Of a stretch of 64,000 nt of DNA, positions 1 to 64,000 are shown piece by piece. A model generated the notes under the pieces. The model ran no database searches. It worked only from the letters and a program-made list of their open reading frames with translations, and had not been told where the DNA came from. The stretch spans positions 496,001 to 560,000 of the forward strand of contig NZ_CP097800.1 of NCBI RefSeq assembly GCF_000612545.2, in the 5' to 3' direction. The DNA is from Streptomyces sp. PCS3-D2 (GTDB lineage Bacteria > Actinomycetota > Actinomycetes > Streptomycetales > Streptomycetaceae). The translations under genes were made by a program, and so were the position numbers. Position 1 is the stretch's first letter. Each line of letters opens with the position of its first letter.

Positions 1-281
1 GCGAGTTCGCCGAGTTCGCGCGGGATCACCCGGACGTCCGCCCCGTCCTGGACGAACTCGATGCGGCCGTCGCCGACGGTGTAGGTGAGGCGGCGGTTGA
101 CACGGTAGGTGCCGCCCTTGGTCTCCACCCAGGGGAGCGTCTTCAGGAGCCACCTGGAGGTGATCTCCTGCATCTGCGGGGCGGACTTGGTCGTGGTGGC
201 AAGGTTGCGGGCGGCCGCCGTGCCCAGACTGGTCTGCCGGATCGGCTCCAGCTGCGCCTCTGGGCTGGTGTCCACGGTCAT
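1..281 (-). CDS. Family 2B encapsulin shell protein, N-terminal part (runs off left edge)
   Basis: The 93 visible codons begin [20 protein letters not shown] and continue with the segments [20 protein letters not shown] and [20 protein letters not shown]. This matches my memory of the N-terminus of Streptomyces proteins long annotated as cyclic-nucleotide-binding or 'major membrane protein I' (SrpI) proteins. These are now recognised as family 2B encapsulins, HK97-fold shells with an inserted cNMP-binding domain. The start at 281 is preceded by GAAGGAG about 9 nt upstream. The cNMP-binding and shell domains lie outside the window. Family 2 encapsulins are known to enclose cysteine desulfurases (2A) or terpene synthases and prenyltransferases (2B). 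No cargo gene is visible here, so it would have to lie to the left. Identification rests on remembered sequence similarity, not on a search. Confidence 0.8.
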
Positions 282-706
282 CGCGCAGGGCTCTCCTTCG
301 TGCGGGCGGTGATCGGCGCACGCGTGTGCACGTCACCATTGAAAGAAGAAAAATAGGGTGAATACCCGGGCAATCCCTCTAGATCCGCAAGCACACTAAC
401 GGCCCATGGAGCGGATGCCCCATGGAGGGACGGGGGGATTACCTCGATTCGGTGATCTTGAGCCGCGCCGTGTTTGATCAATGCCTCAGCGGTTCCGGAC
501 ACGTGCGCCGTGCACTTTCCGCCAAGAACACGGCGGAATGTCAACTTCCTCATCAGTCATGCCGGTTGTCCGGCCGGCCGAACGGCATACGGGCGTCCTC
601 CCCGCCCCGGGTACGCTCCCCGGCCGGGCGGCGGACCCCCGCGGACGGCCCCCGCGGAGGGGCGGAAAGGTGACCGCAGCGCGGGTCGTGCGGTACGAAG
701 ATTCCT
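282..706. other. Intergenic region upstream of encapsulin and thpR-like genes
   Basis: No convincing gene in 425 bp. An AT-rich patch around 340-365, unusual for this genome, lies about 60-80 bp upstream of the encapsulin start and is the likeliest place for its promoter. The rest is GC-rich and probably holds the promoter of the rightward phosphodiesterase gene. Confidence 0.4.
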
Positions 707-1309
707 GTGAAGGAACAGATCCGGCCCTCGACCGTGCGCGTGTTCATCGCGCTCGCCCCGCCCGACGACGCCAAAGAGGAGCTCGCGCGGGCGCTGCGGC
801 CCGCCTACGCGGCGTACCCGGGCCTGCGGTGGAACCGCATCGAGGACTGGCACATCACCCTGGCGTTCCTCGGCGAGCTCCCGGTGGGAACCGTGCCGCT
901 GCTGCGGCCCCCGCTCGCGCAGCTGGCCGCGACCCGCCAAGGCCTCGACCTGGCGCTGAGCGGTGGCGGACACTTCGACGAGCGGGTCCTGTGGAGCGGG
1001 GTCGGCGGGGACGTCGAAGGCCTGCAGGTACTGGCCTCCGAGGTGCGCGCCGTGGTCAGGGCATGCGGTGTCCCCTTCGAGGACCGGCCGCTGCGCCCCC
1101 ATCTCACACTGGCCCGGACCCGCCGCAACGATCCCGCGTGCGTGGTGGAGGCCGCCGCCGGACTGGCCGCGTTCTCCGGTCGCCGGTGGCGGACCGCACG
1201 CCTGCACCTGGTCGGCAGCAACATCGGCCGCGGCCCGGGCCCGATCCACTACCGCGACATCGAGGCCTGGAGCTTCCACCACGGCGACCGAGGCCGCGCC
1301 GGAACGTGA
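707..1309 (+). CDS. thpR: RNA 2',3'-cyclic phosphodiesterase (2H phosphoesterase, ThpR/LigT-like)
   Basis: A 200-residue protein with the two His-x-Thr-Leu motifs that define 2H phosphoesterases: HITLAF near residue 46 and HLTLAR near residue 130. The FIALAPP strand near the N-terminus and the total length are typical of the ThpR (LigT) family. The family opens 2',3'-cyclic phosphates on RNA ends; the natural substrate in Streptomyces is not established. The GTG start at 707 gives the family-typical N-terminus. The gene stands alone, with no operon partner in its own orientation. Confidence 0.85.
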   Translation: MKEQIRPSTVRVFIALAPPDDAKEELARALRPAYAAYPGLRWNRIEDWHITLAFLGELPVGTVPLLRPPLAQLAATRQGLDLALSGGGHFDERVLWSGVGGDVEGLQVLASEVRAVVRACGVPFEDRPLRPHLTLARTRRNDPACVVEAAAGLAAFSGRRWRTARLHLVGSNIGRGPGPIHYRDIEAWSFHHGDRGRAGT

Positions 1310-1376
1310 TGCGGCCCCGCGGGGGTGCCCCTCTCCCGCGGCGTCGTCACCGCCCACCTCCAGCGCCATCCAGCCG

Positions 1377-1803
1377 TGTCAGCGGTCATCCAATTCCCCA
1401 CGTCCGGCGGGTCCGACGTCAGCCAATTCGCCACCCTCGTGGTCACGTTTCCCCAAGGGGGCGGTGGCCGTGGTCGGCAGATGATCGTCCGCGGTTCCGG
1501 ACTTGCGTTCCCCGTTTCGGATGGTTTGGCCGCCGCGTCGTCTTCTCTTTCGATTCCTCTGGTCTTCCCATGGCCATGCCGGAGCCGGGTTGAGGGACCT
1601 GACCATCTCGGAGTTGCAGTCGTCCCTCGGCCTACGGGCCGAGAGGTCAACGGACACGCGGGATGGCAAGGAGAACATTCACCGTGGTCGACATCGTCGA
1701 GATCTACGTCCACTGGTATACGGGCCGCTCGAAGAGCCGGGTCGGGGCATCGTTCCGCCGGCGGCCTGGAAAATCGGTTCCGGGCTCTGATGGACCTGTG
1801 TGA
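1377..1803 (+). mobile_element. IS21-family relic: left end repeats plus start of istA
   Basis: A decayed left end of an IS21-type element. From 1377 there are repeated blocks of the kind bound by IS21 transposases: TCATCCAATTCCCCAC, CAGCCAATTCGCCACC and GTCACGTTTCCCCA. An istA-like reading frame then starts at ATG 1663 with ARRTFTVVDIVEIYVHWYTG, close to the DIVEIY-HWYAGRS start of Streptomyces IstA proteins. After about 25 codons the similarity dissolves and the frame stops at 1801-1803. No istB, DDE domain or right end remains. The relic abuts the truncated acetyltransferase next to it. Confidence 0.6.
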
Positions 1804-2038
1804 CGACACTCCGCTGTTCGATCTGCGTATCCGCTCCGAGCACCGAGGGCGGGGCCTCGGAGGACAGGCCCCGACCTGGCTCACCAGGTACGTGTTCACC
1901 GAGTTTCCGCAGGTCCAGCGGATCGAGGGCACCACTCGTCAGGACAACATAGCGATGCGCCGCGCTTTTCAAGGATGCGGTTACGCAAAGAAAGCGCACT
2001 ATCACGACGCCTGGCCGACGACCGACGGCGAAGTTTGA
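1790..2038 (+). pseudogene. GNAT acetyltransferase, 5'-truncated remnant
   Basis: An 82-codon frame from ATG 1790 contains the second half of a GNAT domain: the acetyl-CoA binding segment RSEHRGRGLG (R-x-x-G-x-G type) and the QDNIAMRRAFQGCGYAKKA segment of motif B. The first half of the fold is missing, and an IS21 relic lies immediately upstream. Insertion or recombination has probably removed the 5' half. It is unlikely to be functional. The original substrate cannot be told. Confidence 0.6.
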
Positions 2039-2137
2039 GACGCCGTCGGGTATGCGATTCTGCGACGTGACTGGCTCTCCGGCAAAACAACGGTTCCTGA
2101 CTGGAACGACGAGCGCATCCTTGGAGGTGGCGTTTGA

Positions 2138-3391
2138 TCAGGCTGCCGCGGTCTCTTCGCGCTCAACCAGGATGCCGCTCTCGAAGCGGGCGCCGTTGCG
2201 GACGAGGGCGACAAGGTGCGGTGCGGTGACCGCCCGCCAACGCTCCTGCACGGACTCAACAAGCTTGAACACCATCGCCAGTGCCGCGGCCGGGCTGCCG
2301 GCCCCGCGGGTGACCTTGGTTCTCAACTTCACGGTACTGAAGGTGCTCTCGATGGGATTTGTCGTGCGCAGGTGCACCCAGTGCTCGGCGGGGAAGGCGT
2401 AGAACGCGAGAAGCTCGTCGGCCTCGCCGGTGATCTTCTTGGTCGCTTTCGGCCACTTCGCTCCATAGGCGCGCTCGAAGTCCTTGATCGCCTTCTCGGC
2501 GTGATCGCGGTCCTCGGCGTTGTAGATCTCCTGCAGGGCTTTATTCGCGCCGGGCTGACCTGACTTAGGCAGCGCGTTCATGACATTGCGGACCTTGTGA
2601 ACCCAGCACCTCTGGTGCCTGGCCTGCGGAAACACCTCCGCGAGGGCTCTCCACAGGTCCATCGCACCGTCACTGACGACGAGTTCGGGATCGCGCATGC
2701 CGCGTCGGCCACAGTCACGCAACAGATCCGCCCACGACTCGGTCGATTCACGCAGCCCCTCGGCCAGCGCGATGAGTTCCTTGCGGCCGTCGGGGCGCAC
2801 GCCCATGAGGACCAGGACGCAGGAGTGGGCCTGGCCGAGGCGGACCTTGGGGTGGACACCGTCGGCCCACACATAGACGTAGTCGGAATCCGACAGGTCA
2901 CGGGTCTGGAAGGCGGTGTGGTCGTCGGTCCACTGCTTCGTCAGCCGGGTCACCGTCGCCGGCGAGAGGCCGGCCGAGGAACCCAGGAACTGCTCCATCG
3001 CGGGCACGAAGTCCCCGAAGGTCAGTCCGTGGAGGTAAAGCAGGGGCAGGACCTCGCTGATCTTCGGGGACTTGCGGCACCACGGCGCGAGGATCTTTGA
3101 GGAGAACCGCTTGCGCTCACCGGTCTCCACATCGACGCGCCTGTCGTTCACGCGGGGCGCCTTCACCGCGAGCGGCCCGGCAGCGGTGCTCACCGTCCGT
3201 TCACGATGATGGCCGTTGCGGACCACCAGACGACGGCCGACCTCGTCCCGCTCACCAGCCAGCTCGGCTATGTACTGGTTGACTTCGGCCTCCAAGGCCG
3301 CGGCAAGCATCCGCCGGGCACCCTCGCGAACGATGTCGTCCATCAGGGATCCGGACTCGATGGTTCCGTCGTTGTTGACGACGCTGAGCAC
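2138..3391 (-). CDS. IS256-family transposase (mutator-type DDE)
   Basis: A full-length 417-residue transposase. The DDE residues sit in YVWADGVHPKV, LVVSDGAMDLW and TTNPIESTF, and RHQRCWVHKVRNV is the C/D(2)H region typical of IS256/mutator enzymes. The start codon is GTG at 3391 (MLSVVNNDG), with GGGAAGG a short distance upstream. The frame has no stops or visible frameshifts, so the element may still be active. I could not identify terminal inverted repeats or a target duplication with confidence in the 100 bp on either side. It sits among other mobile-element remnants. Confidence 0.93.
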   Translation of the reverse strand: MLSVVNNDGTIESGSLMDDIVREGARRMLAAALEAEVNQYIAELAGERDEVGRRLVVRNGHHRERTVSTAAGPLAVKAPRVNDRRVDVETGERKRFSSKILAPWCRKSPKISEVLPLLYLHGLTFGDFVPAMEQFLGSSAGLSPATVTRLTKQWTDDHTAFQTRDLSDSDYVYVWADGVHPKVRLGQAHSCVLVLMGVRPDGRKELIALAEGLRESTESWADLLRDCGRRGMRDPELVVSDGAMDLWRALAEVFPQARHQRCWVHKVRNVMNALPKSGQPGANKALQEIYNAEDRDHAEKAIKDFERAYGAKWPKATKKITGEADELLAFYAFPAEHWVHLRTTNPIESTFSTVKLRTKVTRGAGSPAAALAMVFKLVESVQERWRAVTAPHLVALVRNGARFESGILVEREETAAA

Positions 3392-4533
3392 GGGCGTACC
3401 TTCCCAACCCGCGATGCAACGCGGGTCTCCTCGGTGACCATCAATCGATCAATCGGGAAGGCTAGCCCTCCGCATTCCGCGAGGCACCCGATCTAATTCA
3501 TGACTCTCCCCCTCCCGAGACCCATCCACAGGTCTTGAGCATTGCTCCAGGCGAGGTGTACGCATTTACTGCGGCGATACCAGAAGGGCCGGGTGGGCGA
3601 TGACGATTGAACCGGTGACGGAACTCGGAAGTGGGGGCGCGCTTCGGCTTCCGCGCGCCCGGGTGGTGTCGCTGTGCCCCTCCGGCCACGTACTGCTGCG
3701 GTCGACCGGTACTTGACGGGTGTGGGCACCGACGGCACCTCCACCCCGATGCTGCTGGCCCGCTCCCGCCACGTCTCCGTCCGCTCCCTCAAGGGGTGTA
3801 TGCGCTGGTCATCGTCCACCAGGCGATCAAGGCCAGAACGCGTTCCCACAGACCACCCCTGGTCCGAGGGGCAGACTCCAACGCCCAACTACCCCATCGA
3901 CACTGAGGCCGGAGATCAATGACGGGACAGCCCTTGGTCGAACGAGGGTCGTGTTCGGGTGATCGTCGCCCGGTCGGTGCACGACGGCAGGACCTCTGAC
4001 ACGTGATCGGCCGCCACGGGTGCTCTCGGGGCTGCGCGGCCGGCCGTCAACGGCCGCGAAAAGGGCGAATATCGGCGCTCCCTCGACGTGTACCGGACCC
4101 CGAGCCACGGGCACCGCGTTCGCAACGGTATGGACGGTGCGGCAGCGCCCGTGGCGGTGACTGATCGTGTTCAGTCAAGGGTGGAGAGCGCCAGGGTGGG
4201 GACCGCCTTGGGGAAAGTGGTAGCCGTACGCGGGGAAACGATTTCGGCCGCTGTCAGGCGGCCGTAGTTGAATCACTCGCACACCCCCTGCACTCCCTCC
4301 GAGCCGCGGGCGATGTGCGCCTTCCGTAGCTCGAGACCAGCCCGCGGCGGCTGGCAGGTCCGTTCGGTGTGCACTGCGAAACTCTGGGCTGATCGCAGTG
4401 TGCAAGAAGGAACTCGTCTTCCTTCGATTTTGATCTTAGGTTCGGAGGCACCTGCACAGGCCGTGTCTGCTCGAGTTGACCACTCCGCGCAGTCGGTACG
4501 CGATGTGCACGAACGTGAAAACGGGAGGAACTC
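3392..4533. other. Long intergenic region with recombinase scrap and hairpin
   Basis: About 1.1 kb with no intact gene that I can support. It holds the right flank of the IS256 element, a scrap of tyrosine recombinase near 3710-3850, and a hairpin with arms GAAGGAA (4406-4412) and TTCCTTC (4419-4425). The hairpin lies in an AT-richer stretch about 110 bp ahead of the secreted-protein gene and could be part of its promoter region. Confidence 0.4.
3710..3850 (+). pseudogene. Tyrosine recombinase/integrase C-terminal scrap
   Basis: A short frame reads GTDGTSTPMLLARSRHVSVR, resembling the C-terminal end of actinobacterial integrases (the 'sRHaSVRSLekYar...vARHQAe.DP' pattern). A shifted frame then gives VHQAIKAR where the HQA block is expected, implying a one-base frameshift near 3800. 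The catalytic R-H-R-Y core is not recoverable. It is a decayed remnant at most, and the call rests on a short similarity. Confidence 0.35.
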
Positions 4534-4995
4534 ATGAAGCGAATTACACGTGTTCTGGGGATGGGAGCTGCCGTGGCCGCAACCGTGATAGCTACGGCAA
4601 CCTCGGCCCAGGCTGGCACCATATACAGCGCTTCCGGGAGGGCATACAAGCCGTCGTCCGGCGCTGTGATCTCGTGCACCAACCGTGTCTCCATGTGGAG
4701 TCAGAACGGTCGAGTGTATGCCTCTGCCACGCAGAACTGCGAGCGGCCAGTCGCCATCAGTCGGCCCACTGTTGCCCTGTCGGGTAACAACGGACGGACA
4801 TTCGCCTCGAAGGGCAAGGCGTGTCGGATGGCCAAGACGTGCACGACGGACAAAGTATCTGTCCCGATGACCAACAACTGGACCTACCGGGCTTCGAACT
4901 CCGGCACGGCGTCCGCCACGATCCTTGCCGGCGAGGGCGAACTTTCCTGGCCCGCGAGCTCCGTGGCCCACCTCACGTTGATCGCGCCCTTCTAA
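4534..4995 (+). CDS. Secreted protein of unknown function with four cysteines
   Basis: 153 residues beginning with a Sec signal peptide: MKRITR, then a hydrophobic stretch, and a likely AxA cleavage at SAQAG around residue 28. The mature part has four Cys (about residues 48, 69, 98 and 103), compatible with two disulfides, and is rich in Ser, Thr and Asn, suggesting a small extracellular beta-rich protein. GGGAGG lies just upstream of ATG 4534. I do not recognise the family. It lies in a region of mobile-element debris and has no operon partner. Confidence 0.75.
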   Translation: MKRITRVLGMGAAVAATVIATATSAQAGTIYSASGRAYKPSSGAVISCTNRVSMWSQNGRVYASATQNCERPVAISRPTVALSGNNGRTFASKGKACRMAKTCTTDKVSVPMTNNWTYRASNSGTASATILAGEGELSWPASSVAHLTLIAPF

Positions 4996-5007
4996 ACCAG
5001 CACGAAG

Positions 5008-5562
5008 TCAACCTGCGGCTGCGGGCGCGGCACACGGGTCCGGCTCCGACACGGGCCACGCAGCGATAATCCCGGCCGCAGGCCCGACGGCACGGTGCGG
5101 CGCGCCGCCGTGCAGGTTGCCCGGTCGACGCCGACGCCCTGGCCGTGCGCGGGGTGACACCCCCGCCGTCAACGCCACACCGGTCGAGGAAGGCCACCCA
5201 GGAGAGCCGCAGCAGTTTACTTCGCCGGTGCTCAGCCAGCTGAGGTCCGGCATGTCCTCGGGGTGGAGCAGCAGTGTGTTGCGTGGTCCTCCGGAGACCA
5301 TCTCGACGCCTTCGTCGTCCATCGACGGTCCGCCCGGGTAGGCCGGGATGAAGCTGTCCTGGTCCTGGCTGGGCACGAGCGGTGTGCCGGTCGGGTCGGG
5401 GTCGACTGCGTAGAAGCCGCGCGGCATCGTGGCTGGCGCCCTGCGTACCCCGTCGACGGGCAGTCCGTCACGGGCCGGGCGCTGGGGCACCTCATCGATC
5501 TGGTGGAGGTCTGCTGTCAGCCGAACGCCGCACGAAGCACAGTGAAAGATCGTCATCGGCAT
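5008..5562 (-). CDS. Conserved Streptomyces hypothetical protein with N-terminal CxxC
   Basis: The N-terminus MPMTIFHCASCGVRLTADLH contains a CxxC zinc-ribbon-like knuckle. It is followed by MPRGFYAVDPDP, LVPSQDQDS, RNTLLLHPEDMPDLSWL and NCCG, a pattern I recall from small hypothetical proteins widespread in Streptomyces. In those relatives a second Cys-rich block follows NCCG. Here the sequence after NCCGSPGWPS becomes Arg/Pro-rich and does not resemble it, so the C-terminus may be frameshifted and the 184-residue frame artificially extended. Starts at 5562 and 5556 are both possible and neither has a clear ribosome binding site. Confidence 0.6.
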   Translation of the reverse strand: MPMTIFHCASCGVRLTADLHQIDEVPQRPARDGLPVDGVRRAPATMPRGFYAVDPDPTGTPLVPSQDQDSFIPAYPGGPSMDDEGVEMVSGGPRNTLLLHPEDMPDLSWLSTGEVNCCGSPGWPSSTGVALTAGVSPRARPGRRRRPGNLHGGAPHRAVGPAAGIIAAWPVSEPDPCAAPAAAG

Positions 5563-5742
5563 ATGAGATACATGAGTTGCCTGGCTCGTGCCAACGAGTT
5601 TTGCCTCGCATTGAGGTTCGAGGTCCCTGACACTAGTCCCCTGGGGGCGAGTGCCCCTGCCGGTAAGATGCGGCTCTCACGTCGTTGGCAGGGTCGTATG
5701 CACGCGTGGGATGGGGCCCGTTGGCCTCAATGAGGGGGTTCT

Positions 5743-6117
5743 GTGGGTCTGGCCGAGCGGCCGTCGGCGGCGTGGGAGGTTGCCGACCTGGTGGTTCAGC
5801 AGCTGCTTGTCGTGCCGAATCCCCTGGCTGCGTGGGACAGTGACACGTTCTGGGTCTCGGTGTGGGATTCGGACCCACGCCGGGTCCTTGTCTCCCTCTG
5901 GGTTCCGCAGGTGAACGCGGAACCGTCCGTTCAGCTGATGGTCGGTTTCGAGGTGACCGATCAAAGCCCCGAGCTCCAGAGCGAACGCATCGTCGCTGCC
6001 CTGCGGCGCCCTCACCCCCTGAACGGCGCGGTGGTTTGTGCCGGCGATCGGGAGGGCGCCGAAGCATACGGGTATGTCTGGCCAGCGTCGCCTGTAGAGA
6101 CCTCCACCCCAGCCTGA
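5743..6117 (+). CDS. Hypothetical protein, 124 residues
   Basis: GTG start at 5743 with GAGGGGG 4-10 nt upstream. The product has a normal soluble composition, with Trp-rich strands such as FWVSVWDSDPRRVLVSLWVP and a helical C-terminal part. No motif, signal peptide or membrane segment is visible and I do not recognise the family. It is followed by the transposase relic. Confidence 0.55.
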   Translation: MGLAERPSAAWEVADLVVQQLLVVPNPLAAWDSDTFWVSVWDSDPRRVLVSLWVPQVNAEPSVQLMVGFEVTDQSPELQSERIVAALRRPHPLNGAVVCAGDREGAEAYGYVWPASPVETSTPA

Positions 6118-6248
6118 ACGACCACACGACTAACTTGATCCTTAACGTGCGTGGTCGAACGGTGCGTCGTACGTGATCACTTGGTTCGGTAACCGCCCTG
6201 CATGGAAGCGGCCTTCGTCTGAACATGTGCTCCGACCAAGGAACACAC

Positions 6249-6930
6249 ATGTCCAGCACGGAGGCCGTGGGGATGAGTCTGCTGCATCACGATGCCCGCC
6301 GAGAGCCGCTGGTGGAACTGTCACGCTTCCGAGACGAGTTCTACTCCTGTCTCGCCGCTCGTTCGGATGCTCTGTTCGAGCTGGCGGATGCGGTTCTGTG
6401 CGGTGACGGTCCGGTGAGATCGCTGGCCGAGCTGTCGCTGGTGCGCGAACACCGCCGCGGACACGGGGCCTCTACGCCGCGCTGGCCCAGGGCCGAGTCG
6501 ACGCCGAACGAATGCGGCGGACCTTGGCCTCGGTGCCGCTGCCGCGAGCTGCTGACGGTCGGCTGGTCCTGGCCGTCGACGTCGCCTGCTGGCTGCGGCC
6601 CGACGCCCACACCTCACCAGAGCGCATCCTGTGCCACACCTACGGCCGGGGCAAGGACCAGCACATCCCCGTCCCCGGCTGGCCCTACTCGATCATCTGC
6701 GCGCTTGAGCCCGGCCGCAGCTCGTGGACCGCGCCGCTGGACGCGCTGCGTGTCGCCCCCGGGGACGACACGGCCACCGTCACCGCCCGGCAGCTGCGCG
6801 ACCTGGTCGAGCGGCTTCTCACCGCAGGCCAGTGGCAGAGCGGGGACCCGGACGTCCTCATCATCGCGGAAGCCGGATACGACGCACCCCGCCTCGCCTT
6901 TCTGCTGAAGGACCTGCCGGTGCAAACGTG
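6249..6930 (+). pseudogene. NF041680-type transposase, frameshifted and 3'-truncated
   Basis: The frame starting at 6249 gives MSLLHHDARREPLVELSRFR and continues to LVREHRRGHGA. The +2 frame then continues with LYAALAQGRVDAERM, PLPRAADGRLVLAVDVACWL, HTYGRGKDQHI and ADVLIIAEAGYDAPRLAFLL-like sequence. This is the N-terminal two thirds of the Streptomyces transposase family known as NF041680 (IS701-like DDE), including the first catalytic Asp in AVDV. A single-base deletion near 6470 explains the frame change. Similarity stops after the LKDLPV block (about 6925), so the C-terminal third is missing. Confidence 0.75.
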
Positions 6931-7142
6931 TCTCGCCGGAACGGGGGCGCAGGGACAACGGGCACCTCGACAGCAACGTCGGACGGCGGAACCACCCGAG
7001 CATGCCCGTCGACCCTGCTGCCACACCGGGAAACTCCAAGATCCCCAACAGAGTCAAGTTGGAATCCGATGGTCGATGCGCGATGTCGGCTGAGGATGCG
7101 CGATTCCGGGGCTCGGTGCGCGTTTGCTACCGTTCGCGGCCG

Positions 7143-7763
7143 TCACTCTCGATCTCTTGCGGCGTTTTCGGGCAGTGGTCCGGAACCGCTGGGAGCGACC
7201 ACGAGCGCGGCGAGTTCCGCGGCGAGATCGGACGGGACGGGGTCGCCGGTAACGAGCAGTCTGAGGTAGATCGGACCGAGCACGACCTCGACGGCCAGGG
7301 CCACGCCCGTCACGCGCAGCCGCCCCTGTTCCTCGGCGCGTCGCAGCACCTCGTGCAGGATCTCCCGCCGCTCTCGCTCCACCTCGCGCAGAGCGGCGGC
7401 GAGCTCCGGCGATCTGGGCAGTTCACTGACCAGTCCGGCAATGACCCGCCCCAGAGGTGTGCCGGTGAGAAGCCGGATCGTGTTGGACAGCACGGTCACG
7501 AGATCCGCCAGGGGATCGGCGGTGTCGGGGGCTTCGGGGTTGGCCTGGGCGAAAGCCTCCCGGACCGCAGCCGCGATCAGCTCCGTACGATCCTTCCACC
7601 GTCGGTAGACCGTGGGCCGGGAGACGCCCGCGCGGGCGGCCACCGCGTCGACCGACACGCCGGCCGCCCCGCCCTCCGCCAGCAGTTCGACAGTCGCTCG
7701 CAGGATGCGTCCCGAGGCTTCGCTGCTGCGCGGGCGGCCCGGCGCGGACGTCCGCTCAGCCAC
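7143..7763 (-). CDS. TetR/AcrR-family transcriptional regulator
   Basis: 206 residues. The N-terminal HTH spans roughly residues 15-65, with ILRATVELLAEGGAAGVSVD and the recognition region VAARAGVSRPTVYRRWKDR. The C-terminal half is an all-helical ligand domain. Its GTG start at 7763 overlaps the stop of the upstream darcynin-like gene by 8 bp, so the two are co-translated. Together they diverge from a short-chain dehydrogenase gene. The inverted repeat at 8155-8178 in the shared promoter region is its probable operator, suggesting control of both its own operon and the reductase. The ligand is unknown. Confidence 0.9.
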   Translation of the reverse strand: MAERTSAPGRPRSSEASGRILRATVELLAEGGAAGVSVDAVAARAGVSRPTVYRRWKDRTELIAAAVREAFAQANPEAPDTADPLADLVTVLSNTIRLLTGTPLGRVIAGLVSELPRSPELAAALREVERERREILHEVLRRAEEQGRLRVTGVALAVEVVLGPIYLRLLVTGDPVPSDLAAELAALVVAPSGSGPLPENAARDRE

Positions 7764-8106
7764 CGGCCACCACCGGCCCGCGGGCGGCGACGGACCTGTC
7801 GTACGCGGCGAATCCTTCCTCGATCCCCATCGCGACCTGCCTCACCTCCACATACGGCACGGAGAACAGGTCGGTGTCCCGGACCCCTTCCCAGAACATG
7901 TAGTAGGCAGAGAGGTCCTCGGTCTCCACGAACAGGATGTCGCTGTACTCGGCACAGAACGCCTCCGCGTCGAACCAGCGCAGCCTGATCCCCTCGGCGC
8001 CGTCGGCCAGCGCCTTGACCGTCTCCCAGACGGCGGCGCGTTGCGCACGCTCCAGCCGGAGCCAGGCGGGCTGGAACCGCAGCATGTTCATCACGATGTA
8101 CGTCAC
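7756..8106 (-). CDS. Darcynin-family protein
   Basis: 116 residues with a small alpha/beta fold, including LRLERAQRAAVWETVKAL, IRLRWFDAEAFCAEYSDILF and YMFWEGVRDTDLFSVPYVEV, which match the darcynin family as I remember it. The biochemical role of that family is not known. GTG start at 8106 with GAAGGAG about 10 nt upstream. It is the first gene of a two-gene operon with the TetR regulator and shares its promoter region with a divergent SDR gene. Confidence 0.75.
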   Translation of the reverse strand: MTYIVMNMLRFQPAWLRLERAQRAAVWETVKALADGAEGIRLRWFDAEAFCAEYSDILFVETEDLSAYYMFWEGVRDTDLFSVPYVEVRQVAMGIEEGFAAYDRSVAARGPVVAGG

Positions 8107-8154
8107 GGCGCTTCTTCTCCTTCACGGGATCTCACCGAACCGCGGAGGAATAGA

Positions 8155-8178
8155 TTACAGTACTGCTTCGTAATGTAA
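8155..8178. promoter_or_regulatory. Inverted repeat, probable TetR operator
   Basis: Arms TTACAGTAC (8155-8163) and GTAATGTAA (8170-8178) are complementary at 8 of 9 positions around a 6-base spacer. It is AT-rich against a GC-rich background and lies midway between the divergent darcynin/TetR operon and the SDR gene. Size and symmetry fit a TetR-family operator. Confidence 0.7.
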
Positions 8179-8199
8179 ATCGACGAAGGAGGTTCAGCC

Positions 8200-8928
8200 G
8201 TGCCGGCAGGACTGACTGTGATCACTGGCGGCACCGCGGGCGTGGGACTGGCCCTGGCGCGCCGACTCGCCCATCAGGGTGAGCAGGTCGTCGTCTGTGG
8301 GCGGGACCGGACCCGCGTGGCAGCAGCCAACGCCAGACCGGGCATCGAAGCCCTGCGGTGCGACCTCACGGTGGAGAGTGACATCGCCTCCCTGGCGGCA
8401 GAGCTGCACGCACGAGGAGGCATCCGACTGCTGGTCAACAACGCGGCCGTGCAGTTCGGATACCGAGTCGCCGAGCATGACCGCGACGACGTGCTCCGCG
8501 ACGTGGACACGGAAATCGGCACGAATCTCACCGGCCCGGTCAAGCTCACCGCACTGGTCCTGCCACTGATGCTGCCCGGCAGCACCATCGTGAACATCAC
8601 CTCGGCCCTGGCCCTGACGCCCAAGCGCAGCGCGCCCCTGTACTGCGCCACCAAGGCCGCACTGCGCAGCTACACCACCGCCCTGCGCTACCAGCTCGCC
8701 GACGACGAACGCGGTATCCGGGTGGTGGAGGCGATGCTGCCCCTGGTGGACACAGCCATGACGGCCGGCCGGGGCAGCGGCAAGATCAGCCCGGAACACG
8801 CCGCCAGGGAACTACTGGAGGGCCTCGACCGCAACCGCTCCGTCGTCCACGTGGGCAGGATCCGCGCCCTGGTAGCCCTTCACCGCCTGTCCCCCGCACT
8901 CGCGGCACGCCTCCTCCGGGACAGCTGA
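8200..8928 (+). CDS. Short-chain dehydrogenase/reductase (classical SDR)
   Basis: 242 residues with the cofactor motif TGGTAGVG near the N-terminus, NNAA around residue 86, the catalytic Ser in ITSALAL and the YCATK catalytic Tyr/Lys pair near residue 148. The Arg-containing CGRDRTR after the second strand suggests a preference for NADP(H). The middle resembles DltE-like SDRs (LPLMLPGSTIVNITSALAL). GTG start at 8200 with AAGGAGG about 8 nt upstream. It is divergent from the TetR/darcynin operon and shares the operator at 8155-8178, so it is likely repressed by that TetR until an unknown ligand appears. The substrate cannot be told. Confidence 0.92.
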   Translation: MPAGLTVITGGTAGVGLALARRLAHQGEQVVVCGRDRTRVAAANARPGIEALRCDLTVESDIASLAAELHARGGIRLLVNNAAVQFGYRVAEHDRDDVLRDVDTEIGTNLTGPVKLTALVLPLMLPGSTIVNITSALALTPKRSAPLYCATKAALRSYTTALRYQLADDERGIRVVEAMLPLVDTAMTAGRGSGKISPEHAARELLEGLDRNRSVVHVGRIRALVALHRLSPALAARLLRDS

Positions 8929-9264
8929 CCACCCTTCCCCTGCTGTGGCCAGATGCGTGGCGTGACACGCAAACGAGGCGCACTGCCAGGCGGCCCCGTG
9001 GAACACCGGGGCGGCGAACCGGGCTCCACCCGCAGCTAGTTCGCAGCCGGCCCGCCGGCCGCCGACGCGGGGCGGCCGCCCCTGCGCGAAGGAGGCCTGC
9101 GGCGCGCCCCGCACCACGCCGGGCAGCGGGGTGCCGTGAGGGCCGCCGCCACGGATCAACCCGCCCTCCGACGCAGCGTCGACGCATGGGGCGAAACAGG
9201 CATAAGGTCACGCAACCGTGGTAGACGCCCTGCGTACCGGTTCTCCGGGAACCAGGAGGTAGTC
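8929..9264. other. Intergenic region with no recognisable gene
   Basis: 336 bp between the SDR gene and the small membrane protein. I find no conserved protein in any frame and no strong hairpin. The promoter of the small membrane-protein gene presumably lies in its right-hand part. Confidence 0.4.
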
Positions 9265-9420
9265 ATGATCGTTCTGGGCGTCATCCTGCTGATCATCGGC
9301 TTCGTCACGGGGATATCGATCCTCTGGACGATCGGCGTGATCCTCGTCGTCGTCGGCTTGGTGCTCTGGCTGCTGGGTGCGGTCGGGCACGCCGTGGGAG
9401 GCCGCAAGCACTACTACTGA
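9265..9420 (+). CDS. DUF6131-family small membrane protein
   Basis: 51 residues, almost all hydrophobic: MIVLGVILLIIGFVTGISIL, a second stretch IGVILVVVGLVLWLLGAVGH, and a short basic tail GGRKHYY. Two transmembrane helices with a tight turn are expected. This matches the DUF6131 family of actinobacterial mini membrane proteins, whose function is unknown. AGGAGGT lies 6 nt upstream of ATG 9265. The frame opens farther upstream, but the ribosome binding site fixes this start. Confidence 0.85.
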   Translation: MIVLGVILLIIGFVTGISILWTIGVILVVVGLVLWLLGAVGHAVGGRKHYY

Positions 9421-9443
9421 CGCCGGGCCTCCTGGCCCCGCGC

Positions 9444-9830
9444 TCAGGGGCGGTGGCGCAGTGGATGGTCCTCCGGGACCTCCACGACCGCGATCCGCAC
9501 GCCGTCGGGGTCGGCGATCCACATTTCGATCAGTCCCCACGGCTCGCGCAGGGGAGGCCGCACCACCTCGGCACCGCGGCTGCTCAGTTCCTCGTACGCC
9601 GTCTGCGCGTCGGCGACTTGGAGCCACAGCCGCAGGCCGGGCGCGGGTGGCGCGTCGGCCCGTCCCGACACCTCGAGGAAGCCGCCGCCGAGGAAGTAGA
9701 CCGTGCCGCGCTCCGGTCCCGTGCCGAACTCGCGGTACACGGCGAGGCCGAGGGTCTCACCGTAGAACGCACGCGAACGTTCGGGGTCCGTGGGTCGCAG
9801 CAGGATCCTGCTGCCCAGTACGTGCACCAT
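9444..9830 (-). CDS. VOC-family (glyoxalase/bleomycin-resistance fold) protein
   Basis: 128 residues from ATG 9830. The first beta-alpha-beta-beta-beta unit is MVHVLGSRILLRPTDPERSRAFYGETLGL and the second ends in PWGLIEMWIADPDGVRIAVVE, the usual VOC arrangement with a metal-ligand Glu in the FLEVSG strand and the final strand. The family includes dioxygenases, glyoxalases and drug-binding proteins; this member cannot be assigned a substrate. It follows the FUSC gene on the same strand by 31 bp and may be co-transcribed with it. Confidence 0.85.
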   Translation of the reverse strand: MVHVLGSRILLRPTDPERSRAFYGETLGLAVYREFGTGPERGTVYFLGGGFLEVSGRADAPPAPGLRLWLQVADAQTAYEELSSRGAEVVRPPLREPWGLIEMWIADPDGVRIAVVEVPEDHPLRHRP

Positions 9831-9861
9831 GCCCCCACCTTCGCGCATCGCGCGCCCCCCG

Positions 9862-11082
9862 TCACCCGGGCCGCTCCGCCCGGCCGCGCCCGCGGGTCCA
9901 AGCCCGCAGCCGGCTGCGCAGCGGTCCGGTGCGCCGACTGCGGGTGTGCCGGTCGAGTTCCTCCAGCAGGCGCTGCGAGCGCTTCTCCACGCCCAGCTCG
10001 TCGAGAACCCGGTCGATCTCGGTGAGCAGCGCTCCGCGCAACTGCCAGTGCCCGGGGTCCGCACGTGCCGAGGCCAGCAGATGGTCCGCGAGCCGGTCGC
10101 GGTGTGCGCGGGCCACCGCCAGCTCCCCGGTCAGGCGGGCCTCGGCCTCCTCCGCGTTGGCACTCACCTGGGCGGTGATCAGCTGGGCGAAGCTCTCGAC
10201 GGCGGTCGCGGTGTGGCGCAGCACCTCGCGCAGCGCGGCGGCGGTCCCCGGCTCGAAGAGCGGGCCGTCCGGGCGGACCTTGGCGAGGTCGGTCACCGTC
10301 CGGCAGGCCACGCGGAGCACCACCGCGCAGATCTCCAGGGTGTCCAGGCCGGTCCGCAGCACCAGCCGGAAGAGCAGGCCCTCCTTGACCCGCGGATTGA
10401 GCCGGAGGCTGTCCTCCGCCTGCCGCAGGGCGGCGTCGACCTGCGCGATGTCGTTGTCGAGGCGGCGCGCCTCGTGCAGCCGGGCCGCGGCCTGTTCGAC
10501 CCTGCCCGGGCCCGTGGGCTCCTCGCCGAGGTGGTGCAGCAGGCGGCTCATGCGCCCGGCCAGATCGGTGATCGCGGTGCCCGCCGGCCCGATCCAGAGG
10601 GGAGGCGCCAGCAGGAGGTTGACGAGCAGCCCGACCACCGCGCCGATGAGGGTTTCCAGCACCCGGTCCCAGGCGGTGTCCGCCACCTGGGTGACGCCGA
10701 GGACGAGCATGGCGCTGATCGCGACCTCGGGGACGAACTCGTCGACCCGCACCAGGTGGCCCACCACCAGCGAGGCCAAGATCAGCAGGCCCAGACTCCA
10801 CCAGGTGAGACCGACCAGCGCGCTGAAGCCGATGGCGATCAGGACGCCGACGACCACCGAGTTGACCCGGCGGATGCTGGTGGTCAACGTGGAGTAGAGC
10901 GTGACCTGGACGACCAGCAGGGCCGTCAGCGGGGCGGTCAGCGGGTTCGGCTCGCTGCTCAGGCGGAGGGCCACGACGTAGCTGATGACGGCCGCGGCGG
11001 TGGAGCGCAGGGCCTGGACGGCGACCGGCTCGCGGCGGCGCCGTGCGACACGGGTGGCGATGCTGCTGATCGTTTCCGACAT
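9862..11082 (-). CDS. FUSC/ArAE-type integral membrane protein
   Basis: 406 residues from ATG 11082 (MSETISSIATRV). About six hydrophobic helices fill residues 30-170, including NPLTAPLTALLVVQVTLYST and SLGLLILASLVVGHLVRVDE. A long, charged, helical cytoplasmic region follows, with coiled-coil-like heptads such as VEQAAARLHEARRLDNDIAQ. This is the layout of FUSC (fusaric acid resistance/aromatic acid exporter-like) proteins, where it forms one half of the usual double repeat. The natural solute is unknown. GGGAAG lies upstream of the chosen start; a longer frame reaching 11229 lacks one. Confidence 0.85.
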   Translation of the reverse strand: MSETISSIATRVARRRREPVAVQALRSTAAAVISYVVALRLSSEPNPLTAPLTALLVVQVTLYSTLTTSIRRVNSVVVGVLIAIGFSALVGLTWWSLGLLILASLVVGHLVRVDEFVPEVAISAMLVLGVTQVADTAWDRVLETLIGAVVGLLVNLLLAPPLWIGPAGTAITDLAGRMSRLLHHLGEEPTGPGRVEQAAARLHEARRLDNDIAQVDAALRQAEDSLRLNPRVKEGLLFRLVLRTGLDTLEICAVVLRVACRTVTDLAKVRPDGPLFEPGTAAALREVLRHTATAVESFAQLITAQVSANAEEAEARLTGELAVARAHRDRLADHLLASARADPGHWQLRGALLTEIDRVLDELGVEKRSQRLLEELDRHTRSRRTGPLRSRLRAWTRGRGRAERPG

Positions 11083-11218
11083 GACTGCGCATCTTCCCAG
11101 GCCGTGCCGGAGGACTCGCGCCGGAACGGACGAGTCCGTCCGTGTCGTGGGTGACTGGTGGGGTAGATGGGGAAAGTCCGATGTCCGCGTCGAGCGAAGG
11201 TGTGAGGGAGCGACAGCC

Positions 11219-11404
11219 ATGAAGGACACGGAGGACAGGGGTCAGCAGCAGGCCGGAGGCCGTGGGGAGCACGCGCAGGAACACCCCGGCCCGGACCCGG
11301 TGCACCCCGAGGCCAGCAAGCCGGTCGCCGGCAAGACCCCGGAGGAGCTGCGCAGGCGGCAGGAGAGCAAGATGTCCCGGCCGCACGACGAGGACGCCGG
11401 CTGA
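11219..11404 (+). CDS. Small hydrophilic hypothetical protein
   Basis: 61 residues, highly charged and probably disordered (MKDTEDRGQQQAGGRGEHAQ to the tail MSRPHDEDAG). GAGGGAG stands 7 nt before ATG 11219, which supports a real gene. Similar short Gln/Glu/Gly-rich proteins occur in Streptomyces, but I know of no function. Confidence 0.6.
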   Translation: MKDTEDRGQQQAGGRGEHAQEHPGPDPVHPEASKPVAGKTPEELRRRQESKMSRPHDEDAG

Positions 11405-11462
11405 CGGCGTCCGCCGCGCGGCCGGACGCGGCGCCGACGGGCCTGCGCCGACGGGTCGGCTC

Positions 11463-11828
11463 TCACGGGCCTTCGTCGTAGGTTCCGGCCTCCACCTCCA
11501 GGGCGAGTTCCTGGAGTACCTCGATCGAGGAGACGTCCGTCCGCCCGCCGTCGTGGGCGATCGCGAGACTGGTGAACGCCAGACTGAATCCGGAGACCAT
11601 GGTGTGCAGGGCCGGGCCGAGTGCCTCGGCCACCAGGGTCGCCACCTGTTGCGGCGTGGCGTCGGCGGGCACGCTGATCGACGGCAGCATTTCGTTCAGG
11701 AGCTGTGTGGCCACGCCGGCCGCCGCGGCGTGGCCGTCGGGGTCCTCGCCGGCTTCGGCGGCCCGGCGGATGTCCTGGGCCTCGGTCAGGATGCCGATCA
11801 CCCGCCTGAGTACGTCTGCGCGTTCCAT
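11463..11828 (-). CDS. Hypothetical protein, helical, 121 residues
   Basis: ATG 11828 gives MERADVLRRVIGILTEAQDI, followed by predominantly helical sequence (GVATQLLNEMLPSI, QQVATLVAEALGPALHTMVS). No signal peptide, membrane segment or known motif. It diverges from the SixA-like phosphatase gene. I do not recognise the family. Confidence 0.65.
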   Translation of the reverse strand: MERADVLRRVIGILTEAQDIRRAAEAGEDPDGHAAAAGVATQLLNEMLPSISVPADATPQQVATLVAEALGPALHTMVSGFSLAFTSLAIAHDGGRTDVSSIEVLQELALEVEAGTYDEGP

Positions 11829-11948
11829 CCTGCGCAGGGTAGTCCGCCGGGCCGCGGTGCGGGTGCGCGCGCACCGGGCCGACCGCACCATGACCCTGTA
11901 CGCGCGTACGCGTGGTCCCGTACGCGGACCAGCCGAAGGGAGGGCGCC

Positions 11949-12506
11949 ATGTCCTCGGACACCGGGCCGGGCACGACCGGGAGCCGACTGCTGCTGGTAC
12001 GCCATGCCAAGGCCGTGCCGAAGGGTGATCCCGCCGAGGACTTCGAGCGCGGCCTGGGCGAGCGCGGCAGGGCCGACGCGCCCCGGACGGGCCGCTGGCT
12101 GGCGGAGCACGGCTACAAACCGGACCTGGCGCTGTGCTCGCCGTCGCGCAGGACGCGCCAGACGTGGCAGCTGCTGGTCCCCGCCCTTGCGGACCCGCCG
12201 GACGCCGTCTATGACGACAGGCTTTACGACGCGGCACCGAACGCGCTGGTCACCGTACTGGCGGAGCGTGGCGCCGGGCTCGGCTGCCTGGCCCTGGTCG
12301 GCCACAACACCGGCATCCACGAGCTGGCCACGGCCCTGTGCGGGAGCGGCCCGGAGGAACTCCTGGAGCAGTTGCGGGACGGTTTCCCGACCGCGGGCGT
12401 CGTGGTGGTGGACCTGGAGGGCGGCTGGGCGGGGCTGACCCCCGGCGCGGGACGGCTGACCGCCCTGTGGGCACCGGCTCAGCAGGGCCGTGACCCGGCC
12501 CCGTGA
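11949..12506 (+). CDS. sixA: SixA-type histidine phosphatase
   Basis: 185 residues of the histidine phosphatase superfamily. The catalytic LLLVRHAKA motif is near residue 16 (RHAK rather than RHG, as in SixA), RRTRQTW carries the phosphate-binding Arg near residue 68, and LVGHNTGI holds the second catalytic His near residue 117. SixA enzymes remove phosphate from phosphohistidine in signalling proteins; that role here is inferred from the family. The ATG at 11949 follows GGGAGGGCGCC. The 3' end is convergent with the DUF5709 gene 67 bp away. Confidence 0.88.
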   Translation: MSSDTGPGTTGSRLLLVRHAKAVPKGDPAEDFERGLGERGRADAPRTGRWLAEHGYKPDLALCSPSRRTRQTWQLLVPALADPPDAVYDDRLYDAAPNALVTVLAERGAGLGCLALVGHNTGIHELATALCGSGPEELLEQLRDGFPTAGVVVVDLEGGWAGLTPGAGRLTALWAPAQQGRDPAP

Positions 12507-12573
12507 GCGCGCCCGGCTCGATCGGGTCGCGGCGTCCGCCGCGGGGAGCTCCGCCGACTGCGGCGCCGCGCGC

Positions 12574-13029
12574 TCAGACGTCCAGGTCCTCGGAGGGCGG
12601 CTCGTCGACCACGTGGACCGCCGCTTCCTCGGCCGATGCCGCGCCGCCGTCGATTCCTACGTCACGGGCCAGGACGGAGATGTGCCGCCGCGGTGCCGAG
12701 TCGTCCACCACGGCAAGGCGGCCGGCCCGGTCCGCTCCGCCCAGCAGGGCATCACCGGCTTCATCGGAGATCTCGTCCCCGTCGGAGACCTCCGGCTGCT
12801 CCCGCGCCAGGCGCTGCTCCAGCGTCTCCCCCGTGCGGGCTTCGGCGGCGGTGGTGCCCCTCTCGTCGACCGCCAGCGGGCGGTCCAGCGGCACGTACGC
12901 GGTGTCGAGGGTGTCGTCGAGGCCCGGTTCGTCGAGGGTGTTCTCCAGGTCGGGCTGCGCCTCGGCGGACTCGTCGGTCTCCTGCGGCTGGTAGACGTCG
13001 TCGCCGTAGGCTTCGTCGGCGGTGCTCAT
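12574..13029 (-). CDS. DUF5709-family protein
   Basis: 151 residues, strongly acidic, starting MSTADEAYGDDVYQPQETDE, then DLENTLDEPGLDDTLDTAYV, PLDRPLAVDE, and the conserved block ETLEQRLAREQPEVSDGDE. The pattern fits DUF5709, a family of disordered, acidic actinobacterial proteins without known function. It follows the STAS gene on the same strand by 63 bp and may share its transcript. Confidence 0.85.
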   Translation of the reverse strand: MSTADEAYGDDVYQPQETDESAEAQPDLENTLDEPGLDDTLDTAYVPLDRPLAVDERGTTAAEARTGETLEQRLAREQPEVSDGDEISDEAGDALLGGADRAGRLAVVDDSAPRRHISVLARDVGIDGGAASAEEAAVHVVDEPPSEDLDV

Positions 13030-13092
13030 CGCGTTCTCCGATCGGTCGGGACCGGCGTGCCGCCGGCAGGGGCGCACCGGTCCCCGGTGCGC

Positions 13093-13434
13093 TCAGCCGG
13101 GCACGGAAGCGTCCAGGGGGAACGAGCCGCTCGAACCGGTGAGTTCGAGCAGTCGCAGCAGTTGGTGGCTGGGCGCCGCCAGACGCAGGACGTGTCCGCT
13201 CTGGACGGCCTGCCGCCGGGCCTCCAGCAGCGTGTTGAGGCCCGCGGAGTCGCAGAAGGAGGAATTCCGCAGGTCCACGATGACCTCGGCGCCTTCCGGT
13301 GCCTGTGACAGAGCGGCTGCGAGTGTTTCCCGCAGCTCGCCCGCGTGCTCCAGGTCCATGTCTCCGGTCACCCGCACCACGCGGTACTCGGTGCCGGCGG
13401 CGGCTTCCGGTACGGGCGCGTCCTCGGCAGCCAT
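13093..13434 (-). CDS. STAS-domain anti-sigma factor antagonist-like protein
   Basis: 113 residues. The STAS fold runs from YRVVRVTGDMDLEHAGELRE to the core VIVDLRNSSFCDSAGLNTLL, where SFCDSAG holds the Ser that is phosphorylated in SpoIIAA-type antagonists (CDSAG replaces the usual MDSTG). GAGGAGG upstream of ATG 13434 decides the start; a frame extending to 13476 lacks one. In Streptomyces such proteins release stress sigma factors from anti-sigma kinases. No kinase gene is adjacent, but a SigB/F-type sigma factor lies at 23122-24063. Confidence 0.9.
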   Translation of the reverse strand: MAAEDAPVPEAAAGTEYRVVRVTGDMDLEHAGELRETLAAALSQAPEGAEVIVDLRNSSFCDSAGLNTLLEARRQAVQSGHVLRLAAPSHQLLRLLELTGSSGSFPLDASVPG

Positions 13435-13536
13435 GACGTACCTCCTCGTCCATGGGGCACCTGCCCGTCCCAGCACCTCTCAACCGTCCATGCATCCATG
13501 GGACCGCGCAGCGGCGCCGAGCGCATACTGGGGGAC

Positions 13537-14439
13537 ATGGCGAGCCCCACGATGGCCGTCCGGCGGATCAGGCAGCGTGCCGGCGAGGCGGTGTTCCTGC
13601 GCGTCGCCGGTCCCGACGGAGCCCGCAACCGGCGGCGCATCCACCAGACGCCCGGACCCCGCTGGTTCGCACCGGACCGGCCCGTGCGGCGGGTCCACGC
13701 GGACGCGTCGATGTTCGTCGGCGGTCTTGCCGCGCTGCTGCTCCAGTCCCTGCACCCGGTCGCGATGGCCGCGGTCGCGGCCCACTCCGGATACCGCGGC
13801 GATCCTTGGGGGCGCCTGCACCGGACCAGCACCTTCCTGGCGGTCACCACCTTCGGCACCAGTGCCGACGCCGAGGCGGCGGTGGACCGTGTCCGGGCGG
13901 TGCACGCACGTGTCCGGGGCCGGACGCCCGACGGTGTGGCGTACCGGGCGGACGACCCGGAGCTGCTGGGCTGGGTGCACACCGCCGAGGCGTACTGCTT
14001 CCTGAAAGCCCACCAGCGTTATGGCAGGCATCCCTTGGATCCGGCGGGCTGCGACGGGTACCTCGCCGACACGGCGCGGGTCGCTCGGGCGCTGGGCGCG
14101 GACCGGCCGCCGCAGGACGTTCGGGAACTCGCCCTGCGGATGGCGCGGTACCGGCCCTGCCTGAGGCCGACGGACGCGTCCCGGGACACCGCCCGCTTCC
14201 TGCTGGCCGATCCGCCGCTGCCGGGGGCCGCCCGGCTGCCGTACGCGCTGCTCGCGGCGGCGGCCGTGGACCTGCTGCCGTCCTGGGCGAGGGCGGCTGT
14301 CACCGCCGGTTCGGGTTCCGCGGCGGAACGGGTGCCCGGCGCGGCGGCCCGTGCGGGCGGGCACGCCGTGACCCGGGCGATCCGCTGGGCCCTGCCCCCG
14401 CCGCCCGCGCGCACGGACCGGTCGTCCGCACCGGGGTGA
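13537..14439 (+). CDS. MpaB-like oxygenase (DUF2236 family)
   Basis: 300 residues from ATG 13537. Diagnostic segments of the MpaB/DUF2236 family of putative haem b oxygenases (latex-clearing protein relatives) are visible: the SLHPVAMAAVAAHSGYRGDP block with a candidate haem-ligating His, RTSTFLAVTTFGTSADAEAA, and LLGWVHTAEAYCFLKAHQRY with another conserved His. The substrate is unknown. CATACT lies 7 nt before ATG 13537 and there is no Shine-Dalgarno sequence, so translation may be leaderless. An in-frame ATG at 13498 is possible. Confidence 0.85.
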   Translation: MASPTMAVRRIRQRAGEAVFLRVAGPDGARNRRRIHQTPGPRWFAPDRPVRRVHADASMFVGGLAALLLQSLHPVAMAAVAAHSGYRGDPWGRLHRTSTFLAVTTFGTSADAEAAVDRVRAVHARVRGRTPDGVAYRADDPELLGWVHTAEAYCFLKAHQRYGRHPLDPAGCDGYLADTARVARALGADRPPQDVRELALRMARYRPCLRPTDASRDTARFLLADPPLPGAARLPYALLAAAAVDLLPSWARAAVTAGSGSAAERVPGAAARAGGHAVTRAIRWALPPPPARTDRSSAPG

Positions 14440-14606
14440 TCCCGGGTGGTCCCGGCCCCGGCACGTGCGGCGGCTCGTCGGGGCTCCGGTGAGCGTACGT
14501 GCACGATCGATCGCGGCCGACGGGGTGGGAGACTGGGTGGGAAACTGGAACGGCCACCGATACGTTGGCCATCCACCACGAGTCCCCACCGGAGAAGTGA
14601 CGACCG

Positions 14607-15005
14607 ATGACCCTCCAGGAAGGCCGGCGGGTCCGGCTGGCGGCAGACCTCAGGCTGACCGGGACGGTCGTGACGGCCGAGGGCCACTCCGCGGACGGGG
14701 ACGTGGTCGCCGGCGCGCTCTTCCTCGGGTCGGGTGCCCAGGGCATCGTCGAACGGGTGGACCCGCCCCGGGATCGGGAGCAGAGCCACGAGGTGCGCGA
14801 GTACGAGCGGCTCACGGCACTCCTGAACGACTTCGGCCACCAGATGCCCCCGGCGAGCAGGCGGCAGCTGGAGGAGCAGGTGGCCTCCCTCGAACCGGCG
14901 TGGACCGCCCACCGGGAGCACGGGCCCCGACGGACGGTCCGGGTCCGCCTCGACAACGGCTTCGTCCTCGACGACGCGCGGGCGGAGCTCTTCCTCCCCC
15001 TCTGA
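14607..15005 (+). CDS. Hypothetical protein, 132 residues
   Basis: MTLQEGRRVRLAADLRLTGT begins a beta-rich, SH3/KOW-like first half (GIVERVDPP). A helical segment EYERLTALLNDFGHQMPPAS follows, then a final strand pair VRVRLDNGFVLDDARAELFL. The beta segments at the two ends could form one barrel interrupted by a helical insert. GGAG is 13 nt upstream of ATG 14607. I do not recognise the family. Confidence 0.65.
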   Translation: MTLQEGRRVRLAADLRLTGTVVTAEGHSADGDVVAGALFLGSGAQGIVERVDPPRDREQSHEVREYERLTALLNDFGHQMPPASRRQLEEQVASLEPAWTAHREHGPRRTVRVRLDNGFVLDDARAELFLPL

Positions 15006-15235
15006 GTCCCCCTCTGACAGGGCCGGGGCCGCACTGCCGGGCCCGGCAGCCGTCCCGGGCAGGCAGACCGAATGACGGTGCTGTGGTGAACCGGCTGGGC
15101 CAACGGAGTGAGTAAAGGCTTCATCCGCGAAAGTTCCGCTCTTCCCCAAGGAAGTATCCGTTTTGGGTAAAGAGTCCTGGTGGCGCGGCTCTCCGCCCTC
15201 CCCTGTGCCGATGCGCTCCTCGGAGGAACCGAACC

Positions 15236-16108
15236 ATGACTTACGGGAACAAGCTGCGGGAACAGATCGCGAAGCCGGGCACCACACCGCTCATCGGGGT
15301 GTACGACATGTACTCCGCCTCGGTGGCGGCCGCGCACTACGACGGGATGTTCGTCTCGGGGTTCGGGTTCGCCGCCTCCTACTACGGGCTCCCCGACATC
15401 GGGTTCATCGCCTGGCCCGACATGGTGGCCTTCGTCCAGCGACTGCGCGGCGCCTTCCCCCGTCACCACCTGCTCGTCGACATCGACGACGGGTACGTCG
15501 ACCCCGAAGTGGCCTGCCATGTCGTGGAAGGCCTGGAGCGGATGGGCGCCTCCGGCATCATCCTGGAGGACCAGAAGCGTCCCCGCCGCTGCGGTCACGC
15601 CGACGGCAAGCAGGTGCTCCCGCTCACCGAGTACCTGGAGAAGCTGGAGATGGTCCTGGCGACCCGCAAGGACCTGGTCGTCGTCGCGCGGACCGACGCG
15701 ACGGAGGAAGCCGACATCATCCACCGCGCCCAGGCCCTGGCGGCCACCGACGCGGACGTCGTCCTCGTCGACGGGGTGCGCAGCGTGGAGTGGATCGAGC
15801 GGATCCGCGGGGCCGTCGGCGGCAAGCCGCTGCTGTTCAACCAGATCGCCGGAGGAAAGTCGCCGCGGCTCTCGCTCACCGAACTGACCGACCTCGGTGT
15901 CGACATGGCCATCTACAGCACCCCGTGCCTGTTCGCCGCGCACAAGGCGATGGACACCGCCCTCGCCGAACTGCGGCTCGCCGACGGGCGACTGCCCGCG
16001 GCCGACGGCGGCGAGGAGATCGGCGTCGGCGAGTCCACCAGGCTGCTGACCAAGAACATCTCGCGCCACCACCCCCTGCCGGTGGCCCGGGAGAGCGTGA
16101 AGGCGTGA
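15236..16108 (+). CDS. PEP mutase/isocitrate lyase superfamily enzyme
   Basis: 290 residues forming an alpha/beta barrel of the PEP mutase/ICL superfamily. LLVDIDDGYVD carries the Mg-binding Asp cluster near residue 82, ILEDQKRPRRCGH carries the catalytic Cys loop (RCGH, like KKCGH/KRCGH of lyases), and VVARTDATEEADII and PLLFNQIAGG are the later ligand loops. The Cys argues for lyase-type C-C cleavage rather than P-C mutase chemistry. Relatives include methylisocitrate and oxaloacetate lyases and natural-product enzymes; the substrate is open. GGAGGAACC precedes ATG 15236. No partner gene indicates a pathway. Confidence 0.85.
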   Translation: MTYGNKLREQIAKPGTTPLIGVYDMYSASVAAAHYDGMFVSGFGFAASYYGLPDIGFIAWPDMVAFVQRLRGAFPRHHLLVDIDDGYVDPEVACHVVEGLERMGASGIILEDQKRPRRCGHADGKQVLPLTEYLEKLEMVLATRKDLVVVARTDATEEADIIHRAQALAATDADVVLVDGVRSVEWIERIRGAVGGKPLLFNQIAGGKSPRLSLTELTDLGVDMAIYSTPCLFAAHKAMDTALAELRLADGRLPAADGGEEIGVGESTRLLTKNISRHHPLPVARESVKA

Positions 16109-16293
16109 GCGGCCCGAACCTCGCCAGTCCGCCCGGCCCGGGTGGGTGATCGAGGGCGAACCGGCCGGCCCGATGCGCCGCGAGGTGTTCGTCCCGGATG
16201 CCTCGCGGCGTTCCACCGGCATCGGGAGCGGCCGTTCGGATGAATCGGCGGAGCAGCGCATCACGGGCGGGATGAGTTGATTGTCAGACCTGT

Positions 16294-16800
16294 ATGACAG
16301 TCGATCAGTTTCTTCCTCGTCAGATCTCCCGCCCTGCGGACAGGGCCCCCGCGCGGCGCACATCGGGGCTTCCCGAGCCCGGTGAGCGGCGCCGGCTCCG
16401 TGAGCAGTGGGGGCTGACGACCCGCCAGGTCGGGGTGGCGTTCGGGGTGACCCCGGCGACGGTGCGGTCATGGGAATGCGGGCGCACGTCGCCGAGGGGA
16501 GGCCGGCGTGAGGCGTACCGGCGGTTCCTGGCGGGGCTGGCCCAGCACTCCGCCATCGAGGTGCCCGGGGGCGTGGACCGCCGGCCGGCCGCGCCGGTCC
16601 GCCCGAAGGCGGTGCCCCGCGAGACGGTCCCCCGCGAGACGGTGCCGCCGAAGACGGCGTCGCCCGCGGTGCGCGTCGCGCCACGGGCGGAGCCGGTCCC
16701 GCCGGGGCGGATCCGCCGCCTGCGGGTGCTGGGGGCGGCCGCCTGCGCGTGGTCGATCGCGGCCCTGTGGGTGATCCTCACCTGTCCGCCGCCGCTCTAG
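16294..16800 (+). CDS. HTH protein with C-terminal membrane anchor
   Basis: 168 residues. An XRE-like helix-turn-helix spans about residues 27-75: GERRRLREQWGLTTRQVGVA, FGVTPATVRSWECGRTSPRG, ending RREAYRRFLAGL. A Pro/Arg-rich linker follows, containing two tandem PRETV units (residues about 108-118). The tail is one transmembrane helix, VLGAAACAWSIAALWVIL. A DNA-binding domain tethered to the membrane is implied. ATG 16294 has no clear ribosome binding site. The family is seen in Streptomyces but I know of no assigned function. Confidence 0.75.
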   Translation: MTVDQFLPRQISRPADRAPARRTSGLPEPGERRRLREQWGLTTRQVGVAFGVTPATVRSWECGRTSPRGGRREAYRRFLAGLAQHSAIEVPGGVDRRPAAPVRPKAVPRETVPRETVPPKTASPAVRVAPRAEPVPPGRIRRLRVLGAAACAWSIAALWVILTCPPPL

Positions 16801-17104
16801 AGGCGCCCGGGGCCGCTCACACGCCGCCGGTGGCGGTGAGGTCACCGCCACCGCCCGCGCAGACCGGACGGCGCCCCGCACGACGCACACCGCGTCCGGC
16901 CGTTCTGGGTCGGCGTGCGGCGGGCCGTGCGGGGTGCGGCCGATACGGCGCTGGGTGCCGGGCGGGTGCAGCAGTCCTGCCCGCCCGCGCTGCGGACGGC
17001 GTGCCCGGCACGCCCCGGAGGTCGTCACCCGTCCGCTCCCCGCGGCCTGGCCGCGGGTGCCGAAGCGGTCGGGTGGGCTCCGGGGCGGACGGGGTACGGG
17101 GCCG

Positions 17105-17236
17105 CACACGACGCATCACGGCCCGTATGCGGGCGATGGCCTCCCGGACCCCGAACGGCTTCGACACGTAGCCGTCGGCGCCCGGTTCGAGGCCATCCAC
17201 CCGGTCCGCCTCGCCCCTGCGCGCACTGATCCGGTC
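17105..17236 (-). pseudogene. Response regulator receiver-domain scrap
   Basis: Reading leftward from about 17236, one frame gives DRISARRGEADRVDGLEPGA followed by DGYVSKPFGVREAIARIRAV. This is the second half of an OmpR-type receiver domain, including the conserved Lys-Pro (SKPF). The phosphoacceptor Asp half, a start codon and a DNA-binding domain are missing, and the following sequence is Arg/Pro-rich without similarity. It is a gene remnant in the 466-bp gap 16801-17266, which otherwise holds nothing I recognise. Confidence 0.6.
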
Positions 17237-17266
17237 TCCGGCGGCTCAGCGCCTTGCCGCCGGCGG

Positions 17267-18136
17267 TCACCCACTCGACGTCGGGTGCGCCCGACCGCGG
17301 CCGGGACGGGCGGCGGTGATCAGGTAGTAGTCCAGGATCCGCTGTTCCCAGGCGGTCATGAAATTGCGCGGCCAGGTGCCGGGGGCCCAGAGGCGGGCGA
17401 GCCAGCGGTCCCAGCCGGGCCAGACCTGCGGGCCGATCGAATCGGTGCGGACGTCGGCGAAACCGGCTCCGGCGAGGGCCCGGGCGAGGTGGGAGACGGG
17501 CCGCGCGATGTCGAGTCCGCTGGCGAAGGTCTCCAGCAGCCCCGCGAGCCGCTCCTCGGGCGCGGGCGCGCCGTCGACGCTGAAGAAGCCGGCCACCGCG
17601 ACCCGTCCTCCGGGACGCAGGACGCGCGCCGCCTCGTGGGCGAAGGCGGTCAGGTCCGGGAAGTGCTGCACCGCTTCGACGCTGTACAGGCAGTCGAACT
17701 CCGCGTCGCCCAGGGGCAGGTCCTCGGCCGCTCCGAGGACGAAACGCAGCCGCTGCGGCCGCGCGGCGAGGAGCGGGGAGTTGGCGTCGCGGGCCCGGCG
17801 GAGCTGCTGGGGGTGGATGTCCACCCCGGTCACCGCGGCGGGTCCGTACTCGTCGAGGGCGAGGGCGCAGCCGAGGCCGAGACCGCAGCCGACCTCCACG
17901 GCGCGGCCGCCGCCGGGGGCGACCGCGTCGAGTACGTGCCGGTAGAGGTCCCGTTCGCTGCGGATCCGGTCGTCCTGCGACAGCGGCCCTCCGAGGTCGA
18001 CGGACCGCCAGTAGCCGAAGTTGATGAACCCGCCGGCGAACACCGGAACGGCGCTGAGGTCAGCCGGTCCGTACGTCTGCCACACCTCGGGCGGTACCGA
18101 CGGTGCGGGCCGGTCCACCGGGTCCTCCGACACCAT
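17267..18136 (-). CDS. SAM-dependent methyltransferase (class I)
   Basis: 289 residues. The SAM-binding motif I is AVEVGCGLGLGCALAL near residue 95, motif II VTGVDIHPQQL, post-II LGAAEDLPLGDAEFDCLYSV, and VLRPGGRVAVAGFF is the conserved late strand. VQHFPD is typical of the small-molecule methyltransferase branch. The C-terminal helix WEQRILDYYLITAARPGR is also seen in sarcosine/dimethylglycine- and polyketide-type methyltransferases. The ATG at 18136 is fixed by GAGGAGG 8 nt upstream, which excludes the longer frame to 18247. Substrate unknown; it has no same-strand neighbours. Confidence 0.9.
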   Translation of the reverse strand: MVSEDPVDRPAPSVPPEVWQTYGPADLSAVPVFAGGFINFGYWRSVDLGGPLSQDDRIRSERDLYRHVLDAVAPGGGRAVEVGCGLGLGCALALDEYGPAAVTGVDIHPQQLRRARDANSPLLAARPQRLRFVLGAAEDLPLGDAEFDCLYSVEAVQHFPDLTAFAHEAARVLRPGGRVAVAGFFSVDGAPAPEERLAGLLETFASGLDIARPVSHLARALAGAGFADVRTDSIGPQVWPGWDRWLARLWAPGTWPRNFMTAWEQRILDYYLITAARPGRGRAHPTSSG

Positions 18137-18272
18137 GTCACCGCCTCCTCGTGACGGGGGCGTTGCACCCCGCGGCCTCCAGTGTGGCCCGTGGAATCCC
18201 GTCGCGGCAGGGGGCACGCCCGGGCACGGGCGCTCACGCGCGCCCACGGGTCCGGCGTCCTAGGCTGACGCC

Positions 18273-18797
18273 ATGGACCACGCCGATGCCGCAGCCGCCG
18301 GATCACCCGCCGAGGCGGCGGCGGCCGCCGCCGCCCGGCTGAAGGAGCGGCTGTACGCGACCATCACCATGATCTCCGTGGTGATCGGTCTGGCGGTGTC
18401 GGAGCACGCCGACACCGCCGGGACCGCGGCCACGGTGCTGACCGCCGCCATCGGGCTGTGGCTCGCGACCCTCGTCTCCGACCAGCAGGCGCACCGCGTG
18501 GTCCACGGCCGGCTCGCCACCGGCGGGGAGTTGCGGCACATGCTGTGGGTCAGCAGCCCCCTCCTGCTGTCCGCCGTCGGTCCGCTGATCCTGATCGCCG
18601 CCTCCGCCCTGGGCGTGATGGCCCTGCAGACCGCCCTGTATGCCTCGGCAGGCGTGAGCGTCGCCTCCCTCTTCGGCTGGGGCTGGTACGGCGGCGTCCG
18701 CATGGGCGGCAGCGCGCCGCTCGCTGTGCTGGCCGGCGGGCTCGACGCCGCGATCGGCCTGGCCGTCGCCCTGGTGAAGGCCGCGGCCGGCCACTGA
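18273..18797 (+). CDS. Integral membrane protein, 174 residues
   Basis: After an Ala-rich N-terminus, four to five hydrophobic helices follow: ATITMISVVIGLAVSEHADT, TVLTAAIGLWLATLVSD, LWVSSPLLLSAVGPLILIAA, VMALQTALYASAGVSVASLF and the terminal AVLAGGLDAAIGLAVALVKA. No enzymatic motif is visible. TAGGCT stands 6 nt before ATG 18273 with no ribosome binding site, so the mRNA may be leaderless. The protein resembles uncharacterised Streptomyces membrane proteins. Confidence 0.75.
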   Translation: MDHADAAAAGSPAEAAAAAAARLKERLYATITMISVVIGLAVSEHADTAGTAATVLTAAIGLWLATLVSDQQAHRVVHGRLATGGELRHMLWVSSPLLLSAVGPLILIAASALGVMALQTALYASAGVSVASLFGWGWYGGVRMGGSAPLAVLAGGLDAAIGLAVALVKAAAGH

Positions 18798-18853
18798 GGC
18801 GAGCTGCGGCGAAGTGTTCGCTGTCTGCCGAAATCGTGGGGCATCCTGGGTGC

Positions 18854-19102
18854 ATGAACGAGCTGCATCCCGGGTTCCCCCCGGACGCGCCCGCCCCCGC
18901 GGCCCGCGTGGCGGCCTTCGCCGCCGCCCTCGCCGACGAGACGCGCGCCGCCATCTGCCTGACGCTGTTGGAGGGGCGCGCCTGGACCGCCGGCGAGCTG
19001 GCCCGGATCACGGGGGTGGCGCCCTCCACCGTCTCCGGCCACCTGGCCCGGCTGTTGGAAGCCGGGATCTGCGTGACCGAGCGGCAGGGCCGCCACAGCT
19101 AA
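18854..19102 (+). pseudogene. ArsR-type regulator, truncated after the HTH
   Basis: 82 residues containing an ArsR-like winged-helix core: RVAAFAAALADETRAAICLT, GELARITGVAPSTVSGHLAR, LLEAGICVTERQGRHS. Intact relatives continue from RQGRHS into the beta wing (YVRL...) and a dimerisation helix. Here the codon after Ser is TAA and no frame downstream restores the missing part. It is probably a relic, although a very short HTH protein cannot be excluded. Confidence 0.6.
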
Positions 19103-19206
19103 CCCGCGGGAGGCAACCGAGGCTGAGGATCCTGACGGTCGGCGCCGGAAGGGGACCCGAGCCCGGCCGGGACCGGCCGCCCTGCCACCGAAGGTCCGCG
19201 AGCACC

Positions 19207-19236
19207 GGCGGGCCTCGGGACACCCCGGGGCCCGCC
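19207..19236. terminator. GC-rich hairpin after ArsR relic
   Basis: Arms GGCGGGCCTCGGG (19207-19219) and CCCGGGGCCCGCC (19224-19236) pair over 13 bp with one G-T wobble and a 4-base ACAC loop. There is no U-tract, as is usual in Streptomyces terminators. Confidence 0.5.
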
Positions 19237-19334
19237 GCTCGGCCCCCGCGACCCTCACCCGGATGCCCCGTCAGGTGGGCATTCGGGCCGCCGGGCCGTT
19301 GACTGGAAGGCCCCGGAACACTCTTGGAGGCGTG

Positions 19335-19841
19335 GTGGCGACGGTCGTGTGGGCGCGTGGGGCGGCAGGGATGGTGCTGGCTGCGGCGGTGCTCGGCGCC
19401 GCGGGATGCTCGGGCGGCGACGGCAGCCCGTCCGGCGCCGTCTCCAGTGCCGCGTCCGCGGTGAGGTCGGCGGGCGAGGCCGTCTCCTCGGCCGCCTCGG
19501 AGGCGGCGAAGGCCGCCGAGTCCGCGGCCGCCGTCGCGAAGGACAAGCTCGCCGAGGTCAAGAACGGGGCCGACGCCAAGGACCAGGTGTCCCTGGGCAC
19601 CGTGTCGACCGACGCGGACGGATACACGACGGTGCCGGTCACCGTGCGCAACACCGACGACGGCGCGAAGTCCTTCGCCGTGCAGGTGGAGTTCAAGGAC
19701 GCGAGCGGCAACCTCGTCGACACGGTGGTGGTGACGGTGTCCGACGTGGCCGGCAAGGACACCGGGGAGGGCACGGCCCGCAGCACCCACAAGCTGTCCG
19801 GCACGGTGACCGCGCAGACCGGCGCGGCCCTGCGCTACTGA
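19335..19841 (+). CDS. Putative lipoprotein with Ala-rich helix and FxLYD-like domain
   Basis: About 168 residues. A hydrophobic signal segment (AAGMVLAAAVLGAAGC) ends in a candidate lipidation Cys, then SGGDGSPSG. An Ala/Ser-rich helical stalk with heptad character follows (SAASAVRSAGEAVSSAASEA and onward). The C-terminal half is a beta-sandwich like FxLYD/DUF3426 domains (TVPVTVRNTDDGAKSFAVQV, GNLVDTVVVTVSDVAGKDTG). GGAGG precedes GTG 19335; GTG 19332 is an alternative. The lipobox is imperfect (A rather than L at -3). Function unknown; presumably anchored to the outer face of the membrane. Confidence 0.75.
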   Translation: MATVVWARGAAGMVLAAAVLGAAGCSGGDGSPSGAVSSAASAVRSAGEAVSSAASEAAKAAESAAAVAKDKLAEVKNGADAKDQVSLGTVSTDADGYTTVPVTVRNTDDGAKSFAVQVEFKDASGNLVDTVVVTVSDVAGKDTGEGTARSTHKLSGTVTAQTGAALRY

Positions 19842-19895
19842 GCCACCGAGCCACCGAGCCACCGAGCCACCGAGCCACCGAGCCACCGAGCCACC
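19840..19895. repeat. Seven tandem copies of the octamer GAGCCACC
   Basis: Seven perfect head-to-tail copies of the 8-bp unit. The array begins on the last bases of the lipoprotein stop codon (TGA, 19839-19841) and ends in a partial copy. It does not continue a coding frame. Slippage would change the copy number without touching the gene. Confidence 0.95.
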
Positions 19896-20060
19896 GAGGC
19901 GCAGGGTGGCCACGCGGCCGCCGGAGCGACCGCAGGGCGGGGATTCCCGGGCCTCCCGGCACGGCGCCGGCGGTGGCCCGGGCGGCCCGACCGCCGTTCG
20001 TCGGCGCGGGACCACACGGCCCGCTCCCGCCCATGCCCCCAGGCCGCTAGGGTCGGATCC

Positions 20061-20543
20061 ATGGCTTCGACGGATGTCTCCCTGCGTCCTGTGCGCCCCG
20101 GCGATCTGCCCGCGTTCTTCCGGCACATGAGCGATCCCGAGTCGCATCGGATGGCGGCCTTCACCGCGCAGGACCCGACGGACCGGGCGCACTTCGACGC
20201 ACACTGGAGGCGCGTCCTCGCCTCGCCTCAGATCGTCAGCCGCACGGTACTGGTGGACGGCGCCGTGGTCGGGCACGCGGCCGTGTACGGCGATCCGGGC
20301 CAGCGGGAGGTCACGTACTTCATCGATCGCCCCCACTGGGGGCGCGGCATCGCTACCGCGGCGCTGCGGGCGCTGCTCACCGAGGTTCCCGAACGCCCGC
20401 TCCTGGCCAGGGCTGCGGCGGACAACGTCGGATCGGTGCGTGTCCTGGAGAAGTGCGGTTTCAAGGTCGTCGGCGAGGACCGGGGTTTCGCGAACGCCCG
20501 GGGAGCGGAGATCGACGAGTTGGTGCTGCGGCTGGACGGCTGA
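20061..20543 (+). CDS. GNAT-family N-acetyltransferase
   Basis: 160 residues of the GNAT fold: VSLRPVRPGDLPAFFRHMSD, YFIDRPHWGRGIATAALRAL with the acetyl-CoA pyrophosphate loop HWGRGIAT, and ADNVGSVRVLEKCGFKVVGE in motif B. The arrangement resembles RimJ/RimL-like enzymes that acetylate N-termini or small amines; the substrate is open. TAGGGT lies 7 nt before ATG 20061 and no ribosome binding site is visible, suggesting a leaderless transcript. Confidence 0.9.
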   Translation: MASTDVSLRPVRPGDLPAFFRHMSDPESHRMAAFTAQDPTDRAHFDAHWRRVLASPQIVSRTVLVDGAVVGHAAVYGDPGQREVTYFIDRPHWGRGIATAALRALLTEVPERPLLARAAADNVGSVRVLEKCGFKVVGEDRGFANARGAEIDELVLRLDG

Positions 20544-20697
20544 TCACCCGCGCCCCGGTCGTCTGCGAGCTCCACGTGATTCCGCGGAAGGTTCCCGGCC
20601 GGAGCCGCGGCGGAGGCAACCTCCCGGGCGCCCGCCACGTCCTCTCCTGCAGGACCCGCCGGCCCGGACGGCGCGTGCACTGCGGAGAGGACATCTG

Positions 20698-20949
20698 ATG
20701 AGTGAGAAGGCCCGGCGGCTGTTCGACGCCCTCGACCTCGACCAGGACGGCACCCTGACACGGGCCGAGGTGATCGGTGCGCTGCGCTCCAAGGGGCCGA
20801 CCCTCGCCGCACAGGGGGCGATCCCCTTCTGGGGTGTGGGCGACACCGAGGCGTCCTCGGCGCTGTTCGACGCGGCGGACCAGAACGGCGACCGGGTGCT
20901 GAGCTTCGAGGAGTTCGCGGCCGTGGTCGACCGCCGCTTCGGCTGGTAG
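20698..20949 (+). CDS. Small EF-hand calcium-binding protein
   Basis: 83 residues with two canonical EF-hand loops: DLDQDGTLTRAE (about residues 13-24) and DQNGDRVLSFEE (about residues 62-73). Both have Asp at positions 1, 3 and 5 or equivalents and Glu at position 12. This is the calerythrin/CabD class of small Streptomyces calcium-binding proteins. The role is probably calcium buffering or sensing. ATG 20698 is preceded by GGAGAGGACATCTG. A strong hairpin follows the gene. Confidence 0.88.
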   Translation: MSEKARRLFDALDLDQDGTLTRAEVIGALRSKGPTLAAQGAIPFWGVGDTEASSALFDAADQNGDRVLSFEEFAAVVDRRFGW

Positions 20950-20957
20950 CCGCCGGA

Positions 20958-21001
20958 CCGCCCGGCGGGCGGCCGTCCCGCGTGCGGTGCCCGCCGGGCG
21001 G
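20958..21001. terminator. Hairpin after EF-hand gene
   Basis: Perfect 13-bp arms CCGCCCGGCGGGC (20958-20970) and GCCCGCCGGGCGG (20989-21001) enclose an 18-base loop, starting 9 bp after the EF-hand stop codon. Confidence 0.6.
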
Positions 21002-21104
21002 CGGGAGAATGGCCTGGGCGGCGGGGCGCCCCGCGGGCGGTTACGGCCCCGGCCGGCCCGCGGCAGGGCCGACCGGACGGGGCGGACGAGTCAGGTGATC
21101 GCAC

Positions 21105-21944
21105 ATGTGCCGGTGGCTGGCGTATTCGGGAACCCCCGTGCTGCTCGACACCATCCTGTACAAACCCGCCCACTCCCTGATCGACCAGAGCCTCCACTCG
21201 AAGCTGGGTGTGGAGACGACCAACGGCGACGGCTTCGGTGTCGGCTGGTATCCGGACGGCGGCGGCGACGGAACGCCCGCCCTCATGAAGGACGTCGGTC
21301 CCGCCTGGAACAACCGCAATCTGCGGGAACTCGCCGACCACGTCACCTCCCCCGTGTTCTTCGCCCACATCCGGGCCTCGACGGGTACGGCGGTGCAGCA
21401 GACGAACTGTCACCCGTTCCGGTACGGCCGCTGGATGTGGATGCACAACGGGGCCATCGCCGGCTTCCACGCCATGCGGCGGGACCTGGCCATGCTCGTC
21501 GACCCGGCGCTGTACGGGGAGATCGAGGGCACGACGGACTCCGAGCTGATGTTCTACCTGGCGCTCACCCACGGCCTGGAAGAGGACCCTCCGGCCGCGG
21601 TCGCCAGGATGGTGGGCGTGGTCGAGCGCGTCGGCCGCGAGCACGGCGTGGAGTTCCCGATGCAGATGACCGTGGCCGTCACGGACGGAACGGCCGTGTG
21701 GGCCTTCCGCTACTCCAGCCAGGGCGCCTCCCGGTCGCTGTTCTACAGCAGCCGGGTGGACACGCTGCGCAGGCTGCACCCCGACATCCTCTTCCTGCAG
21801 GAGGCCTCCGACGAGACCCGACTGGTGGTGTCCGAGCCGCTCGGCGACCTGCCCGGCGCGTGGAACGAGGTCCCGGAGAGCAGTTACGGCGTAGTGCGGA
21901 CGGGTGAGGACGGGCTGTACCCGTTCACCCCGCTGGCGGCCTGA
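21105..21944 (+). CDS. Class II glutamine amidotransferase
   Basis: 279 residues beginning MCRWLAYSGTP, so the N-terminal nucleophile Cys is exposed after Met removal, as in Ntn-type class II glutaminases. Further conserved segments are TTNGDGFGVGWY, FFAHIRASTG, NCHPFRYGRWMWMHNGAI and GTTDSELMFYL. Length and motifs fit the EgtC/YafJ-like group, which acts on gamma-glutamyl substrates (EgtC is in ergothioneine synthesis), but no egt gene is nearby. The 3' end overlaps the convergent MscS gene by 20 bp. Confidence 0.9.
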   Translation: MCRWLAYSGTPVLLDTILYKPAHSLIDQSLHSKLGVETTNGDGFGVGWYPDGGGDGTPALMKDVGPAWNNRNLRELADHVTSPVFFAHIRASTGTAVQQTNCHPFRYGRWMWMHNGAIAGFHAMRRDLAMLVDPALYGEIEGTTDSELMFYLALTHGLEEDPPAAVARMVGVVERVGREHGVEFPMQMTVAVTDGTAVWAFRYSSQGASRSLFYSSRVDTLRRLHPDILFLQEASDETRLVVSEPLGDLPGAWNEVPESSYGVVRTGEDGLYPFTPLAA

Positions 21945-23031
21945 CGTCGGCGGCCGCTGCCGCGCCGGCCCGCATGCCGGACTCGGTGCGCGGCGACGGC
22001 ACGGCGGCGGCGGTGACGACCCGGGGCAGGGCGTAGGGGTGCTTCTCGGCGAGCCAGGCGACCAGTCGCTCCCGTACCTCGCAGCGGGCGGTCCACAGCC
22101 GGTCCGGGTCCTTGGCGGTGACGATCGCCCGTACCACGATGGTGGTGGGCGTGGTGTCGGTGACGGAGAGGCCCCAGCCACGGCCGTCCCACGCCTCGCA
22201 GCTGTCCAGGATCTCCTTCAACTGCTCGCGCATGAGGGCGACGGGGGCGGTGTGGTCGCAGTGCAGGAAGACCGTGCCGGTCATCTGGATGCCGCCGCGC
22301 GACCAGTTCTCGAAGGGCCGCGAGGTGAAGTACGAGACGGGCATGGTGATGCGGCGCTCGTCCCAGGTCCGCACGGCGATCAGGGTGAGTGTCACCTCCT
22401 CCACCACGCCCCATTCACCGTCGACGACGACCGTGTCGCCGATCCGCACCATGTCGCCGAACGCGATCTGGAATCCGGCGAAGACGTTGCCGAGGGTGGA
22501 CTGTGCCGCGACGCCCGCGACGATGCCGATGAGGCCGGCCGATGCCAGTACGGACGTGCCCACGGCCCGGAAGGCGGGGAAGGTGAGCAGCATCGCGGCC
22601 GCCGCGACCACGGCGACGACGGCGGTGACGATCCTTCTGATGAGCGTCACCTGGGTACGGACCCGGCGCACCCGCGAGGGGTCACGGGTGCCCAACGCGT
22701 AGCGGGCGTAGGAGGATTCGACGACGGCCGAGGCCACACCGACGACGCACCAGGCGCCCGCACCGATCAGGACGAGCGTCAGGGTCCGCCCCACGGCGGT
22801 CTCGTGGTCCCGCAGCGGCTGCCACGCGATCTGGCGGTAGGACCCGCGCAGCACCGCCGTGAAGAGCAGCACGCGAACCGAGGGCCCGCAGCGGCGCAGC
22901 ATGTTCCACAGCGGTGTCTCGGGGTGGCGGGCGTCGGCCCGCCGCAACAGCATGTCGGTGAGGCGGCTCAGTACGAGGGTGAGCACGACGGAGCCGCCCA
23001 GGACGGCCAGCAGTCGCAGGAAACTGTTCAT
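21925..23031 (-). CDS. mscS: MscS-family mechanosensitive ion channel
   Basis: 368 residues from ATG 23031. Transmembrane helices include LRLLAVLGGSVVLTLVLSRL, ALTLVLIGAGAWCVVGVASA-like and VTAVVAVVAAAAMLLTFPAF. The pore-lining Gly/Ala helix AVGTSVLASAGLIGIVAGVA and ASTLGNVFAGFQIAF-like region follow, and the MscS beta domain starts at VRIGDTVVVDGEWGVVEEVT. The channel protects against hypo-osmotic shock. The C-terminal domain is shorter than in larger paralogs. The 20-bp 3' overlap with the convergent amidotransferase gene is the only oddity. Confidence 0.9.
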   Translation of the reverse strand: MNSFLRLLAVLGGSVVLTLVLSRLTDMLLRRADARHPETPLWNMLRRCGPSVRVLLFTAVLRGSYRQIAWQPLRDHETAVGRTLTLVLIGAGAWCVVGVASAVVESSYARYALGTRDPSRVRRVRTQVTLIRRIVTAVVAVVAAAAMLLTFPAFRAVGTSVLASAGLIGIVAGVAAQSTLGNVFAGFQIAFGDMVRIGDTVVVDGEWGVVEEVTLTLIAVRTWDERRITMPVSYFTSRPFENWSRGGIQMTGTVFLHCDHTAPVALMREQLKEILDSCEAWDGRGWGLSVTDTTPTTIVVRAIVTAKDPDRLWTARCEVRERLVAWLAEKHPYALPRVVTAAAVPSPRTESGMRAGAAAAADVRPPAG

Positions 23032-23121
23032 GACTCCCCGGTGTCCGGTTTCGGGAACGGTTGGGGGCGGCCGGGCTCGACGCAACATCCGGCCCGGCCC
23101 CCCGGGTCCTCGGACCGCGGG

Positions 23122-24063
23122 TCAGTCGTGCAGCATCTCCTCGCGCAGGCTCTCCAGCGTGCGGGCGAGCAGACGGGAGACGTGCATCTGGGAGAGGCCG
23201 ACCTCCTCGCCGATCTCCGCCTGGGTCATCTCCTGGCCGAAGCGCAGCTCCAGGATGCGGGTACTGCGCTCGTCCAGGCCGGCGAGCAGGGGTGCCAGGG
23301 CCTGCCGGTCCTCGACGGCCTCCAGGGCGGGGTCGGGGCCGCCGACGGTCTCGGCCAGCGAGCGGGCGGGCTGTCCGCCCGCGGCGGCCCCGGTGCGGCC
23401 GGTGTCGGACTGCTGGGGCGCGTCGAGGGACTGGGTGGAGTAGCCGTTGGCGGCGAGCAGGCCCTCCCGGACCTCGTCCTCGGTGAGGCCCAGGTGGGTG
23501 GCGAGTTCCCCGGGAGTGGGGGCGCGGTCCGTCTCCGAGGTCAGTTCCTCGGTGGCCCTGGCCAGCACCAGGCGCTGCTCCTGGAGCCGGCGCGGGACCC
23601 GTACGGCCCAGGTGGTGTCGCGGAAATGGCGCTTGATCTCGCCTGTGATGTACGGCATGGCGAGCGTGGTGAACTGGATGTTGCGCTCGGGGTCGTACCG
23701 GTCGATGGCCTTGATCAGGCCGATGATGCCCACCTGGACGATGTCCTCGTTCTCGGGGCCGCCGGGGCGGTCGCGGAACGGCCGTGCGGCGAAGTTCACC
23801 AGTGAGATGTTCATCTCGATCAGCGTGCCGCGCACGTACTGGTACTCGCGGGTGCCCTCTTCGAGGCTGCGCAGGCGCTCGAAGAACACCCGGGTCAGCT
23901 GCCGGGCGTCGCAGGTCGACAGCTCCCGCGGACAGGGCACGTCGGGCAGCCCGCTGAGCGCGGGTCCGGCCACGGCGCCGCCGTCGGGGGCGGCGGCCGC
24001 GGTGGGGGGCGTGGTCGGGGCCGTGGCCCCGGTCGTGGCCTCGGTCGTGGCCGTGGTGGTCAT
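23122..24063 (-). CDS. SigB/SigF/SigG-family RNA polymerase sigma factor
   Basis: 313 residues from ATG 24063, fixed by AAGGAG 9 nt upstream. After a Thr/Ala-rich N-terminal tail the sigma regions appear in order: region 1.2/2 (LIEMNISLVNFAARPFRDRP, ENEDIVQVGIIGLIKAIDRY, IQFTTLAMPYITGEIKRHFR), region 3 (RVPRRLQEQRLVLARATEEL) and region 4 (ILELRFGQEMTQAEIGEEVG, LSQMHVSRLLARTLESL). This is the stress/sporulation class controlled in Streptomyces by anti-sigma and STAS partners. No anti-sigma gene is adjacent. The tail of about 40 Thr/Ala residues and a Gly/Pro-rich insert between regions 3 and 4 are longer than usual. Confidence 0.93.
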   Translation of the reverse strand: MTTTATTEATTGATAPTTPPTAAAAPDGGAVAGPALSGLPDVPCPRELSTCDARQLTRVFFERLRSLEEGTREYQYVRGTLIEMNISLVNFAARPFRDRPGGPENEDIVQVGIIGLIKAIDRYDPERNIQFTTLAMPYITGEIKRHFRDTTWAVRVPRRLQEQRLVLARATEELTSETDRAPTPGELATHLGLTEDEVREGLLAANGYSTQSLDAPQQSDTGRTGAAAGGQPARSLAETVGGPDPALEAVEDRQALAPLLAGLDERSTRILELRFGQEMTQAEIGEEVGLSQMHVSRLLARTLESLREEMLHD

Positions 24064-24247
24064 CGTCTTCGCTCCTTGGGCACAGGTGCTTGCGGCGCGT
24101 TGTGCGATTGCTCGCTCGTTGCTCGGTCGGTGCGGAAGTCCCCTTCCGCTCCCCTGCACCCTGCCCGGCGCTCGTACACACGTCAAGTTATACCGGAAAG
24201 ACTTTTCGGGATTTGCTTTTCGCGAGTCTCCACTCAAGAATGTCGGG

Positions 24248-24619
24248 GTGGAGAACGAGCACACGGGGTCCCGCCGGAACCACTGGACCTTCCTGACGAA
24301 CCACGCCCGGGTCCTGATCGCCATCGCGCGCGACCCGGGTGTCCGGCTGCGCGACATCGCGGCGGGCTGCGACCTCACCGAGCGGACCGTGCAGGCCATC
24401 GTCACCGATCTGGAGACGGACGGGTACCTCACCCGCACGCGGGACGGCCGCCGCAACCGCTACGCCATCGCCCCCGGTGCGCGCTTCCGCCACCCGGCGG
24501 AGGCGGGCCGCGAGATCTCCGGCCTCCTGGCCTTCCTCGCGGGGCCGCCGGACCCGCCGCCCGCCACCGGCTCCGCGGACGGCGCACCCGACCACGACGG
24601 GGTCCTGCCCCAGCGGTGA
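24248..24619 (+). CDS. MarR-like winged-helix regulator
   Basis: About 123 residues from GTG 24248. A winged HTH occupies residues 12-75: WTFLTNHARVLIAIARDPGV, RLRDIAAGCDLTERTVQAIV, then the wing DGYLTRTRDGRRNRYAI. The C-terminal tail is Pro-rich. It diverges from the sigma-factor gene across an AT-richer promoter region (24064-24247), so it may regulate that gene or respond to the same signal. The start is uncertain because no good ribosome binding site precedes it. Confidence 0.8.
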   Translation: MENEHTGSRRNHWTFLTNHARVLIAIARDPGVRLRDIAAGCDLTERTVQAIVTDLETDGYLTRTRDGRRNRYAIAPGARFRHPAEAGREISGLLAFLAGPPDPPPATGSADGAPDHDGVLPQR

Positions 24620-24626
24620 CCCCGGT

Positions 24627-25058
24627 CTAACGGTCCGCGAGCAGTCCCTCGAAGAACTCCCAGTCCAGGCGATCCGCCTCCGCGCCGGCCGGGACGGCCG
24701 CCCACGTCCTCTCCAGCCAGGACGCGAGCCCCGCCCGGTTCAGCACGAAGAGGGCGTACGGCGGCGCCGTCCCCAGCCGCAGCAGGAGGTGTGCCCCGCG
24801 GTCGGGCCCGGCGGTCGGCCGGATCCGCACCTCCCCCGTCCCCGCCAGGGTGCGCAGCCCCCTGGCCAGGAGGTCACGGCCGATCACCCAGGCCACGGGA
24901 TCGGCGCCGACCGGGTGGAAGGTGAGCTCGACGTCCAGCGGGGCACGGGCGGACCAGTGGAAGGTGGCGCGGAGGGGGAACCGCAACCGGTTCCGGACCT
25001 GGTGGATCCCGGTCGTCCAGGTCAGTTCCTGCTCGGGGCGGCGGGGCCGGTGGTCCAT
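24627..25058 (-). CDS. SsgA-like sporulation and cell-division regulator
   Basis: 143 residues with the SsgA-family pattern: LRFPLRATFHWSARAPLDVE, LTFHPVGADPVAWVIGRDLL, the GEVRIRPTAG strand and the tail LERTWAAVPAGAEADRLDWE ending FFEGLL. SsgA-like proteins (SALPs) are specific to sporulating actinomycetes and control septum site selection and peptidoglycan processing. Which paralog this is cannot be said. ATG 25058 is chosen because the family starts close to this point. The gene is convergent with the MarR-like gene, with only 7 bp between stops. Confidence 0.88.
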   Translation of the reverse strand: MDHRPRRPEQELTWTTGIHQVRNRLRFPLRATFHWSARAPLDVELTFHPVGADPVAWVIGRDLLARGLRTLAGTGEVRIRPTAGPDRGAHLLLRLGTAPPYALFVLNRAGLASWLERTWAAVPAGAEADRLDWEFFEGLLADR

Positions 25059-25324
25059 GACGACTCGTCTCTGCAAAGGGGCGGCGGGCGGCCGGGACGG
25101 GAGAGGATCGGTCCGGCCGGAACGGCACCGGCGACACCGGCTGCCATGGCTCGTCTGCTCCCCCGCCCGCATCCGAAACAGCAGTGCGGGCCATTGGAGG
25201 GAACGGCGGACGTGTCGACCCGGACGGGCCCGGCCCCGCGCGGATAGTCGTACCGGGCACCTTCGGCCGGCCGCGGTCCGTTGTGGCATGCCCCAAGCGA
25301 CAGCGCCGAAGAACGGGGCCGGAG

Positions 25325-25678
25325 ATGAAGAAGTCCGTAGTGATGTGCGCACTGGTGGCGGGCCTGGCGCTCGGCCCGTTGGGCGGCGTGAGCTGGGCCG
25401 CCCAGCAGCAGACCGCCGCTGAGCCCGACTCGGCCGCGCCCCGGGCCGCGTATCCGGTCGGCGAGGTGGTCTCGGACGCACCGCTCCACGTGCGCCAGAA
25501 GCCGACGGTGTACTCGGGCATCGTCAAGTCGCTGCGCCCGGGTCAGCGCGTGCTCCTCAACTGCCAGACGCGCGGCGGGTGGGTGGACGGCAACCCCGTG
25601 TGGTACCGCCTCCAGGGCTCCAAGGGCTGGGTCTCGGCCCGCTTCGTCCACAACCACCAGCCGGTCCGCCCCTGCTGA
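25325..25678 (+). CDS. Secreted SH3-domain protein
   Basis: 117 residues. The Sec signal peptide is MKKSVVMCALVAGLALGPLG, with cleavage likely after SWAA. The mature part has one bacterial SH3-like domain: SDAPLHVRQKPTVYSGIVKS, LRPGQRVLLNCQTRGG, VWYRLQGSKGWVSARFV. Two Cys (in LLNCQ and the C-terminal PC) could pair. Such small proteins bind or scaffold at the cell wall. Start ATG 25325 follows GGGGCCGGAG. Confidence 0.85.
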   Translation: MKKSVVMCALVAGLALGPLGGVSWAAQQQTAAEPDSAAPRAAYPVGEVVSDAPLHVRQKPTVYSGIVKSLRPGQRVLLNCQTRGGWVDGNPVWYRLQGSKGWVSARFVHNHQPVRPC

Positions 25679-25713
25679 CGCGCCCTCGGCCCACCGGCCC
25701 CGTCACGGCCCCG

Positions 25714-27291
25714 TCACGGCCGCGGCTCGCCGGCCTCCCGGCCGTCGACGTACGTGGCCACCACCTCGATGCCTCCGATCCGCGACACGTCGACGTGCCG
25801 CGGGTCGTCCCCCAGCACCACCAGGTCGGCGCGCTTGCCAGGAGCGAGGCTGCCCGCACTGTCCTCCCAGCGGCAGGCGCGGGCTCCGGCGACCGTGTAG
25901 GCGTACAGGGCCTCGTCGACGGTGATGCCCTCGCCCGGGCCGATCAGACGTCCCGACCCGGAGGCACGCTCCACCATGAACTGGACGCCGCGCAGCGGGG
26001 AGCCGTCCGCCACCGGGCGGTCGGAGCTGCCGACCAGCGGGATGCCGTGGTCGAGGAAGCCCCGGCCGCGGTACAGCCACGGCGCCCGCTCCTCGCCCAT
26101 GATCGCCGCGTAGTCGTCGCCGAAGCAGCGCAGGAAGTGGGGCTGGACCACCGCGCTGAGCCCCAACCGGGCGAAGCGCGGGAGCTGGTCGGGGCGGATC
26201 AGGCCGGCGTGCTCGATGCGATGCCGGGCGTCGGGCCTGGGCCGCAGGCGCTGGGCGTGCTCCAGGGCCTCCAGCGCCACGTCGGCCGCGCGGTCGCCGA
26301 TGGCGTGCACGGCGAGCTGCCAGCCGGCGAGGTGGCCGTCGACGATGGACCGTGCGAGGACCTCGGGATCGTCCTGCAGCCCGCCCGCGTGCCCCATGCC
26401 CTCGTACGGGGCGCTCAGGGCGGCGGTACGGGCCATCATCCCGCCGTCAGTGAAGATCTTGAGGGCCCCCACGGACAGCCAGTCGTCGCCGAAGCCGGTG
26501 CGCAGGCCGAGGTCGAGGGCCCTGGGGATGCCGTCGGCTTCGTGCGCACCGACCGGCCGCAGCACGTCGGCGGAGACCATCAGCTGAACCCGCAGCGGCA
26601 ACAGTCCCTTGTCCCTGGCGAGTTGGTAGGCGCCCAGTTCGACCGGGGTGTGCCCGAAGAGGGCGCCGCCGATGCCCGCCTCGGCGCAGGCGGTGACGCC
26701 CTCGGCCAGACAGGTGCGGGCCGCGCGCCCGATGGACTCGGCCAGCTCCTCCTGGGAGTACGGAAGCCGCAGCGCGCGGGCGGCCCCCATGGCGGCCTCC
26801 ACGAGGAATCCGTTCTCGTGCGGGACGTCCGCGGCGAGCAGGTCCAGGACGGCGGTGTTGACGACGCAGCCGTGCCCCGAGTCGTGCAGCACGTACAGCT
26901 TGTGCCCCTGACTGACCTGGTCGAGCTCGGCGGCGGTCAGGTGGCGGCCCAGGACCCGCTGGTCGTAGCCGACGACGCTCACCCAGGATCCGGGCGAGTT
27001 CCTGGCCGCGACCGCCCCGGCCACGACGGCGAGGGCGTCATCGATCCGCGTGCAGCCCGTCATGTCGGGGGCGTTCTGCCGGAATCCGGTCCAGGGCAGG
27101 TGCACGTGGGAGTCGATGAACCCGGGGAGCACCGTGGCGCCTTGGAGGTCGATCACCTCGCGGGCGGGCAGGGAGGCCACGGCCTCGTCCAGGCCGACGA
27201 TGCGGCCCCGCCAGATGCCGAGCTCGCGGGCGAGCGGGCGGTCCGGTTCCATGGTGAGGAAGCGGGCGTTGGTCAGCCTGGCGCAGAGCAT
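25714..27291 (-). CDS. YtcJ-like amidohydrolase (amidohydrolase_3)
   Basis: 525 residues. The metal-binding HxH is in LPGFIDSHVHLPW near residue 63, later ligands are in QLAVHAIGDRAADVALEALE and RHRIEHAGLI, and the catalytic-type Asp is in VGSSDRPVADGSPL. The ends GATVLPGFIDSHVH and LAPGKRADLVVLGDDP are typical of cytosolic YtcJ-type hydrolases of amides or esters. It lies 61 bp downstream of mbtH on the same strand with no visible terminator, so it is probably read from the iron-controlled promoter. Whether it acts on the siderophore is speculation. Confidence 0.88.
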   Translation of the reverse strand: MLCARLTNARFLTMEPDRPLARELGIWRGRIVGLDEAVASLPAREVIDLQGATVLPGFIDSHVHLPWTGFRQNAPDMTGCTRIDDALAVVAGAVAARNSPGSWVSVVGYDQRVLGRHLTAAELDQVSQGHKLYVLHDSGHGCVVNTAVLDLLAADVPHENGFLVEAAMGAARALRLPYSQEELAESIGRAARTCLAEGVTACAEAGIGGALFGHTPVELGAYQLARDKGLLPLRVQLMVSADVLRPVGAHEADGIPRALDLGLRTGFGDDWLSVGALKIFTDGGMMARTAALSAPYEGMGHAGGLQDDPEVLARSIVDGHLAGWQLAVHAIGDRAADVALEALEHAQRLRPRPDARHRIEHAGLIRPDQLPRFARLGLSAVVQPHFLRCFGDDYAAIMGEERAPWLYRGRGFLDHGIPLVGSSDRPVADGSPLRGVQFMVERASGSGRLIGPGEGITVDEALYAYTVAGARACRWEDSAGSLAPGKRADLVVLGDDPRHVDVSRIGGIEVVATYVDGREAGEPRP

Positions 27292-27352
27292 GGTGTGGTG
27301 CCCCCGGAACGTGGTCGGTCGGCGCCTCCGGCATGCCGGAGGGGTGGGGAGG

Positions 27353-27571
27353 TCAGGCGTCCATCGAGCGGGCGAGGGAACGGGGGCGCAGATCGGTCCA
27401 GTTCGCCTCGACGAAGTCCAGGCACGCCTCTCGGGTGTCCTCGCCGAGGGCGACCGTCCACCCGCCGGGCACGTCGGCGAAGGACGGCCAGAGCGAATGC
27501 TGGCCCTCGTCGTTGACCAGGACGAGGAATCGTCCCTCGGCGTCGTCGAAGGGATTGGTGCTCACGGCCAT
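27353..27571 (-). CDS. cchK: MbtH-like protein of the coelichelin cluster
   Basis: 72 residues with all MbtH hallmarks: [33 protein letters not shown] and [10 protein letters not shown]. MbtH-like proteins bind and activate NRPS adenylation domains, here presumably those of CchH. It is divergent from the esterase gene across an iron box at 27593-27611, about 22 bp upstream of its start. The position matches cchK in Streptomyces coelicolor. Confidence 0.95.
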
Positions 27572-27592
27572 CGCCTCCCCGGAACGTCAAGA

Positions 27593-27611
27593 TTAGGTTA
27601 GGCTCACCTCA
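27593..27611. promoter_or_regulatory. Iron box between cchK and cchJ
   Basis: TTAGGTTAGGCTCACCTCA differs at one position from the DmdR1 iron box consensus of Streptomyces as I remember it (TTAGGTTAGGCTCACCTAA). It lies between the divergent mbtH-like and esterase genes and should repress both when iron is plentiful. Confidence 0.88.
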
Positions 27612-27658
27612 TTGCGTGGAGCCTAGCCCCTCCCCTTGCCGCCCACAAGGAGGCCCGC

Positions 27659-28795
27659 ATGCGCCGGACCGAGGACGTCTTCGCCGCCTACGGACTGCCG
27701 GGCGAACCGGGTTGCGAGGCGTTCTGGGCCGCGGCGGGGGCCCCCGCGTCCGTCCCTGCGCGGGACGGCGGATGGACGACCCTGTTCCTGTGGCGCGGCT
27801 GCCCGGCGAGCATCGGCTTCGAGAGCCGGTCGGAGCCGGTGGCGCTGGACCGGTGGGGCGAGACGGACTGCTGGTACGCGGAGGTCCCCATGCCCGCGCG
27901 GCTCCGGGTCACCTACCGGTTCCTCTCGGACGGCGCGGCTTTCGCCGACCCGCTCAACCCGATCGGGGCGGGCGGCGAGCGGTCCATCGCCGCGACCCCG
28001 GACGCACCGGCCCAGCCGTACTGGCCCGTCCTCGGCGCCGGCCAGGTGCTGCCGCTTCCGCGGACCCGGGTCCGCTGGACGAGCACCCGCCTGGGCGGGC
28101 GGCGCACCGTACGGGTCCACCCGGCGGGCGGCGGCGGACCGGTGGTGCTGCTGCTCGACGGGGACGACTGGCTCTACCTGCACCCCGCCATGGCGGCGTT
28201 CGACGCGGCGGTCACGGCCGGCGCGATGCCGCCCGTCACCCTCGTCTTCCTGCCGACCAGGGACCGGGAGGCCGAGTTCGGATGTCGGCCGGCATTGTGG
28301 GAGGCGGTACGGGACGAGTTGCTGCCGCTGGTCGCGCAGACGGGCCTGCCCGTCCGCCCGGACGGCCTGGTGGTCGCCGGACAGAGCCTCGGCGGGCTGA
28401 GCGCGATGTACGCGGCGCTGGAGTTCCCGGACCTGGTGTCCCGGATCGCCTGCCAGTCCCCGTCGCTGTGGTGGGCGCCCGGCGCCGAGGCCCTGCCGGA
28501 CCCCCTGTCCGGCCCGCTCGGCGGCGCGGTCGCGGCGCGCCTGCGCGAGCGCGTGGACCTGTCGGGACTGCGCGTCGCCTTCGACGTCGGGGAACACGAG
28601 ACGCGGATGCTGCCCCACTGCGCACTGGTGGAGGGCCTGACCGCCCGCGCCGGTGCGACCGTGCGCGTGTCGCGGTCCCCCTCGGTCCATGACCGCGTCT
28701 CCTGGCGGCACGCCCTGGTCCGGGACGTCGCGTGGGCGCTGGGTCACCACCACGATCCGGCGGACGTCGACTCCGGTCGCCCGCGCCGTACCTGA
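27659..28795 (+). CDS. cchJ: Siderophore esterase (enterochelin esterase-like)
   Basis: 378 residues. An N-terminal Fes-type beta domain (TLFLWRGCPASIGFESRSEP and CWYAEVPMPARLRVTYRFLS) is followed by an alpha/beta-hydrolase domain. The nucleophile is in LVVAGQSLGGLSAMY near residue 241, acid candidates in AFDVGEHETRM, and the catalytic His probably in SWRHAL. AAGGAGG precedes ATG 27659. In S. coelicolor the corresponding CchJ is part of the coelichelin locus and was proposed to act as a peptide-releasing or hydrolysing enzyme, important because the NRPS lacks a thioesterase. Expression is probably iron-repressed through the box 48 bp upstream. Confidence 0.93.
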   Translation: MRRTEDVFAAYGLPGEPGCEAFWAAAGAPASVPARDGGWTTLFLWRGCPASIGFESRSEPVALDRWGETDCWYAEVPMPARLRVTYRFLSDGAAFADPLNPIGAGGERSIAATPDAPAQPYWPVLGAGQVLPLPRTRVRWTSTRLGGRRTVRVHPAGGGGPVVLLLDGDDWLYLHPAMAAFDAAVTAGAMPPVTLVFLPTRDREAEFGCRPALWEAVRDELLPLVAQTGLPVRPDGLVVAGQSLGGLSAMYAALEFPDLVSRIACQSPSLWWAPGAEALPDPLSGPLGGAVAARLRERVDLSGLRVAFDVGEHETRMLPHCALVEGLTARAGATVRVSRSPSVHDRVSWRHALVRDVAWALGHHHDPADVDSGRPRRT

Positions 28796-28810
28796 CCGTA
28801 GGTCATGGTG

Positions 28811-28840
28811 CCCAGAGGTACCCGGAGGTGCCCGGAGGCA
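28811..28840. repeat. Three imperfect 10-bp direct repeats
   Basis: CCCAGAGGTA, CCCGGAGGTG and CCCGGAGGCA stand head to tail starting 15 bp after the esterase stop codon. The remainder of the 116-bp gap before the convergent exporter gene has no other feature. Confidence 0.7.
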
Positions 28841-28911
28841 TCCGCGCCCCGACCGTCCGGCCCGTCTGACGGCTCGGCGCCCCGGCGGCCCGCCGGTCGT
28901 CCGGCCACCCG

Positions 28912-30612
28912 TCATCGGGCCACCGCCCGGCAGTAGTCCCGGTCGGTGGCGAGGAGGTTGCGGTGGGTGTCCTCGGCCGTGATGCGGCCGTCGTCCAGGA
29001 CCAGGACCCGGTCGGCGGCGTCCAGGAGGGCCGGGCTGCTCGTGATCACGAGGGTGGTCCGGCCCCGGCGCAGCCGCGCGATGTTGCGCGCGATCAGCTG
29101 CTCGGTGACCGCGTCGACCGCCGTCGTCGGGTCGTGGAGGACGAGGACGTCGGTGTCGGCGGCCAACGCCCGGGCCAAGGACAGCCGCTGGCGCTGCCCG
29201 CCGGAGAGGTTGGCGCCGCGGTCACGCACGGCGTGGTCGAGCCCCTCGCGGTGCAGGGCGACGACGTCGGTCAGTACCGAGGCCTCGACGGCCTCCGGGA
29301 CCGTCCGGCTGCGACCGGACGGGTCGATGTTCGTCCGGAGCGTCCCCGCGAAAATCTCCGCGTCGTACGGGTTCACCAGCAGGTGCTCGCGGACCGCCTC
29401 CACCGACAGCCCGGCGAGCTCCTGGCCGCCGAGCCGCACCGTGCCCTCGTAGGCACGGGGCGGGACCCTGACGGCCAGGACGTCGGCGAGATCTACGGCG
29501 GCGCGCGGCTGGTAGGCGGCGATCGCCACGAACGCGCCCGCCGGGACGCGGAACGTCAGGCCGTGCAGGGCCCCGTGACGGATGCCGTCGACCTCCAGGC
29601 CGCCGTCGGCGGCCGGGCGCCGCGCCCCCGGTACCGCAACCGGGGGCGCGGTCAGCACCAGCGCCATGCGCTCGGCCGACGCCCGCGCCGTCATCACGTA
29701 CTTGGGCATGTCCGAGAACATCCTGAGCGGCTCCATGATGAACTGTGCCAGCCCCACTGCCATCACGAGCTCGCCGAGGGTGATGCGGCCGTCGAAGGCC
29801 AGCCCGCCGGCCGTCAGGGTCACGGCGACGGCCAGGGCGGCGTTGAGGGCCGCGGCCGTGCCCGCGTACACGCCGTTCACCCCGGCCACCGTGACCGCCT
29901 GGTGCTTCGCCTCGGCGCTGACCTTCCGGTACGAGCGGAAGGCCGCATGGTTGCCGCCGAAGCCGTGCAGCGGGCGCAGGCCCGTGATCAGGTCGGCGAC
30001 CTTCGCCCCCGCCCGGGCCACCCGGGCCTGCTGCTCGCGGGTACTGCAGCCGATCCGCCGGGACATCACCGACAGGACCGACAGGATCGTCACGGTGCCG
30101 ACGATCACCAGGAGCCCGAGCCCGGGATCGGCGAGCCCCAACGCGACGGCGGCGACGAGCACCGCGACCAGCGAGCTGATCAGCAGGGGCACGACCTCGA
30201 TGATGTCGGCGGTCTGGTCGGCGTCCTCGGTGGCGATCGTGAGCACCTCGCCGGACCTGACGCCGGCGTCCCCGGCCACGGGCTGGAGGCCGCAGTCCGC
30301 GACCCGCACCCGCCAGCGGTGCGCCTCCGTGGTGTTGGCCTTCTGCAGGATGCGCATGCCGAAGCGCCACGACAGCGACACCGTCGTGATGATCACCGCC
30401 AGTGCGGCGATCGACAGGACCAGTGCTCCGGGGCCGCGGTCCCGCATCGTGTGCTCGACGATCAGGCCGAGGGCGATGGGGAAGGCGGTCTCGCCGGCCT
30501 GGTAGAGGCCCATGAGGACGGTGCCCCGGGCCATGGCGCCGACGTTGCGGCGCAGCGCGATGCGCAGGATGTCGGACCCCGAGCGGGGCCGCTGCGGGTC
30601 AGGAATCGTCAT
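28912..30612 (-). CDS. cchI: ABC exporter half-transporter with degenerate ATP site
   Basis: 566 residues from ATG 30612, overlapping the end of cchH by 14 bp. A type IV exporter membrane domain (about residues 20-310) is followed by a nucleotide-binding domain. The signature [15 protein letters not shown] is intact. The Walker A position reads [15 protein letters not shown], lacking all Gly and Lys residues, Walker B is [12 protein letters not shown] with His-Asp instead of Asp-Glu, and the H-loop His is Ser (VITSSPAL). It must therefore work as a heterodimer with CchG, whose defects are complementary. Inferred role: siderophore export. Confidence 0.92.
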
Positions 30613-33600
30613 CGAGGTGGCGGGCAATCGCTTCCGGGGTGCGCAGGGTGAACAGGTCACGGATCGTGATCACTGGACCGTACTCCCGGCGGAGCAGCCC
30701 GATCAGCCGGACCGCCAGCATCGAGTGCCCGCCGAGGGCCACGAAGTCGCCGACCGCGCTCACCTCGTCGTCCTCCAGGTCCAGCGCCTCGGCGAAGAGC
30801 GCGCAGACGGCCGTCTCCGTCCCGGTCCGGGGGCGGCGCTCGCCCGCCGTGGTCAGCGTTCCCAGCGGACTGGCCTCCGGCAGCGCCCCGGTGTCGGCCT
30901 TGCCGTTCACCGTCAGCGGGATGGCGTCGACTTGGGCGTAGTGCGTCGGGCGCAGGAAGTCCGGCAGGGCGGGGGCCACTTCGGCGGCCACCGTCGCGAG
31001 GTCGGCGTCGCCGTCCAGTACGAGGTAGGCCGCCAGCCGGTGGGCGCCGTCGACCTGCGGATCGGACTGGGCGACCGCGGCGGCGAACCGGACCCGCGGG
31101 TGCGCCGCGAACGCGGCCTCCACCTCACCCGGTTCGACGCGGTGCCCGCGGATCTTGACCTGCCGGTCGGTGCGGCCCAGGTACGCCAGGTTGCCGTCGG
31201 ACCGGCGCACCACCAGGTCTCCGGTGCGGTACATGCGCTCGCCGGGCGCGCCGAACGGGCAGGCGACGAACCGGTGCGCGGTCAGGGCGGCCTGCCCGAG
31301 GTAGCCGCGCGCGATGCCGATGCCCGCCACGTACAGCTCGCCGGGAACCCCGTCCGGCAGCGGGCGCAGCCACGGGTCCAGGACGTACGCGTCGGTGTTG
31401 TCGACGGCCACGCCCACCACCGGGTCCGCGCACTCGAAGGTGCCGACGCCGAGGGTGTTGATGGTGTACTCGGTCGGGCCGTACAGGTTGTAGCCGGCGG
31501 TGCCCTCGGTCTCGGCGAGCCGGCGCCACAGAGGGGGCGTGACGGCTTCGCCGCCCAGCAGGACGAGGGCGGGCCGCCGGTCGGGGTCGTCGAGCAGTCC
31601 CTCGGCCACCAGTTGCAGGGCGTAGGTCGGGGTCACGTTGACGACGTCGATGCCGTGGTCGGCGCAGTACTCGGCCAGCCGGGGGGCGTCGCGCCGCAGT
31701 TCCTCGTCGCAGACGTGCACCTCGTGTCCGTCAGCGAGCCACAGCAGTTCCTCCCAGGACATGTCGAAGGCGAAGGACACGGTGTGCGCGATCCGGAAGA
31801 CCCGGTGACCGTGCTCCGCCAGCACCGGCTCGAAGATGCGGCGCTGGTGGTTGATCAGCATGTTGGTCAGGCCCGCGTATGCGGTCACCACGCCCTTGGG
31901 CCTACCGGTCGATCCGGAGGTGTAGATGGTGTAGGCGGCGTGCCGCAGCCGGTGCGGGTCGTCGGGGGTGAAGGTCGTGAAGGGCTCGGTCTCGGGCAGG
32001 GGCCGGTCCAGCTCGATCAGTTCGCCGGGCAGCCGGTCCAACCGGGGTGACACCGCGGCGACGGTGAGGATCACCTCCGGGCGGGCGTCCGCGACGATCG
32101 CGGCGATCCGCTCGTCCGGGTGGTCCAGCTCCAGCGGCACGTACGCGGCGCCGGTGCGCAATACGGCGAACAGTGCCACGATCGCGTCGGTGGAGCGCGG
32201 CACGGCGAGGCCCACGGTCGCCTCGGGGCCGATGCCGCGGGCGGCGAGTACGCCCGCGACGGCACGGCTGCGGTCGCGGAGGTCGGCGAAGGTCATGACG
32301 TGTCCGCGGGCGACGAGGGCGGTCCGGTCGGGGGCGCGGTCCGCCGCCCGGTCGAACCGGTCGACGACGGTGTCCGTGCCGATGTCGGTGCGCTCCGCCG
32401 GCACCGGCCACGGCCCGGGGCCGCGCAGGGCGCCCACCGGTCCCCTGCTCCGGGCGAGGTCGTCGAGCAGGCGCAGGTAGTCGTCCAGGAGCTGCCGGGC
32501 CGCCGGGGTGTCGTGGTGGCGGTACTCCAGTTTGACCGCGATGCGTTCACCGGGGGTGACCACCCAGGTGAACGGGTAGTGCGTGGAGTCGTCGGCGCGT
32601 ACGGCGGTGATGCCGTGGCGGGCGTTCATCTCGGCGAGGGCTTCCAGGTCCAGGAAGTTCTGGAGCACGAACAGGTTGTCGAAGAGCGTGTCGTGTCCGG
32701 CGGCCCGCTGGATCTCCCCCAGCCCGATGTGCTCGTGCTCCATCGCCTCGACCCGGGACGCCTGCACGGCCGCGAGGTAGGCGGCGACGGTGTCGTCCGG
32801 CCGCGGCCGTGTCCACAGGGGCACGGTGTTGAGCAGGACGCCGACGATGCCGGACCGGCCCTCTCCCTCCCGGCCGGAGACGGTCACGCCGAACACGGCG
32901 TCGCCACGGCCCGTCCGGGCGCCCAGCAGGAGGCCGAAGGCGCCGGTCAGCAGGGAGTTCAGGGTGACCCCGTGGCCGCGGGCCGCGTCCCGCAGCAGCT
33001 GGGAGCGATCCGCGCCGAGCGTGTGCACGAGGGTGCGCGGCGGGCCGTCTGCAGGGGCCGGGGCCGGTCCGGCCAGCAGCGTCGGGCCGGACAGGCCGGT
33101 CAGGTGCCGTGCCCAGAACAGCTGCGCCGGCGCGGAGTCCCGGGCGGCGAGCGCCCGGGCGTGGTCCTCGAAGCTCGGGGAGGCCGGGGCGGGTGCCGTC
33201 AGCCCGCCCCCGACGGCGGCTTCGTAGGCGGCGAAGAGGTCGCGGAGCACGATCTCCCGGGACCAGCCGTCCCACAGCAACAGGTGGTAGCTGAGCAGCA
33301 GGCCGTCGCGGCCGTCGGGGCGGCGTACCACGGTGAGCCGGATCAGCGGCGGCCGGCCCGTGTCGAATCCGGTGGCGCGGTCGCGGGTGAGCAGGTCCTC
33401 GACCTCGGCGTCCGTCGTGAGGTCCACCGTGCGGACGCCGAGGCGGCGCCCGGCCGCAAGGACCTGCACGGCGCGGCCGTCCTCGTCGGTGGCGAAACCG
33501 GCGCCCACCGCCGGGTGGCGTGCGAGCACCCAGGCCATCGCCTCGGCCAGGGCGCCGGTGTCCAGGCGCCGGTCGAAGGTGAACCAGCTCTGCGCGACGT

Positions 33601-36600
33601 ACTGTCCGGCCGGTCCGGCCAGCTGGGCCTGGAAGAACAGGCCGCGCTGGAGCGGGGTGACCGGCGCGGTGCGCTCTGCGGTCGTGGTGGCCTGCGCGAT
33701 GCGTTCCACTGCTTCCCGCCAGTACCCGGTGATTGCGTCGGGGACGCCCTCGGCGAGGGTGAAGGCGGCGTGCAGGCTCCCGGTGGCCGCGTCCGTCCAG
33801 GCGTTGACCTCGACGGCGTAGGGGGTGCTCCGGTCGCCGCCGGTGATGTGCAGGGCCTGTGACTCGGCGCCCCGGCCGAGGTAGTTGAACAGCACCTGTG
33901 GGTGGGTGTCCAGCAGGGGGGCCGTCTGCGGGTCGAGGTGGCGGAGCCGGCCGTAGGCGCGGTGGGCGCGCTCGTCCGGGCGCCGTGCGGCGATCTCGCG
34001 GGCCGCCGCCACGGGATCGGTGTGCGCGGAGAGGCGTACGGGTGCGACGGAGGTGAACCAGCCGACGGTGCGGGTGTAGTCGTGGTGGGGCAGTACCGGG
34101 TCCCGGCCGTGCCGCTCCAGGTCGACCGCGAGGTCGGTGGGTACGGGCTGGATGCGGGTCAGTGCGGTGCGCAGCGCCCCGCACAGCAGCTCGGTGAGGC
34201 CCACGCCGAGCGCAGCGGGCGCGGTGCGGGTGACGAGGTCGCCGATGCCGGGCGGGAGCACGACGGTCGTGTCGCGCGTCGCCCGGACGGCGGGCAGCAG
34301 CGCGGGCGCCCGGAGCGTGCCGATCCAGTGCCCGAGGCCGTCGTGGTCCGGGTGGGCCGACGGGTCGGCCAGGGCTCGCGCATACGCGGCGTACGACGTG
34401 GTCGCCGGCGGCACGGGGGCTCCGCGCAGGGCCGCGTCCAGGTCGTCCAGCAGGATCAGCCAGGACACCGTGTCGACGGCGAGGTGGTGCACGGCGACCA
34501 CGAGGGTGCGGGTCGCCTCCAGCCAAGCGAACGCGACGACTTCCCCCGTCTCGGGATCGAGACGTCCGGCGGCCTCGTCGGCCGCGGCCGACGGGTCGGT
34601 GGTGTCCGCGCGGACGACGGTCACCCGGCGGGGTGGTCCGATGCGCAGGGACCAGACGCCGTGCTCGACGCGCAGGCGCAGCCGCAGGGCCGGGTGGGCG
34701 GCCACGACGGCGTTCGCGGCGCGCTCGGCTTCGGTGAGTCCGGCGCCCTCGGCGGCCGTCACCGCCCTGGCCTGGGCGAAACGGGCGAGCGAGCCGCCCA
34801 GACTACGCTGGCGCAGGACGATCGGGGTCACGGTCAGCGGGCCGTCCTCGGGAGCGGCGGGCCCGGTGGGGGGTGGCGGTGCCGCGCCGTGCGGGGTGGC
34901 CGCCGCCAGGTGCGCGGCGAGGGCGCGCGGGGTCCTGAGCAGGAACACGTCCCGCGGTGCGATCGTGAGGCCGCGGGCCCGGGCCCGGTTGACGACGGTG
35001 ATGGCGAGGATGCTGTCGCCGCCGGCGCGGAAGAAATCGCAGTCCGCGTCCGCGGCGGTGCCGGGCAGCGTGTCGGTGAAGATGCCGACGAGGACCGCGA
35101 GTGCGGTGTCGGCGCCCGTCGCGGGCGCCTTGCGCGCCGCGTCGGCGGCGTGGGCGGCGTGGGCCCGTTCGGCCCGGGCCGCCCGCTCGGTGAGGGCCCT
35201 GCGGTCCAACTTGCCGTTGGCCGTCAACGGCAGGGCGTCGACGGGCAGCACCCTCGCGGGCACCATGTGCGCGGGCAGCCTCGGGGCCAGCAGACCGGGG
35301 AGGTCGCCCGGAGGCCGGCCGACAACGTGCGCGACGAGATGGTCACCGCTGTCGGCGACGGTGACGGCCGCGTCGACGACGCCGTCGAGTTCCCTGATCA
35401 CGGCCTCCACCTCGGCCGGCTCGATCCGGAAGCCCTTGAGCTGGACCTGGTCGTCGGCACGGCCGGTGAACTCCAGGTCCCCGTCGAGGGTGCGGCGGGC
35501 GAGATCGCCCGTGTGGTACATGCGGGAGCCGTCGCCCGCGAACGGGTCGGCCACGAACCGGCCCGCGGTGAGACCGGGGCGGCCCAGATAGCCCAGCGAG
35601 AGCTGGCCGCCCGCGACGTAGACGGCGCCGACCCGGCCCGGCGGCACCGGCCGGAGCCGGTCGTCGAGGAGACGGACGGTCAGGCCGGGGATCGGGCAGC
35701 CGATCGGGACGGCTCGGCCGCCGCGCTCGAAGTCCCGGTCGGTCAGGGCCCGGTGGGTGACGTGCACGGTGGTCTCGGTGATGCCGTACATGTTGACCAG
35801 CTCGGGCGAGGCGGTGCCGTGCCGTTCGACCCAGCCCAGCAGCCGCCCGAGGTCCAGCGCCTCGCCCCCGAGGACGATGCGGCGCAGTGCGGGCAGCGGC
35901 TCACCGGAGTGCCGGTCGGCCTCGATGAACTGGTAGAAGGCGGAGGGGGTCTGGTTGAGCACGGTGACGGCGCGTTCGCGCACCAGCCGGTGGAAGTCGA
36001 CCGGGGAGCGGGTCAGCGCGTAGTCGGGCACCAGCAGCTCACCGCCGTGCGCCAGGGCGCCCCACAGCTCCCAGACCGCGAAGTCGAAGGAATAGGAGTG
36101 GAACTGCACCCACACGTCGCGAGGCCCGAAGTCCATGGCGGGGCGGGTGTTGGCGAGCAGGGCCACCACGCTGGAGTGCGGGACCACGACGCCCTTGGGC
36201 CGGCCGGTGGAGCCGGAGGTGTGGATGACGTACGCGGGATCGTGCGGGCCGGGAGGGGGTGCCGGTGCGGCGGGTGCCGCGGGGTCCTGCGGCAGCGGCT
36301 CTCCCTGGACGAGCACGCGGGCGGCGAGTCCCGCCCGGGCCACCAGCCGGGCCAGGCGGTCCCGTTGCCCCGGGGCGGCGAGGACCACCCGTGGAGCGGT
36401 GTCGGCGAGGACGTACTCCAGCCGGTCGTCCGGGTGGGCCAGGTCCAGGGGTACGTAGGCGCCGCCCGCGGTGACGACGGCCACCAAGGCGGCGACCTGC
36501 TCCACGGAGCGCGGGACGGCGACGGCGACGCGCTCCCCCGGTCCGACGCCGGCGGCGCGCAGGGTGGCGGCCAGTGCGTCGCGTGCGGAGGACAGTGCGC

Positions 36601-39600
36601 CGTAGGTCAGCGAGCGGGTGCCGCCGTCGAGGGCACACTGGGTGACGGCCGTGGCGTCCGGGTTCCGGCGGACGGCGGCGTCGAAGAGGGCGTCCAGTGT
36701 GGTCGCCGCGGCCCGCGCGACGGGGGCCGGGTGCCGGGTGCGGCCGGGTGCCGGGCCGTCGACCGGGGCGTCCGGACGGGTGAGGAGGCCGGTGAGGGTG
36801 TGGGTGAAGTCGGACAGGATCGCGCGGGCGCCCTCCTCCCGCAGGAGCGCGCCGTCGTGGATCAGGTTGAAGCGGGTCCGGCCGTCGGGCGCCCGCTCCA
36901 CCACGAGGGTCAGCGGATAGTGCGGGGCGCCCTCGTTCACCACGCCGGTGATGGACAGCGGGCACCCGGGCACCCGTAGGGCGGCGGTGTCGGCCTCGAT
37001 GTCGAAGACCACCAGGGTGTCGAACAGCGGGCCTGCACCGACGTGGCGGCTGATGCGGGCGAGTGAGACGTGCTGGTGGTGCAGGACGGCGCCCTGGTGC
37101 TCGCGGACCGAGGCGAGCAGCTCGCGGGCGGTGGTGGCGGCGGTCCATCGGGCGCGGACGGGAACGGTGTTGATGAAGAGGCCGACCATGTTTTCGATAC
37201 CGGGGACGTCCGCGTCGCGCCCCGACACCGTGGACCCGAAGACGACGTCCCGGCCGTGCAGGAGGCCGCCGAGGGTCACCGCCCAGGCGCTGTGCACGGC
37301 AACGCTCAGCGGCACGCCGGCCGAGCGGACCGCCTCGTCGAGACCGTCGTCCGCGTCCACGGCCGTGTCGGCGAACCGGTCCGACGGCAGGTGTCCGTCG
37401 GCGACCAGCGAGGGGCCGGGCAGATCGGCGAGCTGTTCGCGCCATACCCGGTCGCTCTCGCCGTCGTCGCGCGCGGCGAGCCGGCGCAGGTAGTCGGTGA
37501 AGGCGCCGACGGGGTGGACGGTGCCCGGTGCGTGGTATTCGGCGAGCAGCGCGCGGAGCATCGGCGGCACCGACCAGCCGTCGGCAATGATGTGGTGCAC
37601 GGTCTGGACCAGGAAGGTCCGGCCGGCTCCGGCCCGGATCAGCGTGTAGCGCATGAGGGGGCCGGTGGCGAGGTCGAATCCGGCGCGGCGGTCCCGTTCG
37701 GCGTGGTCGCGGATCTCCCCGTCGGTGATGCCGGGCCGGTCCAGGACGGTGAACGGGGCCTGTAGGCCGCCGTCGAGCACGCACACCACGCGGCCGTCGG
37801 CGAGGGGTGTGAAGCGGGCGGCGAGGTTGGGGAAGAGGGCGAGCAGGCGGGTGGCCGCGGCAGCGAGCCGGTCGGCGTCCGCCTCGCCCTCCAGGGTCAG
37901 CAGTTGCTGCTCGACGTAGCGGCCCGCGGAGTCGTCGTCGAAAACGGAGTGGAAGTACAGGCCTTCCTGGAGCGGCGTCAGGGGCAGGACGTCGCGCAGC
38001 GCGGGGCCGTCCAGTTCGTCGACGTCGGCCTGGGTGAGGGCGGCCAGGGGGAAGTCGCCGGGCGAGTGGCCGCCCGTGCCGAGCGCCGCGATCGCGGCCA
38101 GGGCCTGCTGGAAGTACCCGCCGATGGCCGCGCCGTCCTCGTCGGTGAGCAGTCCCTGCGGCCAGGAGAGGGTGGTGACGAGTTCGTGGGCGCCGGTCGG
38201 GCCCGGTTCGGCGGCTGCGTTGAACTCCAGGGCACGCGGGAGCCGCATCGCCGGGTCCCGGGTCTCCCCCAACTGACGGGTGGCTCCGCACGGTTCCCAG
38301 TCCCGTGCTGATCCTGAGTCGAGGCGGCCGAGGTAGTTGAAGAGCACCTGGGGTGCCGGTGTGTCGAACCGGGCGCCGGACAGGTGGCGCAGGACGCCGT
38401 GGGAGAGGCCGCCTCGCGGGACGCGGGCGAGGTCTTCCTTGACGGCCTTGAGGGCGGCCGTCAGGTAGCCGGGGTCGCCGGGATCGGCCGCCGTGCCCGG
38501 GTCGACGGTGACCGGGTAGAGGGTGGTGAACCAGCCGACGGTCCGGGCCAGTTCCGGTTCGAAGCCGGCTCCGTCCGCGACGAACCGGGACTCGCGGCCG
38601 TGCCCCTCCAGTTCGACGTGGGCGAAGGTCTGGTCCTGGCCCAGGTCTCGGCGCCACCGGGCGAGCGTGATCGCGAGCGCGGTCAGCAGCACGTCGTTGA
38701 CGCCCGTGTGAAATCGCGCGGGGATGTCGCCGAGCAGGGCGGCCGTGGCCTCGGGGCCGACCGAGACGGTCGTCGTGCGCTCCCGGGCGACGGTGTCGTC
38801 CGCGCGGAGCGCGCGCCGGCCCACGAGTGCGTCCGGCCCCGGCAGGGCGCGCCCGAAGTGGGCGCGGTCCTCGTCGAAGGCGGCGCGCTCCAACAATTGG
38901 GTCCAGCGCCGGAACGAGGTGCCCACCGGCGGCAGTTCGATCGGTTCGCCGGACGCGTACTGCCGCCACGCGGTGGCGAGGTCCGCCATCAGGATCCGCC
39001 ACGACACGCCGTCGACCACGACGTGGTGGGCGACGAGGACGAGTTGCCGGGCGGCACGGCGCCACACGGCGCGCAGCATGACGCCGCCCGCCGGGTCCAG
39101 CGCCCCGGTGGCGAGCGCGACGCACGCGTCGAGCGGCCGGTCGCTCTCCTGCCACCCCACGGCGTCCCGGTTCGCGGGGGCCGGGACGTCGAAGCCCCAG
39201 CGGTCGCCGCGGACCAGTCGGGCCCGCAGCATGTCGTGGCGTTGCACGACGGCGGAGAGGACCGTGTCGAGGGCGACGGCGGTCAGGTCCGCGGGGGTGT
39301 TCAGCACGACGGACTGCACGAAGCCGTCGACCGCGTCGGTGGTCTCGCCGAGCCAGCGCACGATGGGCGAGCCCGTCACGGAGCCGGTCGCGACGTCCTC
39401 GTGGTCCTCGGCGGCGGCCTCGACGGGGCTCGCCACCGCGGCCAGCGCCCCGATCACACTGTGGGTGAAGATCTGCCGCGGTGTGAGGTGCAGGCCCGCC
39501 CCGCGCAGTGTGCCGAGCAGCGAGATGGCGAGCAGGCTGTCACCGCCGAGCCGGAAGAAGTCCTGGTCGACGCCGACCCGGTCGAGCCGCAGGAGCGTCG

Positions 39601-41572
39601 CGACCGCCGCGCAGACCAGGCGCTCGTTCTCGGTGGCGGGCGGAGCCAGCGGGGCCGGGCCTTCGCCGGGCTCCGGCAGCGCGCCCCGGTCGAGCTTGCC
39701 GTTGGCGGTGAGCGGGAACTCCTCCATGACGACGACGCGGGCGGGCACCATGTGCTCCACCATGTGCTCGGCGGCCCAGTCCCGGACCTCCTCCGCCCGC
39801 AGGTCCTCGCAGCCCGCGGCCGGGATCACGTAGCCGACCAGGCGGGTGCCGCCGGCGGCGTTCCGCTGCGCGACGACGCAGCTGTGGCGCACCCGCGGAT
39901 GTTCCGCGAGGCCGGCCTCGACGTCCTCGATCTCCAGCCGCATGCCGCGGATCTTGATCTGGTGGTCGGCTCGGCCGAGGAAGTCCAGCGATCCGTCCGG
40001 CGCGTACCGGGCCAGGTCACCGGTCCGGTACAGCCGTGAGCCGTCCCGGGCGAAGGGGTTGGCGACGAACCGGGAGGCCGTCAGGCCGGGGGCGCCGGCG
40101 TATCCGCGGCCCAGGAGGAAGCCGCCGACGTACAGTTCGCCGCCGACGCCGACCGGGACCGGGCGCAGTTCGCCGTCGAGGACGTAGAGCTGGGTGTTGG
40201 GGTTGGCCCGGCCGATGGACGTGGAGAGGCGTTCCGCGGCACCCCGGTAGATGACGTGGGAGACGCCGATCGTCGTCTCGGCCGGGCCGTAGCCGTGGTA
40301 CATCGGTATGTCGAGTCGGGTGCGGAAGCGTTCGTACAGTTCCGGGGTCAGGACCTCGCCGCCGCACCAGACGTGCCGGAGGCTGTCGAGCCGGCCGGAG
40401 TCGCCCGTGATCTCCAGCAGCACGTCCAGCATCGACGGCACCAGGTAGGTGAAGGTCACGCGCTGGTCGGCGACCACACCGAGCAGGTGGTGCGGGTCGC
40501 GTTCGCCGCCGGGCCGCAGGACGACCAGCCGGCCGCCGGACACCAGCGGCAGGAAGATCTCGTTGATGGAGATGTCGAAGGACAGGGGTGCCTTGAACAG
40601 CGCCGCGTCGTCGCGGCCGAGGCCGAGGACCTCGCCGGCCTGCCACAGCAGGCGCTCGCTGATCGCCTCGTGCCGGATCATCGCTCCCTTGGGCCGGCCG
40701 GTGGAACCGGAGGTGAAGATCACGTAGGCGAGGGCGTCCCCGGGTGTGGTGACGCCCGGATCCCCGACGGGGTGGCACCCGTGGCGCCAGTCGCCGAGGC
40801 CCACGGCCACGGCGGCGGGTTCGCCCGGATCGTGCTCGCCCGAACCGTTGAGCTGGAGCACGACACCCGCGTCCTCGATGATTGCGGCCCTGCGCGCGGC
40901 GGGCCACTGCGGGTCGAGCGGTACGAATGCGGCGCCCGCCCGGAGCACGCCGAGGAGCCCGACGACCATGTCCGCGGAGCGCGCCAGCGAGATGCCGACG
41001 ACCTGTTCGGCTGTGACGCCGCGGTCGAGGAGGTGGTGGGCCAACTGTCCGGAGAGCTCGGCGACCCGGCGGTACGTCAGGCTCCGGTGCTCGTCGACGA
41101 CGGCGACGGCGTCGGGGCGGGAGCGGGCCTGCTCCAGGAACAGCTGCACGACGGTCGGGCGGATCCGGTCCGCGCCGGTGTCGTTCCACTCGGCCAGGGT
41201 CTCGATGCGCGCCGCCGCGCTGGAGGGGGCGATGGTGCCGAGGGGCCGGTCGGGGAAGTCGGCCAGGTCGTCGAGGGCGAGCTGTGCCTCGGCCGGCGGG
41301 ACGCCTTTCGGGAGGGTGATGCTGCGGGCGTCCGCGCCGACCTCCCAACCGGGCGCGCCGGGGCCGCCGCCGTCGACCCATCCCAGGACGTCGGTGAAGG
41401 CGGTGGAGGGCGTGAGTTCCATGCCGTCGGGGCTGCGGCCCGTCGCCCAGTAGGCCAGCCCGACCGAGCACGCCGAGGCGATGGTCCGGTCGCAGTAGTC
41501 GCCCGCTCTGCGGCGTACTGCGGCCAGGCGCGTGGGGGACAGCCGTACGAGACGAGCGATCGGTTCCTTCAT
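30599..41572 (-). CDS. cchH: Trimodular coelichelin NRPS
   Basis: 3657 residues. Order with approximate residues: A1 120-630, T1 650-715 (GGDSLLA), E1 725-1190 ([10 protein letters not shown]), C2 1195-1640 (HHIIADGWS), A2 1655-2130, T2 2150-2225 (GGDSILA), E2 2240-2640 ([10 protein letters not shown]), C3 2640-3060, A3 3075-3570, T3 3590-3657 (GGHSMLA). There is no thioesterase. Specificity residues read DINYWGGIGK for A1, DFWNVGMVHK for A2 and DMENLGLINK for A3. These agree with the codes I recall for coelichelin CchH (formyl-hydroxyornithine, threonine, hydroxyornithine), except Val for Ile in A2. C3 has HLLLWDG in place of HHxxxDG. ATG 41572 lies 7 bp after the cchG stop; the 120-residue N-terminus before A1 is unusual. 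The product is a tetrapeptide although only three modules exist. Confidence 0.96.
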
Positions 41573-41579
41573 CGACGAC

Positions 41580-43433
41580 TCAACGCTCCTTCGGTGTCCA
41601 CGGGTCGGCCCACCCGGACCGGGTGGGCCGGGCCCAGGCCGTGTTCCGGCTTCCCTCGCGCCAGGCACGCCACAGGTGCGCGTACCGGCCGCCCAGGGCC
41701 ACCAGTTCCTCGTGTGTGCCGTGCTCCACGACGCGGCCCGCGTCGAGGACGGCGATCCGGTCCGCCGCCATGGCCTGTGTCAGCCGGTGCGCGACGAGCA
41801 GCGTGGTGCGGCCGGCGCACGCGGCGAGCACGGCCCGCTCCAACCCGGCCGCTCCTTCGCTGCCGGCCTCGGCGGTGGACTCGTCGAGCACCACCACGGG
41901 CGAGCGGGCCAGGACCAGCCGGGCGAGCGCGATCTGGGCGACTTTGGTGGCGTCCAGGCGTTCGCCGCCCTCCCCGACCGGGGTGTTCGGGCCGTCGGGC
42001 AGGGCGTCCACCCAGCCGTCGGCGCCGACCGTGCGCAGGGCGTCCGCCAGTTCGTGGTCGGTCGCCTCCGGTGCGGCGAGCCGCAGGTCGTCGGCGAGCG
42101 GGCCACAGAACACGTGCGTCTCCTGCGTCAGGATGCTCACCAGGGCGCGCGCGCCGGCCTCGTCGAGGCCGGCGAGGTCGGTCCCGCCGATGCACACTGA
42201 TCCGGCCTGTGGGGTCCCGATGCCGGCGACCAGCGCGGCCAGGGTCGACTTGCCGGCGCCCGTCGCCCCCACGAGGGCGAGGGAACCGCCGGCCGGGATG
42301 GCCAGGTCGACGTCGCGCAGGACGGGTTGCTCGGAGCCGGGGTAGCCGAAGGTCAGGCCCTTCACGGTGACCGGATACGCCGCGTCGGCCGCCGGGGCGT
42401 CAGCCGGGACGCCGACGAGCCGGTCCTCGGCGTCCTCCCCGAGCACCCCGACCAGTCGGGTCAAGCTCGCGCCCGACTTCTGCGCCTCGTCGAAGGTGAA
42501 CATGATGGATCCCAGCGGGGTGAAGAGCCGGTGGAAGAGCAGCGGGGCGGCCGACACCTCGCCGAGGGTCGCGGCCCCGGCCTCCAGCAGGGCGTACCCG
42601 GTCGTGATGATGAGGACGAGTCCGATGTACTCGGCACGGTTCTCCCGGCCGACGAACCGGCCGAAGAGCCGGAAGACCTCGATGCCGAGCTCGCGGACCC
42701 GCCACGACTCGGTGGTGACCTTCTCCCGGAAGGCGTCCTCCAGGCGGTAGGCGCGGACCGTGTCGATCCCGTTCAGCCCGCTGATGAGCGCCTGTGCGCG
42801 GTCCGCCTGGACCGCCCGCTGCCGCCGGTAGAGCGGGGCGGAGCGGGGCAGGTACCAGCGCAGGGCCAGCGCGTACGCGGGCAGCGCCCCGGCTCCGGCC
42901 AGACCGAGCCGCCAGTCGAGGCCGAACATGCCGAGCGTGGCGATGACGACCAGTACGCCCGCCGAGAACACGGTGGGGACGGCCGTGCGGATGCCCCGGG
43001 ACAGGACGGCGACGTCGTCGCCGACGCGGGACAGCACGTCGCCCCGGCCGACCTGTTCGATCCGGGCGCTCGGCATCCCCAGCACCGCCCGGACGGCGCC
43101 TTCCCGCAGGCGGGCGAGGAGACCCGCGCCGAGCCGCCCGACCAGGTGGGTGGACAGGCCGGTGGCGGCGGCGCCGAGGAGCGCGGCGGCTGCCATCAGC
43201 GCGCCCGTGGTGACCAAGACCGAGCGCGGTCCGCCCGCGACCACCCCGTCGACGACCCGGCCGAGCAGCAGCAGCGGGAGCACCTGGAGCGCCGCCCCGG
43301 CCACTGTCGTCAGGACGGTGGCGGCCGTCAGCCAGGGCACCTCGCGGCAGTGTGCGGCCACCCAGCGGGCGGCCTCCCGTCCGGTCGTGGTGCGCAGGGC
43401 GGCCGGGGCGGCGCAGGTGTCCGGGGCGCTCAC
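41580..43433 (-). CDS. cchG: ABC exporter half-transporter, partner of CchI
   Basis: 617 residues from GTG 43433, 2 bp after the cchF stop. Six transmembrane helices lie within about residues 25-320 and the nucleotide-binding domain follows. Walker A is intact ([16 protein letters not shown]), as are Walker B ([12 protein letters not shown]) and the H-loop (LLVAHRLTQ). The signature motif that should be LSGGQ reads [17 protein letters not shown] bound by this subunit therefore needs the LSGGQ of CchI. Inferred role: export of coelichelin across the cytoplasmic membrane, as proposed for the S. coelicolor homologue. Confidence 0.93.
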
Positions 43434-43435
43434 CG

Positions 43436-44494
43436 TCAGCCGGCCGACGTGACGAGTTCGTCGATCGCGTAGGGCAGGGAGAGCAGGGTGCCCTGGGACA
43501 TGGCCGCGCCGACGGCCGGGCCCTCGCTGTCCAGGAGGTAGGAGACCCGGCCGTTGCGGACCGCGTTCAGGTGGGTGAAGAGCTCGGACTTCTTCAGCGC
43601 TTCCTGGTCCGCCCGGTCGGCGATGACGAAGATCCGGTCGACGTCGACGAGGTCCATGCGCTCCGGGGAGAGCGTGGTGTAGAACCTGCCGTCGGCGATC
43701 TTGTCGATCTCGGCCTGGCCCTGGTAGCCGATGCCCGTCACGAGTCGGCCGCGCACGTCGGTGGTGGTGAAGGGGGCGACCGAGTCCTTGTACCAGGACA
43801 GTGCGACGGCGGTCTGGTGCGCGAACTCCGGGTGCGCCTTCCTGGCCGCGTCGAGCTTGTCCTGGATGCCCTTGACCAGTTCGGTTCCCCTGGCCTCCTG
43901 GCCGAGGGCCTTGGCGATGTGGACGGCGTTGTCCTGCCAGGGGGCGCTGAAGGGCTCCTTCTCGGCCCTGGTCCGGCCCACCGTCGGTGCGATCCTGGTG
44001 AGCTTCTCGTAGGAGGCCCGGTCGATCTCGGAGTAGACGGCGATGATCAGATCCGGCCGCAGCGCGGCGATCTTCTCGTAGTTCGGGCCGGCGTCGCCGT
44101 TGTTCATGACGACATCGGGGCGGGTGTCGCCCCACTTGGCCTTCGTCCAGGGCCACTGGGTGTTGAGGTCGGGACTCGTGCCGGGCGGGTTGGGGTACTG
44201 GTCGACCATGCCCACCGGCTTGATCCCGAGGGCGAGGACGGCCTGGTCGTCGGTGTAGCCGACGGAGACGACCCGCTTCGGGGCCCTGTCGATCCGCGTG
44301 GATCCGAAGGCGTGCTCCACGGTGACCGGGAAGGTGCCGGCTTCGGTGGCCGGGGCGTCAGGGCCGCTCCGTGCGGCCGGGTCCGCCGGGCCGGAGCCGC
44401 AGCCGGCCAGGAGGCCGGCTCCGAGCGCCGCGGCGGACACGGCCGCGGCGGCCCGTGCCCGGGGACTGGTACGAGTCGTTCGATGGAGAAGCAT
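43436..44494 (-). CDS. cchF: Ferric-siderophore binding lipoprotein
   Basis: 352 residues from ATG 44494. Lipoprotein signal peptide with lipobox LLAGC (Cys 32). The periplasmic-binding fold of the FepB/FhuD class (cluster A-II) shows RVVSVGYTDDQAVLALGIKP, ALRPDLIIAVYSEIDRASYE and VDRIFVIADRADQEALKKSE. It should capture ferric coelichelin outside the membrane and deliver it to CchC/CchD. It has its own iron box (44567-44585), so cchF, cchG, cchH and cchI probably form one iron-repressed transcript. The frame extends to 44551, but the lipoprotein signal begins at the chosen start. Confidence 0.94.
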   Translation of the reverse strand: MLLHRTTRTSPRARAAAAVSAAALGAGLLAGCGSGPADPAARSGPDAPATEAGTFPVTVEHAFGSTRIDRAPKRVVSVGYTDDQAVLALGIKPVGMVDQYPNPPGTSPDLNTQWPWTKAKWGDTRPDVVMNNGDAGPNYEKIAALRPDLIIAVYSEIDRASYEKLTRIAPTVGRTRAEKEPFSAPWQDNAVHIAKALGQEARGTELVKGIQDKLDAARKAHPEFAHQTAVALSWYKDSVAPFTTTDVRGRLVTGIGYQGQAEIDKIADGRFYTTLSPERMDLVDVDRIFVIADRADQEALKKSELFTHLNAVRNGRVSYLLDSEGPAVGAAMSQGTLLSLPYAIDELVTSAG

Positions 44495-44566
44495 CCGCAA
44501 TCCCTTGCTTTCGTGCTGTCCATGGCGCCCCCGGCCCGAGGGCAGGCACACGATATCGCCCCCAAG

Positions 44567-44585
44567 TGAGGCTAGCCTAGCCTTA
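44567..44585. promoter_or_regulatory. Iron box upstream of cchF, overlapping the cchE stop codon
   Basis: TGAGGCTAGCCTAGCCTTA is a near-palindrome that matches the iron box consensus at about 13 of 19 positions (14 against the symmetric form TTAGGTTAGGCTAACCTAA), with the core AGGCTAGCCT perfectly symmetric. The cchE stop codon (44572-44574) lies inside it, so the operator doubles as coding sequence. It is 73 bp upstream of the cchF start. Confidence 0.75.
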
Positions 44586-45471
44586 CTTGAACCGTATCTT
44601 TGTCCGCCTGATCCGGCGTCACATGGGTGCGGCCGATCGGCACGATGAGGGGCCTGTCCCCCACCGGGTCGTCGATCACCCTGGCCCGCAGTCCGAAGGC
44701 CTCCCGGAGCAGACCGGCGGTGATCACCTCACGCGGGTGGCCCTGCGCCAGGATCGTTCCCGCCTTCATCACGACGAGGTGGTCGCTGTAACGGACGGCC
44801 AGATTCAGGTCGTGCAGCACCAGGACGACCGTGCATCCGGACTCGTGGAGGTCGTCCACCAGATCGAGCACGTCGACGGCGTGCGCCAGGTCCAGGTAGG
44901 TGGTCGGCTCGTCGAGCAGCAGCAGGTCGGTGCCCTGGGCCAGCGTCATGGAGATCCACACCCGCTGGCGCTGGCCTCCGGACAGGGAGTCGACCGGGCG
45001 GTCTGCCAGATCGGACACCCCCGTCATGGCGAGCGCGCGCTCCACCACGTTGGCGTCGTCCGACGACCACTGCCGCAGCCAGCTCTGGTGCGGATGCCGG
45101 CCCCTGGCGACCAGGTCGGCCACGGTGAGCCCCTCCGGCGCCACCGGGGCCTGCGGCAGCAGGCCGAGCTTCCTGGCCACGTCCCTGGTCCGGAGCCGCG
45201 CGATGTCGTCGCCGTCCAGGACGACGACCCCCCGGGTAGGCCTGAGCAGCCGCGCCAGGGTCCGCAACAGGGTCGATTTGCCGCAGCCGTTGGCCCCGAT
45301 GATCGTGGTGATCACCCGGGGCGGGACGGCCACGTCGAGGTCGTCGATGACGACCCGGCCCCCGTACCCGACCGTCACTCCCCTGGCCACCAGCCGCGCG
45401 GTGTCCGCGCCCTCGGCCGCACCCCTGGCCGCGCTCCCGGCCGCGCCCCCGGCGCCGTGTTCCTCGGCCAC
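44572..45471 (-). CDS. cchE: Ferric-siderophore ABC importer ATPase
   Basis: 299 residues from GTG 45471, with GGGGGAGG just upstream. Walker A TIIGANGCGKSTLLRTLARL, Q-loop LLPQAPVAPEG, signature [20 protein letters not shown] and Walker B LLLLDEPTTYLDLAH are all canonical, as in FepC/FecE. It energises uptake through CchC/CchD. An Ala/Gly-rich extension of about 25 residues precedes the domain. The last codons overlap the iron box that drives cchF. Confidence 0.95.
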   Translation of the reverse strand: MAEEHGAGGAAGSAARGAAEGADTARLVARGVTVGYGGRVVIDDLDVAVPPRVITTIIGANGCGKSTLLRTLARLLRPTRGVVVLDGDDIARLRTRDVARKLGLLPQAPVAPEGLTVADLVARGRHPHQSWLRQWSSDDANVVERALAMTGVSDLADRPVDSLSGGQRQRVWISMTLAQGTDLLLLDEPTTYLDLAHAVDVLDLVDDLHESGCTVVLVLHDLNLAVRYSDHLVVMKAGTILAQGHPREVITAGLLREAFGLRARVIDDPVGDRPLIVPIGRTHVTPDQADKDTVQVRLG

Positions 45472-45510
45472 GCCTCCCCCTCGGTCCGTGCCTGCCCGAA
45501 CATGTGTCGA

Positions 45511-46602
45511 TCAACGAAGATTGGCCCGTACCAGGAGGTACACGAGGAAGGGACCGCCGATCGCGGCGGTGACCACCCCGACCGGCAGGGTGATCGGCAG
45601 CGTCGTACGCGCGACCAGGTCCGCGCCGGTCAGCAGCAGGGCCCCGGTCAGCCCGGAGGCCGCCATCGGCGGCGTCGGACACCTCGTCAGGCGCATCGCC
45701 ACCTGCGGTGCCACCAGCGCGACGAAGGAGACGGGCCCGGCCGCGCTCACCGCGACCCCGGCCAGCAGCACCGCGCACAGCAGCAGGACGGCCCGCACGA
45801 GCGTACGGCGGACGCCCAGGCCCGTGGCCACGTCGTCGCCGAGATGCAGCGGCTTGAACTGGAACGAGGCGGCCGCCACGACGGCCACCAGCGCGAGCGT
45901 GCACCAGAGCGCCACCCGCACATCGTCCCAGGAACGGCTGTCCAGGGAGCCGATCAACCAGGCCTGCGCCCGGGCCACGTCCCTGATGTCGGCGGTCACC
46001 AGCAGCCAGGTCGTGACGGCCTCCATCACCGCGCTCACGGACAGGCCGATGAGGACGAGCCGGAAGCCGTCGATCCCGCGCCGCCAGGCGAGCACGTACA
46101 CGAGGAGCCCCGTGCCCAGACCACCCGCGAGAGCTGCACCGGACAGCCCCACGGAGTTGACGACGGCCGTGGCGCTCCCGCCCGACACCGTGACCAGGAA
46201 CACCGCGACCGCGCCGGCGCCCCAGGTGATCCCGAGGATGTCGGGGCTGGCCAGCGGGTTGCGCGCGATGGACTGGGTGATCGCCCCCGACACGCCCAGG
46301 GCGACTCCCACGACGCAGCCGGCCAGGGCCCGGGGCATCCGAAGGTCCATGATCACGAATTCGTCGACCGGCTCGCCCCGGCCCAGGACCGTGGAGATCA
46401 CCCGGGGCAGCGCGATGGGGAAGTCCCCCACGCCGATGGACACGCAGCAGGCGAGGAAGGTCGCCGCCGCCAGCAGGAGTGTGACGCAGACCAGCCAGGG
46501 CCGCCAGACGAACGACATCCCGCCGAGCCGCACACCCGGTGCCAGCGGAGGCTTCTCCCGCGGCCGGTGCGGGTCGGCGACGTCCATGCCGGGCCCGGTC
46601 AT
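45511..46602 (-). CDS. cchD: FecCD-type siderophore permease subunit
   Basis: 363 residues, about nine to ten transmembrane helices, with FecCD landmarks IMDLRMPRALAGCVVGVALG, GAITQSIARNPLASPDILGI, LHLGDDVATGLGV and SFVALVAPQVAMRLTRCP. It forms the membrane channel with CchC. ATG 46602 overlaps the cchC stop as ATGA (4 bp), indicating translational coupling; cchE follows 39 bp later. Confidence 0.95.
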   Translation of the reverse strand: MTGPGMDVADPHRPREKPPLAPGVRLGGMSFVWRPWLVCVTLLLAAATFLACCVSIGVGDFPIALPRVISTVLGRGEPVDEFVIMDLRMPRALAGCVVGVALGVSGAITQSIARNPLASPDILGITWGAGAVAVFLVTVSGGSATAVVNSVGLSGAALAGGLGTGLLVYVLAWRRGIDGFRLVLIGLSVSAVMEAVTTWLLVTADIRDVARAQAWLIGSLDSRSWDDVRVALWCTLALVAVVAAASFQFKPLHLGDDVATGLGVRRTLVRAVLLLCAVLLAGVAVSAAGPVSFVALVAPQVAMRLTRCPTPPMAASGLTGALLLTGADLVARTTLPITLPVGVVTAAIGGPFLVYLLVRANLR

Positions 46603-47657
46603 GCGCCCGTGAACTTCCCGCGCCACACCAGGACCGCGAAGAAGGGGGCGCCGAGGAGCGCCACGACGACACCGGCGTCCAGCTCGCCCGGCCGCACCAG
46701 CAGTCGTCCGGCCATGTCGCAGACCAGCAGGACGACGGCACCGAGGAGACCCGCGTACGGCACGAGCCAGCGGTAGTCCGGCCCGGTCAGGTAGCGGGCC
46801 AGGTGGGCCACCATGAGCCCGAGGAACGCGATGGAGCCGCACGCCGCCGTCGCGGCCCCCGCCAGCAGGGTGATGGCGATGATGCCGAGGGTCCGGTGGA
46901 GGGCGGTGTTGACGCCCAGGCCCCGCGCCACGTCGTCGCCCAGGTTGAGCAGGTTGAGGGCGGGCAGCGTGGCCGCTGCCAGCACCAGCCCGGCCGCGAT
47001 GAAGGCGGTCACCGGCCTGATGACGCCGAATCCGACGCCGGCCACCGAGCCCGCGTTCCAGAAGCGCAGCGCGTTCAGTGACGCCTTGTCGGACAGCGCG
47101 ACCGCCGTCGTCATCGCGGCGAGGAACACGGTGACCCCCTGTCCGGCCAGTGCGAGGGTCAGCGGGTTGCCGGCCCCTCGGCCGATGCCGGCCAGCCCGA
47201 ACACCAGGACGCCCGCGACCACGGCCCCGGCGAAGGCGAACCAGACGTACTGGAAAGGGTTCGCGAAGCCGAGGACGGCGATCACCGAGACCACGGCGAA
47301 CGAGGCGCCCGCGTTCACGCCCAGCAGGCCGGTGTCGGCGATCGGGTTGCGCGTGTAGCCCTGGATGAGCGCCCCGCCCACCCCCAGGGCCACTCCGGCC
47401 GCGGTGGCGAGCACCGTGCGCGGGAGCCGTACCGTCCGCACGATGAGCTGGATCTCGGTCAGCCGGTGGTCGGCGCTCGGCCCGGCCGACAGTCCGTACC
47501 AGACCTCGGAGGGACTGAGCCCGCGCGCACCGACGCCCAGTGACGCGGCCATCGCGATCAGCAGGATCACCGCGAGCGTGACCGAGCCGGCGACCCTCCG
47601 CCTGCGCGCCTGTGTCGTGCCCGTGGGCAGGGGACGTTCCAGTGCCATCACGCCCAT
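46599..47657 (-). CDS. cchC: FecCD-type siderophore permease subunit
   Basis: 352 residues, about nine to ten transmembrane helices. Landmarks are IVRTVRLPRTVLATAAGVAL, GGALIQGYTRNPIADTGLLG, LLNLGDDVARGLGVNTALHR and IAFLGLMVAHLARYLTGPDY. It partners with CchD in ferric coelichelin import. The start could be ATG 47657 or 47648. It lies 41 bp downstream of cchB and overlaps cchD by 4 bp, placing it in a cchB-C-D-E transcript. Confidence 0.95.
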   Translation of the reverse strand: MGVMALERPLPTGTTQARRRRVAGSVTLAVILLIAMAASLGVGARGLSPSEVWYGLSAGPSADHRLTEIQLIVRTVRLPRTVLATAAGVALGVGGALIQGYTRNPIADTGLLGVNAGASFAVVSVIAVLGFANPFQYVWFAFAGAVVAGVLVFGLAGIGRGAGNPLTLALAGQGVTVFLAAMTTAVALSDKASLNALRFWNAGSVAGVGFGVIRPVTAFIAAGLVLAAATLPALNLLNLGDDVARGLGVNTALHRTLGIIAITLLAGAATAACGSIAFLGLMVAHLARYLTGPDYRWLVPYAGLLGAVVLLVCDMAGRLLVRPGELDAGVVVALLGAPFFAVLVWRGKFTGA

Positions 47658-47698
47658 GTCGCCCTACGCCATCCCTTCCGTCCGCCGGTGGACTGGAG

Positions 47699-49075
47699 TC
47701 AGTGGAATCGGCGCCGGTCGGCGGGCAGCCGCACCGCCGGCGCCCCGGAGACCGTACGGGCCTGGCCGGAAGCGGATTGCGGACCGCGCCCGAGGAGCGA
47801 GTCGAGGATCTCGCCCACCCGGACGGCGGTGTTGGACAGCAGGGACGAGGTGATGCCGTGGGTGTGCTCCGTCCCGCCCTGCACGTAGATCCCGCAGCGC
47901 AGTGCGGGGTCCGTCGCGATGCGGTAGTCGCGCCGGACCCGGACGCGCCCCTCGCCGTCACGCAGGCACCGCCCGGCGGCCTCACCGAGCAGGCCGAGGG
48001 GGTCTGCGGGACGGTACCCGGTCGCGAAGACCACGACGTCGGCGTCCAGCGGGGTCTCTTCACCGGTGACGAGGGACCGCACGGTCACGCGAACGCCCGC
48101 CGAGGTCTCCCGGAGGGCCGCCAGCCGGGAGACGTTGAGGAAGCGGAGGCGCTCGGTGCCCAGCACCTTCTCCCGGTACATCCGCCGGTACAGGTCGTCG
48201 ATCAGGTCGATGTCCACCACGGAGTAGTTGGTGTTGCCGTGGTAGTCCATGAGCCGGTGCTTGACGTCCTCCGGCGCGGCGAAGAACTCGCCCACGGCAT
48301 CCGGGTCGAAGATCCGGTTGGCGAAGCCGCTGTCGTCGGCGGGGCTGTACCCGTAGCGGGAGAAGACGGCGCAGACCTCGGCCTCCGGAAAACGGCGGTG
48401 CAGGTAGGCGACGTTCTCGGCGGCACTCTGCCCTGCGCCGACGACGATGAAGCGGGAGGGGGCGCCGCCGTCCAGGCCGTCGACCTTCGTCAGCAGATCC
48501 GAGTTGTGCCAGACGCGCTCGGTGCGTTCGACACCGTCCGGCATGAAGGGGCGCAGACCGGTGCCCAGCACGATGTTGCGGGCCCGGTGGAGGGCGAGTC
48601 CCTCCCCGGAGCGGACCGTGACGTCGAGGTGCTCCACCGCTCCGTCACGGGCGACGGGCGTGACGCCGACGACCTCATGTCCGTAGGAGACCAGACCGTC
48701 GACCTTGTCCGCTGCCCACTCGAAGTAGTCGTGGAACTCCACACGCAGCGGGAAGAGGTTCTTGTGGTTGATGAAGTCGACCAGCCGCCCCCTGCTCTTG
48801 AGGTAGCACAGGAAGCTGAACTCGCTCGCCGGGTTCCGCAGCGTCACCAGGTCCTTGAGGAAGCTCACCTGCATGGTCGCGTCGTCGATGAGCATCCCGC
48901 GGTGCCAGCCGAAGCGTGGCTGCTGCTCGAAGAAGCGGGCGTGGACCGCCTCCCGTCCGCCGACGCGTGCGTTGTGCTCGCTGACCGCGATGGCCATGGC
49001 CACGTTGGACGGCCCGAAGCCGATTCCAACGAGGTCGTGGACCACCGGGGATTCGCCAGGACGAACCTGTGCCAT
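47699..49075 (-). CDS. cchB: L-ornithine N5-monooxygenase
   Basis: 458 residues of the SidA/PvdA/IucD flavin monooxygenase family. The FAD motif is LVGIGFGPSNVAMAIA near the N-terminus, the substrate/FAD region MQVSFLKDLVTLRNPASEFS, the NADPH motif FIVVGAGQSAAENVAYLHRR, and the late DxxxFATGYRP motif. It hydroxylates the side-chain amine of ornithine, supplying hydroxyornithine directly to CchH module 3 and, after formylation by CchA, to module 1. An iron box lies 112 bp upstream (49187-49205). Divergent from cchA. Confidence 0.95.
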   Translation of the reverse strand: MAQVRPGESPVVHDLVGIGFGPSNVAMAIAVSEHNARVGGREAVHARFFEQQPRFGWHRGMLIDDATMQVSFLKDLVTLRNPASEFSFLCYLKSRGRLVDFINHKNLFPLRVEFHDYFEWAADKVDGLVSYGHEVVGVTPVARDGAVEHLDVTVRSGEGLALHRARNIVLGTGLRPFMPDGVERTERVWHNSDLLTKVDGLDGGAPSRFIVVGAGQSAAENVAYLHRRFPEAEVCAVFSRYGYSPADDSGFANRIFDPDAVGEFFAAPEDVKHRLMDYHGNTNYSVVDIDLIDDLYRRMYREKVLGTERLRFLNVSRLAALRETSAGVRVTVRSLVTGEETPLDADVVVFATGYRPADPLGLLGEAAGRCLRDGEGRVRVRRDYRIATDPALRCGIYVQGGTEHTHGITSSLLSNTAVRVGEILDSLLGRGPQSASGQARTVSGAPAVRLPADRRRFH

Positions 49076-49186
49076 GTCACTCCCATCTTGCGAGGACGGC
49101 CACCGAGCCGTGGGGACGCGCGACCGCGGGCCGGACCCCGGCGGACGCGGAACTCGGGCACGCCGACGACGTCACGACCATGAGAC

Positions 49187-49205
49187 TTAGGCAAGGCTAA
49201 GCTCA
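49187..49205. promoter_or_regulatory. Iron box for the cchB operon
   Basis: TTAGGCAAGGCTAAGCTCA matches about 14 of 19 positions of the iron box consensus, in the cchA-cchB divergent promoter region, 112 bp upstream of cchB. Confidence 0.75.
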
Positions 49206-49291
49206 TTTCCAGGACGCTGTCGATAGGCGGAGCGGACGGTCACCCTTCCGAGCGACCTTCAACTCCCTTGCGCACTAGGGCCATTGCACGC

Positions 49292-49310
49292 TTAGGCAAG
49301 CCTTGCTTTA
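49292..49310. promoter_or_regulatory. Iron box for cchA
   Basis: TTAGGCAAGCCTTGCTTTA is a dyad (arms agree at 7 of 9 positions) 36 bp upstream of cchA. It is weaker against the consensus than the other sites but shares the TTAGGCAAG half with the neighbouring box. Confidence 0.65.
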
Positions 49311-49346
49311 CTCGACGTGGCCAACCGCCTGCGCCGAGGAGGAACC

Positions 49347-50294
49347 ATGCGGGTCGTCATGTTCGGTTACCAGACCTGGGGGCACCGCACCCTGCAAGCC
49401 CTCCTGGACTCCGAGCACGACGTGGTCCTGGCCGTGACGCACCCCCGGAGCGAGCACGCCTACGAGAGGATCTGGAGCGACTCCGTCGCCGACCTCGCCG
49501 CAGAGCACCACGTCCCCGTCCTGCTCCGCGACCGCCCCGACGACGACGAGCTGTTCACGCGTCTGGAGGCGGCGAACCCGGACATCATCGTGGCCAACAA
49601 CTGGCGGACCTGGCTGCCCCCGCGCGTCTTCGGCCTCCCCCGCCACGGCACCCTGAACGTCCACGACTCGCTGCTGCCGAAGTACGCCGGCTTCTCGCCC
49701 CTGATCTGGGCGCTGATCAACGGTGAAACCGAAGTCGGCGTCACGGCGCACATGATGAACGACGAACTCGACGCCGGCGACATCGTGCGGCAGGAGGCCG
49801 TCCCGGTGGGGCCGAAGGACACCGCCACCGACCTCTTCCACCGGACCGTCGACCTCATCGCGCCGGTCACGGTAGGCGCCCTCGGCCTCATCGCCTCCGG
49901 GCAGCGGGAGTTCGTGCGCCAGGACCGGTCGCAGGCCAGCTTCTTCCACAAGCGGTCCGTCGAGGACAGCCGCATCGACTGGACCTGGTCCGCGGAGGAA
50001 CTGGACCGTCTGGTACGGGCCCAGTCCGAGCCCTACCCGAGCGCCTTCACCTTCCACCGGGGCAGGCGGATCGAGGTCCTGGCCGCCTTCGTGTCGCAGG
50101 GCCGCTACGGCGGCACGCCCGGCCGCGTCTTCTACCGCGAGGGCGACGGCGTGGTGATCGTCGCGGGCGCCGACGCCCGCTCCGGCCGCAACCACGGGCT
50201 GGCCATCACCCGGGTGCGGACCGAGGACGGGCGCGAGCTGCCGGCCGGCCGGTACTTCACCTCGATGGGCGGATACCTGACCGGGCGCCCCTGA
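49347..50294 (+). CDS. cchA: Hydroxyornithine formyltransferase
   Basis: 315 residues with a methionyl-tRNA formyltransferase-like fold. The formyl-folate catalytic triad is readable: Asn in IIVANNW, His in GTLNVHDSLLPKYAGFSPLI, and Asp in MNDELDAGDIV. A C-terminal domain follows (RVFYREGDGVVIVAGADA). It transfers formyl from N10-formyl-tetrahydrofolate to N5-hydroxyornithine, giving the first building block of coelichelin. GAGGAGG before ATG 49347 decides against the longer GTG start at 49317. Divergent from cchB with two iron boxes in between. Confidence 0.95.
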   Translation: MRVVMFGYQTWGHRTLQALLDSEHDVVLAVTHPRSEHAYERIWSDSVADLAAEHHVPVLLRDRPDDDELFTRLEAANPDIIVANNWRTWLPPRVFGLPRHGTLNVHDSLLPKYAGFSPLIWALINGETEVGVTAHMMNDELDAGDIVRQEAVPVGPKDTATDLFHRTVDLIAPVTVGALGLIASGQREFVRQDRSQASFFHKRSVEDSRIDWTWSAEELDRLVRAQSEPYPSAFTFHRGRRIEVLAAFVSQGRYGGTPGRVFYREGDGVVIVAGADARSGRNHGLAITRVRTEDGRELPAGRYFTSMGGYLTGRP

Positions 50295-50308
50295 GCACCG
50301 GCTCCTCC

Positions 50309-50340
50309 AACACACCAACACACCAACACACCGACGCACC
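50309..50340. repeat. Tandem octamers AACACACC, three perfect and one degenerate
   Basis: Three perfect copies (50309-50332) are followed by GACGCACC (50333-50340). The array starts 14 bp after the cchA stop codon. The remaining gap up to 50517 holds no gene that I recognise. Confidence 0.85.
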
Positions 50341-50517
50341 GGCCGGGGCGCGGCGACACCGTGGAAGGCCGTCGCCCGGCACCACTGCCCGGGTTCCGGA
50401 AGGCCGCCGCCCGCGTACGGCGAGAGCAGCGCCGTGGGGTGCGGCGGACACCACTCCACCGCACCCCGCTCACCGCGCGCCGCCGGGCCCCTCAGCCCGG
50501 CGGCGGACCAGGGTCCC

Positions 50518-51552
50518 TCATCGGCCCTGGTCGTACGTGTGGAACCCGCGGCCGCTCTTGCGGCCCAGGAGGCCCGCCTGCACCATCCGCGACAGGAGCG
50601 GGGGCGGGGCGTAGAGGGGTTCCTTGAACTCGTCGTAGAGCGATTCGGCGATGGCGGCGACGGTGTCCAGGCCGATCAGGTCGGCGAGCCTGAGCGGCCC
50701 CATCGGGTGGGCGCAGCCCAGTTCCATGCCCGTGTCCACATCGGTCGCGGTGGCGAAGCCGGACTCGGTCATGCGGATCGCCGAGAGCAGGTACGGGACG
50801 AGGAGGGCGTTGACGACGAAGCCGGCCCGGTCGGTGGAGTGGACGACCGTCCTGCCCAGGACGTCACGGGCGAAGGCCTCCACGGCCCCGACGGTCTCCC
50901 GGGAGGTGTGGAGCGAGGAGACGACCTCCACGAGGGGGAGCACGGGGACGGGGTTGAAGAAGTGCAGTCCCACGACCCGGTCGGCGCGGCCCGTGGCCAT
51001 GCCCAGGCGCATGACCGGCAGGGAGGAGGTGTTGGTGGCGAGGATCGCCGCAGGATCCTCCACGATCTTGTCGAGGGCCGCGAAGGTCTCCGTCTTGATC
51101 GCGGTGTTCTCCGTGACGGCCTCGACGACCAGCTGCCGGTCGGCGAGTTCGTCGAGGCTACCGGCGAAGACCAGCCCGGCGAGGGCGTCTTCGGCGGAGA
51201 TCCGGTCCAGCTTTCCGCGCTGGACGGCGCGTTCGAGGGACATGGCGACCCGTTCGCGCGCGGCCAGGGCCGCGCCGGCGTCGACCTCGCAGACGACGGT
51301 GTCGAGTCCCGCGCGGGCGCAGACCTCGGCGATTCCGGCGCCCATCCGCCCGCCGCCGACGATGCCGACGCGGCGGATCGGGGCGGCGCCCGCGGCGTCC
51401 TCGGCCGGCCCCTGCGGGGCCGCGGCCCGGTGGCCGCGCGGGCTCGCATCGCAGTGCGGCGGGACGCCGCTGACGTGCGCGGGGAACGCGTCGTGACGTT
51501 CGGCCGGTGCCGCGCGGGCCGGGTCCCGGGGCGTGGTCGCGGTGGTGGACAT
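50518..51552 (-). CDS. 3-hydroxybutyryl-CoA/3-hydroxyacyl-CoA dehydrogenase
   Basis: 344 residues. The Rossmann motif is [20 protein letters not shown] near residue 62, the catalytic region [20 protein letters not shown] carries the His, and the C-terminal domain shows [20 protein letters not shown] and [15 protein letters not shown]. It interconverts 3-hydroxyacyl-CoA and 3-oxoacyl-CoA with NAD. An N-terminal extension of about 57 mostly Ala/Pro residues precedes the domain. AGGAGA before ATG 51552 supports that start. It lies 96 bp downstream of isocitrate lyase on the same strand, so both probably serve acetate or fatty-acid metabolism. Confidence 0.93.
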
Positions 51553-51648
51553 GCGGTCTCCTGACGGAGGCGGGACGGGAGCGGGTGGGCGGAGCGGGAA
51601 GGTGGAGCGGGAAGGTGGAGGAGAGGACCGGGGAGCCGGGGAGACGGA

Positions 51649-52938
<1,290 letters not shown>

Positions 52939-53173
52939 GACCGTCACCGTCTCCGTGAGTAGCTGGGGCTGCCAATGCTGTCGCCGGGCACGGCAAGCCA
53001 TTGGCACTGTGTGCCCGAACCTTGGGTCGCGGCCGCCGAACCCCACCATGGACGGAGCTGAGCAATGCGCCGGGCGGCCGAGCCGGACTGCCGGAATATC
53101 CGACATCAGGGAGCGATTCACGCCCCGACCGCCCGTCTCGGCCGCCGGGGTCCGGCGGTCCGCAGGACGACTC

Positions 53174-53194
53174 TGACACTGGCACCGAGTGTCA
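53174..53194. promoter_or_regulatory. Perfect inverted repeat between aceA and the RamB-like gene
   Basis: TGACACT (53174-53180) and AGTGTCA (53188-53194) are perfectly complementary with a 7-base spacer. The element lies in the 384-bp divergent region (52939-53322) between isocitrate lyase and its presumed regulator and is a candidate operator. Nothing else in that region stands out. Confidence 0.6.
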
Positions 53195-53322
53195 ACAAGG
53201 AGTGCTGTCTGCCAAGTTCTGCGCATCTTCCCGCCGGTTTCTGCCATGCTTGCGAAGCTTCGGGGGAGGCGTGGTCGCCCATGCCCCGGAGCCCGGCCGA
53301 AGGGCCCGAGGAGGGGGTGTGG

Positions 53323-54729
53323 GTGAGCAAGACCTACGCGGGGGCGCGCCTGCGGCGGCTGCGCGAGGAACGCCGGATGAGCCAGGCGGAACTGGCCCGG
53401 GTCCTCGGCATCTCGCCCAGCTACCTCAACCAGATGGAGCACGACTCCCGCCCGCTGACCGTCCCGGTACTGCTCCGGCTGACCGAGGCATTCGGCGTCG
53501 ATCCCGGCTTCTTCTCCGAGCGTGACACCAGCCGGCTCGTGGCCGACCTGCGCGAGGCGCTCGCCGGAGAGGTCGCGCAGGCCCGGGTGTCCCCGTCCGA
53601 CCTGGCCGAGCTGGCCCAGCGGATGCCGGCCGTCGCGTCCGTGCTGGTGGACCTGGGCCGGCGCAGCCAACTGCTCGCGGAGCGGCTCTCGGAGACGGCG
53701 GACGGCAGGGACGGGGCGGGGGGCGTCGCGCCACGCTCGCCCCACGAGGAGATCCGCGATTTCTTCTACCGGCGGCAGAACTACCTGCACGACACCGACA
53801 CGGCCGCCGAAGCGCTGGCGCGGGAGATCGGCATCGAGCGCGGGGACGTGCTGCGCGTGCTGGCGGACCGGCTCTCCGGCCGGCACGGGATCCGGCTGAC
53901 GACCGGCTCCGACCGCCTCCACCACTTCGACGCGGGCGCGCGGGTCCTGCGCCTGTCCGGCCGACTGCGGCCTGGCCAGCAGGCGTTCCGGATGGCCACC
54001 CAGCTCGCGCTGGTGGAGCAGGGAGCCGAGCTGGACCGGCTGGCTGCCGAGGACTTCCCGCCCGGCTCCCCCGCGCACGGCCTGGCCCGGATCGGCATCG
54101 CGAACTACTTCGCGGCCGCGCTGATCCTCCCGTACGGCGTCTTCCACGCGGCAGCCGAGGAGTTCCGGTACGACATCGACCGGCTCACCGACCACTTCGG
54201 CCTCGGCTACGAGACTGTCTGCCACCGCCTCAGCACCCTGCAACGCCCCAGGCTGCGCGGGGTGCCCTTCTCGTTCGTACGGGTCGACCGGGCCGGGAAC
54301 ATGTCCAAGCGGCAGTCCGCCACCGGATTCCACTTCTCCCGTGCGGGCGGTACCTGCCCACTGTGGAACGTCTACGAGGCCTTCGCCGCGCCCGGTCGCA
54401 TCCACGTCCAGATCGCCGCCATGCCCGACGGGCAGCGGTACCTGTGGACCGCGCGTTCCGTGACCCGCCACCGCGGCGGCTGGGGCGAACCCGGCAAGAC
54501 CTTCGCGATCGGCCTCGGCTGCGAGATCCGGCACGCCTCCCGGCTGGTGTACTCCGACGGCCTCGACCTCGGCAACGTCTCCGCCGCCACACCCATCGGC
54601 ATGGGCTGCCGCCTGTGCGAACGGCTCGACTGCCCCCAGCGGGCCGTCCCTCCGCTCGGCCGCGCCCTGGCGGTCGACGAGAACAGCAGCACCTTCATCC
54701 CCTACCCCGTGGTCCGCGAGAAGGACTGA
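53323..54729 (+). CDS. ramB: ScfR/RamB-type short-chain fatty acyl transcriptional regulator
   Basis: 468 residues. The N-terminal XRE HTH is [40 protein letters not shown]. An IrrE/ImmA-like domain is centred on [20 protein letters not shown] and [20 protein letters not shown]. The C-terminal domain has the Cys-containing [12 protein letters not shown] and [15 protein letters not shown], typical of this acyl-CoA-responsive family. RamB relatives control isocitrate lyase and acetate genes, consistent with the divergent aceA. GTG 53323 is preceded at 8 nt by GAGGAGG and gives the family-typical start (SKTYAGARL); longer starts at 53281 and 53317 exist. Confidence 0.93.
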
Positions 54730-54848
54730 TCCGACGGAGGGGCGGGCGACCGATGGGAGATCCGCCGGAACCGGGCGGGGGCCGCAACCGACCACCTGAC
54801 CGGAACCGGCGGGGCGTCGTCCCCGAGAGCGAATCCTCGGATCAGGGA

Positions 54849-55103
54849 ATGTCGATGACCGAAGAACAGCAGTCCGCAGTGCAGGCGCCCGCGTCCACAC
54901 AGCGATGGGGCCCTCCCCCGGCGCTGACCGGCTTCGCGGTGCTGCTCCTCGCGCTGTTCGCCCTCGCGTACGGGATCGGGGCGGCGGCCGGTCCGGTGGC
55001 GCCCGGCATGCGCAGCACCGTCGGCGACGCCGACCCCGCCGCGCCGGGCGGCATGGACGGCATGAGCGGCGGCACGGCCGGCGTGCACGGCGGCGGGCGA
55101 TGA
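54849..55103 (+). CDS. Small membrane protein with Met/His-rich tail (copper operon)
   Basis: 84 residues. One central transmembrane helix, [20 protein letters not shown], is followed by a tail containing [20 protein letters not shown] and GVHGGG. The Met and His residues could bind Cu(I) outside the membrane, which is inference. The stop overlaps the start of the P-type ATPase as ATGA (55100-55103), so the two are translationally coupled. Small proteins of this kind precede copper ATPases in other Streptomyces as I recall. Confidence 0.75.
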
Positions 55104-57454
55104 CGGCGGAAGGCGGCACGGTCGCCGGGGTGACCACCGACCTGGTCATCCGCGGCATGACCTGCGCGGCGTGCGTGAACCGGGTGGAGAAGCGCCTGTC
55201 CCGCATCGAGGGGGTGACGGCCTCGGTGAACCTGGCCACCGGCCGGGCCCGCGTCCACCACCCGGCGGGCGTCACGGCCGAGGACCTCATGGCCGCGGTC
55301 GAGAAGGCGGGCTACGAGCCGGAGTGGATACCGCCGCCCGTGCCCCGGGGCGGGACCGGCCCAGGCGCCCCGGGCGGTACGGCCCGCCCCTCGGGTTCCG
55401 CCGGTGCGGCCGGCCCGGAAGATCCGGACGATCCGGCAGGTCCAACGCGCGAGGAGGCCCGCAAGGACCGCGAACGCCTGCTGATCACCGCCTTGCTCTG
55501 CCTGCCCGTCCTCGTGCTGTCGATGGTGCCCGCCTTGCAGTTCCGCAACTGGCAGTGGCTGTGCCTCGTACTGGCCGCCCCCGTGGCCGTCTGGAGCGCC
55601 TGGCCGTTCCACCTGAGGGCGGCCCGCGGACTGCGGCACGCGGCGGCCACCATGGACACCCTCGTCTCGCTCGGCGTCATCGCCTCCTTCGCCTGGTCCC
55701 TGTACGCGCTGTTCCTCGGCGGGGCGGGCGATCCGGGCATGCGCATGCCGTTCAGCCTGCTCCCGTCGGCCGGAGCGGAGGTCGCGCACCTCTACCTCGA
55801 AGCGGCCGTGGCCGTTCCCCTCTTCGTACTGACCGGCCGCCATCTGGAGGCGCGCGCCCGGCGCGGCACGGGTGCGGCGCTGCGCTCCCTCGCCGGGCTG
55901 GCCGCCAAGGACGTCACCGTGCGCGAGGAGGGCGGGGAGCGCCTGCTGCCCATAGCGGAGCTGGTGCCGGGGCAGGGCTTCGTCGTCCGGCCCGGGGAGC
56001 GGGTCGCCACCGACGGCGTCGTGGTGTCCGGCCGTTCGGCCCTGGACCTGTCACTGATCACCGGGGAGAGCGACCCGGTAGAGGTCGGCCCGGGACGTCC
56101 GGTGGTGGGCGGCGCCGTCAACATGGGCGGACTGCTCCTCGTCGAGGCCACGGCGGTCGGCGCCGACACCCGGCTGGCCCGGATCACGCGCCTGGTCACC
56201 GAGGCACAGGCGGGCAAGGCCCGGGCACAGCGCCTGGCCGACCGGGTGGCGGGCGTCTTCGTCCCGGCGGTGCTGTCCCTGGCGGTGACCGTGCTGGGCT
56301 TCTGGCTCGGCGCCGGAGCAGATCCCCAGGCGGCCGTCACCGCGGCCGTCGCGATCCTCGTCGTGGCCTGCCCGTGCGCCCTCGGCCTGGCCACCCCGAC
56401 GGCCCTGATGGCCGCCACCGGCCGGGGCGCCCGGCTCGGCATCCTGGTCAAGGGGCCGCGGTCCCTGGAGGCCCTGCGACACGTCGACGTGATCGTCCTG
56501 GACAAGACCGGCACGCTGACCACGGGGCACATGTCCGTCGTACGGGTGACGGAGACCGCCGGTGGGATCGGCAGGGAGGCGGTCCTCCGGCTGGCCGGGG
56601 CGGTGGAGCAGGGCTCCGAGCACCCGCTGGGCCGCGCGATCGCCTGCTACGCGCAGCGCGCCGCGGACCGGGGTCCGCTCCCGGGAGTCGTCGGCTTCCT
56701 GGCCGTGCCCGGCAGCGGCGTGACGGGGATCGTGGAGGGCCGCCGGGTGGAGGTGCGCACTCCGGGCGGCGGCCTGCCCGCCTCGCTGGCGCAGGCACTG
56801 GCCGATGCGGAGGCTGCCGCGCTCACCCCGGTCCTGGTCCGGGTGGACGGCTTCGACGAGGCGCTCATCGCGCTGGGCGACGTCCTGCGGCCCGGCAGCT
56901 ACCGGGCGGTGGACCGGCTGCGGCACCTCGGCGTGGAGCCGGTCCTGGCCACCGGCGACCGGGAGGCCACCGCCCGGGCCGTCGCTCGCGATCTCGGCAT
57001 TGCACGGGTGCACGCCCACTGCACTCCGGAGGGCAAGGCGGCGCTGGTGCGGGAGTTGCGGAGCGGGGGCCGCCGGGTAGCCGTGATCGGGGACGGGGTC
57101 AACGACGCCGCGGCCCTGGCGGAGGCGGATCTCGGCATCGCGATGGGCAGCGGCACGGACGTGGCCATCGGGGCCGCCGACGTGACCCTCGTACGGGGCG
57201 ACGTCGAGGCGGTCGCCGACGCGGTCCGCCTCGCCCGCCGCACGCTGGCGACGATCCGCCTCAACCTGGTCTGGGCGTTCGGCTACAACGCGGTGACCGT
57301 CCCCTTGGCGGCGGTGGGGCTGCTGGCCCCGATGCCGGCCGCCGCCGCCATGTCCGCCAGCTCGGTCCTCGTCGTGGCCAACAGCCTGCGCCTGCGCACC
57401 TGGCAGCCCGCGCCGCGCCGGCCGGGCGCCCCCGTCGGAAGGGTTTCCCGTTGA
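55100..57454 (+). CDS. copA: Copper-translocating P1B-type ATPase
   Basis: 784 residues. The N-terminal heavy-metal-associated domain has [13 protein letters not shown] (Cys 22 and 25). A Gly/Pro-rich linker and eight transmembrane helices follow. The metal-binding CPC is in [16 protein letters not shown] near residue 423, the phosphorylated Asp in [12 protein letters not shown] near residue 468, the nucleotide-domain His-Pro in [11 protein letters not shown], and the hinge in [23 protein letters not shown] plus a CxxC HMA domain indicates Cu(I) export. It sits in the middle of a three-gene operon and overlaps its neighbours at both ends. Confidence 0.95.
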
Positions 57455-58044
57455 TCAACGACCTGCTGCGGAAGGTGAACGGGACGGTGGGCGGGACGGT
57501 GAGGCGGACGGTGCGCCGGGCCGCGGCCCGCGCGGTGAAGGCGGTCGCGGAACGCGGCGGATCCGGCCGCCGGGGTATACGCGACGGGCTGTTCGCCGCC
57601 CTGGTTCCCGTGACGGCGTGTCTGGTGATGCTGGTGGCGCTGACGGCCTGGACCAGGGCGGGAGCAGCCGGCAGCCCGGCCCGGATCGACGTCGGTGTCG
57701 GACAGGTCTTCCTCCCGCACGCCGGCGAGGAGCGCACCACGGCCGTCTTCCGGATCGCCAACACCGGTGGATCCGACGACCAGCTGGTCTCGGTGTCCTC
57801 GCCGACCGCCTACCAGATCGTGCTCAACCGGCACGAGCTCGGCGGGACCGGCGACGCGACGCGCGCGGTCGCCTCGGCGGACATCCCGGCGGGCACCGTC
57901 GTGCACATGACTCCGGCCACCCTGGACCTGACGGTCGCGGTGAAGACCCGCCGCGAGGTGGGCGAGCTCGTCCCGTTCGTCCTGCACTTCCGGCGCAGCG
58001 GCCCGGTGGACGCGGTGGCGTTCGTGGTGCGCCCCGCCGGCTGA
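57451..58044 (+). CDS. PCu(A)C-like copper chaperone homologue lacking the canonical ligands
   Basis: 197 residues from TTG 57451, whose TGA overlap with the copA stop (TTGA) and GGAAGG 8 nt upstream support the start. After a basic N-terminus a membrane segment (LFAALVPVTACLVMLVALTA) anchors the protein. The exported part follows the PCu(A)C fold: TTAVFRIANTGGSDDQLVSV, SSPTAYQIVLNRHEL, SADIPAGTVVHMTPATLDL. The H(M)x10Mx21HxM copper motif is mostly lost: only the His of RHEL is clear and the terminal HxM is replaced. It may deliver copper differently or have a structural role. GTG 57475 is an alternative start. Confidence 0.8.
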   Translation: MINDLLRKVNGTVGGTVRRTVRRAAARAVKAVAERGGSGRRGIRDGLFAALVPVTACLVMLVALTAWTRAGAAGSPARIDVGVGQVFLPHAGEERTTAVFRIANTGGSDDQLVSVSSPTAYQIVLNRHELGGTGDATRAVASADIPAGTVVHMTPATLDLTVAVKTRREVGELVPFVLHFRRSGPVDAVAFVVRPAG

Positions 58045-58164
58045 GCCCGGTGGGACGGCCGCCCGCGGCCCGGCCAGGACAGGGCGGCCGGGCGGGCTTA
58101 GCGTGGCAGGTGGGAAGTCGGCCGCCGCCGGCGAACCGCGGACGTCACGGCAGGAGGGTCGGCC

Positions 58165-58407
58165 ATGAGTACGGTGCACGGGCACGCGGATGCCTACGAG
58201 GTGGTCTTCGCGGCCGCGGACGGGGTCGGGCAGGACGTCGTCCGGATGACCCGCACCAACGCGGCGGGACCGGGCGGGCACCCCGTCTACGAGGACGCCA
58301 CCGGCATCGTCCGGGCGGAGATCAGCAGCGGCGGCGAGGTCCGGGTCCTGGTGACCGGCGGGGGCCAGGACCCGGCCCGCGTGCTGCGGGCCCGGCCGGT
58401 GCCCTGA
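58165..58407 (+). CDS. DUF6296-family protein
   Basis: 80 residues: YEVVFAAADGVGQDVVRMTR, PGGHPVYEDATGIVRAEISS, GEVRVLVTGGGQDP. The PGGHPVY-D-TGIVRAEI core is that of DUF6296, small Streptomyces proteins of unknown function. GGAGGG lies 8 nt before ATG 58165. A perfect hairpin follows at 58484-58523. Confidence 0.82.
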   Translation: MSTVHGHADAYEVVFAAADGVGQDVVRMTRTNAAGPGGHPVYEDATGIVRAEISSGGEVRVLVTGGGQDPARVLRARPVP

Positions 58408-58483
58408 GGCTCGGTGCCGCCGCCCCGGACGCCCGCCACCACCGCGGATCCGGCGTGCGCCGAGGTCCACCTCGGTGGGCCGT

Positions 58484-58523
58484 GCGGGCCGGCGGAGCGC
58501 CCCGTGGCGCTCCGCCGGCCCGC
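58484..58523. terminator. Bidirectional terminator hairpin
   Basis: Perfect 17-bp arms GCGGGCCGGCGGAGCGC (58484-58500) and GCGCTCCGCCGGCCCGC (58507-58523) with a 6-base loop, between the convergent DUF6296 and amidohydrolase genes. Confidence 0.8.
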
Positions 58524-58533
58524 GATCGGCGTT

Positions 58534-59571
58534 TCAGGCCGTCAGGTGCTTCGCGCGGGCGGTGAGGCGTTCCCAGTTGCGGTGGCCGATGTCGGCCTTC
58601 TGCTCATCGGTGAACGGCGAGGTCTCCAGGAAGGAGCGGGCTTGGCCGTTGCTGGTGTCGACGTAGGGGAAGCCGCCGGGGCGGAAACCGTAGGTGAAGG
58701 GGTAGTCGGTGGAGTACAGCATCCGGTCGGTTCCCATCACTTCGGCGGTCCAGCGCAGGTAGCGGGGGCTGTTGGTGCCACTGCCGGCGACCCAGAAGTT
58801 CTGCTTGAAGTAGTCCGTCAGGGGCTGCCGCAGACCGCCTGCCTCACCGAAGAAGCCGGTGTGGTCGAGGTAGAACATCACCACTTCGCCCCAGTGTCCG
58901 GCGATCACCTGCAGGTCGGGGAACCGGTCGAAGACACCCGAGAAGATCATGCGCAGGTACTGGATGCCGAGGTCGTAGTACCAGCCGAGTCCGGCGCCGG
59001 CCAGCACGGGGCCCATGGGCTCGGGAAGGTGGGAGTAGTAGGCGTCGATGACGGGCTGGACCGGCGTCTGCGGATGGAAGTGCAGCGGCACGGCGAGCCG
59101 CTCGGCCATCGCGTACAGCTCGTCGTTGTCCGGGTGGTCGGCCGGCTTGTCCCCGGTGCGTCCGTACAGCATGGCCCCGGGAAAGCCCAGCTCGACCACC
59201 GCGCGCTCCAGCTCGGCCGCGGCCGCGGCCGGCGACTGAGTGGGAATCGCGGCGAACGCCTGGAAGCGATCGGGCCTGGAGGCAACGATCTCGGCAAGCT
59301 GGTCATTGGCCTCGCGCGCCACCATCACGGCGTCGGCCTCGGGCAGGTCCTGCACACCCGGAGATGACAGGGACAGCACGGCGACGTCGATGCCCTGGTC
59401 GTCCATGTGGGCCAGCCGCTGCTCTCCGACCTCGTGCAGGTTCTTCGCTATCGGGCTGTCCCCGAACCCGCGCGAGAAGACCTGGGGCGATCCGACCCGC
59501 CGATACGCCTCGTAGACGGCCGGTACGACGACGGTTTCTTCCACCCCGATGATCCGCAGACGGTCGGACAT
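58534..59571 (-). CDS. Amidohydrolase_2-family decarboxylase-like enzyme
   Basis: 345 residues of the TIM-barrel amidohydrolase 2 (ACMSD/gamma-resorcylate decarboxylase-like) family. The first strand has IIGVEETVVVP (Glu instead of HxH, as in resorcylate decarboxylases), then LAVPLHFHPQTPVQPVIDAY with the metal His, LQVIAGHWGEVVMFYLD with the second His, and MLYSTDYPFTY with the catalytic Asp. These enzymes decarboxylate aromatic acids non-oxidatively; the substrate is unassigned. GAGGAG decides ATG 59571. It is divergent from a TetR gene, and a dyad between them is the likely operator. Confidence 0.88.
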   Translation of the reverse strand: MSDRLRIIGVEETVVVPAVYEAYRRVGSPQVFSRGFGDSPIAKNLHEVGEQRLAHMDDQGIDVAVLSLSSPGVQDLPEADAVMVAREANDQLAEIVASRPDRFQAFAAIPTQSPAAAAAELERAVVELGFPGAMLYGRTGDKPADHPDNDELYAMAERLAVPLHFHPQTPVQPVIDAYYSHLPEPMGPVLAGAGLGWYYDLGIQYLRMIFSGVFDRFPDLQVIAGHWGEVVMFYLDHTGFFGEAGGLRQPLTDYFKQNFWVAGSGTNSPRYLRWTAEVMGTDRMLYSTDYPFTYGFRPGGFPYVDTSNGQARSFLETSPFTDEQKADIGHRNWERLTARAKHLTA

Positions 59572-59617
59572 GACGGTTCTCCTCGCGCTGATGTTTCCAC
59601 TGAAACCCATAAAGTGA

Positions 59618-59637
59618 CATCGACGATGCTATCGATG
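59618..59637. promoter_or_regulatory. Inverted repeat, probable TetR operator
   Basis: CATCGA (59618-59623) and TCGATG (59632-59637) are perfectly complementary around 8 bases, and flanking bases extend the dyad imperfectly. It lies between the divergent decarboxylase-like and TetR genes. Confidence 0.55.
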
Positions 59638-59696
59638 ACACCACGATACGGAGAACGTTGTTACCCATGCCGCTGCGAGGAGGCTATCGTTGGTCC

Positions 59697-60425
59697 ATGC
59701 CTGTTGAACCGACCCTCACTCGGCGCGCCGCGGAGCCCGGTACCGCCGCACGGGAGCAGACGCGCCGCCGGATCGTCGAGGCCGCGACCGGCCTGCTGGA
59801 GAGCGGAGGTCGCGACGCGGTCACCACCCGGGCGGTCGCCGACGCGGCCGGACTGCAGCCGCCGGCCCTGTACCGGCTGTTCGGCGACAAGAAGGGGCTG
59901 CTGGACGCGGTGGCCGAGCACGGCTTCACCCGGTTCCTCGCAGCCAAGCAACAGATCGAACCCACACCGCAGGACCCGGTCAAGGAGCTGCGCGACGGCT
60001 GGGACACCGTGGTCGAGTTCGGAGTGACCAACCCCGCGCTGTACGCCCTGATGTACGGCGAACCCGCGCGGTCCACGACCATGTTCCGGATCGGCCTCGA
60101 ACACCTCATGGACCGCATTCGCCGCATCGCCGGTGCGGGGCTTCTGCGCCTGGAAGAGGGGCTCGCGGCCCAGATCGTCCACGCCACCGCCAGCGGCGCC
60201 ATCCTGACCTGGCTGTCCCTCCCCGAGCCCGAGCGCGACCCCGCACTCCTTGCCGCCCTGCGCGAATCCATGATCGCCACCATCACCACTCAGGAACCGG
60301 CTGTGGAGGAACCGGGGCCGGGCGGCGCCGCCCGCGCCCTGCACGCAGCGCTGCCCGGCCAGAAGGCCCTCAGCCAGGCCGAACAGCACCTTCTGGCGGA
60401 ATGGCTCCAGCGACTGTCCGTATGA
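59697..60425 (+). CDS. TetR-family transcriptional regulator
   Basis: 242 residues from ATG 59697. The HTH is TRRRIVEAATGLLESGGRDA, VTTRAVADAAGLQPPALYRL with the recognition tail YRLFGDKKGLLDAVAEHGF. The ligand domain includes LYALMYGEPARSTTMF. It diverges from the amidohydrolase gene and probably represses it through the dyad at 59618-59637. Its stop codon overlaps an ATG that opens a 23-codon frame. GAGGAGG lies 14 nt before the chosen start; longer frames lack support. Confidence 0.9.
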   Translation: MPVEPTLTRRAAEPGTAAREQTRRRIVEAATGLLESGGRDAVTTRAVADAAGLQPPALYRLFGDKKGLLDAVAEHGFTRFLAAKQQIEPTPQDPVKELRDGWDTVVEFGVTNPALYALMYGEPARSTTMFRIGLEHLMDRIRRIAGAGLLRLEEGLAAQIVHATASGAILTWLSLPEPERDPALLAALRESMIATITTQEPAVEEPGPGGAARALHAALPGQKALSQAEQHLLAEWLQRLSV

Positions 60426-60493
60426 CCGGCCCCGCGCACGGCGTCAAATCCGCGATCATCGACGTGGTGGCCACCGCTGCCGCCCACGGCTGA
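60422..60493 (+). pseudogene. 23-codon frame coupled to TetR, probable 5' remnant of a lost gene
   Basis: ATG 60422 overlaps the TetR stop as ATGA and encodes MTGPAHGVKSAIIDVVATAA ending AHG before TGA. The coupling is typical of a real downstream gene, but the frame ends after 23 codons and nothing in 60494-60802 continues it. That stretch contains no other gene that I recognise. It may be the stump of a deleted operon partner. Confidence 0.3.
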
Positions 60494-60802
60494 TTCCGCA
60501 GCCCCGGTCCAGACGCCGGAGGCGCGCGCTCGGCCGAGCAGAATCAGGTCGCGGTGCACCATCGGGTCGAGCCGAGCGGTGCCGTCTCCCGGTTCTCGTG
60601 CCCCGGCCTGGAGCGGGCGGCCGCGTCGATGCACTTCGCCGTCCGGAGCGCTTCAGTGCCTGCACACCGGGCTCCGACGTACGGCTTCCACTCTTTGCAG
60701 ATCGTTTCTCGTCGGGTGGAGATCGTTCCGCGCGATCGGCGGCCGTTCGGCGGCGGACGCGTCCCGGTGCGGGCGGCGGACGCCGCCCGCACCGGTGCCG
60801 GC

Positions 60803-61345
60803 TCACGCGGAATGGGACAGGATCTGGGTCAGGACCCACACGGCCCACGCCAGGGGGATCAGGGCCAGATAGGCGAGCGGCCGCCGCAGGACGGGCGGAC
60901 CCGTGTCGAGGTGGGTGCGGCCCGGGGCGGGCTCGGACGGTGCGAGCCCGCGGTACTTGAGGTACGCGACCAGGTTCCACACCAGGGTGAGGGGGTTGAC
61001 GATGACCAGGGAGAGCGGCCCCCACCAGCCGAGGATGAGGGTCCGGTAGGTCATCTGCCGGACGACGGCCAGGCCGCAGTCCCGGCAGAACGGCCCGTCC
61101 AGGTGCTCGAACTTCATCATGATGAGGATGCCGGTGTGGGCTCTGACCTTGAAGTCGACGGCGGTCCGGCCGCCGCACGCGCGGCAGACCGCGGGCGGGG
61201 CCTGACCTGCTGGAACCGGGGGTCCGTAACCGGGGGCCGCGGCGGCGGGGTTGCCCCAGGGCTGCGGGTGGCCCTGGCCGCCGGAAGCCGCGTACGGGGT
61301 GCCGGTCGCGGGGCCGTGGCCGGCCGGGTGGTGCGGTGTTGCCAT
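60803..61345 (-). CDS. Membrane protein with cytosolic zinc-ribbon
   Basis: 180 residues from ATG 61345. A Pro/Gly-rich disordered N-terminus (PHHPAGHGPATGTPYAASGG) leads to two CxxC knuckles, CRACGG and CRDCGL, about 35 residues apart, a likely zinc-ribbon. Three transmembrane helices follow (TLILGWWGPLSLVIVNPLTL, the adjoining NLVAYL segment and AYLALIPLAWAVWVLTQIL). Similar proteins are common in Streptomyces but have no assigned role. Confidence 0.8.
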   Translation of the reverse strand: MATPHHPAGHGPATGTPYAASGGQGHPQPWGNPAAAAPGYGPPVPAGQAPPAVCRACGGRTAVDFKVRAHTGILIMMKFEHLDGPFCRDCGLAVVRQMTYRTLILGWWGPLSLVIVNPLTLVWNLVAYLKYRGLAPSEPAPGRTHLDTGPPVLRRPLAYLALIPLAWAVWVLTQILSHSA

Positions 61346-61434
61346 GGTGGAACGATTCTCCAAGTCTGCTCGTGGTACGTGGCCTGGGACGAGCCGACCG
61401 CGGAACTCGGTTCCACCCGACGGGCCGTGACGGT

Positions 61435-62706
61435 TCACGAGGGGCCGAGCCGGCACAGCGCGGCGGCGGTCAGCGCGCGGACTGCGGCCGGCAGGGCGGT
61501 CCGGGCGTCCGGGGCGAAGTCCGGCGCGTGGTTGGCGGGGAGGGCCGCCATCTTCTCCGCCGCGGTCGAGCCCGCTGCGCGGGACCAGGCGGCCGGGCCG
61601 GCCGTGCCCAGCATCCAGTAGCCGAGCCGGATGCCCCGCTCGCCGTGCACCTCCGCCCCGGCATCGCCGAAGAGGGCGAAGTCCTCCGTGGCGAGCGAGG
61701 GCGGCCACATCGCCACCCGCTCCGCCCCGAACTCGGCGGCGTGCGCCTCCCGTACGGCCGCCGTCAGCGCCGGATCCGGGTGGGTGACGGGGGAGGTGGA
61801 GATCCGGACGATCTCCGGATCCCGCGGGCAGGCCGCTGCGGCGCACTCGGCGCGCACGATCCGCTCCACGGCCGCGGCGGCCCGGGCCAGCGAGGCCTCG
61901 CTCACCGCCCGCACCGTGACGGCCAGTTCCGCGCGGTCCGGGATGACGTTGGCCCGCTCCCCCGCCCGGAAGGAGCCCACGGTCACCGCCACCTGGTCGG
62001 CCGGAGCGGCCTCCCGTGCCACCACCGCCTGGAGCCGGGTCACCACGTGCGCCGCCGCCACCACCGGGTCCACGGCGAGGTGCGGAGCCCCGGCGTGCCC
62101 GCCGCGGCCGTGCACCACCACCCGGAGCGTGACACTGCCCGCCGTCATGGGCCCGTATCCGTGGGCGACCATGCCGGCCGGCAGCGGCGCCGCGTGCTGG
62201 GCCAGGACGTCGTCGGGCCGGCCGCACCGCCGGTAGAGGCCGTCGGCCAGCATCGCCCGGGCCCCCTCCAGCGTCTCCTCGGCCGGCTGCCCGGCCACGA
62301 CGAGGGTGCCGCGCCAGGCCCGGGGAGTCCGGGCGAGCAGCAGCGCCGTGCCCGCGGCCGCCGCGAGGTGCAGGTCGTGCCCGCAGGCGTGCGCCGCCTC
62401 CCCGCGGGCCGCGTACGGCAGTCCGGTCGTCTCCCGGACCGGCAGGGCGTCGAGTTCGGCCCGCAGCAGGACCGTGGGACCGTCCCCGTTGCGCAGCACG
62501 CCGGCCACACCGTGCCCGCCGATGCCGCGCGTGGTCGTGTACCCGGCGGACTCCAGCCTGCCGGCGAAGCGGTCCGCCGTGCGCCGCTCCTCCCCCGACA
62601 GCTCCGGATCGTGGTGCAGTTCCAGGTACCAGGCCGTCAGGTCGCGCAGGTGCGCCCCGAGTCGGCTGAGCGGTGCGGCGGGCGATTCGGGTGCGTGGCC
62701 GGTCAT
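61435..62706 (-). CDS. M20-family amidohydrolase/peptidase
   Basis: 423 residues of the M20D type (hippurate/indole-acetyl amino acid hydrolase-like). ELHHDPELSGEERRTADRFA, HACGHDLHLAAAAGTALLLA (metal-binding His and Asp), VAGQPAEETLEGARAMLADG (catalytic Glu), the dimerisation-domain segment GRGGHAGAPHLAVDPVVAAA and the final metal-site ATEDFALFG are all in order. It removes N-acyl groups from amino acids or small peptides. It starts at ATG 62706 and diverges from the RiPP precursor gene across a dyad, so co-regulation and a processing role are possible but unproven. Confidence 0.88.
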   Translation of the reverse strand: MTGHAPESPAAPLSRLGAHLRDLTAWYLELHHDPELSGEERRTADRFAGRLESAGYTTTRGIGGHGVAGVLRNGDGPTVLLRAELDALPVRETTGLPYAARGEAAHACGHDLHLAAAAGTALLLARTPRAWRGTLVVAGQPAEETLEGARAMLADGLYRRCGRPDDVLAQHAAPLPAGMVAHGYGPMTAGSVTLRVVVHGRGGHAGAPHLAVDPVVAAAHVVTRLQAVVAREAAPADQVAVTVGSFRAGERANVIPDRAELAVTVRAVSEASLARAAAAVERIVRAECAAAACPRDPEIVRISTSPVTHPDPALTAAVREAHAAEFGAERVAMWPPSLATEDFALFGDAGAEVHGERGIRLGYWMLGTAGPAAWSRAAGSTAAEKMAALPANHAPDFAPDARTALPAAVRALTAAALCRLGPS

Positions 62707-62748
62707 GGAGCCATGATCGGACGGCGGGCCGGAGGCGGCTCCGGCAGG

Positions 62749-62782
62749 GCGCTGACACCTCGTGACAGCGGAGTGTCAGCGC
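62749..62782. promoter_or_regulatory. Perfect 10-bp-arm inverted repeat upstream of the RiPP precursor
   Basis: GCGCTGACAC (62749-62758) and GTGTCAGCGC (62773-62782) are perfectly complementary across a 14-base spacer, and the spacer itself contains a further TGACAG. The element lies between the divergent M20 and precursor genes, 92 bp before the precursor start. Candidate operator for both. Confidence 0.65.
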
Positions 62783-62874
62783 TGCGACGGGTCCGGTGAC
62801 GGCGGTACCCGCTGTGATGGGAGCAGACCCGGCACGGCGCGACCCGCGCCGTCCGCCCACCCGAAGGAGCCACC

Positions 62875-63048
62875 ATGCAGAAGTCGCCCCTCGCCTCGCT
62901 CGCGGACGAGATCCTGGAGCTGGAGTCCGAGACGTTCGAGATCTCCGACTACTCGGACGCCAGCGAGGTCGTGCTCGCCGGTTCCACGAGCTGCAGCTCC
63001 ACCTCGACCTGCTCGTCGACCACCAGCACCACCTCCTGCTCCGCCTGA
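62875..63048 (+). CDS. RiPP precursor peptide with all-Ser/Thr/Cys core
   Basis: 57 residues, preceded by GAAGGAG 6 nt before ATG 62875. The acidic leader (MQKSPLASLADEILELESET, then FEISDYSDASEVVLAG to residue 36) has the amphipathic LELE and FEI elements bound by RiPP recognition domains. Residues 37-56 are exclusively Ser, Thr or Cys, with Cys at 40, 46 and 55, followed by a terminal Ala. Such a core is an ideal substrate for azoline formation and dehydration. A YcaO cyclodehydratase gene lies 76 bp beyond, convergent. It resembles thiazolylpeptide-type and linear azole peptide precursors, but I cannot match it to a named product. Leader cleavage is most likely near Ala35-Gly36. Confidence 0.9.
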   Translation: MQKSPLASLADEILELESETFEISDYSDASEVVLAGSTSCSSTSTCSSTTSTTSCSA

Positions 63049-63069
63049 CCCGTCGGGCCGCGGACGCGG

Positions 63070-63109
63070 CGATGCCCCGGCCCCCGCATCTGCGGGGGCC
63101 GGGGCATCG
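63070..63109. terminator. Long perfect hairpin between precursor and YcaO gene
   Basis: Arms 63070-63088 and 63091-63109 pair perfectly over 19 bp (core GATGCCCCGGCCCCCGCA and its complement) around a 2-base loop. It lies 21 bp after the precursor stop and 15 bp before the YcaO stop codon, so it can end both transcripts. Confidence 0.85.
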
Positions 63110-63124
63110 GCCGTTGCGGGCCTC

Positions 63125-64000
63125 CTACGGGAAGGGGTGCGGGATCCTGCGGACGTCGGCGTCCGCGAGGTCGGCCGTGCGCATCCCCGCCCGCCGGGGC
63201 GCGGTGCGCAGCCGTGGCAGGTGGGGGGCGCGCTGCCGGGCCCAGCCGAAGTCGATCGGCAGCAGCCCGGGCACCACGGCGCAGACCGTGTGCAGGCCGA
63301 TCCGCCGCTGCTCCGGGGTGGTCTGGTCGACGGTGACGACGTCGTGTCCGGCGCGTACCAGCTCGTCCACGACGCACCGCAGATCGTCGCGGAGGTCTCC
63401 GGTGCGGGGCCGTCCGTACTCCGTCCAGGACCGGTAGAGCTCGTCCATCGTGCGTACGGCGAGCGGTTCCCGGTAGGGGCGGACGTGCTCCGCCATCGCG
63501 GGCAGCCCGTACAGCTGGGCGTGGTCCTTCAGGTGCAGCACCTTGTCGAAGTCGGCGGCCATCTCCTCCAGTTCGCCGCGCCGCTCCTCGACCTGGCGGG
63601 GCAGGTGCGGGATGTAGGTGAGCACCTCCGACAGGGCGGCCTCCACCGCCGCCGCCGGGTCGAGCGCGGCGCCCGCGCCGAAGGAGTACAGCCCGGGGCC
63701 GCCGTCGCGGCGCACCGCGAGCCCGGTGACGACCGGGACGGCCAGGTCGACGCGGTTGTCGAAGGCGTGCACGTCGTAACCCTGGAGCGCGGCCCGGTCG
63801 GCCATCGCGCGCACGGCGGTCCCCGGCACGCTCGCCAGGTCGATCTCGGTCAGCCGCAGTCCGCCGTACCAGGCGAGCAGGAACGCGTCCCGCTCCACGA
63901 GTTCGAGCAGGGCGCCGAGCAGCGCCTCTTCCTCGCAGCTGCCGATGGCACAGCCGTTGGAGCACTCGAAGACGAAGTTGTCGGCGGCGACGCCGGCGCT
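63125..64000 (-). CDS. YcaO-domain azoline-forming cyclodehydratase, C-terminal part (runs off right edge)
   Basis: The visible 291 codons start at the window edge with SAGVAADNFVFECSNGCAIG and continue SCEEEALLGALLELVERDAF, LLAWYGGLRL. ECSNG-A-G, EA--AL-E--ERDA and the GAGAALDPAAAVEAALSEVL block are YcaO ATP-binding signatures. The C-terminus ends IPHPFP, a PxPxP motif required in azoline-forming YcaO enzymes. It should convert Cys, Ser or Thr of the neighbouring precursor to thiazolines and oxazolines using ATP. Its N-terminus and any partner (E1-like/RRE protein, dehydrogenase, dehydratase) lie beyond the window. Confidence 0.92.
   Translation of the reverse strand, partial: SAGVAADNFVFECSNGCAIGSCEEEALLGALLELVERDAFLLAWYGGLRLTEIDLASVPGTAVRAMADRAALQGYDVHAFDNRVDLAVPVVTGLAVRRDGGPGLYSFGAGAALDPAAAVEAALSEVLTYIPHLPRQVEERRGELEEMAADFDKVLHLKDHAQLYGLPAMAEHVRPYREPLAVRTMDELYRSWTEYGRPRTGDLRDDLRCVVDELVRAGHDVVTVDQTTPEQRRIGLHTVCAVVPGLLPIDFGWARQRAPHLPRLRTAPRRAGMRTADLADADVRRIPHPFP

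Follow-up and report, generated by a model that had tools for sequence, protein, structure and literature searches.

Goadsporin from Streptomyces sp. TP-A0584 is matured in order, GodD/E installing the azoles first and GodF then introducing dehydroalanine (Dha), with LazF replacing GodG; the azoles at T5 and S15 are described as required (PMC5303826). Its pathway combines a YcaO cyclodehydratase, a dehydrogenase and a split LanB (GodF/GodG) to yield azoles and Dha derived from Ser, Thr and Cys, and as described it has one named cyclodehydratase, a 19-aa mixed core, an acetyltransferase and a peptidase-domain ABC transporter; Cox et al. give it without a [4+2] protein (PMC4603692). The coryneazolisins, types 1 and 2, are a bioinformatic group of the same survey (Cox et al. 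2015, PMC4603692), described as having near-identical precursors, with long Ser/Thr/Cys runs and a core interrupted by Ile, together with lanthipeptide-like dehydratases, two D proteins (of which one is fused and the other discrete) and no [4+2] protein. In thiopeptide pathways such as those of thiomuracin, thiocillin and berninamycin, an F-type protein accompanies the fused cyclodehydratase and the LanB is split. The dehydrazoles, including carnazolamide, unite azoles and dehydrated Ser within one peptide by means of a LanM-type DUF4135 dehydratase and an NHLP leader (PMC10676384).

The locus described here lies at the right-hand edge of a 64,000-nt window (contig C1:496001–560000) of a 7.63-Mb Streptomyces genome in 3 contigs, where a RiPP cluster of ten genes and a regulator crosses the window edge, with a precursor gene and a YcaO gene at one end. 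The cluster resembles that of goadsporin in its YcaO cyclodehydratase, dehydrogenase and split LanB but differs in having two fused cyclodehydratases, an F-type protein, a near-pure Ser/Thr/Cys core and an M50 protease. It likewise resembles the coryneazolisins, compared by description, except that both of its D proteins are fused, each carrying TIGR03882 and TIGR03604. With the thiopeptides it shares the fused cyclodehydratase and F-type protein, the split LanB and the precursor family names, but a second LanB-C-like gene, for a pyridine synthase, was not found in the window genome. In contrast to the dehydrazoles, its dehydratase is of the LanB type and its leader is short and acidic.

The precursor ORF (window 62875–63048, + strand) is preceded directly by GAAGGAG 5′ of its ATG and encodes 57 aa, MQKSPLASLADEILELESETFEISDYSDASEVVLAGSTSCSSTSTCSSTTSTTSCSA. 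The initial annotation had singled out a 57-residue peptide in which residues 37–56 are all Ser, Thr or Cys, with Cys–Cys spacings of 6 and 9, next to a YcaO enzyme with a PxPxP end, and each of these features was confirmed. We infer a leader of approximately 36 aa followed by the core STSCSSTSTCSSTTSTTSCSA. The peptide matches two curated families that NCBI names as thiazolylpeptide, TIGR03892 (49.5 bits, cut-off 25) and NF033400 (41 bits, cut-off 30); given these scores and the recurrence of the core beside the same enzymes in many other genomes (132 precursor copies, 93 distinct DNA sequences, in the loci compared), it is not a chance ORF. The earlier statement that the peptide could not be matched to a named product thus stands as far as the product is concerned, but the precursor itself already belongs to a thiopeptide-named family (TIGR03892). 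An M20-family amidohydrolase gene immediately upstream (window 61435–62706, − strand) is regarded as a neighbour.

Reading rightward past the edge recovered every further class of RiPP gene that had been proposed as a check: a split LanB, a SagB dehydrogenase, an E1-like/leader-binding protein, a protease and a transporter. All of these genes lie on the − strand. The first, D1 (C1:559125–561062; its 3′ part occupies window positions 63125–64000 and it continues to C1:561062), encodes a 645-aa fused cyclodehydratase with an E1-like part and a YcaO domain (TIGR03604, 343 bits, cut-off 219; TIGR03882, 83 bits; PF02624, 274 bits), has an N-terminus approximately 145 residues shorter than that of TruD and ends in PHPFP, the PxPxP motif. 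It is followed by an ABC permease (C1:561059–561814) with a weak match to SagH (48 bits, cut-off 450), an ABC ATPase (C1:561811–562779) and an M50-type membrane protease (C1:562873–563973; NF041824, 95 bits, cut-off 300; PF02163, 34.3 bits, cut-off 27.2). Adjacent genes encode the separate LanB proteins predicted to carry out elimination, LanB-C (C1:563970–565055; PF14028, 142.5 bits), and glutamylation, LanB-N (C1:565043–567799; PF04738, 140.5 bits), the latter matching the lantibiotic dehydratase domain protein of PDB 6ec7 (E value 5.8e-35). The SagB dehydrogenase (C1:567813–569363; TIGR03605, 142 bits) precedes a second fused cyclodehydratase, D2 (C1:569404–571341; TIGR03604, 308 bits, cut-off 219, with TIGR03882), and an F protein (C1:571331–573583) that passes the TIGR03882 cut-off, has a weaker YcaO match and scores 72 bits against TIGR03693, far under its cut-off of 561.9. 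D1 and D2 are therefore both SagD-type YcaOs over the TIGR03604 cut-off, with a TIGR03892 precursor adjoining, and together with the further genes past the edge this supports the original RiPP assignment. Neither a LanC nor an N-acetyltransferase gene was seen among the cluster genes scanned; the two LanC-like matches of the genome (G000:C1:6668558–6669592 and 6627576–6627992; L220 and L221), approximately 6 Mb from the cluster, are a sign of separate lanthipeptide-type loci.

The DNA flanking the precursor contains two further elements. Between the convergent precursor and D1 genes lies a perfect 18-bp inverted repeat (window 63070–63109), likely a two-way terminator of both; stems of at least 10 bp occur 3′ of the precursor in 47/90 loci, that of the window included, and are absent from the close relative L044. 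Upstream of the precursor, a direct repeat, GTGACAG-N4-GTGTCAG (window 62762–62779, + strand), resembles a SARP box, heptamer direct repeats of this kind being typical SARP sites. A strict [GC]TG[AT]CAG heptamer pair, 11 bp apart, precedes 25 of 81 distinct precursor genes (reverse orientation, 2/81), compared with a background rate of 0.0015 per 220 bases (29 pairs in 4.2 Mb of strand from 102 loci, a set that overlaps the 81 upstream regions). Beyond the F gene is a SARP regulator (C1:573681 to about 575438, − strand) with BTAD, Trans_reg_C and NB-ARC domains. SARP matches were found in 91 of 102 loci, in 82 of them on the same strand as F and no more than 1.2 kb away; they were missing from L074 and L075, which are other clusters, from L110, L136 and L148, where F is near the locus edge, and from L206–L211.

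Motifs and identities were scored in 26 of 28 Streptomyces loci (25 for D2), L046 (short contig) and L051 (unclear LanB-C/D1) being left out; in L051 (G171), LanB-C falls into two overlapping matches and D1 is partial, and the copy looks damaged or misassembled. SNGxxxG and PxPxP are present in all 26 D1 and all 25 D2 proteins, and ExxERY in 26/26 and 22/25, respectively; a stricter E-x-VERD pattern, too strict for these YcaOs, matched 17/26 and 17/25. With PxPxP in every D1 orthologue examined (26/26) and a score over the cut-off of the SagD azoline-forming family, the annotated YcaO family was upheld. The F protein lacks SNGxxxG, PxPxP and ExxERY in 25/26 loci; in the remaining one, L036 (G145), the gene call runs F and D2 together as one 1519-residue frame, a possible fusion. 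LanB-C carries Y-PE-[KR]YGG and HMTNNRL in 26/26 and P[HY][VL]R-R in 25/26.

In a tree of 35 YcaO domains, none from a characterised YcaO, most D1 and D2 sequences form two clades, each including rows from outside the genus. The D1 rows of family f17 stand outside the D1 clade, the fork holding all YcaOs of this cluster family has support of 90/98, and the rows of L064, L210 and L205 are long. The YcaOs encoded at other TIGR03892 loci (L056–L058, L060, L061 and L074) are all separate from these D1 and D2 proteins. Within a locus, D1 and D2 share 44 % identity (25 loci) as against 67 % among orthologues, indicating that their duplication predates the spread of the cluster within Streptomyces. 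In both clades the Sphaerimonospora locus is nested next to S. griseus, which suggests transfer.

A profile search of 296 Streptomyces genomes found TIGR03892 in 62, LanB-C (E value ≤1e-60) in 49 and both in 46, so that the precursor accompanies the cluster eliminase in 46/49 genomes, in line with the co-occurrence that the initial annotation had made a test of its reading. LanB-C without a TIGR03892 precursor was found in G088, G147 and G151, and among the 16 genomes with TIGR03892 only, G196 has a precursor of the window type and no LanB-C match. A contig search, from which the best 80 of 179 relatives were kept and which is skewed to close relatives, put the window genome near S. virginiae, the two LanB-C proteins being 93 % identical. 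Of the 62 loci of at least 19 kb in this set of the best 80 of 179, L113 gave no permease match; the other 61 hold all nine enzyme and transport genes, with identical order and orientation throughout (61/61). The fetched DNA includes a precursor in 64 of the 80 loci (again the best 80 of 179), and in each of these 64 it converges with D1, so the convergent layout, at first thought unusual for such loci, is instead common in this cluster family. From the 16 precursor-less loci of the best 80 of 179, six genomes were searched and a precursor was found in five; the Sphaerimonospora genome searched yielded no precursor, its contig stopping beside D1. A separate clade (L052, L053 and L073) has the precursor upstream of F; the same variant core is also encoded in the L135, L153 and L154 genomes, there outside the fetched stretch.

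Across a class-wide sample of 394 genomes, LanB-C (E value ≤1e-30) was found in 19, eight of them from outside the genus and from two families. The f17 loci (L202–L204) have D1, D2 and tandem precursors, three or four per locus. The f19 loci L206–L209 also have three or four precursors each, with a single D protein and no clear ABC pair in the stretch examined. In L205, also of f19, both D proteins are present and a gene upstream of F specifies a core of 31 residues, STSCTSSTTSSTSCGSSCSSTSCCSSCSSAA. The cores from outside the genus are again nearly pure Ser/Thr/Cys, with few Gly, Ala and Phe. No precursor was seen in the in-genus outlier L210 (G088). Separately, six Streptomyces genomes (L056–L060 and L075) carry another precursor family with an identical core, GASSGSIGTSSSSSSTCSAC, as tandem pairs beside YcaO-like genes; these precursors represent another conserved peptide of predicted thiazolyl type.

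The core is nearly frozen. Among the 26 Streptomyces loci, mean pairwise identity is 0.913 for the core and 0.927 for 25 leader residues, against 0.573–0.725 for the other proteins (23 to 26 sequences each, outlier lengths removed); the leader thus equals the core in conservation, and leader recognition could explain the former but not the latter. We counted core variants with a pattern restricted to S/T/C/A (123 copies, 85 distinct DNA sequences) and with a free core (132 copies, 93 distinct sequences, 92 of which have a 21-residue core), both counts covering genes with a recognisable leader and leaving out the divergent L062/L211; because some genomes are present twice, copy counts are not genome counts and we report distinct DNA sequences. 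Both counts returned the same alternatives: Cys at position 1, Cys at 2, Ser or Thr at 4, Ser at 10, Ala at 12 (one sequence), Cys at 14 and Cys or Thr at 20. Eight of these nine alternatives remain within Ser/Thr/Cys (92 distinct genes), compared with 28 % of single-base replacements (P=0.0003, phylogeny ignored). Position 1 is Cys in 5/85 distinct sequences and Cys4 is replaced by Ser or Thr in 34/85; Cys is found at some time at positions 1, 2, 4, 10, 14, 19 and 20, and Ser3 and Ser18 are invariant. Eight of the ten Ser-dominated positions use both TCN and AGY codons (85 sequences), the exceptions being position 1 (TCN) and position 15 (AGC); codon 15 (window 63025–63027) is AGC in 85/85 distinct genes, a possible nucleotide-level constraint. 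Adjoining pairs of precursors occur in L070/L099, apparently one contig, and in L101, and the L070/L099 pair differs at core position 4 (Thr versus Cys). Overall, the near-frozen core suggests a conserved target or role, such as a signal or a ribosome-type target, and not an arms race.

The product of the cluster is very probably a small peptide with extensive modification, and the reading that we prefer, at a probability of roughly 70 %, is a linear, multiply azole-containing, dehydrated peptide made by goadsporin-like logic with two cyclodehydratases. The SARP would turn on the precursor gene via the heptamer repeats, and the F protein would bind the acidic leader and offer the core to D1 and D2, which would convert selected Cys, Ser and Thr residues into azolines for oxidation to azoles by SagB. 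LanB-N would then glutamylate Ser and Thr using Glu-tRNA, and LanB-C would eliminate the glutamate to give Dha and Dhb, before the membrane M50-type protease removed the leader and the ABC pair exported the product. Core positions 1, 2, 4, 10, 14, 19 and 20 are predicted azoles since Cys is found there, and Ser3 and Ser18, being invariant and immediately preceding Cys-tolerant positions, are predicted Dha residues.

The strongest competitor is a true thiopeptide, in which the [4+2] pyridine macrocycle would be formed either by the single LanB-C, besides its elimination of glutamate, or by an enzyme that escaped detection. In favour of this reading are the thiazolylpeptide families of the precursor (TIGR03892 and NF033400), the TIGR03891 score of LanB-C (80.7 bits, over the cut-off) and its best PDB match, the pyridine synthase TbtD (E value 5.5e-10). 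Against the pyridine-synthase model NF045556, LanB-C scores about 101 bits (positions 1–276), under the cut-off of 325, which divergent synthases could escape; this is more than either of two proteins of the control locus L064 (43 and 69 bits), all three being far under 325. L064 encodes, from position 9928 onward, a precursor with the core SCTTSSVSTSSSSSS, presumably berninamycin-like, in a cluster near the gene for ribosomal protein S10. It has two separate proteins, one eliminase-like (P0001) and a second that matches NF045556 positions 184–351, whereas PF14028 and NF045556 each have one match in the whole window genome, both to LanB-C. PF14028 alone is not a safe test, as the L064 genome also has only one match to it. 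A further L064 frame (13899–15152), considered as a second LanB-C, gave no match and appears to be a spurious ORF.

Three LanB-C motifs match PDB 5ehk, which we take to be the class I dehydratase MibB, weakly but in order, and the same motifs are found in the eliminase-like P0001. We equate the His of HMTNNRL in LanB-C with H961 of NisB. That residue is reported to belong to the glutamate elimination site (PMC4341554). One LanB-C-like gene in the genome, with elimination motifs, favours a linear goadsporin-like peptide over a thiopeptide macrocycle, as does the occurrence of Cys as the first core residue in 5/85 sequences, which a LanB would not convert to Dha (assuming cleavage after LAG). 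Genome papers do list thiopeptide-labelled clusters in species that carry the locus: a ‘Thiopeptide, LAP’ cluster, entered as not reported, in S. lavendulae CCM 3239 (PMC8510958) and a ‘LAP, thiopeptide’ cluster with 4 % to fluostatins M–Q in S. albidoflavus (PMC11678301). Both species carry the locus among the best 80 of 179 relatives, making it a candidate counterpart of these entries. On balance the thiopeptide reading appears unlikely, and we favour a linear product over a macrocycle at about three or four to one.

A membrane-active cytolysin resembling streptolysin S, with contiguous heterocycles, is considerably less probable still. Cox et al. (PMC4603692) describe cytolysins as having a Gly and, after it, an unbroken run of over ten heterocyclisable residues, as here, and the permease weakly matches SagH, but the split LanB, F-type protein and second cyclodehydratase are set against this, and a fused D with an F-type partner resembles heterocycloanthracin and thiopeptide clusters. 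A class I lanthipeptide with thioether rings, to which the LanB-type domains, the core Cys residues and the genome's two LanC-like matches might point, is hardly credible, as those matches lie far outside the cluster, Cys4 is so often Ser or Thr, and two YcaOs and SagB would be left unexplained. Dmxorosin, a class I lanthipeptide, was excluded as the product. A literature search (further papers cited: PMC9576775 and PMC11855644) returned no paper with core or leader fragments, nor any published product or function; subscription journals may contain a description.

We regard the predicted azole/dehydro peptide cluster, as judged from its genes and their conservation, as a real, widespread and unusually conserved RiPP cluster, its eliminase and precursor being carried by approximately one-sixth of the Streptomyces genomes sampled (46/296). 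Its 20 contiguous modifiable residues and two cyclodehydratases would make it a clean system for the division between azole and dehydro sites. More tentatively, and with the balance of likelihood against it, the loci may constitute an actinomycete RiPP family of their own, whose Ser/Thr/Cys cores, free of interruptions, are converted into near-fully modified peptides by one or two fused cyclodehydratases together with a split LanB; the Streptomyces core would then be nearly frozen because its product has a conserved physiological function, for instance that of a shared signal, and is not a diversifying weapon. For a bacteriocin-like peptide, one would not expect the core to stay almost invariant where the neighbouring enzymes diverge, and this points to conservation of its target or role.
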